64,000 bases of DNA, from positions 5,652,001 to 5,716,000 of the forward strand of contig NC_053046.1 in the NCBI RefSeq assembly GCF_003473485.1, in the 5' to 3' direction. The notes under the pieces were generated by a model. That model saw only the letters and a list, made by a program, of their open reading frames with translations, searched no databases and was not told the origin of the DNA. This stretch comes from Medicago truncatula. Its lineage: Eukaryota > Streptophyta > Magnoliopsida > Fabales > Fabaceae. A program made the translations under genes and the position numbers. Numbering within the stretch: position 1 is the stretch's first letter; every line of letters starts with the position of its first letter. Below, piece by piece: positions 1 to 64,000 of the stretch.

Positions 1-524
1 GGCAAAAATGGGATGCAAAAAATGAATGAATGAAATTAAGAATATAACATGCAAAAAGCATTGACCACAGATGCAATGTCTACAACGTACCCAGCGCTGA
101 AATGCCCAGCACAACGGCGTTTTCCCCAGTGGAGCCTCTCAAGATTCTGTCTACAGCAAGTTGCATATCTACCTGCCCTCAGCTATGGTTCCGACACGTC
201 TCCCAACGACGTCATCTCCAAAGAGGATTTCCAAGAATGTGTAATATAGCACGAGCCACTACGTGCCCAATACTCTAATGTCTTGTCTTCCCCGTGAAGT
301 CGTGCCTACAAAATGCCAACAGTCATGCATTACAAGCATTCATACATGCATAATCATGCATATTACGTGCCCATGCATTTAATGAAACTGTTATATCATC
401 CATGCACATCGCATTTCCAATGTCAATATCGGTCAATTTCTACCTTTCAATTCAAATCGACGTCAAGTCAATCTCAATCTATATTTTGTCAGCAAACCAA
501 TCCCCTGTGAATATGTTTCTGTTC

Positions 525-1053
525 GGTCAAGTGGCTAGTTCAAGTCCAAGAACAGCTTGTACCTATCAATTTGCTTATGCTATCGGTCAAGTGCCCAGCT
601 CAATCCAAGAGCAGCTTGTACCCGCCTATCTGTCTCTGTTCGCTCAAGTGGCTAGCTCGATCCAAGAGCAGCTTGCGCCGGTCTATTTTGTATTTGTCTC
701 CGGTGGAGTAACCAGTTCGCATCCAAGAACAAGCTCGCACCTGTCTATTTGCCTTGCTTTCAGTCGAGTAACCAGTTCGAATCCATAAGAACAACTCGTA
801 CTTGTTAATTTCCCCAGTCGGGTCACCAGTTCGAATCCATAAGAACAACTCGCACTTTCCAATATCCCCAAGTGGGTTACCAGTTCGAATCCATAAGAAC
901 AACTCATGTTTGTCCAGTAACCTCTATCCCCTGTGAAGTGACCAGTTCGAATCCATAAGAACAACTCGCAGTTGTCTGTTTGTTTCATCCCCGGTCAAGT
1001 GGCTAGTTTGAGTCCAAGAACAGCTTGTACCTGTCCAACTTGTTTCTAGTTTC
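525..1053 (+). repeat. Tandem array of about nine degenerate 53-62 bp units
   Basis: Units begin near 525, 585, 641, 701, 761, 816, 869, 931 and 990. Each contains a CAAGTGGCTAGTTC- or GAGTAACCAGTTCG-like start followed by ATCCAAGAACAGCTTG or ATCCATAAGAACAACTCG. The units fall into two variant groups: first and last units resemble each other (CCAAGAACAGCTTGTACC) while the middle ones share CCATAAGAACAACTCG. Short minus-strand frames across it are repeat artefacts (ELFLWIRTG-type repeats), not a protein. Confidence 0.85.
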
Positions 1054-1300
1054 CCGTTACTCTGCTATTCACTATCTTTGTCAATGTCTACCAATCCCGC
1101 AATGGATACGACATATTTTGTTAATTCCAATCCCCATGAGGCCTTGCATTCATAATCCAGATGATGCATGGCATGCATATTATTTGAAAATGGGTAGGCG
1201 TATTTTTACGTCCAAACACAGTACAAATGTTAATATTTAAGTATCTTCGTCCTGTCAAGCCAAAGACTCCGTCTCTTGACTCTCCAGACAAAGAAACTTA

Positions 1301-1312
1301 AATAGGGGCAGC
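1301..1312 (+). other. Polypurine tract immediately 5' of the 3' LTR
   Basis: AATAGGGGCAGC directly precedes the LTR start TGTTATACCC. A purine-rich stretch in this position is the plus-strand DNA synthesis primer of LTR retrotransposons. Confidence 0.65.
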
Positions 1313-2115
1313 TGTTATACCCTGTTTTTGGACCTAAAAATACTGGGCCCAATTTCATTTCAAACTTTGTCAATTATCAAATTTCAACTGCACAGTTCAA
1401 ACTGTCTCTGCCTCGCAGTATTTTCAATCACAATTTTACCTATGTTTTTCTTGCACAAAACCTTTTGAAATGTCTTTACTGGTCTTGTAAGTCATGCAAA
1501 AGTGCCTCTGAATCATTACGTTGTTTTTTTTCACAGTTTATTTCAAAATTTGCAAAAAGTCATACAGAAGGGTATTTTGGTCATTTCCTGCAATGGGACC
1601 CATTTTCATCCTTGTGACTGTCTCTGAGTCTTTTCAAATTCTTTTTTTTTACTTTCCATCAGTAAACCTTGCTAATTTCATTTCGAACTTGCATCTGAGT
1701 CAGTGTCGAGTCAATTTGGCTCTGTTTAGGTCATTTTTAGCCCTAGGGGCATTTTGGTCATTTCACATAAAATTTTGGCATGGGGAGGTTACTTTGAAGT
1801 ACCTCATTTAGGCCATTGGTTCGTTTTAGTCCGTTTTGTCAATTTTATTTTAGTTTCACTTTACGTTTTGTCAGATTGCCAATTTTATTCCAATTTTATT
1901 TTATTTTACATTTTGATCCCCAAGAGGTCCAAAATTGCGTGTCAGTCCAGAATTTTCTTTTTTTTACATTTCAGTCCTTTTTGTCAATTGCAGTTTAGTC
2001 CCTTAATTTTTCAATTTTGCAGAAAGGTCCCCAATTAATTCTAAGTCCAAGGCCGTGCCATTTCCATACAAATCCAGGTGTCACATTTTCATTGGCTCAA
2101 GTGTACACATGTCAA

Positions 2116-2125
2116 CTATATAAAC
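2116..2125 (+). promoter_or_regulatory. Putative LTR promoter TATA box
   Basis: CTATATAAAC lies about 800 bp into the LTR, followed after about 55 bp by a CTCTCTCTC-rich stretch that resembles a plant leader. It is the best TATA candidate in the LTR; a second one (TTTTATAAGCC near 3110) is weaker. Confidence 0.45.
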
Positions 2126-3907
2126 AGTGAGTCAGAATCAGAAGCGATAACAACACGCCAACTCATAAACACAATTCCAACTTTCTCTCTCTCAGCAATC
2201 AGATCAAAACAAGAAAATTCTCAGAATTTCTCAAGAACACCAAGAACAAAAACCCTAACCGTTTTTTCAGAAATCAAATTCATCAGAATCAACAGTTTTT
2301 GAATCAATTCTCAGAGATTCTGTTGAATCTTCATCATCGAATTGATCATTCTCTGCAATTCCAAACGCGAGCTCGCATTGAAGCAAGCTCAAGCGTTGAT
2401 CACAGAGCGTGAAAAGAAGAGGGAAAGAAGCGAAGTTCTAAACCGGCGAAGAAGATGAAGAATCTGGACCGGTGAAGCAAACAGAATCAAAATCATCAAG
2501 AACAGAATCAAGATTTCCAAAGTTTTCCTCCATTAAAGGTTTCAACCAAAACCTTAGGTAAAACTCATAAACTTTTCTCAGAAATAATATCACTGTTAAA
2601 CCTGTAGAAAACAATCACGTGAGCAAAGCACACCAAAAAAATTTCAAGAATTCAAAGAAAACTGTAACCATAAACACGAAACCTAGATCCATAAGGATCT
2701 AGGTTTTGAAAGCAAGAACGAGTACTAGAAGCGTAATCAAACAACGAAACGATGTAGATCTTGAAACGATCTAAACATTTCTTTTCAAAAAACCAAAAAA
2801 TCAGTTTCAAAACCGTACGGAACTTTTTAGATCTACAACGTTTCAAACCGTATTTGAAAAAACAGCTGCTGGATTCGTGTTTAGGGTTAAAGGACGAATC
2901 AAATGAAGTAAGAATCTTTGAAATCTGGAAATTTAGGTCACCGGAAACTGCATGAACTCGCCGGAGAAGATGAAGTTTCCGGCGGACCTTCAAGGTCTCC
3001 GCCGTAGCTTCATCCTCGCCGGCGGCGAGGTTAGTGAGAGGTGAGAGAAGAGAGAAGAGTTAGAGAGAGAATGAGAGCAGCAAAATGAAACAAACCGGAG
3101 CTCTGCCACTTTTATAAGCCAGTGAACCGGACCGGTCCAAGACCGGTCCAGTCCCTTTTGTTCCTGGCCGTTTGATCTAGGGTTTCAGAACCCTGGATCA
3201 ATCGTACGCCCCCTGTGCATCCGGACCTTGTAGCTTTGGGCTTTGGGTTTGGGCTTAGTTTTCTTTCACGTTTTTTGCTTTTTTGCTACTTGCACCATAC
3301 TTGCCTGCTGTTTGCACCTCTGTTCATGTTAATTTTTATCAATAAATTCCAAGAAATTTACTATGTCATTTTACTATTTTTCTTGTTAATTTTCAGTGGT
3401 ATTTTACTTGGAAAAGTTGATAAAAATTTTAGTGTTGTTTTGTCAAGGGTTTTTACAATTTTGAGTCTTTTTTCTCACATGTTTACCCGTTACTTCGTGT
3501 GCATAATGTTCGTATTCGTCATGTTTGATTTGCATACTATTTCATATGAATTTTGCTACTGTTTGCTATGCATATGTCACTGTTTTGATGTGTTGGGTTT
3601 TATTCTTGCATCATGCGCATTATTCACCACACGTTTCCGGCTTATTTTCATCGTCACTCTATCGTCTTATGCCATACTTTCTTCTATCACTTTATGTCAT
3701 ACTCTTCTTTTACCATTTTCTACTAACATTTCCTTTCATGTTGATCACTTCATAGCACTTCATTATCTTCACCATTGTCTTCTTTAGCTTAGTTTTCTCT
3801 TTTACAAATTGTAATTCATTTGGTGATGTAATATTTTACCATTGGTTTGTAGCTTGGCAAAGAGGCCATAGAATGTATTTAGGAAATGTTGTAATATGGA
3901 CTATGGA

Positions 3908-3940
3908 CACTATGGAGCACCGACACGCACACACTCACCT
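3908..3940 (+). repeat. Single MITE-like end inside the LTR
   Basis: ACTATGGAGCACCGACACG matches the terminal sequence of the short MITEs at 32500-32616 (NPH3 intron 3) and 61209-61358 (P4H intron 2). Only one terminus is recognisable here. Confidence 0.4.
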
Positions 3941-4661
3941 TAGATGCATGCATAGGATTGTATGGTTAGATAAGCGCTTAGGTTTTAAACACTTAGAGAA
4001 AATCCATCTTTTCTTTCAAAAAAAAAACAATTGAACTTCACTTCAAAAATTTTCATAATAAGTATGAAGTCAACACTTCATTCCTTTTTCCTTTCTTTTT
4101 TCTTAAGAAAAATTCAATTCATCTTAATCATTTAGACTTTCTTTTTAAATCACTAATCAAACCTCACTTTTTTGCTAAATCTAATGCCCTTGAGGCCTCT
4201 CATCTCTATTCTTCCAAATCTTTTTTTCAAAACTTAAAATCAAACAATTAAAACAAAAAACAAGTTTTTCTAGCAAGAACTACGAACGGTTTTGATCCCT
4301 TAAAAGGGTACGTAGGCAATGAGTCAAAACTCATCCAAGCCGAAATAAAACTAAATTCTACTTCTTCTCTCCCCCTATTCTTAACTAAATAAACCTCCCA
4401 TTTTCAAAAGTAAGTAAAAATAAGCGTAGAAATCAACTTAGGAAAACGGCTCCTATAGAGGACTATAGTTACTCCGGGTGCCTAACACCTTCCCGTAGTA
4501 AAACCGACCCCCGAACTTAGAATCTAAGGGTTTTTTCTCAATTTTTCCCTTCCCAAGAAAAAAGAGAGATATCAACGGTCAAAAGGTTCAAGTCCAATTA
4601 ATGGCTTGGCACCCAAAAACCATGATAACACAGATAATAATTTATTTAAAATGAAAATCAA

Positions 4662-5731
4662 TACTAAGAAAAGAAGATGAATGAGAGAATCAAGAGTTGT
4701 CAATGTCATTGAAGAGCTTTAGGAAAGATGCAAGTCATCTGTTTTGCATAAACAAACATTTTGATGTTCCTATATATAACGATGATGGTTGATAAAATGA
4801 ATGTTGGGTTGACCCTTTTGATGATAAGGTGCAGGGAGCTCAAAATCATAAGGTGGCCTTAAGAATAATTTAAGAACTAGATGTTGCTCATCGATAATTT
4901 TAAGGTTTATTCTTATATTGTTTGACTACTTTGTCCCAACATTTTCAAGTACTTGGAAAATAAGATCATTAACTTTGTTTGGACTATTCATTTCCCTTTG
5001 TAATATTGGAATTTTGTAGTTTGTGTGTGTAGCCCTTTTTTAAGTTATGGAATTGATACTAAAATAAAGACTATTATTACGTGTCATTACTTGTTTATTT
5101 TATGGTCAATGATTTCTTTAAGGCATTTTTTGTTGTTTGTGTGATGTATTTTCCATCTACAAAATCAATATTATTTTATTTTTCTAATAATTTGATTAAA
5201 AAAATTGATCAAAAAGAATAAAAAAATCAAAATCGGATTGGGTTTGACATAAAAAACTGCATCATACAAACAGACACAAAAAAAAAACATTTTCAAACCA
5301 TTGACCATTTTAAGATAAACATACTAATGACACACATAATTTTTGTTTCTATTCCATAACTCAAAAAAGGCTACACACAAACTAAAGAGTTTCATTGTTA
5401 CAAAGGAAAATGAGTAATTAACAGTTTAACACATACAATTATGTTTCAAGTACTTAAAAATTATGGGATAGAGTAGTCAAACAACATATATAAGAACAGA
5501 CCTTAATGTTTGTCGATGAGGAACATCATCAAGCTCTTAAATTTTTGGTAAGGGCACCTTGTGATTTTTAGCTCCATCCACCTTCTCCTCTAAGGGTACA
5601 TTCATTTTCTGTGGTCATCCTCATAGGAATATCAACATGTTTTTTTATCTCATAAAATTGCAAAGAATATGACATCTTGTTCATAAAGTTCTCCAATGGC
5701 ATTGGAAACTTTTAATTCTCCCCTTTTATTA
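4662..5731. repeat. Foldback element: about 1.07 kb imperfect inverted repeat
   Basis: The left arm (about 4662-5150) is repeated in reverse complement in the right arm (about 5240-5731). Matching blocks include CAAGTACTTGGAAAA near 4947 against TTTCAAGTACTTAAAAA near 5445, TTTGACTACTTTG against AGAGTAGTCAAAC, TTTGTGTGTGTAGCC against GGCTACACACAAAC, and TCATTGAAGAGCTTTAGG against the TAAAGTTCTCCAATGGC region. The AT-rich loop lies near 5190. There is no coding content. It is a non-autonomous foldback or MITE-type element; the superfamily is not clear because no clean target duplication was found. Confidence 0.75.
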
Positions 5732-5739
5732 AAACCATC

Positions 5740-6938
5740 CAAGGTTTTACTACTCAAGAGTTTACCTCAACTCGTTTTACCTAGGTAAACTCGACTCATA
5801 AACTCGTACGAGTTTACCTAAAATTGAAATTGTATACAATTTATTATATGAATGACATATGTAAGCTAATATAATATTGTAAAAAGATCAATAATAAAAA
5901 ATATAGACTTAATTATAAATGCAAAGCATACCAAACCACCATAAAAAAGTGGTATGCTTAACTTAGTATCAAAATAGAAAAATTAACTCACAAAAGCATA
6001 AGTTTCATAAGTCTCTAACAACCCATCCCAAAAAGCAAGTTTCACAAGTTTCTAAACTTGAGAATAAAACTATCAAAAAAACAAATTAGGTAATTTCTTC
6101 AAAAGGTCAATCTTCTAAAGTTCCATAACATCATTCTCATCTATGTCTTCATCTCCATCTAAATCAAATTCTTCTCCAAATGATAAAGGGTCTTCAATAT
6201 TAGAACCAAACACATGTCTTGCACTCACTTCAACATCAATAGGCAGCTGCACATTCTCACCAACATCATTATGATCAAGACCAGCAGTGCTAGTTAGAAA
6301 CTCATCATCAGATTCAATATCAACAAATTCAAATGGTTCCCTCTTTCTTGTTTCTTTCCTTGTTAACCTCATATTGGGCATCACATAAACCAAATCATTC
6401 ATTTTCTGTTGGCGTAATCGGTTATTTATTATTATTTTTTTTTTTGTATGAAGCTTGAAAAACAACAACAAACACAACTAACAACATACAAACACCACCA
6501 CCACAACCCTAACGTCGGAATCGTAATCGAAATTTCAACCGTCGGAAACGGAATTTCCAATTTTCCACCGTCGGAACTCGGAACCTAACATTTCATTTGT
6601 GAATGTGCTCCCTTATTCTTGAGAACTCCTAGAAAATGAAACGTTTCACTTCAAAGCTGAAATGTCCGTTATTGTAAAGCTAGAAAGTAGAAATTTTTCA
6701 TTTGGGCTTGAAAATAATGGGCCGAAAAAAAGGGCCAATTTTTTATTTTATTTTTGAGGAGTAAACTCGTAAACTCGGCCGATTTTACACGAGTTTACTG
6801 AGTGTTAACTCGGTCAAACTCGTCAAACTTTTCAATTTCACCAGAAATCGAGTTTACCTCCGAGTTAACACGATTTTGGTACCTAAACACGTAAAATCGA
6901 TAAACTCGAAGTGTTAACACTCGATTTGCGGAACATTG
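5740..6938. mobile_element. Non-autonomous hAT-like element with subterminal repeats
   Basis: Both ends are packed with a short motif in either orientation (ACTCGTAAACTCG / GAGTTTACC: 5751-5825 and 6765-6925), as in hAT transposase-binding subterminal regions. The termini CAAGGTTTTACTACTCAAG and, reversed, CAATGTTCCGCAAATCGAG match moderately. The flanks give an 8-bp duplication with two differences: AAACCATC at 5732-5739 and GAACCACC at 6939-6946. Eight-base duplications are the hAT hallmark. A remnant of the transposase C-terminus lies inside on the minus strand. Confidence 0.6.
6115..6477 (-). pseudogene. C-terminal remnant of a hAT transposase
   Basis: The minus-strand frame encodes about 120 residues. 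The part from about residue 27 (NDLVYVMPNMRL, then FEFVDIESDDEFLT) resembles the acidic tail that follows the dimerization domain in plant hAT transposases, and it ends in a run of Asp and Glu. The DDE catalytic core and BED zinc finger are absent, and the first 25 residues look like non-coding read-through. It lies between the hAT-like subterminal repeats, so it is an internal-deletion product that cannot transpose by itself. The assignment rests on recognising the tail pattern only. Confidence 0.5.
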
Positions 6939-6946
6939 GAACCACC

Positions 6947-7810
6947 CATCATTTGACTCCAGAGCTTGTTAATTAGCTACTTTAAAAAACTAATAATATG
7001 CTTGACCAAGTAATTGCGTTTCATAAGTAACAGAAGTGCTATATAGCACGAGACAAAAGCCAACGACCGTAAATAATGAAAATCATGCGCAAACAGCAAA
7101 ACATGGGGAGAGAGAAATGAATTAATTAAATGAAAGATAAAACAAGTTTTTCTAAAATTCTATTGAACAAAAAAATTCAAAAGATGGAAATTTTAAAGAA
7201 AGACTTGCAAGAATAAATGAGGGCATGAAGTCTCCTTCTTCAATATTATAGCATAATCATGTGGGAAAATGTTTAGTGGGGATGAGTTGAATCACATCAC
7301 ATGCACAAAAGTTCGGGTCAAAATTTACAAGTAAAAGATGATCTTTGATAAAAATAGAATTGGCGCCAAAAATAGAATGTTGCTCACCCAATAAATGTTG
7401 CTAGACAGCAGTGTTCCAAGTCTTGGGTCAGTTGTGCCCAGGGACAAACCTATAAGAAATATTGTAGCTATAGGTGCAAGTGCCCCCACTTTATTTTCAA
7501 CAATTTTCCCTTATTATATACGTCTTATGTACTGACTCACGACTTAAAGTGAAAAAAAAATCGTGTTTTTTTTCACTTTAAAGAGATTAGCGGAAAAGCT
7601 CACACACGTTAAGTTTTAAAATGTTAGAAATTGTATTCTTCAACTCGTGTATCAGCAGCGTATCAAATGTTATTGTAGTCTTTTAGATGTACTTTTGGAA
7701 CATAATGTTCTTATTATTTTATGCAAAACAGGAGATAAATATACATGAAATGCATTCCAATAAGATAATTTGTCATCCACAAGGACCACAACATTCCAAT
7801 TTGATATGAA
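6947..7810. other. Intergenic region, no gene seen
   Basis: AT-rich sequence between the hAT element and the 3' end of the peroxidase. The one structured feature is a short hairpin at about 7541-7583 (ACTTAAAGTGAAAA paired with TTTTCACTTTAAAG), about 230 bp past the peroxidase stop. No frame looks coding. Confidence 0.5.
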
Positions 7811-10123
7811 TTAAATCACAGAACAATCCGTACGAATGTTCCCATTGTGTGAATTCTTGACACCAACTCGACCCAATTTGGTCATGGCAGCAACAAAATT
7901 AGCATGAAATATTTTGTTACTACTAGCAAAAGCATTTACTGCAGCTTTGGATCTTGAATCCGTGAAGAGGACTTGGTCTGAGGTGAATAAACCCTTCCCC
8001 TTTTGTAGATTCTTGAAATAGACATTATCGAAAGCATGTGGAGTAACTGGGTCCATATCAACTGCAACCCTTGGATCCACATTCCTTGGGCACATTGATT
8101 TTAACTGTGCTGCGTATTTTAAGTCTAATGTAGGGTCTACTCGACTCGTTGTCTTGAAATTATACACTCTATTGGTGAATTTGTTGCAATGTGAGAATCC
8201 AACAGTGTGAGCACCTACAGAGGGAATGAATCATGTCAATCAACACAAGGATCCAAAGTTTTATTTATTAATTTTATTCAATGATCCTTTTCAACTTTTC
8301 AAAGATGATTACTTTTTATTATTTTACATTTATAAATTGGATATGTTGCCGACAATCACTAGAAATACTATCTCCTTCGATATCTTTATTTTTCTACATT
8401 GATTAAGTTGAAAAAACTCATAAGATCTAACTCAGATACTTGAGTATAATTACTTTAATTTGTAGTATATATAGGCTAATAATCGAGTTTATATAGTGCA
8501 TTTTTAGTCAATTCAAGAGCGTTTAGATGAGATGATACACATTTCTTTTAACTTAACCAAAGTCATTGGTTCGAAATCAGTTTTATGCATGCAGCATCAT
8601 GAAACTTTTTAAGGAGAATTTACCGCTCATTTGAATTCCACAAAGACTCAAGGATACTTTTCAAAGATTATTTTGCATTGTATATTCCTCCCACTAAATC
8701 ATTTAATTAGTCTAAGATTTTGTATGACACTAAAAATAAATATATAAAATGACAAGTTGCTCATTATATTTAATTATTAACTATCAATTAAATCTCTACA
8801 TTTTAACAACTTACTATCAATCTACTTTTTATATTTATAATCCACTTCCAATATTTTGACTTAATATCAATTTAGTAGCTACCATGCTCAAAGAAGGTTT
8901 AATAAGAAAAAACTTCAATAAAGTCTGATATTTTTTTATTAATGTTCACAATATGTTAGACCTATTTGTGAACATCAAAGTTATGGACGAATTTGGTATT
9001 TTATTCTATCCAATACCCTCGTACCCTCAAACAGTATAATGACAATCACATAGGAACATCCGAACATGGATCAATATGTCTCATGTTGGCATGGCACCTG
9101 TTTAAAATTATTTGACTGGCACCCTTTAATTGGAAAGTGTAAAAACTGTAAACCACGCGGCGCATTACCTGAAAGTGCAATCATTTCTGTTTGTGTAAGC
9201 CCGTGGTGTTTAAACAATGTATTAAGCTGGTTCAAGTTGAATCCAGGCTCAGGAAGTTTTCCATTAACATCAGAATCTTTAGATCTTAGCCCATCAAATC
9301 TTCCCAATTCTACCTCATAGTAAGGTCCTCCTGCCTGAAAATTCAAATTTTACATTAACCTCCTAGTCAGTCGTCATAAATAATACCAAGTCTAATAATT
9401 TATACAATAAATCTTTTATATTCTAATAATAATTAAAGTATATAAAACCCGTCGATGTAGCTTTTAAAATATTTGAAAATGTGTTGCAGTAGTCTCTAAC
9501 ATCTTAATAGTTGAGATTAAATTGACGAATTTTATATATTTAGAACAAAATTAGTTTAGAGAAAAAATAGATTAATTCTAGAATAAATTTAGAAACAAAC
9601 AAACCAACGCAATAACATCACGAGTTGCCATAGCAAGAATATCAGCACAAGAAACTTTATTCTGGCAAAGAGGAACAGCGTCCACAGCTGCTTTGGCTTG
9701 TATAACTGTGTCAAATCCATCTCCAGCCAATGAAAGATTATCAGGGTGATCCCTCTCTGCTCTATTATGTGGCGTTGAAGATACAAGAATAGAACCATCA
9801 CAACCCTGTGGTAATTGCAATATGATAGACATGCACAACATAAATTAGAAAAGGTAACATTTATTTATGGTGAACCAAATAAAATGCATGTAATTGAAAT
9901 TAATTACCTGAACAAAGCAGTCATGGAAGAAGAGACGTAGAGTGGCAGGAACTGTTGTAAATGTTTGATGAAATTTCTTTTTGACAGCTTCTCTGACAAT
10001 GTTTTCAACATTGGGACAAGAATTCTTGTAGTGGTGTCTACTTAATTGGGCATGAGTAGGACGTGAATGAAGAAAGAGAGTTAAGAAGAGTAACGAGACA
10101 AGTATAAGATTAAGCTGAGCCAT
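7811..10123 (-). CDS. Class III secretory peroxidase, 4 exons, 328 aa
   Basis: Exons on the minus strand: 10123-9908, 9805-9605, 9334-9169 and 8214-7811, all with GT-AG borders and matching phase. This is the classical four-exon plan, including the 166-bp third exon typical of the family. The protein starts with a signal peptide (about residues 1-25) so the mature form starts QLSRHHY. The distal site RLFFHDCF has Arg63 and His67; the proximal haem ligand is His197 in [10 protein letters not shown]. All eight conserved cysteines are present (first in NSCPN, last in DCSVI). Class III peroxidases oxidise phenolics with H2O2 in the cell wall or vacuole, and also generate reactive oxygen. It most resembles the Arabidopsis PER16/45/51 group (from memory, not aligned). 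No break is seen, so it is probably functional. Confidence 0.93.
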
Positions 10124-10181
10124 TTGATGTTTTTTTGCAGAGGTAAAGTAAAGGAGTGTATAAAATGTAGTGTGTGAGTGG

Positions 10182-10191
10182 ATTATATATG
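10182..10191 (-). promoter_or_regulatory. TATA box of the peroxidase gene
   Basis: On the minus strand CATATATAATCC lies about 60 bp upstream of the start codon at 10123, which suits a short leader. No other TATA lies as close. Confidence 0.5.
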
Positions 10192-10537
10192 CTTTAATTG
10201 GAAAAGGTGTGAGAAGATGAGTCAAAATTTTACCATATGGAATGTGAAATTGTCGGGGTCACGAGCCAGTTGGATTAGAATCTTTTCAACTATTTTTACA
10301 GCAAGAAAGTGAATTTTGAGTAATAATACAAGAATGATAATGCATGTTTTGAAAGGGACACGATTAATTGATGGTTATAAAGGGAGTCCTTAGTTAGTGA
10401 GGTTGGCCATAAAGTATATCAATTTTTTATAATTTAACTTTTTTAATTTGTATTTTAAAAATTCTCTTGGTCTTTTTTCTGCCCTTTATTTCTTAAAAAA
10501 TAGAATGAATTCCAACCCTTGCACCTCATTGGTTGAC

Positions 10538-10711
10538 GAAATTTGTTGTATACACATCTAATAGGGCTAAAACACACTAGTAAAATACTAAAATATCCCT
10601 TCGACAGTTAACTGTCGCGGAAGTCAATCGACGGTAGTTAACTGTCGAAGGGATATTTTGATATTTTACTGGTGTGTTTCAGCCCTATTGGATGTGTATA
10701 CAACAATTTTC
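10538..10711. mobile_element. Palindromic Mutator-like MITE, 174 bp
   Basis: Nearly the whole element is an inverted repeat: GAAATTTGTTGTATAC at the left and its reverse (GAAAATTGTTGTATAC) at the right, continuing through ACACATC..AATAGGGCT and AAAATATCCCTTCGACAG. It is flanked by 9-bp duplications TTGGTTGAC (10529-10537) and ATGGTTGAC (10712-10720), 8 of 9 identical. A 9-bp duplication and long terminal repeats fit Mutator-like MITEs. It lies about 400 bp upstream of the peroxidase start codon. Confidence 0.8.
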
Positions 10712-10714
10712 ATG

Positions 10715-11410
10715 GTTGACTGGCCAAAGGCTCGTGCTCGACGCTTACAAGGCCCAAATTTGGCCCAAATAAGTATCTATCAAGCAAAAGTTCAATTGCG
10801 AGAAGGCTCAAACACCGCATACAACACATCTTAACAAAGGAGATTTCATGCCCATCAAGATGAGTGAATTCTGCTCTTCTCCCATAAAAAATTGTTCGCT
10901 TCCAACCAAACTTCCGAAAATATTCCTGTGTGACTTAAGTCACGCTGTGCGAGTTAACTCACATAGGTTATAAATTCTGCGCGAGTTAACTCATGTAGGT
11001 TATAAAACCCTATGTGACTTAAGTCACATAGGGATATTTTCGGAAGTTTGATTGAGAGCGAGTAATTTTTTATGGGAGAAGAGCATAATTCAAGATGAGA
11101 AGCTTATAGGATTCCTCATAATCCATAACGCTTCCGACCATCAAAGTTACCCAACATTCAACGATTATCTAAGTCCGTTGTTTGCAATGGCCTACAAACG
11201 GTTGTTTCGGTAGTCATTCTACTTGTTGTATAAAAAGGTGTTTTGATCGCAACTCAAGGTACAAATAGTGTATCCTTCAATCTTTTAGCTTCTACTTTCA
11301 TATTGACCTAAGCATTAAAGTATTTATAAATACCTTAACTCGCGTCTCGATGATTGCTGCTAAACCAACGCCAACATTCTGATCACTGCTGTGATCAAAA
11401 TGTTTGCATC
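10715..11410 (+). mobile_element. Possible degenerate LTR fragment hosting a MITE
   Basis: Around the second MITE the sequence has LTR-like features: TATAAAAAGG near 11230, and TTGACCTAAGCATTAAAG followed by AATACC and a pyrimidine-rich end near 11300-11390, a pattern common in Ty3-type plant LTRs. No second LTR, PBS or clean border was found, so this is only a suggestion. Confidence 0.3.
10866..11091. mobile_element. Second palindromic Mutator-like MITE, 226 bp
   Basis: Arms pair from end to centre: left GAATTCTGCTCTTCTCCCAT, right (reversed) GAATTATGCTCTTCTCCCAT, continuing through TAAAAAATT, CAAACTTCCGAAAATAT and GTGACTTAAGTCAC. Flanking 9-bp duplications are AAGATGAGT (10857-10865) and AAGATGAGA (11092-11100). 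It shares the GAAWT-type end and the 9-bp duplication with the element 150 bp away, but its interior is different. Confidence 0.8.
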
Positions 11411-12330
11411 TGGGTCAAGGAGGGGCCTATTATGATTCCAGATTTCTCAATTTCCAAAAGTTTGTGGACCAAGATAATAAAATACGAAAACTAACATCTA
11501 AATTAGCACAACAGGAATGTGTAGTAGCATGCACGTTAAGCCTACTTTAATTTCCTGACCTCCCTAGGTAGGTAGTTTGGTCGCTAGACAATTTCTCTTA
11601 TTTCTTACACATCTTTTGTTTTTTATCTCTTTTATGGTCACGTATCTATCATATAGCATATTTCTCGTTTTGTGTCTCTTCTCTTCACAGTGCTATGGTA
11701 AATTGCGGTTTAAAAACACATTTAAAACGGAGCTAACAAACTTATATGTCAAAAAAATTATTTGATTGATACCCAATATTTCTAGAGTTGATTGTAAGAA
11801 CTGAGAGTTAAGGAACAGAATGAGAAATTGAAGATCATATCCACTCTAAACATTTCACAAACGCATTAAACATTTCCCATAAGAAAATATGAAAGTTCTT
11901 TTTAGCAAGCAGAGCAACCATCCACGTGTAAATAATAATACATGAAGGAATCAGGACTCACATGCGTCAGGATTTACTGTTGTCCATATCTGGAAGTTGC
12001 TTTAGTCGCTGGCACAAGTTAAGTTTGGTTGTGTCTGAAGTCTGATGTGACAAGCGTACATATTCTATGAACTGCAATATCATACTCATAGTTTGGTTAA
12101 TTAGGGACTATAGGGTACTTCTATTTTTAGTTTTTAGTTTCCTTTACTATATATGATATGATAATTGTAAGAGTCCTGAGGCTGTGTGTGCTGCCCTAAC
12201 ATTCATTCATATCAGTAGGGAATCGGAAGCATGTGATCACAAAGGAAGACGTTTAACAAACTCATTTTAGAAGTTTTTCTATTTTTCTCTTCGATTAAGA
12301 CTTTGTTTCCTAAAAAAAAAAAGTTGATAA
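11411..12330. other. Intergenic region, no gene seen
   Basis: No coding frame of convincing composition, no clear inverted repeat and no tRNA-like structure were found. A 62-codon frame at 11577-11765 is a hydrophobic chance frame. Confidence 0.45.
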
Positions 12331-12550
12331 ATTAGTTTTTTTGTTTTTTTTGAATCGGTAAAATATTATTAAACGCCATCACCGCAAGACGCAAGGTATG
12401 AACGAAATAAGATACAAATGATGCCGCATATAGACGGTACATGATAACCACCTAAAAACACACCTTAAGATAAATCCACCAAAACACGCCACCACCTAAA
12501 ACTGACTCCTTCATAAAAAGAAGAACTGTAAACACGATATCCACCCCTAA
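12331..12550 (-). mobile_element. Likely LINE 3' end with poly(A), minus strand
   Basis: Read on the minus strand this ends in TTTAATAATATTTTACCGATTC followed by a run of A. That fits the 3' UTR and tail of a plant LINE. No coding part remains attached; the unit is a 5'-truncated copy, the usual fate of such elements. Confidence 0.4.
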
Positions 12551-12819
12551 TTAACTTATAAATGATAACGGATAGCTAATTGCTTATAAATTATAGTGTA
12601 TTAACTAATTAACATATTTGAACTGTAGTTTCTCTAAAATTATTTAATAAATATGAAATTATATATAAAAAAAATTATTTACATTTTTTGTTCAATTAAG
12701 ATAACAATGGTAAAATTGAGATAAAAAATGATAACCTACAATTTATAAGTCACTTAAATTTTTATTTATTTTTTTATCAAGCAAAGAAATTAATAAACCC
12801 AGGAGAGGCTTCAACTAGG

Positions 12820-13000
12820 GATTGCAATTGGACCCAGATCCGATAGGCACCCGCAAAAAAATTACCTGCAATGGGTATGGTAAAATCCCACTTTTATGGG
12901 TATGGGCTTGGATCCGTGTAATTACCCGCAAATTTAGATGGGTATGAGTGCGGGTAAGGGCACTATACTACCCAGCCCCGCAACCCGCTTATACATATTT
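12820..13000. repeat. Possible hAT-type MITE end (GGGTNNGGGT-rich)
   Basis: TAGGGATTGCAATTGGACCC is followed by repeated GGGTATGGG / ACCCGC words. Such ends recur in plant hAT elements, whose termini often read YAGGGNTGGCAA. No partner terminus or duplication was found. Confidence 0.3.
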
Positions 13001-13399
13001 ATATAATATAGTAAATATTTTATTTAGTTTTGGGTACAATTATTTAATTTATTTTTGACCAAAAAAATTATTTAATTTATTTAGCTATTTAAACATAAAC
13101 CTAAAAACTAATACGGTAATCGTTTCATCCTTATCTTCATAAGCTCACAGGCTAAAAATTTATGATTTAAATCAATTTGATGTTTATTTTAGCATGCACT
13201 TTTTTATATATGTATTTTGAATGTTTTTATTTTAATTTTCGAGGAACATTTTGGATGTTTTTTTTTCTTTGGTTAAATACTACGATTTCTACTATTTTAT
13301 GAGTTGCTTTAAAAAAAATTGGATCATAGTTTTATTTCAATAGTGATGTTTTTTTATTGTCTTTTTATAATTAAAGTGCGGATAATGGAAAAAAACACT

Positions 13400-13787
13400 A
13401 AAGTTATTACCCACGAAGGTACAGGCTTGAGTACGAGTATTTTTTACACACACGTGTATAGGGAAATGTACTGTAGTACCCAACCATCGATATCCATTGT
13501 CATCGATAGCTTGAACCAAAAAGTACACAATATTACATGTTTAATCCGGAAGAAGAAAGGCCTATACTATCCCTATGGAGTAAAGATAAAACAAAAAGAG
13601 GGGGAGCATCCCAGTACTGCGAGGAAAAAGTGGCGAGCCCTCGGCCATTTTTTGCAAAAGCATCAGCAACACTGTTACCTTCCCGCATCACATGAAAATA
13701 GTTCAACAAAAAAACATTATAAGCTAGTTGAAAAAATATATAAGCTATTGCAGAAAAATGGTTAAAAAACACGTTTATTTTAGTCAA
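13400..13787 (-). pseudogene. LINE fragment: C-terminal end of an RNase H-like domain
   Basis: The minus-strand frame (stop at 13533) reads HVMREGNSVADAFAKNGRGL, the final RNase H motif (REGN..AD.LAK.G) that closes the polyprotein of many plant LINEs, followed by about 35 divergent residues. Reverse transcriptase and endonuclease are missing, and upstream residues are degenerate. It is a dead 5'-truncated insertion. Plus-strand frames over the same bases are shadows. Confidence 0.6.
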
Positions 13788-14387
13788 TAGAAATTTAAAT
13801 TATAAGTTATCTTTTTTTTTTTGACAAGGATTATAAGTTGTCTGTTAGAAGTTCAAAATTTAATCTCATATCTAACTGATCTAGACATACAAAAAGATGA
13901 TTATTGGAGCAACTTCAATGATAGAAGTAGAACAAATTTTATATTTTTTTAACTCTCTTCTAGTAACTCTAGGGAATGCTAATGCACACCCACTCAAAAA
14001 TTAAAAGGTGTGTATTAGCATTGTACACTTTTATGTTTTGGACTAAAATCCCAAATAACCCTTTTAAAAAACCACTTAATTTAATGGGCAGTAATGTAAT
14101 TCTTCATCCTTATTAACTGTGGTGCCTCGTTTCTCTCTCTCTCCGTTAATTGGAGTGAAGGACAAGAAAAAGAAAAAGCACACCTTCTCCTTCTTCGGTT
14201 CTTCCTCTCGACCATGTCTTTGTCAGTTTAAAGCATATTTTTTTTTCTTTCTCTTGTTATGGCTTTCTTTCTCATTTACATATTTTAATTTATCAAATTC
14301 TGATGAAATAAAAAAGTTACTGTTGTTATCTGCTCTTTCTTCATCTTTTCTTAAACTCTAATTAATCTAATTTTGAACAAACCCTAA

Positions 14388-14527
14388 GAGTGTGTTTGGA
14401 TGGAGAAATGTTTTGAGGGAATGTAATGTTTTGAGGGAATTCAACTACTTTGAGTTGAATTCAAACAATAGAATTCACCTTAAAGTAGTTGAATTCCCTC
14501 AAAACATTTCCCTATCCAAACACACTC
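14388..14527. mobile_element. Tourist-like (PIF/Harbinger) MITE, 140 bp
   Basis: Termini GAGTGTGTTTGGATGG and its reverse GAGTGTGTTTGGATAG are flanked by TAA on both sides (14385-14387 and 14528-14530). The arms continue through AATGTTTTGAGGGAATTC, so the element is nearly one hairpin. The TAA duplication and GTGTGTTTGG end fit PIF/Harbinger MITEs. Confidence 0.8.
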
Positions 14528-14866
14528 TAAGAGTAACAAAACTATGATTTCTATTCACTTAAACTTTGAAAAATGAAGCATGTGTTATCTTCCAGTCTTG
14601 ACATGCGTTCAATCTTTGCCTTGTGAAATAGTTCCTTTTTTGTTGTGCTACTTCATGCTTTTGCACAGTTAAATAATTCATCAACATACAAATTACAAGA
14701 ACTGACGAAGAAGCCGATGGTGAGATGTTTGTTTTGACAGGGATGATTCATTTATTGTAATTAAGGAGAGAGAAAATAAATAAAACAAAATTACATTACT
14801 GCCAATTAAATTAAGTGGTTTTTCAAAAGGGTTATTTGGGTTTTTAGTCCAAAACATAAAGGTGTA

Positions 14867-15126
14867 CTCCCTCCATCCCATATTATAAGCAAAAGAAAAA
14901 AATCACACTTATAGGAAGATGTAAAAACAATTTTTATTGGTAGTTGATTATAGAAAAAATGAAAAAAGAAAGCAAATTGAATGCACTTTACATTTAATTT
15001 TCCTTTGGAGAAGATAACTTTTTAAAAAAATATATAATTAAATATGATAAAAGTTGATCTTTTTTTGCTTATAATTTAGGATAAAGAAAATGTGTTTTGT
15101 TTACTTATAATTTAGGACGGAGGAAG
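14867..15126. mobile_element. Stowaway-like (Tc1/mariner) MITE, 260 bp
   Basis: It begins CTCCCTCCATCCCATATTAT and ends, reversed, CTTCCTCCGTCCTAAATTAT, flanked by TA on both sides (14865-14866 and 15127-15128). CTCCCTCCGT ends and a TA duplication are diagnostic of plant Stowaway elements. It interrupts the right arm of the 13976-15161 element. Confidence 0.88.
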
Positions 15127-15164
15127 TACAATCTAATTTTTGAGTGAGTGTGCATTAGCATATA

Positions 15165-16990
15165 TATATATATAGACACACAAACAAAATCAATTCTGAT
15201 ATTAATCTTTTAGTTTTTGAAAACGATATAATGTTTATTTGATGACTAAACGTGACCTTGAGAGTTGAGAAATGGAGTGATAAAAAAATTCAGAGTTTCA
15301 TTTTTATCGTCAATATAATACTAACAATATATTAACTTCAGTTGTTTCAAACAAAATCTTCTAGTGTTGTTGGGTTGGAATATAATCAAACGATTTTAAC
15401 ATTTCATTTCCGTAGAAAGGATTTTCAATTTAGTTAAAATTAAGTAGGGTTGTTGTCCACTATGTCCTCCATATACATCTTCAATGGTGTGAAAAATTAG
15501 AATATGTTCTTATTCTCAAAAGGCACCCATGAACAATATGTTGGAGATGATGTTATATAGTGTATAACCCATCATTATTTGTAATTTTAAGGAATATAGT
15601 TCAAATCTCACCTATGTTGGTTTGCAAATGTGAGTTATATGTTCCACATCGAATAAAATAGTATGGTTTTGGATAAAAGTATGGTGTTTTTCTTGTTTGT
15701 GTGGTTGTTCTAGCCTCAAATGTGGACGGTTTCCCCGAACTTAATAATGATCATCAATACTATAATAATGATGGGTAATAATAATAATAATTTCTTCTTT
15801 TTTGAATTTAAATGTGTAATGTATTATTTCTTTGGATACAAAGAACAATACAAATTGCGTCTATTTATAAACATATAATACTATATGTTCAGAGAGTAAG
15901 AAAAATGATAAGTGTCCTTAGGGGGTTATTTAAGAAATTAAAAGAGGTATACTTTGTATAAAAAAATTGCGTGTTTCTTTCTTTGACAAATATTTTATTT
16001 GTATTTTCAAGAAAAAAGATTTTATTTTAAATTCTTTAAACTATCGATAAAACCGTGAATAACAAAGGTTGAAGTGTGATTCTTATCATCATAAACCATT
16101 TGCAGGTTAGTCCAACAAAAAATCATTTGTAGATGGTGTCTATTCTTTTTAACCGTTTGGGCGTTTCATACGGGCATGATTAGATTACTAGACTAATAAT
16201 GTCTTGAAACTGATGGCGATTGTGAGCCCATAACATTGCACATGGAGATCTCACTATAAAGCAAAAAGTACTAACAAAAATCTGTAGAGATTTTATGAAA
16301 TTTGAAGTAAATTGAAAACGAAATGTCAGGATGCTGATTCGATACAGACAAACTAATTTGCCTATCATATTCCCTAATTTGTCTTGTTTATTTGGTTAAT
16401 GCGATTCATTTTGCAAATCACAATTCTAATAACATCATGGCTCAATCGGGCACCTATCTATATGATTATTGGTTGTTAATTAACCTAATATTCTTAATCT
16501 ATGACTTTTCCACTCATCATCCTTTTCCCTGGTGAGTGGAGTCATTTGTTGTGTAGCTAGCTCTTATCCAGTGTGTGGGGCTACCTTTATTGCTAAGAGA
16601 TCTCACTTTTGTGTTTCCTAGAACCTATTGCGATTGCTTTAATCTTTTATAATTTAAAAAACAGTTGTTGCCTTGTGTTAACAAGTAATTCATCATGTAA
16701 CCAAAAAAAACAAGTAACTCCTCTGGGTTACAAAATGCCATCAATTTTTAGCAGAACAAACAATCATATTTTTTTTGTGTTAACCCTCCTGATTTAGGGA
16801 AAGATGTCCCGATAATTTAGAATTGGTATGTGAGATAAGTATAATCTAACAACAAAATTATGAACAAATAGTCATATTGTTTATTAATATTATAATTTTT
16901 CAATAAGGTTTTAATTAATATATGATCTCATGAAAACCATTGAATCATTCTCTTTTTTTAATTATCGGATCATTATCTTGATCATAAATT
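15165..16990. other. Intergenic region, no gene seen
   Basis: AT-rich sequence with microsatellites (TA run at 15160-15172, ATA runs near 15775). No convincing coding frame, tRNA or repeat border was found. Confidence 0.45.
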
Positions 16991-16993
16991 CAA

Positions 16994-17256
16994 GGGTTAA
17001 TGATATTTTACCCTCTGTAATATAGGTCATTTTTTGTTTTCCCCCCTGTAAATTTTTTTTTTTTTGGAATACCTTCCTAATAGGTCATAAAAAAACGACT
17101 TTATTCTTTTTTTTTGAAGAATTTTTTCATTTTTTTATGATCTATTAGGGGGGTATTCCAAAAAAAATATATTTTACAGGGGTAAATAAAAAAAAATATT
17201 TTACAGGGGAAAACAAAAAATGATCTATATTACAGGGGGTAAAGCACCATTAACCC
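16994..17256. mobile_element. Mutator-like MITE, 263 bp, perfect 9-bp duplication
   Basis: Starts GGGTTAATGATATTTTACCC and ends in the approximate reverse (GGGTTAATGGTGCTTTACCC). It is flanked by identical TAAATTCAA at 16985-16993 and 17257-17265. Inner arms share TGTAATATAGGTCATTTTTT and runs of C/T paired with A/G. The same terminal sequence is found in the longer element at 55076-56040. Confidence 0.87.
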
Positions 17257-17406
17257 TAAATTCAATATTGACATTATATTTTTATTATTTTTAATAAGAT
17301 TGTCACTTAAATTAAGCTTAATTTAAAAGTGATTTAATAAGATTTGATCAATTTGGTCTTTGGAGTATCTAATAGAGTTGTGTCTTTAATGTGCAGAGAT
17401 TAATTG

Positions 17407-17553
17407 TCTGTTTGGTTTAGCGTTCTATGGCCTAAACGTGTGTCTCAAAGACCACTAGCCGTGCAAAAGCAGAAGCTGAAAAACATGACATCCACGGTAA
17501 CTGTGCGGTTTTCTACCGCTATTTTGCTTAAGACAACGCCATACCAAACACTC
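17407..17553. repeat. Short palindromic MITE-like repeat
   Basis: TGTTTGGTTTAGCGTT near 17409 pairs with AACGCCATACCAAACA near 17535. The interior has no coding content. Flanks do not give a clear duplication, so the superfamily is uncertain. Confidence 0.5.
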
Positions 17554-17559
17554 TATAAA

Positions 17560-18087
17560 GGGTAATAATATTTTTGTGATGGAATGAATAATAAATATCA
17601 ATAGTTAACTCTTATTTAGGTTTAATAAATAAGAAGGAGATCATGGACATGGTTCATAGAATATGCATCAACGTCGGTATTTGTTGATATCATGTTATCA
17701 TACTTTGGATTTGTCCCTGAATGTGACCGTTACTGTGGTAAAAGAGGAAGTATTATGTTCCACTTTGGTCCTAACTCTAGTGAAATTATACTAAACATTT
17801 GCAATTGGTATATGAAAAGAATTGCTTTGGTAGGAAATATACGACATCATGTGATTCATGACACTATACATCTATAAATGGAAACTATTAGGGTAGGAAA
17901 ATTCAACACAAAGGTTTCCGAAGATAGCATTCAGTTGTGGTCCAAAATTTTGGAAGCAAAGTCCATTCAGTTGTGGTCCAAAATTTTGGAATCAATGGAA
18001 CAGACAAATTTGATGTCATTATTTTGTATTAAGCTTCAATACTTTAGACTTTCCTCGTACCAACCTACTTTATACAGAAATTTTTTC
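17560..18087. other. Region with unrecognised short frames
   Basis: Two adjacent plus-strand frames (17692-17877, 17878-18117) have no recognisable domain. A 31-bp direct repeat (CATTCAGTTGTGGTCCAAAA at about 17930 and 17966) lies in the second. I see no support for a gene. Confidence 0.3.
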
Positions 18088-20215
18088 ATGCTGCATGTCT
18101 CCATTTTTATTTATTGACTGGGCTTGAACTCTATCTGAAATTGAGTATTTTTTGCCATAGGTTTGCGACATTAGTTTAACTTGAATTTAAGAGGATCAAA
18201 CTCTTAAACACATGAACTCCTCTATTGCATTCTTAGTTTTGGGTTTGAACTCAAACAAAGTAGGGATTTGTGGCTACCTATACTACTTTTGTCTGAGTCG
18301 TAGACTGGATTTTCTAGTTTAGTAGGATAGTAAAATTCATATTGCAGAATATATAGTTGGTGACACGAGGTCATATTTTGATTGTCTCCTTCCTCGTTTA
18401 AGCTCAACACGGAGATAACTTGTATGAAGATGGGGTGAGTGATACCATAGAGATAGATTGAATACAAATTTCCAACAAAGGAGTTTAACTTTATCATAGA
18501 AGGTAAAACAGATCTCCATGGAGAAGCCTATTAGGCTATGTGAAAAAGAGTACACGAGGATGGCCATGCAAAAACATGAAGAAGATGCGGTTGAAATTAC
18601 CACTGCAGATACCTCTAGGAATTTTATATTGCAGCCGCAATTGCATTTGCAGACTACAATTTAATTGTATTATCTAAGTATTCTGACAAAAAAATTATAG
18701 GTATACGAACTTCATCGTTTGTACAAGTTCAGAAGATATCAATCATAAATATGGAAGAAAGTAAATCAGCTAGGAAGGAACTTATGGAATGTGATTGGTT
18801 AATTAAAATTGTCATCATAAAAGTCCACAGAATCAATTGCATCAGGTTACAATTGCATCAGAGTTGAGACACCACTAACTAGTTCTAATTCACAACATTG
18901 CTTGTCTTAAGATGATTCATCATAGGAGTGGCACCCTTCATAACTTACGAGTATATTGTTAGAAAATATATATTGTGGGTGCTAGTGGTACAATGGTTAG
19001 TAGCATTGGACAAGAAGACACACATTGATAAATAGCTCATTGTAGAAGGAGAGAATATAGTATATGGAAGCCCTTAATATATTGTAATTGTATTTAAATG
19101 TTTAAATACAATCGCACCCATATAATTCTATTTATAAGTGATTGAAGATGTTTCTAAAACTAGAAGAGTCTAGGCCTTTGTTTTCCGTTTCTACATTAGA
19201 TTATTATAGATGTTTCTAGGCTACAATTTAATTTAGACATTAATAGAACAATCTAAAACATGTAGCAACTTTAAGCTACTCTAGTTTCTCTGATCAGACA
19301 TTGTCATTTTTTAACTAGAATATTCTAAAAATATGTATCAATTTCAAAACTCATCCTTGATGCACATTTCAAAAACTCCAAATTAATGTAGTATGTAGTT
19401 GCTCAATCATAGATTTTTGATATCATCTTGTCATGCATTGCTTTTTATGGTTGATCAATTTGACAAGTGTTACCTCCACCGTGATAGTAAATTTGTGTCA
19501 CTTCTTGTCATAATATTTGTTATCGGTCTCCTTTCCAATCTTGTTGAAGACTTCCAATAATGGTCATTCTTGCTCATTAGTTGCTCTAGTAATTTTCCTT
19601 GCGAGTCTCCTTGTCACTTTTGTTGAAGAATCTTGTTAGGAACTCACTCTTGCTTACATTTTTCTTCCTAGACTTGTACTCAAGTTAAGCATCAGAGGCT
19701 GCATGTCTCCATTTTTATTTATTGACCGGGCTTGTACTCTATTTGAAATTGAGTCTTTTTTGCCATAGGTTTGGGACATTAGTTTAACTTGAATTTAAGA
19801 GGATCAAACTCTTAAACACCTGAACTCCTCTATTGCATTCTTAGTTTTGGGTTTGAACTCAAACAAAGTAGGAACCTGTGGCTACCTATATTACTTTTGT
19901 CTGAGTCGTAGACTGAATTTTCTAGTTTAGTAGGATAGTAAAATTCATATTGCAGAATATATAGTTGGTGACACGAGGTCATATTTTGCTACGCTAGTGA
20001 ATAACCGAACATGGCTCTGATAGAACTGTTAGAAAATATATAGTGTGGAAGCAAGTTGTAGAGTGGTATGTGGCATTGGACAAGAAGGCACACATTGGTA
20101 ATTAATTTATTGTAGGAGGAGAGAATATGATACAGGGAAGCCCTCAATATTATTGTCATTGTATTTAAAAGCTTGAATACAATTGCACCCATATAAGTCT
20201 ATAGGTGCTTGAAGA
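18088..20215 (-). mobile_element. Duplicated fragments of a copia-like LTR element
   Basis: Two blocks occur twice in the same order. Block A is 18088-18379 and 19698-19987 (about 290 bp, very similar). Block B is 18956-19153 and 20029-20215 (starting TGTTAGAAAATATATA). Upstream of the second block B, ATGGCTCTGATAGAACTGTTAG at 20011-20032 reads on the minus strand as an LTR end (...CTAACA) followed by TATCAGAGCC, which is the tRNA-Met primer site of Ty1/copia elements. Block B therefore looks like an LTR portion and A like adjacent internal sequence. No intact gag or pol frame remains. Confidence 0.5.
20012..20022 (-). other. Probable tRNA-Met primer binding site
   Basis: On the minus strand TATCAGAGCCA follows CTAACAGTTC. 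TGGTATCAGAGC is the usual plant copia primer site, and the match here is partial. Confidence 0.45.
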
Positions 20216-21010
20216 TGTTTTGTGGATGTTGCTGTAAATTTTTATTCCTAGTTTAATCGTGATGGGTTTCGATGATTATATCTTGTATAATGTACATGCT
20301 TTTATGATTGACAAAAACCATTAATTGTAATCCTCAAGAAAAAAAAAACTATTCGTTGACAATTTTTTTTTTGACAAACTATTCGTTGACAATGTTTCCT
20401 TCGTTTTCCATCAAAAAATTTCCATCTTATATTTAACTCATTCATGTATGTAAAATTACCATTCCCACTTAAACATTTTTTATGCATTTTTTTCTGCACA
20501 ACCGTTAACCAAATAAAACATTGTTCTAAAGTAAGTTATAATCTAGAAATGAAACTATATACTGGACAATGATTGAGATTTCTACTTTTCTATCTAGGTT
20601 TTTGGTAGAAAGAGAATTTCATTTATTCTTTCACATATTATGTCATGGCATGTTGCTATAATTCATTTTATACAATTATATGCCCCTTATATATGTGACC
20701 TGCATTTAAAACGATCATAACAATGACTAGGGATAATCAGCAAAAAGTAACTATTTGTAAAAAAAAAAAAAAAAACAGCAAAAATAGCTAAACAAAATTT
20801 AATGAAACAATGAGTGATAGTGTGAATATGACCAGGTGCACACATGAGATCATAAAACTTAAGTGGGTCAAGTAGTCAAGGGATATTACATCTTCCTAAA
20901 GATAGATATATTTAAATTTTAAAATGAGGTGATTGCTTGTAAACCATTCGGATCGCTTAACCTATGAAATAAATTGATTGTTGGATACATACCGATTAAA
21001 AAAACAACAA
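20216..21010. other. Intergenic region, no gene seen
   Basis: Contains a short duplicated word (AAACTATTCGTTGACAAT near 20345 and 20377) and an A tract at 20759-20775. No coding signal was found. Confidence 0.45.
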
Positions 21011-21794
21011 TAAGGGGGTGTTTTTTTGAGGGTTACAAAATTTATTCCCAGGAATTAACTTACCCAGGAATGTAAAGGGGAAATTTTTATTCCCAGGAAA
21101 ATACAGAAAAAAGTGTTTGGTTAATTGTGTAATTCCTGGGAACTTCTTTTAAAATAATTCCAAGGAATAGAAAAAATATGTTTGGCTGCAAGGTAGAAAA
21201 CCTTGGAATAAACATTATAATTACACAAATGCCCTTATTATATAAACCATAAATCTAACGTGTGTACCATGCTCTCCTTCACTTCTAAACCATTATTTTT
21301 TAATAAATTGATTATTGTTCATGTGTAGACACAAAAAATGTTCAAAATTTTAAATAGAAAAGTAAGTAAATTAAAATTTGAATTTGAATCAAAATTAAGT
21401 GAAGATAAGAAAATACAAATTTGTGGGATCAAGTATAGAGTTGCTTATTGTTAATCACCGTTGAAGTAAAATTGATTGAGGTTGTTTAGAAATTGCTTAA
21501 ATAGAATCCCGCAAGTGGATGGTTGGATTGAACATCTCATATTAGTCGTCCATCCTAGACCGAACATCGAGGTTTCAAAACAAAAAAATATTGGATCTTC
21601 AAGTTCAATGCCAGTGGAACTTATTTATACATAGTAAAATAAAAAAGAGTGGTAAGGAAAAAGAAACTATTGGAAACAACAAAAATGACTCAATTATTAT
21701 ATATGCAATTACTTTTGCAATGACTCAATAAAGATAGTGTTCATCCCTCATCCATCCACTACTATGATGAATAAACATCACAGTATATAGAGAG

Positions 21795-22125
21795 TGGTGT
21801 GCAGCCCAAGTCCATTGTAGGGTCCTTGACCACAACATGCTATCTGTGATGTAACAAATCCTGCATATATAACCAATACTTTTTTTATAAGAAGGTAATA
21901 TTACCATAAATTTAATAGTTATGCTACCATTATATTGTATATTAAATTACTCTATATCATATGAATATGATTAGTATAGTTACCATATGCTTGAGGATTA
22001 TTGACGAAGTCAAGGGCCATTTGCCTTGTGTTGGCTCCCATGAATACATTTGAACCAATTTCATTGTTGAGTTCTTGAATTATTTGAATAAGTTGTGGAT
22101 TGAACAAAGCTGCTGCACGTTGTAG
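21795..22125 (-). pseudogene. Captured GDSL esterase/lipase fragment, intron retained
   Basis: On the minus strand two exon pieces, about 22125-21984 and 21860-21795, flank a 123-bp GT-AG intron (21983-21861). Joined, they read [10 protein letters not shown]..., [12 protein letters not shown]..., NNPQAYG / [19 protein letters not shown]. This is the conserved C-terminal part of plant GDSL lipases of the LTL1/At5g33370 type (from memory). The frame stops upstream at 22126-22128, and after GLGL it becomes degenerate, with a stop soon after. The active-site Ser (GDS block) and the His-Asp end are missing, so it is not an enzyme. It lies wholly inside the PIF/Harbinger termini, and the retained intron indicates copying at the DNA level. 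Confidence 0.75.
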
Positions 22126-22207
22126 TTATGCTAGCAAAACTTGATACAATGTTCTAGTTCATGTCAATAAAAGAGAAATGACTAACTTGTTTTTTATGAC
22201 TTTTATT

Positions 22208-22978
22208 GTTAGGATCTTTATCTTCTTCTCGTGCACAGCTCGATCTTTTGGAGCAATTTACATCTACAAGCTCATCAGTCACTGGTATGCAATCTTTAAA
22301 TCAGAATCAATGAAAATGTTTAGTAGAGAAAAACAAATTGTTCAATGGTTTTGCAAATCTCCAAAGTGATGCAAAGTGATTCATATCATTGAAAATTTAA
22401 GTGATATAAGAAACATGGTATGATAATATATATATACCAGAGAATGAATCCCTGGTTTCAAAACTTTACATTACCTTCACATGAAATTGGCATGTGTTAT
22501 AGCCCAAAATTAATGCCTATGAAGAGAAATATAGACACGTTGTTCGTATCAAATAGTTAATTTCCTATTTCTTCCATACCCTGATCTCTATGTTCATGTG
22601 TCACTACTGATATGATATCGCACAGACTGATATGGGAGCATTTCTGGTTTCTAGGTTATGAAAGTGATGGCAGCTCTCAGCGACTTAGAATTCGGGAACA
22701 GCTTGAACAGTTGGTTGGAGAAAGGGATGATGATTTTAGCCTTCCCATAGGTAAAAACTTTAAAGAAAGTGAGTGCAACGTTCTTAACAACTTCACAAAG
22801 GAGAAATATCAAGAGACAGAGTTATCTAAATGAAGTGTCTCAAAGGAATGATTCAACTTTTTTTGCAACTATAGGAGCATTTGGGCTTCTTCCAGCTCGT
22901 AACAGGAAATCAGTTAGACTGAAAAAGCAGATAACAGAAAAAGCAGCTACTAGAAATCCAATATACTTAAGATATTGA
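22208..22978 (+). pseudogene. Second captured host-gene fragment, unidentified
   Basis: Plus-strand coding-like pieces with plausible splice borders: 22208-22284 (SSSRAQLDLLEQFTSTSSSVT), then from 22655 (acceptor TTTCTAG, in phase) GYESDGSSQRLRIREQLEQL..., GERDDDFSLPIGKNFKE. A one-base shift near 22770 leads into a second coding-like frame, NIKRQSYLNEVSQRNDSTFF then ATIGAFGLLPA, which ends at 22976. The composition is soluble and charged, then a hydrophobic start typical of a membrane segment. I do not recognise the parent gene. The frameshift and missing ends make it non-functional. It is inside the PIF/Harbinger element, in opposite orientation to the GDSL piece. Confidence 0.55.
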
Positions 22979-23824
22979 GGAAGGACAATATGCATCTAAC
23001 AGAAAAAGCAGTTACCAGAAAAAATATCAGAGATTACCAAGGATATTGAGGAAGGACAATATGCATCTTAGGATCTCACTCTAAGTCACTAACGAGCAAC
23101 CGGCCACGATTAGAAAAAGCAAAATCAAACATCTTCTAAAAGTCTGGCGACAATTAGACAAGGATTTTGAGATACAACCAAAATAGCACACAATGAACTT
23201 ATCCTCAAATGGCTTGCTGCACTTGAATTACTCCTAGGCGAAACGAAAACAAACAAGACAAGCCCTCCACCTCAATTTAGAAACCACCAAAATATCGACC
23301 ACAAATCTGAGCTACATAATATCAAAAATCTAGCGAATTCTATCAGCAGAAGCTGCTAATAATTGCCACTGTCCAGAAGGAAAAAATACTAGAAATAACA
23401 TGGCATCAATTAGATAGTGTGAACCAAGACACCTGCACACTGCAAAATCATCGAAACTCTGACATTTAAGCTGTAATAAAAAAAACACTCTGCAGCAAAC
23501 AAACATCAGAATAACACAAGACGTCAACAGACACTAGCACATCAGAAAACTCTCTGCAGCAAAAAAACATCAACAAAAACCACAACACAACAATGTTAAA
23601 GACAAAAAGTGAGAACAAAAATCATAAACAAGAAATTAAAGACAATGTCTTTAAATAAATTAAAGAAATTACGCTTTCTTATAAATAAATTCAAAGGATA
23701 ATTAAGGTCATTACACAACTACTAAAGACCATAATACGAATACAACTAAATAATAAAAGGAATTAAAGACAGTGGCTACTGAGTTTTTTTTACCAAATTC
23801 AAAAAGCGTAGAACATTCTAAATT
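22979..23824. other. Non-coding part of the PIF/Harbinger element
   Basis: A 36-bp direct repeat (AGATATTGAGGAAGGACAAT at about 22970 and 23042) and AC-rich sequence lie between the captured fragment and the Myb-like ORF. It probably includes the 3' UTR of the minus-strand transcript. Confidence 0.4.
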
Positions 23825-24905
23825 CTACCTAGAACCATTGTTACTCAAAACAATGTCCACAAACCGCTTCCTCAATCCAGGAGTATCCATTGTGAAAAAA
23901 TAGTCGCAAAGATTATTGTCTTTGGTGATAAGCATACCAGCCATTACCACTTCTGCATCAGACAATCCTTCAATTTCTTTTAAAATAGAGACAATTTGGT
24001 TCCTCCTATCAGCTGTGTGTTTTTCGTGCACAAAACAAGAAGTAAAGACTTGTTTCATATTCTCAACACCATTAGCATAAATCTCACCCAATTTGTTCAA
24101 TGAATTTGACATGCTATCAGAAGCATCATCATTATACTTCACCCTTTTTCCCCCACGCTTTCCGGTCCTATGATTAGTAGAATCACGTGGAGGTTGGTTT
24201 GTTAGATTTGATCCCGGAGCAGTAGTGTTAGCTGCGGGTGTTTCTGGCACCTGCGACTCAAAATTCTCATCATCATAATTCAAATTAATTCTTGATCCGC
24301 CCTCTTGTGTTGATTGAACATTTTCCTTCTCCATCTCAATGGTCATATCAATGATATCTTCTGTTACACTACCATCTGCTTTATCTTTTCCAAATACAGT
24401 ATCCAAGCTATCATAGTGTGGAAATGGTTTTTTATACAAGCCAACTGCGGTAGGGTGAGACTGCGTTAAAGGAAAAAGTGTTTAGAAATATAAATTTAAT
24501 GCAATAAAAATTATCATGAATTTATCAATTGTGGAATAGTATATCTTATATTACCTTGCACCATTGACGATAAATCTCCTTCTCTACTATAATCATCTTT
24601 TCAGCATCATTCCACCCAAAACCACTTGCACCTGGACCCAACATATCTTTGATTGCAGAATATTGTCTTTTAAGCAGTTTCACTCTTGATTCAATATGCG
24701 GGGTAGCTTTTAGTGTGCAACCTGGGAACTTGCTGTGAATATATTTCTCCAACGCTTTAGTATACCCAGGTTTAAATGAGTTTGCATCAGCCTTCCAACC
24801 CTCGTCCACTATTTTCAACAAACCTTCCACTAATACTCCATCTTCTTCAGGAGTCCATTGTCGCTTTGTGATTCTAACATTTTGATTTTCAGCCGACCCG
24901 TCCAT
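23825..24905 (-). CDS. PIF/Harbinger Myb/SANT-like protein, 2 exons, 328 aa
   Basis: Exons 24905-24555 and 24460-23825, GT-AG intron of 94 bp, phase 0 at WCK/SHPTAVGLYKKPF. The N-terminal part (about residues 10-115) has the spaced tryptophans of a Myb/SANT-like DNA-binding domain (QWTPEEDGVLVEGL..GW, ending with the FGWNDA block). A central acidic and Asn-rich linker carries a basic patch (HRTGKRGGKRVKY). The C-terminal third is helical and ends LRKRFVDIVL. In PIF/Harbinger elements this protein helps bring the transposase to DNA and into the nucleus. It lies downstream of the transposase on the same strand, about 210 bp away. The frame is undamaged. Confidence 0.88.
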
Positions 24906-25112
24906 CTATTCAACAACTTAACAAGTGCGTGCATGTCAAAATATATAAGAAGAAACAATAAATAAAACAATATTACAATTACATATTTTACAAATAAAAG
25001 ATCATAAAAAGAAACAGATTTGATTAATAAAACTTTTAAATCAAAGTCAACAGTACACTGAAAATAAAAATTGCAATCAAATTGAAATGTCAAATAAAAA
25101 ACATGAAAATTT

Positions 25113-26399
25113 TCAATGATTTTCACCTCTCCACCTATTAAATATATCTAATGAAAAACTATCTCTCCATTGACTCCATGTCGTACTTGGCTCCACAATA
25201 GTTATCATGTCACCGGACATGACTTCATTAGAGAACTCATCATCTCCTAAATTCAATTCCAAAGGATCCAATGTCATTTCTTTGCGAATATGATTATGTA
25301 AAAGACAACAAGCTGCTATTATTCTTCCTTGAGTTTTTACAGGATAAAATGACTTCTCTCTCAATATAGCCCAACGTCCTTTCAAAAGTCCAAAACATCT
25401 TTCTATTACATTCCTAGCTGAAGAATGTTTCATATTGAAAAATTCTTTAGGGGTAGATGGTTGTAATCCATTCCTCCACTCACTAAGGTGATACCTTTGA
25501 CCTCTATAAGGAGTAAGAAATCCTTCTCCATTCATGTATCCAGCATCACATAAATAATAATACCCTATCATAAATAAAACAATAGTTAAAATCTATAAAC
25601 TATGCAAGACATGTTTTATTTTAATATTAATCTATGCTATTGTACCTTGAGGAACCTTTAAACCATTTGGTCGAGAAATAGCATCTCTAAGGACTCTAGA
25701 GTCAGCAGCTGATCCCTCCCAACCAGGCAAAACATATATGAATTGTAAATCTGGCGAGCATATACCTAACATATTTGTAGCTATCTCACCCTTCCTTGTC
25801 CTATATCTACTTTTGTCAGCTTCAGGCACATTGACCTTGATGTAGGTGCCATCAAGAGCTCCTAAACAATTTTTAAAGTATTTCCATCGTTCGTCTGTGT
25901 TGCCCTCCAAAATTGGTTTAGGTTGTTTTAACAATTCTTTATGACACTTCAAAACTGCCAATAATACATTACTGAAATGCCTACTAATTGTTTCACCAGA
26001 CCTAACAAATTGTCTTCTAATCATTCTATTCTTAACATGGTGTGCCAATATATGTAAAAACATAGCCACCAACTCCTCCACACACATGTGTCGAGTAGGA
26101 AGCAAACCACCAATAACTTGCAACATGTCACATAGTTTGTGGAAAGCAGCTCTATCCATCCTTGTATTTTCAAGGCAAGCCAAATCACTCATGTAAATAA
26201 TTCTACGAAAATGGACTTCTCTAACTAAACTTCTTTCATAAAAATTCCATGACCTTTTTCGCTTTTTCAAACGCTTACTTAACTCAAGGTAGCATAACAC
26301 AATTGTCATCAACATAAAGTAATTCAACATCTCCATATATATCATAAACATTGCTATAATTTTTTTCTTCCTGTCACGCATTTCCATCAAATGTGTCAT
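25113..26399 (-). CDS. PIF/Harbinger transposase, 2 exons, 401 aa
   Basis: Exons 26399-25646 and 25564-25113; the 81-bp intron has GT-AG borders and joins GLKVPQ to GYYYLCDAGY. The catalytic triad is complete: Asp183 in GALDGTYIKV, Asp258 in CDAGY and Glu306 in NVIERCFGLLKGRW, with 47 residues between the second Asp and Glu (DD47E), as known for the PIF group. The segment PGWEGSAADSRVLRDA is the conserved block between the first two. The N-terminal 60 residues are rich in Met and basic residues and may be partly untranslated; a later Met (for example 70 or 81) is possible. No stop or frameshift was found. The enzyme would excise and reinsert elements at TWA sites and could act on the related MITEs in this window. 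Confidence 0.93.
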
Positions 26400-27450
26400 G
26401 ATAAAAAGAAAAATTGCTGCAGGTCATAATACTTTATTAGAAAACAACTCATTTTCCATTAAATGTGTCATGATATAAGATGATTCAAACATAAAGATAT
26501 AAAAAACAACTCATTTTCCATAAACAAGAACAAGACAGTTCTAAGATTAGATAAGGTAGAAGGTTTTGTAACTATTTAACATGTCAAATTAACATAGTAT
26601 GATATAGTAAATGCTTATCTTCTATTTCAATTTGTTATTTTAAATGGAAAAAAATTGCAGGGTTGCAGGAAAGATCTATAAATCCTACTCATAGGCCAAA
26701 GATATTTTGTTTAACAGTACTCGTTACTTACTCACATAAACCATATAACCAGGGAAAAATAACTCATGAATGTCTTCAGAAAATAAAAGAGGGGCTAAAA
26801 AAACACACAAGACTATAAAAGCATGCCTCTATAGTATCCACAGTTTCATACATAGTTACAATTTCATACACAATTACACACACCAAACATTAAAATATAA
26901 AAACCATAGAACAATAACCTAGTAGATTGATGCATTTGAAGACAATTCCAAGAAATAAAAAAAAAAAAACAGGATTGTTTGTCATGTATTATGCTTTTGG
27001 ATTTAGCTTTAGCCAAAAAACCTAATCATCATTGCACTTAATGTTGAATTATTATTACAAAACTACAAATATAGGAAAATCACAAACACAATAACCATGA
27101 TAATAATGACACCCACATTTCTTCCACAGGATCAAAATCATCAACAAGGTCAAACAAACCATTTTCGCTAAAAATTATTCAGGCATCTAAGCAATAAGCA
27201 GAAAAAGCAATAAGCAATGGAAGAATTGAGAAAAAGCAATAAGCTCAATCAGCAGAAAAAATTAGAGAAATTAGAGAAAAAGCAATAAGCAACAACAACA
27301 GAAAAAAAGAAGAGAAATTTTACCAATCACCAAATCTATGTTGAGTAATGGAAGAATTGAGATAAAATTAGATGGTACCTTGAAGAGAAGAGTGAAATCA
27401 AAAACTCAATCAGCAAGCAGTTGATGAACACACAAAGATCATGGGTTATC

Positions 27451-27459
27451 TTTTATATA
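27451..27459 (-). promoter_or_regulatory. TATA box of the PIF/Harbinger element
   Basis: On the minus strand CTATATAAAAG lies about 320 bp inside the right terminus. It is followed by a CT-rich leader and a potential 5' UTR splice donor (CTTCAAG/GTACC near 27380). The long distance to the transposase ATG (about 980 bp) suggests a leader intron. Confidence 0.5.
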
Positions 27460-27783
27460 GAAAAACATGGGTGAAAATGTTTAGCGGGAATCAGAGAAAG
27501 AATAGCGGGAATGACAAGGGCAAAAATGGTTTTTTATTGAAGATCATGGGTTTCAATTCCTGGGAATGAAACTTTCCCAAGCTATTTCATGGGAATAGAA
27601 TGGATGGAAAAAGGGTTGAACGTGGGGGGAAAATGGGGGAGAACGTGGGTTTACTACTTTCCTGGAAAAAATGTATTCCTGAGCATTTTTGTGTGGTTCC
27701 CATCTACCAAATAAAGAAATATTCAATTCCAGCCTTAGATTCCTAGGAATACATTTTCATTCCATGAAACAAACACACCCTAA

Positions 27784-29380
27784 GGTTTTAGCCTATAATA
27801 AATTATGTGCGATTGAAAGTTACGGTCTGATGAATTTGAAAGACTTTTGAGCAACGCAATACCCAAGTCTATAAAGCAACCATTATAAAATGATCACCAG
27901 AAGAATCCAAAATATGGTAACAGTGGTTGGAGGATCCAGGGGCGGCCCAGACAATGATATGATGATGGAATATTGCTCTTTAGACTTTAAAGATTGTTAT
28001 CAGACACTTGGAAATGACCTTCAATCCTTACAAGAGCAGTTATCTTCCATTTACTATATCATTTTTCATTTGACGTGAACGACAATTAACTGCTGTTGGA
28101 AGTATTTTGGTCATTTTCAGATATGTGATAACAAATCTTTTAGTGTAAATAACAATCTTCATACTGATGAGACAACTTGCCTAAAACCTTAGAAAAGCCC
28201 AATAAATATATGAACAACTAACTTTTTTCAAAAAAAAAAAACACAAATTTTTTTGGGTGAAATTTAATATTATTAATTAGAATGAGTAGTTGTACGAATG
28301 CAATACAATTTTTTCTTCTAGTAAACAAAACCATCAAATGTGTTTGGTTTACAAAACAGTAAGTACTTGACAGAACAGTACAAGATATAACAGCACAACA
28401 CAAGGCATAACATCAAAGGACAAATATTTTATGGCAATGAGTAATTTTTTGTTTTATACGATTTTTGGGGGACAAAATGTTATTTTGATATTTTAGACGT
28501 ACGTGGGACAAAAAGTTGTGTTGTGGTTTGGTGAGGGACAAAAATATGAGTTTTTGACTTGTCCCTTGCCTCCAGTTTATCGTGTACCTGAACAAATCAA
28601 ACATCAAACAACTAGAGTTGTTATGTCTTGTCCTTCATTTTTTAGCAAATTATTTACCTAATTAGTTAACTTTATGATCAATTTAAAATGAAGATTAAGA
28701 TAATCTAATAACCAAATTTGCATGACAATTAACCTGAAAGATATTTTGATTAATTATAATTATCATTTTATTCAATGAAGACCCTTAATTATAATGCTAT
28801 AATTGAAATTATTTTTAAAAAAATTTCATTATATATTGAATGGTGGGATCCATGTATAAATTATGAAGTCCTTTGTGATAAAAAGTTCAAGGAAATGTAA
28901 TAATAGCTCAAAGACAGCCTTGCAATGTCGGTGTTGATGTCTAAAGGCTAATCATCAATGAAAAGAAAGGAGATAATGTTTTGGTTTCAATTCATGAATA
29001 TTCTTAAGGTATGTAAATGTAGCAAATTTTCTACATGTTTTGGGACAGACCTTAAAAAGATGTTTAAATTTGTAATAGAATCAGCTGTCGGATGGACTAT
29101 GCAACCAAAACTTCAAACTTCTTTTGATTTGATCGCTGGTTGGTTCATGAATAATAATGGGTGGAAAATAAATATTTGATTGAGACACTATGAGAAACGC
29201 CTAACACATAGACCTAACTAATTATTAAGGATAAAATACTTTTGTCACATGAAAAAGATTAATAGTATCCAAAATCGTTTTCTTAAAAGCGGAATTTTAA
29301 GTGGGAACTAGAAACCTAATCAAATGATTTTAATTTATCGGTTTTATGTTTGGGAGAACCAAAATCTCGAGAAAGATAAA
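27784..29380. other. Region with no recognised gene
   Basis: A 62-codon plus frame at 27890-28078 contains a coiled-coil-like stretch (GNDLQSLQEQLSS) but no known domain. Sequence at 28440-28570 has the GGGACAAAA words found in many plant MITEs, without a clear partner. Nothing else can be supported. Confidence 0.35.
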
Positions 29381-29389
29381 AAAATCTCG

Positions 29390-30150
29390 CTGTGAAGGTG
29401 GATCAATGGAAGAAATTGCTTTATCTTCGAATTTATGGGTGGGTGGCGGGTGAGAGGTTTTTAATGAATGGACGAAGACACCTTGATTGATGGTGGTGTG
29501 TTACCCCTATAAGGGCTTGGCGCCTTACCTTGTGAATCGATTGTTATCAAGCGGATTGGGCCTTTGGTTGGTCTTGAGCAATTGGCATAGTATGGTGAAG
29601 ACCGTTGTTCCAATGGGAAGAGGCTCTTGTTGATGAGTTATTGCCGGTATTTCAACCGACGCTTCTTGGCCAAAATGAAGACTGGTAGGAGAGTACATCA
29701 AATGTTGAAAGTTTGATTTTCGGTAAACTTTGTTTATCAATTCCTTTCGTCCAAGTTTTCTCTGCTTTCTAGTGTGGGATCCGAAGGAAGGAAATTGTTG
29801 GGAAGGCTTTGGGAAAGTCTCACGCCATCAAAAGTTATTGTCTTCATGTAAATGTTTCGCCATCGTTGCCAACTAGAGAAAATTTGGTGTGGAAAAGAGT
29901 ATTATCAAATGGGGGAGCCGGGGTGCGTCGTCCATGGTGCCTGAATTGGTCAGAAACAGAGACACATGCATTCATTTTGTGTAGATTTGCAAGTCAAATT
30001 TGGTACAAAATCTTAAAATGGATTGGTGCGTCGATGGTTTTTTCGACAAATTTATTCACCTTATTGAGAGTATGCTTAGATAGGAGAAAATCATGTTCAT
30101 CTATTTTTTCTGTGGGTGTAATTACCACTTGTACTTATCACAATATATGA
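29390..30150 (+). pseudogene. LINE reverse transcriptase fragment (zinc-binding end)
   Basis: The plus-strand frame 29809-30150 contains LPTRENLVWKRVL, then ETETHAFILCRFASQIWYK, the zf-RVT-type segment (LPTR.NL...; HLFLHC..A..IW) found C-terminal to the reverse transcriptase in plant LINEs. Its first cysteines are lost (the block RRPWCLNWSETETH keeps one Cys). Upstream sequence from 29390 is LINE-like but frame-broken. It is a decayed fragment, about 180 bp past the 3' end of the NPH3 gene and on the opposite strand. Confidence 0.6.
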
Positions 30151-30333
30151 GAGTAGTACACCAACAAGGTTGCAATGCAATCCAACTCAAGAATTATATT
30201 TTATTTTTCACCACCACCCTTTACAATATGGTTCCCACTTTAACATCGTGATGACATAATTTACACAGAATCACACAAATGAAGCAAAAACAAAACTAGA
30301 AAACATAGTACTCCTGTATTTATTTTCATGACC

Positions 30334-33300
30334 TCAGGAAATAGAGTGTCGTCGATTCTTGTTTGGTTTTATTTTACCTTTAGCAGATACAATACCATCC
30401 AAACGTGGAAAAGGAGAAAGCTTCCCAAGTTTCTTTGAAACCGAACTTATAAACGATTTACGAGGTAGTGGAGGCTTATCAGCAGAATGAGAATGAGAAG
30501 GTGAAGCATTTGCAATAGGACTGTTAACCGTTGATTTTACTGTTGATTTAACAGTTGATTTAAGCGTGGAAATCTCGATCTCTTTTAGTTTCATTTTCAA
30601 CTTCACTACCTCTAATTTGAGGTCTTCATTTTCTCTTCGCAAGCTTGTAAGTTCATTTGAAACTTGAATATCACCTGAATATACATTTAGTTTGGTGTGA
30701 ATAGAAGGTGATTCTGCAGTTTCACTTCCATTCATTGCATCGCGAAGTCTTTGCTGTTCGTAATAGAGAACTTGGACAACAGTTTGGACTGGTAACCGGT
30801 CGTTTTGAGCTGCATGTGCACATGCTTCTCGTGATAATCTTTGACAGTCCATTATGCTGCAAACTTTCTTTCTCTCCATGTCACTTAAATTGGGATGAGC
30901 CTGAAAATTGTCAAATTTTAACTTTATTAGAAAGCAAGTAAAAAATTCGACATTAAAATCAAAATAGTAACACAGTTAAATAATTCATTTTGATTACATA
31001 CACTACAATAATACATGTTTGGAATGGACAGCAACGCATGTTTGTATAGTAACACATGTTTGGATTAGACAAGCAGAATCACAATGAGTCACCATAATTT
31101 TGCCAAAAACAACACAAACTTCACAAAATTACAATGCCACCATGATTTTTTGATTTTGTTAAACTCACTTACAATCCAAACATACAATACAATTATTTGA
31201 TGTAACGAATAAACTATGACAAAGATGAAGCTCAAGAGAATTATTTTAGGTAGTTATTATATTATCTTGATCAATAGAATGTGAAGACTTGTTTTATTGT
31301 TCCCACGTGAGGTATCCGAATACTCTCATAGTCACTGCACTTATGAATCTCGACCATTGGATAAAGATTTTTAGCTCGTACTTTGTGTTGTATTCATAAT
31401 CAATTTAATGATAGGAAAACACAAGCGGTCCGATCTTCATTCAATGGTCAAGATTCACAATTGTTGTAACTCGCAATCACAGATAATCTATTTCCATAGA
31501 GAGATAGGATGTAGAATTAGATGATTGTGAGATAATTCATATTCTAAGTAGTAGTTTTAAAACGGATTTGGTGAAATCAAAATATGAGTCATCCAATTTT
31601 CATCCGACTGAGATCTGTGTAGCTTTTGGAAAGTCATGGTAGGGTCATCTTGGTTCCAACATACTCACCGTGATACCAACACAAGCGAAATCTAGCTCTA
31701 GAAATGACTGCAATTTTTACCTTTAAATAGATTTTTTTAAATGGCAAAAACTTTATCAAATGACTACAATTTTACCTTTAAATAGATGTCTAAGGCTCTA
31801 TACATCCCATCTTCTGTAGGTTTTGATTGTTCAGGAATCAACTCAGCTAGACTGATGAACTTTGCAACTGATAAATTCCTGTCAGTTGCTATTTCAGCAA
31901 GATAGTTTTCCATTAGCTTTCCAACCCGTTCAATATCACTTTGTGGAGGAGAAAAATATTCATCATCACCATTATAGACAAAGTGGTTTCCAATTTGAGA
32001 TTCTTGGTAATTATTCATGATCCTTTGAACCGTGTCCACATCGAATAACGTGTCCCCGGTAAATGAATATGAAGGAATGAGAAGATCATCCAGAACAGCT
32101 TGTCCTAATTGCATTGCCATTCTTTTCTCCAAATCAAGCCTGCAAGCAACTGTTGTATCAAGATATATCGCTGCACGTAGCAGCATAGATAGAAAGCTTA
32201 CTGACATTGCATTCTTCTCTTTTGGTAATAGGCTCACTATTGTCTCTAAAATAACCCTCTTTTCATGCTCTTGTCTTGGTTCAATCTTCTTCCTTCCCTT
32301 TCCAAATATATCCTGCTCGAAAGAAAGAAAAAATTATTAAGAATTAAGGATTGAATCTCAAGAAAAGAAAAGCTAAGTTACAATGCTTTTGAGTGTATAA
32401 AGGTCTAATTAATGTTCGCATTTTTCAAAACATGTATCTTATATACTGCAATCATAGTAATTGTGTTCTTCTTTTCTTTTGCAAACAGGAGATTTCTACC
32501 TATGGAGCACCGACACAAATATGAAAATCATCACAACACTAACACATAGACACTCGTTAAATGTAATTATATGTGTCAGTGCGGGAAACAGACACAACTT
32601 GTGTCGGTGCTACATAGATCTCTACTCTATAAAAGCATATTTATTTTTAACTTTTCTATCCTTTTTTAGAGAGGGATCTCACCAAACCTCGTAGAGATTT
32701 CTGTGCATAGAGCATTAGAATAGGACCAATAGCAAACTGTTTAAACCCTCTAGCCATCATTGCTATTAGAACTCTTTGAAAAAGGTCAATTCTAAGAACA
32801 GTTAGATCTTCAGCCCACCAATCAACAACTGGTCTCTGTTGAGATGATACAGAAGACGACATCACTCCGTCGGAGCCACTTTCACTTCTTACAGATGTAC
32901 ACAATTGACTTTCGTTGCAAGCAATATAAGCAATTGCATCTATGCATTTGCTCACCAATTTTGTTTTCTCTGCTATTGGAAGAAGGCTTTCTGAAATATG
33001 TAAGATTGAAACAGAACCTGCAATGGTTTTTAGTGCTACATCATTCAAATATGCATCAGTTCTTGCCACCAAGTTCCCAACTGAATAATCTTCTGTCATC
33101 TCAAGATATTCGGCCACACATCGAAGCATAGCGATGTTTTCCACATTTATCTCGAAATTTATACCGTAGCAGAATTTTGCTGCTAGTTCAAATGCTTCTG
33201 CTCCACCAGGAACATCGGAGAGTTCAACAAAGGACACGTCCGAGTCATTAGATTCTGAGACGAGTTTCCGAATGTATCCACACTTGGAGACTAATGGATA

Positions 33301-33872
33301 CTGCAACGAATTTAATTCATACACACTGTCATATAAAGTTTTTTTGCACTTTTAATCAGTCATAAAAACATATGTAACATCTTGCTTTCAAATTCAAGTT
33401 ATATATTGAGACAGAAAGAAAAAAACATGACATGTTTTGTAACAAATAAACATTAACAATTGATTGACAAGTGACATCTTACAAGATTAAGAAATCATTA
33501 CTCTTCACTTGAATGATTCAAAGCAAATAAGTTTGATATATATTATATCTATGCAGCAAAGAGTCACTACCTTATGTAAAGTAAAGGAAGATTCACCAAT
33601 TTGGACATTGACATCACTTGGAATCTCCTGAGAAAAAATCCTATAATTAAGCAATACAACTCATTGGTTTCAGTTACTAAAATCCAACAAAAGTTAGCAA
33701 ACAAGAACATGCACAAGAAAAGTGTCAAGTACATTTGACATATATATACATAAACATAAAAAAAAATATACCAGTCACTTGTTCTTTTCATGGCACTAGA
33801 TAGAAGCTCTTGCTTCTTCACAGACAAGTCACTAGCAGATGTTGTAGTTTTGTCTAGACCACGATCCACCAT
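30334..33872 (-). CDS. BTB/POZ and NPH3 domain protein, 5 exons, 630 aa
   Basis: Exons on the minus strand: 33872-33772, 33640-33571, 33300-32683, 32312-31776 and 30900-30334, all GT-AG and in phase. The BTB/POZ domain runs about residues 37-140 (IPSDVNVQIGESSFTLHK, then YPLVSKCGYIRKL and FELAAKFCYGINFEI). The NPH3 domain spans about 205-475 (DWWAEDLTVLRIDLFQRV, ..PSYSFTGDTLFDVDTVQRI, GMYRALDIYLKAHP). A coiled coil lies near 515-550 (NELTSLRRENEDLKLEVVKL), and a basic Ser-rich tail ends RRHSIS. Family members are substrate adaptors for CUL3 ubiquitin ligases and act with phototropins or in auxin-related organ development. This one resembles the At5g67385/At1g03010-type proteins, from memory. 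Its length is normal for the family. Intron 3 holds a small MITE. Confidence 0.93.
32500..32616. mobile_element. Short MITE in NPH3 intron 3
   Basis: TATGGAGCACCGACAC at the left pairs with GTGTCGGTGCTACATA at the right. Flanks GATTTCTAC (32491-32499) and GATCTCTAC (32617-32625) form a 9-bp duplication with one difference, so a Mutator-like origin is likely. The same terminus occurs at 3908 and at 61209-61358. Confidence 0.7.
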
Positions 33873-36800
33873 GGCAAGTACAGAAAGATTTCTACCTCAC
33901 TATAAATGAAGCAGAAAAAGATTAATGAGTCAGTTATAGTATAGGCTCAAGGACCTTTTTATATTTGAAGACTCCTTTAACATTTTCTTAAGTTTTTATT
34001 TATTTTGAAATAAGAACATCAAGTCTTAAATGCTAGTTGAGTTGAAAAGTTTTAGGGAATAATGAGGATAGAGTACTTAGAATTTGAACCTCAAATCAAA
34101 TAAATTTGTATGCAATGTTAATCCAAGAAATATTTGACCTTGTGAATTTCCCAAACAAGGTCTTCTTATCTAGAAGAAAGGTAATTCTCTGGAGGGTAGA
34201 GGAAGGAATATGAGTGGTATTATAGACATTATGAAATGAAAGGAAGGGCAATATACAAGAATGGAGATGTACTTTGTTGTGTGTGGTGTGTGCTTAGGGA
34301 ATTTGAGTGGAGAGGATGAGATTGTTGGATGTTGATTGGCGTCTAATGTCACTTGTTTCCACTTACCACATGGAAAGTTGAGTTTCTTTCTTACTACTCC
34401 CTCTCTAGTCTAAAAATAGAAAATTCTTAAAACAAATATAATCTTATCTTATCCTAAATAATGCCCTTATACTAACCTCTCCTTAATTATAGATGTATTG
34501 AGTAAATCATTTGAATTAAGAAAGTTGATTGTTGTATTAATACTTTTTTTAGGGTGTAGTATTAATACATGTTGACAATTGATATTGTTTTACTAAATCA
34601 TTTGATTTAAAAAAGTTGATTGTTGTATTAATATTTGTTGATAATTGGTATTGTTTTACAAGTTTATTTTTATTTTTAATTTTAATTTTACAAAACAAGT
34701 TTACCTATTAAGATAAAGAATTACTTTAAAAAAACCATCCTTGGTGCTGCTTTGTATTAAAACAAAAGAAAAAAGCTCAAAACCATTCTTTTTGGTACTT
34801 AACCTTTTTTTTTTTTTTATTACAAAGCTCAAAACCAATTCAATCAACACATCTCAAATGATGTCATTTATTTAATATAAGTTTTTTTTTGGTACAATGT
34901 CATTTAATATAAGTTATTTGGAGATCGTGTTGAACAACGACTAAGACATCATTAATGAAACTTTATACGATCCAATAATAAATGTCATATTTTATTAAAA
35001 GAAATTCTAATTTTATACTTTTTTTAAATAATCTAGATAATCTTTTTTTTATATTTCATTTTTGCAAATGCTAAATCACATGTTAAAATTATCCATAATT
35101 TTACTCAACTTGCATATAGCATTCGCACTTCTTTCTTATAAATGTCTTTAATTTTTTTACATTAAATCATATAAAACTACCGCAAAAAATACATTATGAA
35201 TAAGAGTAATAACTAACAGTAGAAATTGAGATACTAAATGCTAAGAGCCACTAAATGCTATACTACATGATAATTATTTCAGAAGTTTTTTGGGTCAAAA
35301 TAAAACAGAAGATTTATGTGGTGGGACATAAAAAATCTACCCACACAGAAATCTGGACTGGCTCAACAACAAGGCCACAAAATCACTAGATTTAGGTCTG
35401 CCAATATATCGTACGGTGAAGATAAAGTCACACATTCCATCAAATAAGGAAGAAAAAAAAATAATGTCACAAATGTTGGTAAACATTCTAAAATTACTCT
35501 AGTAGTAAAATAAGAAAATAAAAATAATGTCACACACATAGGCAAACATGCTAAAATTACACTAGTAGTCCCCTAAAAAAAATTACTCTAGTAGTCAAAA
35601 TAAAAAGTTTTATCTCAAAATTTGTTTCGAAAGTTCTTTAAAAACACACTTTAGTTCCAACTTTTCTATTGTTTTTTTTTTTCTCATTGGTTCCGACACC
35701 AACATTGATTAAAGTTGTATTTACAACGACGTCAATATATTATATCAATTTTTATATGTCTAAATAATACAACTCAATTTCTTTTAAGGTCTCACTCATC
35801 AAGTAACAAATTACTAGAAAGATTGTTGGGTCCCAGCATCAACAATGCTTCTTTTGTCATACTAAGTAACAGTGTTGGCTATTATTTTTCTGCTGATTAT
35901 ATATATATACTTCATACAGTATGCGTTAATTTCCATAGTTGCTGTGTGTAAGAATGGTAGATGCCATCTGCAATAATTGGTGCTCCCATAATAATGAAAA
36001 CCTTGCTCTAGTACACATCAGAGACATGGTTTAGGTTCGTGTTTTCACATCATGCATGATAAGGGTCCCTTATTGAATGACTAATCATGGATTTTTCTGT
36101 CTGATCATTTAATACTCTGATTGGATATTTCAAAATCTGAATCACCTTAGTGCAGACTAATCATAGATATGGCTTACATCGATTCATATAAGTAGGATTT
36201 TCCTGTCTGATAGTTACATTGTCTAAATTGGATATTTCAAAATCCAAATTATGCGGTACGTATAAATTGTTCTTACATATAAATTAGTCAAAATCCATTA
36301 ATAAAAGGCTACCCCATATCAACATTGCTGCTACTTCGTTTTTAATCCATCCATGCCCGCTTAGTACGTTGTGTTGTGTCAACCACTTCCCAACAAATCA
36401 CAATTATGAAATCATTTATTCTCGTATGATCTAAAATGCCTGGCTAAAAATGACCATGATGATTATCATATTACATACCAGTTATGTTAGAAGGATCCAA
36501 ATTTGTCTGGTTTATATGTATTTTGTTTCATAAAAATGTCAATTTAAAGGTGTCACATAGAGTTGGGTTAGCCATGTTAGAATTTTTGTAACAAAAGTTA
36601 GGCTCCGATTATTTATTGAAAACATTTTTAAGTTTTTATTTTTTAAAATTTATGTTCAATTTAAATTGCTAATAAGGAGACAGAAAATTTATGTGGTAAA
36701 ATCTAACTTCGGATGTAGATTTCTAAAAAACTTAGGAAGTAGGTAAAGAAAAAATAATTACCGAAATAAAACTAGTTAAAACTTGCTATGTATTCGCAAG

Positions 36801-39030
36801 AACAAAAACACGGTTAAGCTAATTAGTTTGTAAAGTATTTTGATCCTAATTCTTTTGAGGTGCTCTATTATTAACGTGCTCTCTCGTGGACAGTGCATGA
36901 AAATCTCCAAATGATGTGTCATATGTATATGTGAAAATGGTTATGGAGAGTATTAGAAACCGTCCCCATGCCACATGGTATGTGGGCAAATTGTGACAAA
37001 ATGCAAAAGATAAAATGTCGTGATATCGATTTGAATGTTCAAACATATTTATTCCATTTCCTTTGGTCCTGGCAAAGTGATGCAAAAGTTAAGTTGGACA
37101 ACATGAGAGATGCGTAGATTAACGGATTGTTGAGTTTGTTTTTAAAAAAATAGATTATTGAGTATCAAAAATGTTTAATAAAAACATTTATTATATCCAA
37201 AATTATTGAACTAGAAGCAAGACTGTTAAAAGACGCCTAATAACGTTTAGATTAGATAACACAAGTCTCTTTTAACTAAATCAAGATTCTAGATTCGAAT
37301 TCAGCCTTGAGAATATATGAAAGTCGGTCACGTGTTAAAACTTTTAAATTCATTAGAATTGTTGCTAGAAGGAGCAAGTTTGAGACTTGAAGGGTTTAGA
37401 TGCTTAGATTCTTAGGGTTGGCTTGTCAATGGGTTTTTTGTTCACAACAGACTAATATGCAAATGACACTTTCTGATTCAAATCAAGAGTCGTTTAAATA
37501 GTAGTGGGCAAGTTCAATCCCCTCAAGGTGAATTTATGTATGCAGTATGTATTATTCGCTAATCATATAATTCTATCAAAGAAAAATTATCATATAATTT
37601 AATCATGGGTTATGCTAACAAGTGCTCTAAGGGCTTACGACACTTGTTAAAGATTCAAAAGAGTAAATTATTTATAAATTTTATGTGGAAAAAGTTCTAT
37701 TTTTAAGTTTCAATGTGTTGACTATACAATTCTCAATAAAAAGTTTCTTTTTTGAATTTTTAAACAAGTGTTTCAAGGACACTTTTTAGCGTTTCTCTTT
37801 AATTATACTAATATAAATTGTAATAATATCCCTTAAAAAAATAATGTGAATTTTTTTTTTTTGTGTGTATTTTGTTGTTAGATTCCACCAAATATCAAAA
37901 GTGAAGGAATTTAAAATAATTGAGGTTAGATTAAAAAATTTGCAAAAAAGCAAACCACATCCAAAAAAAAAAAAAGTTAATCATAATGTTCCTAATTCTA
38001 GGGAGTCTGCAATTGGTTGGATCGTTAAAAAATAGAGTGAGTTGCAAGTAATTTTATGGATTTGTTGAAGGAGTCAGATATTAGTAGGAATTATGCCATC
38101 AAAATACTAGACTCATTAAAAAAAGTCTTGTCAATTTAAAATGTCTAACGAGCATGTATTTTTTTATTTTTTTTTACACATAATAAACATGTATTTTGTC
38201 ATCTCACTTGAGCATATTAAGGCATTAGGTATATGTGTTATCTCAATTATATGTTGCTCAACATCTACTCTTTAATACAGTAAGAAATTTTAACTCACAT
38301 TTGGTACATTAATGTCTCTCTAAGTGTTAGTCTCTCCGTATTCACGATCCACTGCCAAAAAAGCATTCCTACTCCCACTCCCCTCACAATGTTGAATCGG
38401 ATATGATATCATACATTTGTTGGAGAAAGAGCAAAAATATATCACATTTTCATCCAAAATTTTAAGCTTTAAATATACGAGTTTTTCACTTGTTTGTTGT
38501 TCAACATCTATTTATTTACTACTTACTAAGCCCAAAAGGTCAACATTATTTTGAAGAAGAAAGAATAGGGATGAACAATTTAACTCTCAAATTGATACCT
38601 AAGACAAGTCTCAAAAAAGAGTCATTTGATAAATGATACCTACGATTTGTCTAAAATAATAATTAATTTGATTAAAGTAAAGTACTAGTATAAATTAAAA
38701 GGTGATTTTAACTTATGTCTTAAGGGTACATATTAAGCAATCTAAAGATAGAAATATTCTCTTAATATTTATGCATTTAATTAATTAAAAGTTAAAATAT
38801 TAAAATATTAAACTCAATACACGAATTCCAACACAAAAATTATACATTTGACTCATTAACGTGTTTTAAAGACACAAATTAGCATTTCTCTAAATTAAAT
38901 ACTACTATTAACACAAATTGCGAAAATGACTTTTGAGAGTGAAAAGCTTTGAGAAGGAATCATTGCACAACAAAGCAACAAAACCTATAGATTATTATTA
39001 CTGACTCATTGTTTAAGGAGAAGGGATCAC
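33873..39030. other. 5-kb intergenic region between NPH3 and RNC1 genes
   Basis: No gene is supported. It contains a 91-bp direct duplication (34501-34591 and 34592-34660), a CTCCCTCTCTAGTC word near 34395 that may be one Stowaway-like end, and AT-rich filler. Near 37280-37350 a TTCGAATTC.GCC phrase resembles a pol III B box, but no SINE borders could be found. The divergent promoters of both genes must lie here. Confidence 0.4.
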
Positions 39031-39714
39031 ACTCATGGCTATTCTTCTCCTTCTTCCACCATTCACTCTTCTCCCTCTTCATCCCGTCTTCTCTCCATTG
39101 GTATAAAGCTCTCACCTTTACTCTACTCTTCACTTTTTAGCTTCTGGGTAATCTTATCATTTTCATTCATTTTTTGCTAGAGTAGATGTCAGTAGTTGAA
39201 CATAACAATTTTTTTTTTTTATGTTTGTTTGTGAATCTAAGATTTTATTCCCTCTCAGGATTTAAATTTTTTGATATTTTGAGTGCAGGATTTGTTTGTT
39301 TTGCACTAATCTACGTATTTGGATACATCACGATACTCTCTCAAATACGGCGAAATTATCGCCTGAATCACGCCTGAGGTATCGACAAAGGGAGATAAGG
39401 GAAGATTGAAACTTCAATTTCTACTATCTTGAAAGTGTTCGCGGGAAAATTGAAAAGTTAGATCTGAACCGCAGGATTGATCGGATGGCTGAGGTTTTCT
39501 TTGAATATGTGACTGCGGCGGCATTTTATTAACAGCAGAGAATCTGCACACCTTATCCAACCCTGTCCAAAACCCAGCAACACAAACCCCCTTCATCTAC
39601 AATGTCAAAACCAATACAAAAATCCACAAATCAATCCCATTAATCTTCACAAACCCTCCAATTTTCCACTATCTACATTTCCCATCACAATTCAATCCCC
39701 TTCAAACAACAACA

Positions 39715-42700
39715 ATGGAACTCTCATCCTCTTTTTCACTCTCCCCAAAACCAACTAACTTCTCATTCTCATCCTCATTCTCTCCTTTCCCCATCCAAAT
39801 CCTAATCAAAAACACCAAATCCCGAAACTACCCTCTTCACGTTCTCGCAGTTGCAATAGACCCAACAAAAGACTTCCCTAGAAATAACAATCCTCAACGA
39901 CTTCTAAAAGAACTAGCAGAACGCAAAAAAATCACTAACCCAAAATCAAAATCACCACCAAGACGTTACATTTTAAAACCCCCACTAGACGATAAAAAAC
40001 TCGCAGAAAGATTTCTCAACAGTCCACAACTTTCACTAAAATCATTCCCATTGTTAAGTTCTTGTCTACCTTCATTGCGCCTTAACAATGCCGATAAATT
40101 ATGGATCGATGAGTATTTACTCGAAGCGAAACAAGCCCTTGGATACTCACTTGAACCATCAGAGACATTAGAGGATGATAATCCTGCTAAACAGTTTGAT
40201 ACTTTGTTGTATTTGGCTTTTCAGCATCCTTCGTGTGAGAGAACGAAGCAGAAGCATGTTAGGTCTGGGCATTCCAGGTTGTTTTTCTTAGGGCAATATG
40301 TGCTGGAATTGGCATTGGCTGAATTCTTTTTGCAGAGGTATCCGAGGGAATTGCCTGGTCCGATGAGGGAGAGAGTTTATGGGTTGATTGGGAAGGAGAA
40401 TTTGCCTAAATGGATTAAAGCTGCCAGTTTACAGAATTTGATATTTCCTTATGATAATATGGATAAGATTGTGAGGAGGGATAGAGAAGGACCTGTCAAG
40501 TAAGTTATAATTTTACTTCAATGTTCGCGTAGGTTATAATTTTGATATTATGTTGGTGTAAGTTCTTATTGCATGTAATGTAAAATTTCATGTACTTACA
40601 AATTACAATAGATTTTGATAACTATGCACTTACACCGCCGTTCAATCAAATTTTACTATGTAGGTATTTGTTGAGATATTTTAATAAACGATATCACTTT
40701 ACCGAGTTAGCTATATTCTTCTCACATTGCGTAATTTATTTGACGGGGTTAGTTAGATATCATGTGACCGGTCTATGATCATTTGATGTCACTAGCCAAA
40801 CTGAATTGATTTGTTAGGATAAGGATTAAATATAAGCATTTATTCTCATGAATTAAGCTTGCATCGATATCTCATTATTCATTTGCATAATATAGTTTTA
40901 TGTCTATGTCTCTTGGTATTTGGAATGATATTAAAAATATAATGTGTGATATGTGCTCAGGAAGTTGAAGATTGGAGAGTTCAGATTTGAAATTATGTTA
41001 ATATTTGTATTGGCTTCACATAATGAATGATATTTGGACATAAGTCCTTGTGCACTTTTAAGTTTATGTTTCGTACTGTGTCTGATTGTCCCACAGAATG
41101 TATATCATGAGTGATATTCGGACATAATGAATGATATTTGGACATAAATCCTTGTGCACTTTTAAGTTTATGTTTCGTACTGTGTCTGATTGTCCCACAT
41201 AATGTAAATCATGAGTTATAGTGTTATAAACTATAGGTTTAAATAAATACTTATATGAGCGATGACCTTTATATCTGTTGTATTCTTTTTTTTTTAGTAA
41301 AAAATATTTGTTGCTATCTCATTTTCAGGCTGAAATTATTTGCTGATAATGAATTCAAAATAAGCTGCATAGCTAGCTTACTGTCTAAACAGGACATAGG
41401 AAAGAAAGACAAAAATGTTGAATTCTTAACTTCCCATATGTTGTTATTTAGGGTAATCAATTTGTAGCAGAACCATCTTATATGATTGAGTTGGTCTTTG
41501 CACATAATATATTTCTTAATTGAATTGTTTGCTGCATTTTCACATTTGTTATTCTATTGTAGGTCGGTATTTTGGGCTTTGTTTGGGGCAATCTATCTTT
41601 GTTTTGGTCTTCCAGAAGTCTACCGTGTTCTTTTTGAAGTCTTCGGAATGGATCCAGATGATGAGGATTGCCAGCCTAGGGAGCGCAGACAACTTGAAGA
41701 TGTGGATTATGTATCTGCTGAGTTTGAAAACAAGCTAAACTGGCAAGATATTGTTGCTTATAAGGCAAGCTATACATATCTTCTGTTAAGAGTGTTATTT
41801 ATTTTTAAAATGTTAGCACATCAAGATCCATTTATTATGAGCAACTGCACATAGCTCAGACTTGTTTAATCTGATTACGTAGCTAATTCAACTGCGCTTT
41901 CTGCACGATTACTAAATTCTGATGCAATATTACTTTCCTACAATCGAATGTTCTTATATTGAGGCATAAATGATGTTCACTGTTCTTCATTCAGCCTCCT
42001 GCAGATGCTCTGTTTACTCATCCAAGGCTGTTTAGAGCATGTGTTCCCCCTGGCATGCATCGATTCAGAGGAAATATATGGGATTATGATAGCAGACCCC
42101 AAGTTATGAGAGCACTTGGATATCCATTAGAAATGACAGACAGAATTCCAGAAATTACTGAAGCCAGGAATATAGAGCTTGGACTTGGATTGCAGGTAGC
42201 TCTACTATTGCCCTCTCATTCTACTTTCCCATTTTCCCTTTCTTGCTATTTAAAGCACAAATCTGGCCTCTCTTGCTAGAGTAGGGCTGCTCTATCTAGT
42301 TATAAGTTTAAAAGTTTGCTCCCTTTGCTGATGTTGAATGTCTTGTCCACTTGCAGCTTTGTTTTCTGCATCCATCAAAGTACAAATTTGAGCATCCTCG
42401 ATTTTGCTTTGAGAGATTAGAATATGTTGGAAAAACAATACAGGTATTGTTCTTTCTACTGTCTATAGGACAATTCCACATCATTTGTGGAAAGTCTTCT
42501 GGAAGACTCTAATTTCATTAATGAAATATATCATCTTCTGTCCCCTTTCCCTATTTCCCCAATATAGTTTTTCCTTTTCAATACGACATAGTAGTGAAAT
42601 CGAGATACGTATCGTGTATTGTTCGACCACTTTTTTGAATCATGTATCATATTTTGTATGGTAAGATACATAAACAAAAAAAAAGACTTCAAATATCATA

Positions 42701-44891
42701 TATAAACTCCAAAATACTTCAAATATCATATATAAACTTCAAGATACTTCAAAACTCATGTCATAAACAAAAGTGAATAACATAAAACATCCTTAATTCA
42801 ATCAAAATCAAACATATAGTGTATAGTGTTGAGAAACAGCGCTTGTATGTGTTGGAAGCCGTAAAGAAAGAGAAGGTGAGTGGCTTTTGGGAATAGCTCC
42901 AAATTAATTGGTAGTTTACAAAACAAAACTCTTGAATACAAAAGGGTTCACCTGCAATATCTGTTGGGTCACATAAACCCAACCCCAGAAAAGCGGGTAA
43001 TTTTGAGCTTTCTGGCGGGTCATGTAAAACCTGACCCAGCTCCAGAACTGATCCATAAAATAAACGGGATTTTTTTTTTGAATTTTTTCCGGGTCGTGCA
43101 ACTCGACCTGGTTTCTGCAACTGAAACGTAAATGTCATAGTATCATAGGATACCATATTGAATCGGGATACATGGGATACGCCTGCAATACAACATCATT
43201 TGGGATACAGACCCTGATACGTATCCCCCATGGCTGTTTTCGTATTGTATCGCGGGCATACGTGGGATACTAACTACACTGTGACATACAACAAAAAACA
43301 GTTGACTCACAAATCATCACCCCCTCTCGAAAATTTGAGTTTACTCTTGATATTTCCAATGCAGTCTTTATTGATGCAACACTGCTCACCAGTTGACAAA
43401 CTACTCTCTATCATTTCTTAACAGCTTTACCGTCTCCTGCCTCCATCAAGATTTATATAATTTAGATTTCATTTGTTCTATTATCAGAAATACGATAAAT
43501 AGCTCTGCTAAACTTTACACGAATCTTGAATAGAAAAAAGTGAGGTGCGGAGACGGGGTCTGGGACTCATGGTAATTTATTTCATTATTCTGAAAAATAG
43601 ATTGCAACATGTATTACCTGTAACATGAAAACCATGTTATGTTGCAAGCATTACAAGTTAACTAAGTTTCCTTTATTTCCTGACCCTGATCTTAGATGTG
43701 AAAAGTTTTCATGAAAAATCAGTAAAAAAAAATAATCCATGAAATACCTAAGGGTGTGTTTGGATTGAGGAGGGGAGGGTTCACTTTTATTTTTTAAATT
43801 ACGAACAATGTAAAATGTTTTTTTAAAATAGATTAAGTGTTTTTGAAGTATTATATCATCATCAATCATGTTGTTAATTCAATTTTCTAAAAAAGAAAAA
43901 TGAGCCCTCTCCTCCCTTCCCTTCCCCTCCTAAACCCTCAATCCAAACACACCCTAAGAGAAAGATGGGGGAGGAATTATGCGGAATTTCCACTCAGATG
44001 TGGGCATGAAAAAACTGAGATGTTTTTAGCTCAGAAGAATAGCTGCAGTACAATTACAGGAAGGGATGTTTGGTTTGTGTTTATGATTCAATATAATTGT
44101 TTGAAAGTTACTGAAGACGAGGCTTGAGGTATTGGTTTGAGACTTTGAGCAGTGGCATATGTTTAGAGTTACAAAGCATGAGATTCTGAAATAGAAACAA
44201 GAGAGGTGGGTGACCATGTTTTTGAGGCTTGATGCAGAGTGAGACACAGGAGCCTAATATGTGTGTGTGATTTTGAAAGACGAACAAAAAAGATGATCCT
44301 AACAAGGTGTTGGGACAGATGCTGAGGGGGAGAGAGTTTGAAACAGAAATGGTGAACTGAGTGTCTCCCGAGCTTGTGGAAGGAGAAACCTTATGTGAGC
44401 CGGTGGAAGCACAAATTTTTTAAATATTTAATTGATGTGTCACATTATTACTAACGAGACAGGAAAAGGGGACAGACAATTTTGTTAATATTTACTATCT
44501 ACTTCTATATTTTATATATAGTTTTCTCCTTCATTGAATACTTCATGAATTACAACGTTTTTATTTTCTTAAGGATTTGGTGATGGCTGAAAGATTGTTG
44601 ATGAAGCATTTAGATGCTCCTGGGTTGTGGCTGCAAGAGAAACATCGCCGCATTCTTCTGAACAAATTTTGTGGAAGATACTTGAGGGCCAAACAGCTTC
44701 ACCGTTTTATTATATATGATGATAATGTTCAAAACGCTTATGAGCGCAACCGGAGACGGAGAAACCCAGCCACAACAGCTGTTAATCAAGCTATTCATGG
44801 ACTCTCGTATCTTGTTTATGGGAAACGCGATGTGAGACGTCTGATGTTTGAGTATTTTGACTTTGAGCAGATTCAGCCTAAAGAGGTCTAA
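39715..44891 (+). CDS. RNC1: Chloroplast RNase III-like protein RNC1, 5 exons, 530 aa
   Basis: Exons 39715-40499, 41563-41764, 41995-42195, 42357-42443 and 44574-44891, joined in phase. The N-terminus is Ser-rich and basic (about residues 1-45), fitting a chloroplast transit peptide. Two RNase III-like regions follow, about 125-290 and 325-500; recognisable blocks are DTLLYLAFQHPSCERTKQKH, HSRLFFLGQYVLELALAEFF, and PGMHRFRGNIWDYDSRP. The acidic residues of active RNase III (ERLEFLGD type) are not all kept: the second region has FERLEYVGKTI, lacking the Asp. Maize RNC1 is likewise catalytically dead and binds group II introns in chloroplasts to assist splicing. Intron 2 appears to use a GC donor. 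Intron 4 (2.1 kb) is enlarged by repeats. A possible poly(A) signal AATAAA lies at 45214. Confidence 0.93.
41019..41220 (+). repeat. 104-bp tandem duplication in RNC1 intron 1
   Basis: CATAATGAATGATATTTGGA begins at 41019 and again at 41123. The two copies (about 104 and 98 bp) differ at only a few bases, which indicates a recent duplication. Confidence 0.85.
42590..43280. repeat. Unclassified insertion-like sequence in RNC1 intron 4
   Basis: The stretch begins with GAGATACGTATCGTGTATTG and ends with GATACGTATCCCCCATGGC and ATACGTGGGATAC words, so both ends share the GATACGTATC motif. It also contains a triplet of ATACTTCAAATATCATATATAA repeats near 42690-42740. Probably a mobile element, but no family can be named. 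Confidence 0.35.
43752..43954. mobile_element. Tourist-like MITE in RNC1 intron 4, 203 bp
   Basis: Starts GGGTGTGTTTGGATTGAGG and ends, reversed, GGGTGTGTTTGGATTGAGG, an identical pair, with TAA at 43749-43751 and 43955-43957. The ends match those of the complete PIF/Harbinger element (GGGTGTGTTTG). Perfect terminal repeats suggest a young insertion. Confidence 0.88.
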
Positions 44892-47263
44892 ATATGAGAC
44901 AAGAATGACATGGCAATAGAGTACTCTCGGTTTTCTTTTTCACATTTTATTTTTCCATCCCCTTGCTTTTCCATACCATGATTTGATCCACTTAGTTATT
45001 AGGTTATTTACAAATTCTTCTTTGAAAGTTGCTCTTGTATATATTCATTGTACTCTACTTGTTAGAACTGGGCGCCTTAGATAACCGGAACAGAGATGAG
45101 GATACATATGTGACTGCTTGTTCTACTCTCCATGGCTCATATCATGGAGCAAAAACATGATTACAAAAATGTGCTGTATGATTATTTGAAAATTCAATTT
45201 GGGATTTTTAATGAATAAATGAGAAAACTAAGTGTAGCCTTAACTTGTATCATTTTGAAGTAGTGTTTAAGAAACAGAAATGTCTACCATTTTTGGCTGA
45301 CAAGCAATTCTACATGTTTTGGTTGAAAAGGTTGTGTTTATTGCGATGTCCATTGGCAAAAAAGATTTTCATTGAATCAGATTGCTTCAATTAATGTGCT
45401 GATTTAAAGCGTGCCCTTGTGAAAAAGAGGATAACTGTATAGAGTAATTCCTTCAAGCATTTTAAGCGAATTTAAGGTTGAATTACAAGCATCTATCATC
45501 CATTCAAATTAAAACAGAGGTGAAAAAGAGGAGAGATAGGTGTTAGAGAGAGACTACTTGATGATTAAACAGAGCTTTTATCATCATTCTGTTTGTGATT
45601 TTATTTCTTTATTTTTATTCTTCAGGGATAACTGTATAGAGTAACTCCTTCAAGCATTTTAAGCGAATTTAAGGTTGAATTACAAGCATTTTTTAACAGT
45701 CTTAAATAATAAGTTTTTATAGAAACCGATGAACTCAATGTATTAGAAATCGAACTAAATTGTATTTTCGCTACTATAGAACTTTATTTGAAGCTATTTA
45801 CGAAGGGAAATTAAACTATTTAACATTTTATTAACAATGAATCTTTAAAGAGAGTCCTTAGAGCATTCATTAACAATACTCATTTAGGAAATAATATTTG
45901 AACTTGAGACTACATACATGAGGAACACATGTGTATTCACCATAAGATGATTAACTCGTGAGAGCAATATTTGAAGCCTATAATCTCTGTACCTGTCTGT
46001 GAACTTTCTTGCTAGGCCTAGAACCACCATCACTTCACCCCTTTGTTCTCATTCTCATACACACCCAAGCCACCACTCAATTCGCCAAAAATAACACCAA
46101 CACAATCACCTCATTTACCAGGAGTTTCTTTCAATCTCAACAACACAACCACCCACCCACAAGATTGCCCACTTTATTTAACATACCTCAAACTATAATC
46201 CACATGTAACCTCTCATTCTTCAACAATGTGATGATGTCTACTTCAACAATACCTTTTGATTATGCTAATGTAAGATCATGTATAATTCTTAAATCGCCA
46301 ATGAAATTGTAAAAGGGTCTATACTTCCCAGTCCAACTGAATCGAATAGCCTTTACTAAACAAACATAGATTTTAGTTTTGCAGTGCCTTTACAATTTTC
46401 TATGTTATCTCTTCAGCAAAGGAGTACTATAATCCCAGTAAACACAATTACAATGAATGCATTTCTTAATTAAGGCTCCTAACATAAAATATTTAGCCTA
46501 TATTATCAAAAATTTAGAGCGAGTTTGAACTTTTCTTTTTTGACCAAAAAGTGAGTTTGAACCGGTAAGACATTTTCTGCTTAAATTGTCTGCAAGTAGC
46601 TCACGTGGTTAGTAATTTTCCAATTTAGAGATAAATTTGAAATTTCATTAGTTTTGAGAACAGAACAATAACAATTTCTAAAATTAAGCATATCTCAAAA
46701 CCACAGACAACATAGAACAATACTTAAACGATGAATCACGAAAAAAAAACTTAAATTTATGTGAAAATCACTCATCTAAATAAAAACATAGAGAAAAAGA
46801 AAAAGAGGAATGATTCGGATATTTTTTTTATTTTAATCACCCCTTCAATAAAGAAAATAAGAGAAGATTTAGATGGACAAAATTAAAACCAACTTGTTAA
46901 CAAGGAGAGTGAGAAAATAGTTCAGATTTAAAATTAATTACCGTGGAACTCAATTTTACAAATCCGTTTAAACTATTATAACCAAAATTAATTTAATTGT
47001 CAAAAAACCAAAATTAATTTTACCAAATCATTTATTTGAAAATCATTTTTCACAAAGAGAACCAAAGAGATTTGAGGTAAAAACGTCGTCATCATATTCA
47101 TCATTTTAAAACAGTTTTGCATCTCCATTGCAACGAGAAGTTACTGTACTCTCTGAACCTTTTCTCATCAATCAAATCTATCTCGGATCCGAACTGAATA
47201 TAAATAATACATTATTACATTCTCTCTTCGCGCGTTTTCAAATCAATACTATATAAAACGCCA
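44892..47263. other. Intergenic region between RNC1 and the MFS gene
   Basis: The first few hundred bases are the RNC1 3' UTR. A 65-bp direct repeat (GGATAACTGTATAGAGTAA...) occurs at about 45429-45491 and 45626-45690. The frame 46009-46209 (His-, Thr-, Pro-rich) is not convincing. The proximal promoter of the MFS gene lies at the right end (CTATATAAAACG near 47250, 10 bp before the ATG, is probably too close to be its TATA box). Confidence 0.4.
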
Positions 47264-50200
47264 ATGGGAGTGGTTATTGAAAGCTCCATTTGGGAACTGA
47301 ATCCATCAATTTTCATCTTCATCTTCGTTTGTTGCATCTTCTCGATCTTTCTTTATCCTCATGCTTCTAACCGAACTTCCACAATCTTCGATCATGGAAT
47401 CTCTTCATCATTTCTTCGTTTCCAACGCAACTTCCTCGTCATTTATTCTCTCGCTTCAGGTTTGTTTTCTTTCTCAATTTGAAATTGTTAGGTTTTCTAG
47501 AAAATGTGATAGATCGGAATCTTTTAATCATTTTAGGTTCATTTTCTTCTTCAATTTAACAGCACTGTTAGGTTTAATCGAAAATGTGAGAGGAAATTTT
47601 GAGTTTAATAGTTTATAGAGGTTGAAATTAGAATCTGTGTAACTTAGGTAGAACATTCATTATATTCTTAGTTTTTGTTATGAAGTTTTATTTGTATATT
47701 TTTATTTTTAAATCTGTTATGTTTTGGAAATTGAATATTGAGTTCGATTTTGTTCATTTTCTTCTTCAATTTAATACTGATAGGTTTCGTAGAAAATGTG
47801 ATAAATCTGATTTTGATATTTTGAATTTCTTTTGTTCTTGGAGGTGGAATTTGAATCTCTGCAGATGAATATTCATTGTTTTCTTAATTTTTGTAATGAA
47901 ATTTTATTTGTATATTATTATTTCTAAATCTGTTATGATTTGGAAACTGAATGTTGAATTTGATTTTGTTTGTAATGATTCTCAATTGAGTTTTAGATCG
48001 GAGGTGTGAAATTATGAATAATGAATATTCATTGTTTGCTTGTAGAATCTCCGCGTAACTAAGCTGAATAATATTCATTGTTTTCTTAATTTTTGTTAAG
48101 AAATTTTATTTGTATATTGTTTTTCTAAAGCGGTTATGTTTTGGAAACTGAATAGTGAATTCAATTTTGTTTGTAATGATAGTTACTCAGTTAAGTTTTA
48201 TAGATTGGAGGTCTGAAATTATGAATGATCATTTCATTTGTTGCAAATTTCTGTTTTCTCAGTTGTGGAAGGTCTATGGTCAGTGTTTGGGGAGTTTGAG
48301 TTAGCTTCACATGGATTTGACAGGGAGAAGATGATCATGTCTCTCTGTTATGGTTATACAACTGCTCTCTTTGCCGCTCCTTTCCTTGGCATGCTTTCAG
48401 ATTTGATGTGAGTCTCTAGTTTTACGCGCTGTCATTACTAGATCAATTAGAAACCCTAATTATGTTTTTGTAATTCAGTATTTGTAAATATAAGAAAATT
48501 TTGTTGCAGTAAATAAGATTTGTTTAATTATTTTATGTTGTAGTGATATTTATCAGCCAAATTATAGTATGAAGTTCCTTCCTTGTGGAAGAATTACTAA
48601 CACTGATTGTTGATATTTCTCAATTCGCTGATGTATTTTATGTTGATTTTGGTGGATATTTGAGATGATTATTATGGAGTACTTTTTATTTTGAAAATGC
48701 AACCTTCCAAGAACTGTACATTTCCAAATTTTAAGGATGATTCTATGTGATTTGAACTTGAAGCAGGATTTGCTATTACTGATATAAACATCTTTGTTAT
48801 TCCAGAAGTACTACCTAAACAATGCACAATCAAGACAAGCATTTTCCAAAAGAAATTTTGAAGTTAATGTTAAACTAACTTACCACTTTCTATATGTATA
48901 GAGGTCAGAAGAAAGTTTGTTTGATCTTTTGCATCCTACACTTATTTGTTGGTGTATGGAAGAAGATTACGCAGCAACCAAGCATTTTCATGACTAGCAT
49001 ATGTCTCTCTATGGCCAATACAATATTCTCATTCAGTTTTGAGACTTGGATGGTCATTCAACATGAGAAGGTAATCAGTAATTTTCTTCTGTTATCTTCA
49101 GTAAGAGCTCAGTTCTTCCTTATTAAATAACTTGATTCAGATTTTATTTCTTTTCACCTAAATGTCAATCTTATTTTTTTGTATTTTGTGTGCAGCAAGG
49201 ACACAGGCTTGACTCACTTAATGACACATATTGGTTAATGACTTTCTTTGAGTCTGCATGTTTTATTGCCAGCCAAATGTTTGCAAATTGGCTGATTGAT
49301 AATAATATGGAGAAAAACACTGCTCCTTCCTCTGCTGTCATCTTCTTAGCAATCATATGCTTCATTTTGCTCACCAGAGGATGGACAGAAACCCCAGGAA
49401 CAACATCTTTTAAGGAGTATAGTATGTCCTTCTATACATATATTTTTGGTGGTGAGCTCGCATGCTTTTCTCAGGCTTCTTTACTCTTTATTCTTTTATA
49501 ATAATAAACGGTTCATTATTTTATTTATTTTTAAAAAGTTACACTATTTTCAGTACCCAACATTTCTTTGGAAATCAGATAACTTGTCAATTAGTAACCA
49601 TAAACATTCTAGAATTACAAAGAAGCTGGTCCATTTGATTTATGTCGCTAGTAGATGAATTTTGATGCCTTGTCTTCAGGTCATGTATAGTCTTTTACCA
49701 TGAGTCAATGTTATAAAAGCCTATTTCTTTCCTTCATTATTTTCTACCTATTTACCCAAGCTTTCCTTTTCCTAATTGTTCTCTTCCCTTGCTATCCCTG
49801 ATATATTTGGTTCTCAATTACTTCCCCTTGACAGTTTTTGCTTTGCATCGTTTTTATATTGTTTCATAAATATATGGTTCACCATTAATTCCTTTCTTGT
49901 GTTGCAAGAAACCGGCTACAAGAATCTACTGGAAAATGGAAATACCATAAGACAGGAAATATACCCGTAGTAGTTCAACTGTATTAAATTTGGATCTAAT
50001 GGCTGAAATTTAACCTTTTTGACAGCATGAAAATGTATCTCGGAATTTGTTTTGCTCTTTTGCAATTGTTAAGTTTCTGATGATCAACCATTTGCTTGTG
50101 ATCTTTTTATATGCAATTTTCCTTGTCAACAGTTCGATCTTGTTTTTAGTTTAGTTTCATTTTCAAGCTGTATTAGACCTGAATTGTGCATGATAAAGTC

Positions 50201-52526
50201 TATCTCTATGTTCAAACTGACATGGTATAATAATAATAATAAATAATAATAATTTATTAGGTTAGATGTGGAAAAGAGTTGGCACTAGAGAAACACATTC
50301 CATCAATGTAAAATTTAAGTGACATACTGATTATGATTTATAATCCACAGATAAAAGGATATGGCTGTTGACATGGGCACAGACTAGCCTTCACTTCTCC
50401 ATTGGACTTTTTTGGATTCTTTGGGCACCTACTGTGGTGGTATGATATCAAAATTTTAGAGTATAGCTTGTGATATACAGTGTCTTCAATTTATTTGGAG
50501 AATATTTGAAACAGTTTGAACATGAGCATATTGCATTGTATGAATGTTTTACTGGCTTACTTTTGTTCAGGATCTTTGTATTGGCGAACCTAGAAATGAA
50601 CTTAATTCAGAAATTAATAAGGGATTTTGTTGTTCAGTTCATTATTTTAGGAAGATGTGTCCATGATTGAATCTTTTTGAATAAAACGCTTCATGTTATT
50701 GAACCTGTTATATTTTCAGTTTCAGTATATATTTATGTACTCTTAATGCATGTGATTTTAGGCTGACGGGCGAGAAGTGCAATTAGGATTGATTTTTACA
50801 TGCTTTTTGGGCTCAAGGATGCTAGGAAGCACTGTTTTTCCGTGTCTCACTAGTGGACCATCATCACTTAGAATTGAGGACTGCCTAGTATTTGCATACA
50901 TCATATTGGCTGTTCTCTTGTCTATTGTGGCCTATGACTATCAGGTGCAGTTGTTATTGTCTTTAAAAAGTCTCAAATATACTTTTGGTCAGATTTTCAA
51001 TCTTGAAGTCTACATTTGACTCATCAATTTTTCATGTGCAGGAAATTGGAGTTCTTGTGACACTTTTTAGCTTGTTTCATGCTTGTGTTGGCTTCGTTTT
51101 ACCATCACTTGCTAGATTGAGGACCATGTAATCTCATTACAAAGAGTTGTACTTCTTTGTTTGCTCAATAATGGATTTATATTTTTAATTTCCTTGTTTG
51201 CAGGTATGTACCTAATGAATTGCGTGGAGGGATGATGGGGCTCTCTCTTGCCCCTGCAAATGCTGCAATTCTGCTATCTGTGGTGCAGGTGTGTATTTAT
51301 GCATAATTTTTTTTCTTCTTCTGAATTGTAGGAAATGTTTAATTATCCATTTTGGCATTATTAACATGAGTTGACATGAGCCATATCGTATGAGTAAAGA
51401 TAACTTTTTGAGGTTTTGAAGTTAGAATGGCATAATTGTGGACTCGATGGCATAAGAATTTGCTATTCAAGAGTGGCCCTATTTAAATTCTTCCGTTGTT
51501 AATAAAAGCAGCAGATACTAGTCCTTGTTTAAATTCTTATTGTGCCATCAAGAGTCATCTATGAAATAATTTATCAAGCTGGCTGCCACTGCTTTGAAAT
51601 TGGCCATAACTTTTTTGATTGCCCCCACCTTTTCCCTGAAGTTTATTAGCTTATAGGGTGATATTGCCTACATATTAGGTTCACAAAGAAGGGTTAAATT
51701 AAATCCATAGAATGATATTTTAGGTGTAATATACCTTTAGGCTCTGTTTGCGGGATTGGGGGGAGGGGAGTAGACAGTAGAATGAAAAATAGAGAGATCT
51801 TCCATCTTTTTTGAAATAGTGATTTTGTAGAGAATGATAAACTAATGTTTATGATTAATATATTTAATTTTGAAAGTATTATAACAACATAGATTGAATT
51901 CGAAGAAATTATATAAACCCTCCAAAATCCTCCTACGGTACAATAATAAACCCCCCAAAGTCATCCCCTCCCAAAGCCCTTCATCACTTTTACTTCTTCA
52001 TTCCTTTTTCCCAAATCCCTTTCCTCCCCTCCCCTCCAAACTCGCAAACAGAGCCTTAAGGGAGTTGTGGTACCGCAAGGGTTCTGTTTCTTAGTTGTTT
52101 TTTCTGGAACAAGGTTATGTTCCTAAGTTATTTAGTATTTATTACTTATTATTAGTTTTATTATAAATGTTCGGAAATTTTCATTAAACATATTCAACAA
52201 GCAATAATTGATTGACATTCACTTTTGCTACACTTGGAAAAAGGCTACCAGGGTAATCCATCTCTTGAATATTTGTTTGCAATATTCTCAATGCATCTGT
52301 CTAAAAATGATTTTATGAAGGAAAAAAAAAGTATTTCTCAATCATTTTATTTGTATTTTCTGTCATATAAACTCCCTTTCTACTTTTGCAGGGTGGCTAT
52401 TATCGAAATGTTGGAAATGCAACTCTAATGGCGTTTGGTGTGTTTGGTTTGTTATTAGCAGCTGGATGCATGCATGCCCTGAAGCAATGTGGGAAGCAAC
52501 CTTATAACAACTGGCATAAACAGTGA
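47264..52526 (+). CDS. MFS_5 molybdate-anion transporter-like protein, 9 exons, 447 aa
   Basis: Exons 47264-47459, 48263-48407, 48902-49070, 49196-49451, 50351-50439, 50762-50944, 51042-51127, 51204-51288 and 52392-52526; all borders are GT-AG and phases agree. The protein is hydrophobic throughout, with about 12 membrane segments. Family-typical blocks are FQRNFLVIYSLAS, VVEGLWSVFGEFELASHGFD, the MFS loop FLGMLSDLIGQKKVC, IFSFSFETWMVIQHEKQGH, DTYWLMTFFESACF and YVPNELRGGMMGLSLAPANA. These belong to the MFSD5/MOT2 family, conserved between plants, algae and animals and linked to molybdate uptake in algae. The plant substrate is an inference. The C-terminus NNWHKQ is short and cytosolic. The gene converges on the P4H gene 1.6 kb downstream. 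Confidence 0.92.
51740..52055. mobile_element. Tourist-like MITE in intron 8 of the MFS gene, 316 bp
   Basis: Starts GGCTCTGTTTGCGGGATTGG and ends, reversed, GGCTCTGTTTGCGAGTTTGG, flanked by TTA at 51737-51739 and 52056-52058. The TTA/TAA (TWA) duplication fits PIF/Harbinger. The inner arms pair G-rich with C-rich tracts. Confidence 0.83.
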
Positions 52527-54134
52527 ATGTATATATACACCCCCTTTTGCAGGATTTGGTAGTGGTGGATGTCAGTCTCTCTCGTTGTACACTACGGGGT
52601 GTAAAAAGATTAATAACTTAGATGATGAAATTGAAAATGCAGGCAAGAGTGAAAGGAAATCAGAGAAACACAACATCAACTATTAGTGAATACAACATCT
52701 TTTAGTGAATGCTGAACTGGACTGTTATTGGGGTACTTTCTGTTAAGGAGACTGAACATTGAAACATCGCAGTTTAATTCATTCTTTGAATTCAGTCTGT
52801 GATACCAAGTTCTCTTCTACTTCATGTCTACCATTTCAAATTATGGAAGAATAATGGGTTTATGATTCTGCCGATATATTGTAACTTCCATTCTTTTCTC
52901 CTTGTCTTTGCTTATGGAGGATATAATCAACTAAGCAAGCATCTGAAGCCGCTATCACAATCTGCAAACGGAGGGACATGGAAGTTTCTCTGGAAATGCA
53001 CATGAAGATCACAAGGTGAAAATTGATTCTTATCATTTAGGCTTCGCTAGCGTCACTGATGTGAGTTGGGATTGTTAGTTATAGAGAATTTAGTGTATCA
53101 GTATTAGTATAATATAACACCTGACTAATCCTTGCATGCTAACAAGTTCTGAGCAACAAAAAAAAAAAAGTTTTTATGGTGTCAACACTTGCAACCGTGT
53201 TAATGTGATTTTTATTAATGTGGGGTACTCAAATCTAGCAAGTAGGTAGGATGCTTATTCTTCTATTTGTGCTTGTATTATACTAAAAAGAGCAATGTAA
53301 AAAAACTTCCTGATAAATAGATGTTAGTTTAATGTTTTTTCACCTATTAGGAAGAGTAGTTATTTCTGTACATTATAAAAGTATTTCTTTTCTTTTCTTT
53401 AAAAAAAAAGTATTTCTTTTGAAGTTAATCCAAACTCATCATAACAATCACAATTTAATTTTAGCTTTGAAAGTTTATGTTTTTCTTTTTCTTGTTGATC
53501 TGCAAATACAAAAAGTAGATATTAAAGACCTAAGGTAGAGCAATGATATTAGAACAATCATTTGGTACAACTTTCATGACAACCTTCTTTTTCTCTTTTG
53601 TTATTGGTCAAAAACAATGGAGAGAGAAAAATGATGAGAGAGAGTAAAAATATAATGTGAGTATGAGAAAGAAAGTTATCTAAAAGTTATTACAAAATGG
53701 TTGTACAAATATGATTTCTCTTTCCGTTATTCTCCCCACTCTTCAATACATATCACACCTTTTACAAGTGATTTTAACAAAAATAAAGGGCAAATGATAC
53801 TAGATATGGCTTTTTGGGATTTCATATTTAGCTGTACTCCAGATTACTTTAACTCTAAATTGGGTAAACAAAAATAAAGGGCAAGAGTCTAGATTAATTA
53901 TAACAACAACAAAAAAGTTAGAGGGCTTTGGATTTACCATCTATTAGGAAGTTAAGTTCATGGTGCATGTATCATATATATTTAATATACAGTCTTGCTT
54001 TACAATTCCAGCGTCTAATCAGATTTTAGACCTTATTATTCATCTGACTATCGATAATCAACTATATGATAGAAATCATAAATACTATCTCAGTATCGGT
54101 AAGACTCTGAATCCCAATTTCAGGTACCATTCAT
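52527..54134. other. Shared 3' region of two convergent genes
   Basis: Contains the 3' UTR of the MFS gene (plus) and of the P4H gene (minus). No additional gene is supported; frames on the plus strand at 53960-54175 overlap the last P4H exon and are shadows. Confidence 0.5.
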
Positions 54135-57100
54135 CTAAACATCATAATGTAGTTGTTCCCTTATCCACTTTGTAGCTACCCACTTCTCCCCTTTAATCAC
54201 GGGGCAGCTCCCATGGAGTGATGTCTGCCAAAGATTGTCAAACAACGTGCATGAGATCAAAAGTATTTTTTAAATTTAGCAGGCATAATTAGTATTAAAT
54301 GCTGTGATTCAGAACCGGTGCAAGTGCAAGTGCGGTGATCCTTCCTCTCACCCACCCAGTAAAAGTATTTCATTGAAGACATCTATTTATGTCTTTTCTT
54401 TCAAGTTTGAAATCCTAGAGAACCTCCAGATTGAAAACACCTCATATTGTTTGATTATTTAAAAATACAGAAACCAATATCAATCCTCGTTTTCTCTACT
54501 TTATTTTTTCAAATTAGCAAAAACTATACGCAAGTCTTTACTCCCTACTCATTGTTTTCTTTTTGAAATTAAATTAAATGACAGCTGAACTCAGTTTCTC
54601 TATAACTTTTGCAGTTAGGTAGATAAATCATAAATATATTAACATAATTAGAGAGATTATTTACTTTTTTTTTATTGAGGAGTTGAGAGATTATTTACTT
54701 GTAAGCTCATAAAAATATAAATAGTAAACTACACTCTCCTCCCTTTAGAGAAACTTGAATTATACTCCCCTCTCATCTTATGTTATAATATTACAATATA
54801 CTCTCCTCCCCTGAGAGATGTTGGATTACAATATACTCTCCTCCTCTTGTCAAAAAAATATATATATATATATACTCTCCTCCTGAGAGATTTTGGATTA
54901 CAATACACTCTCCTAAGAATTATTTAAGTACTATATTTCAATCCATATATACATAAATAAATATTTTTTATGATCTCTACAAATTTTAATCTATCATTCA
55001 ATAAAAAGTAATTCATTTCTTTTTAATTTCAATATCAATCTTAAAAACTGTTTGATTATTTTATTATTAACTTAAGGGTTAATAGGCTTTTACCCCCCTG
55101 CAATATAGGTCACTTTTGGTTTTCCCTCTGTAAATTTTTTTTGTCAGATCTCGTCCTTGTAAAATTTTTTTGTTTTGAAAAACCCCCTAGGCCAGCTGAC
55201 TGTGCATTTTTGCTGATGTGGCACGCTGACTGTATAATTTTTATTGTGTACGCATGGCATTTGTGATTTTTTTTTAAAATAATTTAAAAAATTAAAAAAA
55301 AAAAACGAAAAAAATACAGGAAAAATTAAAAAATTCTGAAAAAAATCTAGAAAAATTTATAAAAATGAAAAAAATAAAAAAAATCTCATAAAATAAAAAT
55401 CAATACGAATCGAAATTTTTGAAAAATTATAAATAAAAAATTTCTAAATAAATTTTCTTTTTATAAAAATTTCTTATAAAAAATAATAAGATTTTTAGCA
55501 TTTCTAAATAAATTTTCTTATTTAAAAATAACACTTTTTATAAATATTTCTTATAAAAAATAATAAGATTTTTAGAATTTCTAAATAAATTTTCTTATTA
55601 TAAAAATAACACTTTTTATAAAAAAAAAATTCAGGCACTTGATCTTTTTTAGAATTTTTCAGGAACTTAATTAAGATTTTTTTTTTATAATTTTTTCATT
55701 TTATGAGATTTTTTTTATTTTTCTAGTTTTTTTTTTTATTTTAAATTTTTTTCTAGAAATTTTGTTTTTTTTTTTGTTTTTTTTTTAAATTTTAATTATT
55801 TTTTTAAAAAAAATCACAAATGCCACATGTACACAATAAAAAAATATATATACAGTCAGCGTGCCACGTCATCAGAAAATGGTGACTCAGTGTGCCACAT
55901 AAGCGAAAATGCGCAGTCAGCTGGTCTAGGGGGTTTTCCAAAACAAAAAAAAATTACAAGGACGGAATCTGACAAAAAAATTTCACAGGGGGGAAAATCA
56001 AAAGTGACCTATATTGCAGGGGGTAAAGGTCTATTAACTCTTAACTTAATGATTTAGAATATAAAATACATTTTGTATTACCCATAACTCATTTGTTTGG
56101 TAATTTTAAAATTTAATTAATTTTGTATTGTATCATATTTTATAATAAATTTTGAAACTATATGTTAATGATATTGTATATCAAACGTAGAGAAAAATAT
56201 GATTCGAATTTTGATTATAATAAAATGGATCCGCACTCTTTTTCATTGTCATGTGTGCATTAAATTTTCATTGTTATACTATTAAAAATAAAAATATAAA
56301 ATATCAAAGGAGTGAGATGTAGATTTTAACATTAGAGATGAGGGGAATGTAATTCAAGCTTCTCTCAAGGGAGGGGATTGTAATTTTTTCTAATATGTTT
56401 TGCTAAAAAGGGGAGGGAAGTGTATATTTTAATATAAGAGGGGAGGATAGTGTAATTTAAGTATTTCTCAAGGAAGGGGAGTGTAATTTACTCAAAAATA
56501 AAAGAATTTGTCTTCAATCATTTGACGTAATTTTACACCTAAAATCTTGAAATTCTGAGTTGTCTTGTAACTTAATCTGTTAGCCCCATTCAAACCTTAA
56601 ATATGCAAATTATACAGTTCAACCGACTTGCCAATTACAATCCTTTTCACCCTTTCTCTTACCTAACATTATTTGATTAGTGGTATGGATCATTTTGATC
56701 CTCGCTCTAATATGAAATCGATATGAATTATCTCAGAAACGTTGTTCTCAAGTCTTCATTTCATTACTCATTAGCGCTGCCTAGAAGACGAGTAAAAAAA
56801 GTGATTGTATCGAACATGACAAGAATAAAAATACTAACCGGATCAATTGTACCATTAGGGAACAACGAATAAAATAGAAGTCCGTCTCCCTTCAGTGGCT
56901 TGATTTTTAAACCAATGCAATCCTCAAAATTATAGCTACTGTCCATGTTCGACCCATTCTACACAATAATAATGCACGAATTAGTAAAGTGCGTAGCTAG
57001 AAAATGAGAAATATTATGTGAGTCGAGATGCAGAGACAAAGTAGATTTTACCTCAAACGGAAACATGGTCTCCCCACCTTCTGGAACATCTGTTAAATAC

Positions 57101-60100
57101 AGCAAAAATGAAGCCACCTGCATGGTAACCAAAACCGACATTCTGAGTAAAAAACAGTTGGATAGACCAGTCATATAGGGAACAAATCATATGATCCGTC
57201 TAAGCCTCTATATGGATTGAACATGCATGAGAACCAGTGAAAATCAGTTTATATCATATCGAATCCATCAAATTCGTTCACTGAACGTCCTTAGAGGAAT
57301 GTAAATGTAAAATTTTAAGGCCCTCTGGTAAACCATTCTCAACTAAATTTATTCAATAAAATTTTTATAAATGAATCGATATATAGTATTAAAAAATATT
57401 CTAATGATTATTAATTTTGGTAATGAAAATGATATTTTATATGAAAAACATGAAGTTAAAAATAGATATGAGTATCTACCAAAATATTGTATGAATTTAG
57501 TATGAACTAGTATAGTTAGAATGATTCTTGCTAACTTGCGCTTTAAGGGAAATTTTGTATTGAAAATAACAATTTTACAAAGTTTAATGCACGATTTTTA
57601 AGCCAAATATTATTATATTAACTTTTAAAATGAATATTTCCATATGCCTAAAACATGTTAGCATTTGCCAATTAGAATTTACTTGTAAGTATCCAAATTA
57701 CAAGTTACGAGTTTTCTAAGATATCTAATCTACATTAATTCATCTAGTAAGATGAGTGCCTTGAGTTCACAAGTCATGCATCATGATCGGGATTCGAACT
57801 CCGACTCATCAACCTATGTGTGTAAGTTTTCAAGTGGCTAAAAAATAGATGATGAATGACTCGTTTATCAAGTGTGTTTCTCTTGGAATTTATAAATGAA
57901 TCAATATAATTTATTTTTACTAATATACAATAATTCAACTAGTAAGATGAGTGACCCACCAATCAAGTTATGAGTGACAGATTAGTAATATTGATTTTAG
58001 TGATATTCATGTATATTTAAGGAGTGAGTGACTCGCTTATCAAGTGTATTTCTCTTGGAATTTATAAATAAATCAATATAATTTTATTCAACTAGTAAGA
58101 TGAGTGACCCACCAATCAAGTTATGAGTGACAGATTAATAATATTGATTTTAGTGATATTCATGTATATTTAAGCAGTGAGTGACTCGCTTATCAAGTGT
58201 GTTTCTCTTGGAATTTATAAATGAATCAATATAATTTTTTTTAGATCAATATTATAAAAGATGACTTCTCTCAAAAAACAAATTATAAAAGATGACTCGC
58301 TTATAATTTTTTTTTGGTTGAACTTTTTTTTAGTTTTTAGTGATATTCTCTTGGAATTTATAAATGGATCAAATTCTGCACACTTGATAAATCACTGTGT
58401 CAGTGGGTAGACGATGAGGGGTAAGGATTGTCTACTTTTAAGGAGGGAAAGACACCTACCTACCTTTCTTCCTATCTCTCATCTTTTCCCTCCATATTTT
58501 TCGAATTTCTATCTCCTTTTTTTGCCTAAAGTCACGCAAAGGTAGAGACAGGAAAGGTAGAAAATCCAATTATAGAAGATGAACTCTAAAGGCATTATTA
58601 TTTACAAGGTTTAATTGCATTTTTAGTCCCCCTATTTTATTAAACTCAAAAATAGCCCCCCTAATTTAAAATCAAACTTTTTGGTCCCTCTATTTTCATA
58701 TTTGCTGCAACTATTCTCCCAACCCGTGTTTTTTGTGTCTGCCTATAACGGGGACTTTGACGCTAAAGAAAGGTGAACTTTGGCCTCAAAAATGATATTG
58801 TCTTTAGATTCACCATTGGGGCAACAAATCACCCTTTTTTAGTGCAAAAAACATGTGTTATAACTAAAATTGCAACAAATGTAAAAATAGAGGATCAAAA
58901 AGTTCAATTAAAAAAATAAAGGACTATTTTCATGAGTTTGATAAAATAGGGGGACCAAAAGCGTAATTAAGTCTATTTCTAATAATCATAAATTGCGAAT
59001 TGGAACAATTGAAATGAAAATGTACTAGTTTTGTTCTAACTTACCCTTTGGCTCTCTTGTGGGCCATATTCTGCGGGATTGAATGCATCATAGTGAGAGT
59101 TATATTTTTGTCCAACCTTATAGCGGAGGATGTTATATGCCTGAAACATGGTGATTCCTCAGATAATTTAGAAATCGTCCTGAAAAGAAGAGGTTTTCAA
59201 TTTCAACAAAATAAAAAAGAACTTGATTGGAGATAAAAGGAACCTAATACTCATACTCAAGAATTTAATTATTAGTAATAGTATACATTGACGGTGTAAT
59301 ATCCAATCATATTTTGTCATATAGATTTTGTGCAGATATCTATTCTTACTCTGACCACGAGTAACAAAAATTACGGTCTGAAATGGTAAAAGTTTTGTGA
59401 ATTGATTCTCTGGTAAACATGGTGAGTCCTCATTAATACCATTATGTTTTAATTGTAATGCAACATTTCCATCTACAAACATGTCTTTCATGTAATGGAA
59501 ATTCTATGTTTGTTGCAAAAATGACCACTTGGGAAGAAATGCTATTGTTATGTTGAATATTAAGTTCACTGTTAATATATTTGTTCTGCATCAAGCAAAA
59601 GCATCAACAGGATTACTGCAGTATTGTTGGTCTGTGTTATATTTTACACATTAAGTCTTGACATTCCTTACTACCTTCACAGGTTGTTGGTCTTGGTTGG
59701 AAATAAGTAAACATTTTAATTCTGTTTTCGGGGGAAATGGTGAAACAGAAAAGCAGTGTTGGAAGGAAGTAAAGTAACTAACATTCATGCAACATTAATA
59801 CATAAAGTAACTAAGTGAAGCTACAGAGCATGTGATGTGAGAAATATTTTTAGTGAATGAAATTGACAAGCTTTTTGATTATTCTGTTCTTACATTAGCA
59901 AGTGAGCAGTAGGGGGGCATAATAAAAATGTTACCCCTCCATGAGTCTTGGGAATTTTTGCTGCTCTGGCAATTTTCTCGTCAATGACTTCTAAAAGACC
60001 TGTCTTGTCCTCAGAAGCGCTGATAAACATACCAGAGCTGTTGAAAAAGATGAATACATAAGCTCCTGATATGATTTAATGGATCTATCACTGTGACATA

Positions 60101-61920
60101 ATGATGTTGGATTTTAGAAGGTCCTCGCTCCTCATAAGCATAATCATCAATTTAAAGTGAATCATGGGTTGTATATGACCACAAAAAAGCGAATAAAAAA
60201 TCATATATTTTGGAAAACCTCATGTATTGAAACATTAAAGGATCACTTGAGGACATTATGTTGACGAAATTCAGTTCAAAACTTAACAAGTTTACAAAGC
60301 CTGTGATCCAAGAACTGCATGAAGTCATCCACTCACTAGTAGAGAAGAAGTCAGGACTGGAGAAGTCAATCAAAACAAGACGTGTTGATATTCTCATCAA
60401 AAAGTTCATTGATCAAGTTAGATGCAAGAAATAGAAGAGCAAACATAAAGGAATAAAGTAGATGGCATTTCAATTTCTCAATTCTCATAAACAGAAAATC
60501 TGTGTCAGACTCACCATAATCCAACCCAGCTACAATACATTTATAAGTTGATTATCTTAGTCATTCCAAACAATAGCTTATTTCTTCTGATTTTCTATTT
60601 CTGCGAGTCTTATTGACTGTTTCTCCAATTTGTGATTAAATCACACAGTTAACCATTTAAATTTGTTACAAAACCATGTAGTTAATTATTCTTCTCACAA
60701 ATAACATACACACTACCTTGTTCTGATTCCCTTTGTACCTTCCTCTGTTTCTCCCTCGCGTAACATCAACCTTGATGGTGAAAGCTCTGCCTTTGCCATC
60801 TCAATTATTCTATCACATTGTTCTGCACTTGCAAAATTAGGAAAGTATAAAGCGCGAGGGTTCCAGCTCAAAACCTGAGGAACACAAATCAAAGTTACAT
60901 TTGAGTCTCAAAGCTCAAATCAATCATGAAGTAGAATCATGAGCTCAATATCGATCCTATTCAAGTAACACTGAAAATAATAAATTTGAGATTTATAATC
61001 ATTTGCATAAAAAATCTACGAAATCAAAATCTGTGATGTTAATCGCGGATCGCATAAATAAAAGAGGTTTGACTAAATTCCGCTATGTGGTAATGCTATA
61101 GAGTTACTAAATAGTGTATCCCAAAATAATAACAATTTATTCAAATTTTGCTACGCTATACCAATGTAGCGCCACTATAGGCGCTATTTACCAATCCTAA
61201 TCAATATTTATGAAGCACCAACACGCGGACACCGGACACAACACTGGCTCGTCAACACCGATGATTATTTGAAAACAAATGACATAATTGAATGTAATCA
61301 TGTATGCCAGTGTTGGACACCGGGAACGTCTTCAATCAGAAGTGTCGGTGCCACGTTGATCAAAATATAGAGTCAAATTCACCAAAATCAAATGATTCAA
61401 CCAATTAATTACACTAACATTTCACAACTTCAAACAGCTTAAAGTGCCACAATCATCTCAACCGATGAATTGCTGATTTTAACTAACCTAACCGAACAAC
61501 ATGTAAACAGAAAAATCATGAACGCTTGACGAAAGAATTCACAAACCTGAAAGGGAATCGAAGTAATGAAATTATCACCGGACTTTCCAGCATGCAACAA
61601 ACGATGCTCCGTCTCATCCTTCACCGACTTTTCCAGCAATCTCACTCTCACGCCGTATTCATCTTCCTGAAAAACTCACCGATCCGTTAGAACAATTTCC
61701 AGTAAAACAAAAACAAAAACAAAAAATCAAAAGATAAACAAGCTTAAAATTTAGAAGAATATGATTAAAATTGAGAAGAAGAAAAAACCTGAGAGTGATG
61801 GAAGAAACTGAAACCGAAGAAACCAGCGAGAAAGAAGAAGATGCATAAGAGGAAAACAGAAGGTAAACTGAATTTTTTCGTTCTCAAGCTCCAATTTGCT
61901 TTAACCGTTTTCGCTTTCAT
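54135..61920 (-). CDS. P4H: Prolyl 4-hydroxylase, membrane-anchored, 8 exons, 294 aa
   Basis: Exons on the minus strand: 61920-61789, 61666-61547, 60874-60717, 60037-59935, 59140-59045, 57117-57052, 56958-56839 and 54224-54135, GT-AG with matching phase. A signal anchor spans about residues 21-42 (VFLLCIFFFLAGFFGFSFF), placing the enzyme in the ER/Golgi lumen. The 2-oxoglutarate/Fe(II) dioxygenase core has His187 and Asp189 (NSHYDAF), His269 (TSLHGSCPV) and Lys279 (KGEKWVATKW): the full iron and 2-oxoglutarate set. Plant P4Hs hydroxylate prolines of extensins and arabinogalactan proteins. It is most like Arabidopsis P4H9 (from memory). The start at 61920 (MKAKTVKANW) is preferred; an in-frame ATG at 61968 would add 16 residues. 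The tiny last exon is separated by a 2.6-kb repeat-filled intron. Confidence 0.93.
54725..56497. mobile_element. Large inverted-repeat element in the last P4H intron
   Basis: The left arm (about 54725-55000: AGTAAACTACACTCTCCTCC, AATATACTCTCCTCC repeated) pairs with the right arm (about 56280-56497: AGGGGAGTGTAATTTACTC, GAGGGGAGGATAGTGTAATT). The two arms are split by the Mutator-like MITE 55076-56040. Each arm also contains internal near-repeats of CTCTCCTCC / GGAGGGGAG, so it may be a degenerate foldback. No duplication could be defined. Confidence 0.65.
55076..56040. mobile_element. Mutator-like MITE, 965 bp, perfect 9-bp duplication
   Basis: Starts GGGTTAATAGGCTTTTACCC and ends, reversed, GAGTTAATAGACCTTTACCC. 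It is flanked by identical TTAACTTAA at 55067-55075 and 56041-56049. The arms are long (TGCAATATAGGTCAC, CCCCCTAGGCCAGCTGACTG, GTGGCACGCTGAC) and surround an extremely AT-rich core (55270-55810) made of A/T runs and repeats such as TTTCTAAATAAATTTTCTTA. It shares terminal sequence with the 263-bp element at 16994-17256. Confidence 0.87.
57854..58245. repeat. Tandem repeat of 153-172 bp, about 2.3 copies, in a P4H intron
   Basis: TATCAAGTGTGTTTCTCTTG recurs near 57866, 58038 and 58191, each followed by GAATTTATAAATGAATCAAT. The unit between includes CAACTAGTAAGATGAGTGAC and GATATTCATGTATATTTAAG. A further partial copy of the TTCTCTTGGAATTTATAAAT word is at about 58345. Confidence 0.85.
58608..58973. 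mobile_element. Mutator-like MITE in the P4H intron, 366 bp
   Basis: Starts GGTTTAATTGCATTTTTAGT and ends, reversed, GACTTAATTACGCTTTTGGT, continuing through CCCCCTATTTTAT. Flanks TATTTACAA (58599-58607) and TATTTCTAA (58974-58982) agree at 7 of 9 bases. The general design matches the two GGGTTAAT elements, although the terminal sequence differs. Confidence 0.65.
61209..61358. mobile_element. Short MITE in P4H intron 2, about 150 bp
   Basis: TATGAAGCACCAACACG at the left pairs with AAGTGTCGGTGCCACGTTG at the right. It is the same family as the NPH3 intron 3 element. Flanks ATCAATATT and ATCAAAATA (7 of 9) may be the duplication. Borders are approximate. Confidence 0.55.
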
Positions 61921-61969
61921 CTGGATTGTGCTACCGAGAGATTTTCGGTTTTTTCTTTCTTCAATCAAA

Positions 61970-62796
61970 TGCGCTCTGAATGAAGCTTAAGAAGTTGATG
62001 ATTATGGCGATTCTCTTTGTAACGGATTTTTGTTGGTTCGCGCTGTGTGTGCCCGCTTAAATTTTTTGTTGCACGCACGCTCGCGCTGATTTGAACTTTT
62101 GCACGTACAATGTTTTTTGTTCAGACACGGCTATTAATTTCAGTCAAAAGAGAAAAGCAGAAAAGACAATGCTATTCATATTTATTTTTAATAACAATGC
62201 TATTATTTTATTTTTTTTAATAACAATTCTATTAATTTTTTTTTTTTTTTTGAGAGAACAATTCTATTAATTTAGATACTTCAAATAAATAAACAAATAT
62301 TTTTAAAAACAAAAGTAAAATAACAAAGTTTCTTTTTTTTCCACGAAAAAGTAATTTTTTTTAGACAATAACAAATAATTTCTAAAATATATAATAAATT
62401 ATATTTTAGTTTTTTTTCTATTTTTTTAAGGATATTTTTTATCGGAGAGCCTAGTGATTAAAATTCTCTTTTAGAATCTGGGTCTTAAACTTTGACTCTT
62501 ACATATAACAATGCATCGTCTATGGTAATTGAGCAATGCTCGTGAAGACAGTTATTTCTATTAAAATGTTAGGAATTAAAGATATATTTTTTGCATATGT
62601 TTTAAAGATAAAAACGGCATATTTAAAATTATTTATTGTTTTTATATATTTTAGGAATTAGATGGGAAACAAAAAATGAGAGATTATTAGTATTGATTAA
62701 ACAAAGGAAAATGTTAAACTTAACGAAATATTCCCACACATAAGACAGTTGTAATGTTTTTATTGGCTTGACTTATCTCGTGACAATTATATTCAT
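61970..62796. other. P4H promoter side and AT-rich intergenic sequence
   Basis: This is the 5' flank of the P4H gene and AT-rich sequence with T and A runs (62190-62360). No gene or clear element is seen. Confidence 0.4.
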
Positions 62797-62982
62797 ACAT
62801 AATGGTGTGTTTGGTAGAAGAGAACTTGCAAATAGAGAAATGGGGGAGGGAGAGAGGGAGAGAGAGAGAGAGAGAGAGAGTCATAATGGTGTGTTTGGTA
62901 GAAGAGAACTTGCAAATAGAGAAATGGGGGAGGGAGAGAGAGGGGGGAGGGAGAGAGGGAGAGAGGGAGAGAGGGAGAGAGT
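62797..62982 (+). repeat. Duplicated 85-bp unit with (GA)n microsatellite
   Basis: CATAATGGTGTGTTTGGTAG followed by AAGAGAACTTGCAAATAGAG and a GAGAGAG run occurs twice, starting near 62797 and 62882. The GGTGTGTTTGG word looks like one end of a Tourist-like MITE, with no matching end in view. Frames through it translate the GA repeat and are not genes. Confidence 0.75.
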
Positions 62983-63429
62983 CATGTTATCGTGTGTGGT
63001 TTAGCATAGAAAAATACAAGAGATATAAAAACTTATAAGAATCGCAAGGAAACATTTGATTTTGACCTAATTGACACTTTCTTCCATGACAAGCGTTATC
63101 AAAAAGTAGTAGTAGATTCACTTCATTTGAAAGATGTTGAGGTTGTTTATTTACTAAATAACAACCAGATTTTTAATGATATTCCTAATGTGGTTGTTTG
63201 TGACTTGCAGCATGTCAAATCAGCTTTAGTTTAAGAGGCTTTTGGCACTTCTAAATGGTGTGAACTCCAACATGTCAAATTTTAATGTAAATGTTATTCA
63301 TAAGAATCGACTTGCAAATTTGAAGACTTACAAGAAGAAATAACTACTATTGTCAAATCAATTGTTGATCGTAGTAGTTTCTCTATGGTTGTTTCTAAAT
63401 CTACCTGATTACCCGCTCTTTTTTAAAGG

Positions 63430-63640
63430 TACCAACTAGGGGTGGCAATATGATCCATGAGATCCATATCCATCCAATCTATCCACTACAAAATCCATCC
63501 AATCCATCCATCAAACAAAAAAATTTGTTAATGGATTGGATTTGATCCATCCATTAAAAACTATGGATGGATTTGATCCATCCACCTTATTTTAAAAATC
63601 CAATGGATCACCTCTTTAAATTAAAAAAAAGTCCAGTGGA
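63430..63640 (+). mobile_element. Possible hAT element terminus continuing past the window
   Basis: CTAGGGGTGGCAATATGATC resembles the YAGGGGTGGCAA terminus of plant hAT elements. It is followed by many direct and inverted GGATTTGATCCATCC words (63460-63600), as in subterminal repeats. The other end would be outside the window. Confidence 0.45.
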
Positions 63641-63759
63641 TATCTTCAAAAAACATTACTCTTTTTTATTTAAAAAAATTATATTTTTGATCATCACCTT
63701 TTTTTTTAACTAAACTATTTTTTTTAATAATTAAATCATCTCTCTCCCACTTTTTTTAA

Positions 63760-64000
63760 TTTCAAAAACAGCTTATTCATGCAAAACAACTTATTTATGC
63801 AAGATAACTTATTACGATCACATTTTCAAAAATAACTTATTCAAAACAACTTAATTATGCAAAACAGCTTATTACGATCTCATTTTCAAAAACAGCTTAT
63901 TTATACAAAATAGCTTATTATGATCTCATTTTCAAAAACAGCTTATTCAAAACAACTTAATTATGCAATACAGCTTATTATGATCTCATTTTCAAAAACA
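63760..64000 (+). repeat. Tandem repeat array running off the window end
   Basis: CATTTTCAAAAACAGCTTATT or a close variant recurs near 63761, 63821, 63882, 63928 and 63987, at spacings of about 46-61 bp, with AACTTAATTATGCAA(A/T)ACAG between. It may be part of the hAT-like element at 63430. Confidence 0.75.

Follow-up and report, generated by a model that had tools for sequence, protein, structure and literature searches.

Our study identified a PIF/Harbinger transposon in which fragments of two unrelated host genes occupy part of the interval from the left terminus to the Myb ORF. The element lies in the 64,000-nucleotide stretch of Medicago truncatula DNA analysed here (the window, C5:5652001-5716000), and the genome searched is a single 429.9-Mb assembly of 42 contigs. 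The two fragments abut in opposite orientation, with fragment A on the minus strand and fragment B on the plus strand, as the preliminary description of this DNA had proposed when it read the arrangement as Pack-type capture and not as insertion beside the fragments. That reading holds: capture inside one mobile unit is confirmed, because a sister copy carries the same fragments, related empty sites lack them, the donor-like loci lie elsewhere and have, within 4.2-4.7 kb on either side, nothing that significantly matches the ends or core of the element, and the sibling elements, as far as viewed, have no such fragments. The chimaera very probably arose through rebuilding of the interior of an MtPH-A5-family copy, which was later transposed as one unit and is present in at least two copies.

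Structure and classification of the element

The features of the element are collected in Table 1. We found in it a DDE transposase of the IS5/PIF type, a second ORF of the Myb/SANT-like type, TIRs and a 3-bp TAA target-site duplication (TSD), all of which are PIF/Harbinger characters, and the element fits a two-ORF transposon of the MtPH-A5 family. On the minus strand the transposase comes first and ORF1 follows, which is the MtPH-A5 arrangement, with the transposase upstream of orf1. Both the window copy and its sister at C7:13.58 Mb (the C7 copy; transposase exon 1 was compared from 26339 down) have open frames in all exons of the two genes, so the earlier statement that the host fragments sit in a copy still endowed with a transposase is borne out. 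One intron is evident by eye in the window transposase; two are printed for that of MtPH-A5-Ia (PMC2213677).

The left and right ends agree at 15 of their first 19 positions in the window element and at 16 of 19 in the C7 copy. Compared with the 21-bp MtPH-A5 TIR consensus as printed in PMC2213677, GGGKGYGTTTGTTTGAGGGTT, the left end of the C7 copy agrees at 21 of 21 positions, that of the window element at 20, and the right end of both copies at 17. Both ends were read in seven copies, and four of them (the window element, L039, L045 and L046) have TTA or TAA on both sides; elsewhere among these seven, the bases at the TSD position are AAA in L042, CTA or TAG in the C7 copy, and ambiguous in L047. 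Outside the element, similar stretches were seen by eye upstream of it at about 19001-19160 and 20070-20225 (window 19001-20230), which look like parts of a retroelement-type repeat, and an NPH3-family gene lies beyond it on the minus strand (31764-33351; Pfam NPH3 on two ORFs).

Table 1. Features of the chimaeric element, in window positions.
Feature	Position	Strand	Remarks
Left target-site duplication, TAA	21011..21013	.	Equals the TAA at 27781-27783; one copy at both related empty sites
Whole PIF/Harbinger element, MtPH-A5-like	21014..27780	- (both ORFs)	6,767 bp; TIRs and TSD, sister copy, empty sites
Left terminus, imperfect TIR and subterminal block	21014..21332	.	98% to the C7 copy
Captured fragment A, end of a GDSL lipase/esterase gene and 3' flank	21333..22125	-	Donor-like gene L017, C7:55.12 Mb
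Deletion site in the window copy, about 275 bp	21767..21788	.	DNA kept in the C7 copy and in donor A
Retained GDSL intron, 123 bp, GT..AG	21861..21983	-	
Captured fragment B, exon 2, intron and most of exon 3	22128..22901	+	Donor-like gene L016, C5:40.92 Mb
Retained fragment B intron, GT..AG	22285..22654	+	
Interior DNA from neither donor, partly like dispersed repeats	22902..23681	.	Genome search
Coding core common to sibling elements	23682..26441	-	95-96% to L039-L042
ORF1, two exons, Myb/SANT-like (Myb_DNA-bind_3)	23825..24905	-	Pfam 1.3e-10, exon 1
Transposase, DDE_Tnp_4	25113..26423	-	Exons about 26423-25647 and 25569-25113; Pfam 6.9e-08 and 1.2e-14
Right interior	26442..27231	.	Parts match sibling DNA and C5:13.667 Mb
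Right terminus with TIR	27232..27780	.	About 80-83% to L039, L040, L042 and L044
Right target-site duplication, TAA	27781..27783	.	Equals the left TAA

The captured fragments and their donor-like genes

Alignment of the two pieces to the genome, which the preliminary description had proposed as the way to the donors, led to donor-like loci at C7:55.12 Mb (GDSL) and C5:40.92 Mb. The segment 21795-22125 is exactly covered by the GDSL locus C7:55120211-55120540 (91%, E 1.6e-132). A query with 21795-22150 returned at least 10 matches: the window itself, the C7 element (99%), this GDSL locus over the first 331 bases of the query, and seven weaker partial matches (68-86%) that we take to be related GDSL genes. 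A second query, 21333-21767, returned at least 17: the window, the C7 element, the same GDSL locus (1-433, 85%) and 14 shorter partial matches (73-88%), which evidently mark a dispersed repeat in the GDSL 3' flank. Fragment A thus matches its donor-like gene in two blocks, at 84.5% (21333-21765) and 90.9% (21795-22125), with a K2P distance of 0.043-0.056 (0.048 and 0.054 over the two blocks). It is important to note that the divergences given here between fragments and donors count substitutions only, and that many small indels additionally separate them. The right end first proposed for the GDSL piece, 22125, stands; its left end is to be moved from 21795 to 21333, as the homology continues into the donor's 3' flank.

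On the minus strand, fragment A comprises part of an exon (21984-22125), the 123-bp intron, and part of the last exon. The GT..AG borders of this intron and the match to the donor locus, which is far beyond chance, bear out the original call of a minus-strand GDSL piece with its intron kept. The window copy is without most of the last GDSL exon; in the C7 copy, which keeps the lost 275 bp or so, the GDSL reading is open to its own stop and, when spliced, matches Pfam Lipase_GDSL at 2.3e-08 (1.5e-14 for the last two exons of the donor-like gene). A transposon-end-like motif, TTAGGGTGTGTTTGG, was seen by eye near position 5958 of the donor A locus (L017, minus strand), some 145 bp beyond the left breakpoint, and may either hint at how the capture happened or have arisen by chance.

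Fragment B matches C5:40922953-40923733 in two pieces, at about 86-86.9% and 95-95.2% (K2P 0.061). A query with 22200-22978 returned at least four matches, namely the window, a 99% copy at C7:13579546 and the two adjoining pieces at C5:40.92 Mb. On the plus strand, exon 2 occupies 22213-22284 and exon 3 22655-22901, and near 22760 both the window and the C7 copies have one base more than the donor, which breaks the frame. These observations agree with the early description of a second, plus-strand coding piece with one frameshift and intron borders. Its proposed extent to 22978 does not hold: the fragment ends at 22901, and 22902-23681 is other, partly repetitive sequence, for which the genome search gave at least 17 matches, full length in the window and C7 copies only and partial in 15 cases (69-88%) among the matches listed.

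The donor B locus reads as a gene with a predicted 178-aa protein, which has no match in Pfam or NCBIfam and no significant match in PDB; the lone PDB line (E 0.98) was taken as chance. Inspection by eye makes the product a candidate small membrane protein with a transit-peptide-like start, and we assume that it resembles an uncharacterised plastid membrane protein. Among the matches listed, no locus other than the two elements and the respective donor-like gene covers most of either fragment. Both fragments keep introns; therefore DNA, and not mRNA, was copied.

A sister copy and related empty sites

The sister copy (L015, 284-7307) matches window positions 21013-27782 in two blocks, at 98.9% and 98.4%. 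The suggestion that other copies be examined for the same fragments was rewarded here, since this element has both of them, the same left end, the same junction between A and B, and the same one-base insertion in B as the window copy.

A query that joined both flanks of the window element returned at least five matches, two of them the flanks themselves. Two sites, C5:21445014-21445183 (71%) and C3:35912719-35912873 (69%), cross the join with no gap and no insert; C3:50315492-50315579 (75%) also matches the flanks but has only 14 bases across the join. The corresponding query for the C7 copy returned at least 42 matches, mostly to a left-flank repeat or to an HSP70-like coding part, and an HSP70-like paralogue at C7:10792858 crosses that join at 88% overall, its alignment extending 14 bases to the left and containing a 4-base gap at that very point. 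We read the paralogous sites that cross the joined flanks as related empty sites, which have neither termini nor fragments. Given the fragments shared with the C7 copy and these empty sites, capture therefore came first and transposition after, and this order is firm.

The window and C7 copies differ at 57 of 6,706 aligned sites over seven blocks (about 0.0085). At a plant substitution rate of 6.5e-9 per site per year and with a fragment-to-donor distance of about 0.04-0.06, the capture would date very roughly to 4 million years ago and the split of the two copies to less than 1 million years ago.

The ATG of an HSP70-like ORF (L015:7308-10000, C7:13.585 Mb) lies 46 bp beyond the end of the sister element. 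The first 84 aa of this ORF match Pfam HSP70 at 5.9e-26, and its paralogue at C7:10.793 Mb has no insertion. Judging from its position, the element may affect the promoter or 5' UTR of this gene.

Sibling elements and the history of the core

The genome search with the transposase gave, among the 20 rows listed, six full-length copies at 96-100% (window, C7, C2, C8 twice and C1), three copies in two pieces at 82-87%, two broken copies and four weak matches. The copies other than that of the window, together with the four weak matches, constitute our comparison set of ten loci (L015 and L039-L047). Neither fragment was found in L039-L047, of which L040, L041, L043 and L044 were viewed without one end or part of the element; the sole fragment match there, 86 bases at 73% in L041, lies outside the element in a dispersed repeat.

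Four siblings, L039-L042, share with the window element the core at 95-96%, a right block at 82-83% (that of L041 lies outside the view) and a left block at about 86%. The latter spans about 21014-21261 and is 85.5-86.4% identical to L039, L041 and L042, with L040 matching in part (21097-21253). Of the left interior of the window element, no more than 84 bp recurs in any of theirs. The core of the window element is separated from theirs by a K2P distance of 0.042-0.047, and its non-coding part differs by 6.6-7.6%. The left ends of L039, L041 and L042 stand at a distance of 0.16-0.19, with about 16% differences (Fisher p 1.4e-4 to 2.9e-5 against the non-coding core); L040, with its incomplete left end, was excluded from this test, and L043-L047 lie outside the comparison. 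Between L039 and L042 the contrast is 2.5% in the non-coding core against 12.6% in the left ends (p 3.6e-8). Because the core, including its non-coding parts, is far more alike than the left ends, these sequences suggest that the coding core has been exchanged between element sublineages. Uneven mutation could account for part of the contrast.

The left interiors of these four siblings, whose transposases are 96-97% identical to that of the window, measure 1.7-2.7 kb and come in three partly overlapping arrangements (L040 with L042; L041; L039), and the three copies of the 82-87% subfamily have a left interior of only 481 bp. The content of L040 is wholly covered by L042, 964 of the 1,713 bases of L039 recur in L041, and 899 of the 2,538 bases of L041 recur in L042. 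The left interiors of L040 and L042 contain a 1.7-kb block that is matched at 94% by C7:30665444-30667135 (L051), a locus that has no match to the window element, and this block may be another acquired one. The left-interior blocks of L041 and L039 match scattered places, and none of the genome matches of the L042, L041 and L039 blocks was shown to be a gene.

A tentative and rather doubtful proposal is that the stretch separating the left subterminal block from ORF1 serves this family as a recurrent cargo bay, with the core repeatedly swapped between sublineages. The pairwise overlaps make fully independent contents less likely and therefore lower the odds of this proposal. If it were true, interrupted repair on ectopic templates would account for the shuffling of transposase cassettes as well as for the uptake of host genes, in copies that keep a transposase.

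In the right interior, 26483-27197 is 81% identical to sequence beside a host gene at C5:13.667 Mb (L048:2427-3093), a match that probably falls in the first intron of that gene. The segment 26968-27244 matches DNA to the left of the core in L041, L042, L043 and partly L040, which is the other side than in the window element. A third capture at 26483-27197 was considered and set aside, the 81% match being compatible with transfer either way. Within the 82-87% subfamily, L046 (C3:23.54 Mb) and L047 (C3:37.64 Mb) are 99.1% identical over 4.7 kb, which suggests recent movement of a second lineage.

Origin of the chimaera

At the junction of A and B the homology to either donor breaks off, leaving 2 unmatched bases in the middle, and no microhomology is visible. 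Pieces from two chromosomes thus abut inside an element whose core and ends seem to differ in history, and because of this we infer, with moderate confidence, that the chimaera formed by interrupted gap repair or by template switching. In this scheme, a strand begun in the element during repair or replication would have copied a piece of the GDSL gene and then a piece of the second gene on another chromosome, and copying would have ended in a coding core that resembles the present siblings more than the window element's own termini do. The ends would have stayed usable, and the chimaera would have transposed as a unit, leaving at least two copies. Both fragments presumably entered together. 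The divergences of A (0.043-0.056), B (0.061) and the core relative to the four siblings (0.042-0.047) are similar, but such equality is not proof of simultaneous entry. According to the 2007 study of Medicago elements of this type, these generally follow abortive gap repair (PMC2213677), and gap-filling and FoSTeST models have been described for animal Pack-TIRs (PMC8277862); a 2026 review states that DNA transposons might capture unlinked gene fragments by a still undiscovered mechanism (PMC13317346).

Under local hopping, two neighbouring elements trap the DNA between them and their outer ends then move as one unit, a process put forward for Pack-CACTA and with support in Pack-TYPE elements (PMC8903248). 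We consider it improbable here, as the fragments come from C7 and C5 and adjoin with no element sequence between them, and neither donor has a significant match to the element ends or core within 4.2-4.7 kb on either side (best E 0.004, 19 bases). Another possibility of low probability is that A and B were first joined elsewhere by an unrelated rearrangement and that the element took up the ready-made chimaera; their abutment without element DNA would be equally expected, but the matches listed contain no further locus at which A and B adjoin.

Retention of the fragments for a function, either as a chimaeric protein or as a regulatory RNA acting against the parent genes, is very unlikely, even though the GDSL frame of the C7 copy is open. 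A protein function of the cargo is in itself unlikely, judging from these frames, because B is frame-broken in both copies and the GDSL piece of the window copy is truncated. From orientation, read-through of the predicted ORF1 leftward into the cargo would be expected to yield RNA sense to GDSL and antisense to donor B. Finally, that the transposon merely landed beside pre-existing pseudogenes, with a left terminus belonging to another element, which the preliminary description had named as the outcome that would overturn capture, is excluded for practical purposes, since the sister copy at C7:13.58 Mb unites the same left end, fragments and core, and the related empty sites are without fragments.

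Comparison with known systems

Our results can be placed beside the printed account of MtPH-A5 (PMC2213677). The sibling L039 has exactly the 5,965 bp printed there for MtPH-A5-Ia, and the longest printed member (6,770 bp) differs from the window element by 3 bp in length and, judging from this, is likely to be the same element. The two MtPH-A5 copies known in 2007 were given as 72% alike overall and 95% alike in the coding region (PMC2213677); the captures would explain part of this difference, and core exchange fits it. The main text of that paper makes no mention of captured gene fragments or chimeric elements, and it is the present analysis that adds the captures, their donors, the sister copy and the empty sites.

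The preliminary description had held that capture is rarer in PIF/Harbinger elements and that a double capture would be notable. The capture is real, and a precedent exists in Pifvine-3 of grapevine (2008, PMC2528002), a PIF element with an extra 5' region of up to 3.5 kb beside its ORF1 and transposase regions. That region, like the cargo described here, matches host exons and introns, some of them common to several copies. Pifvine-3 belongs to another species and family, and its description in the text names no individual copies with an intact transposase and includes no opposite-strand pair of genes with donors, abutting junction and empty sites (PMC2528002). KI-MULE and the ULP-carrying MULEs likewise combine a host domain acquired by transduplication with coding regions of their own; they differ in belonging to the Mutator superfamily and in carrying one recurrent protease domain (PMC2528002, PMC13317346).

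Pack-PIF elements of maize and rice also have gene pieces between PIF termini, and one maize cluster subgroup has fragments of two genes (PMC8903248). As in Pack-TYPE elements, host gene fragments lie between the TIRs of the window element and have moved with them as a unit. Pack-TYPE elements are, however, defined as non-autonomous, a transposase match being taken as a mark of autonomy (PMC8903248), whereas the window element and its sister have open transposase and ORF1 frames; a pipeline that classes any transposase match as autonomous would miss the window element as Pack-TYPE. Capture of exons and introns by PIF elements was already known, and the double capture described here is a clear new example of it, in which donors, junctions, sister copy and empty sites of a transposase-bearing PIF/Harbinger element are well resolved in one genome. 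The case makes the model of capture by repair testable in a model legume.
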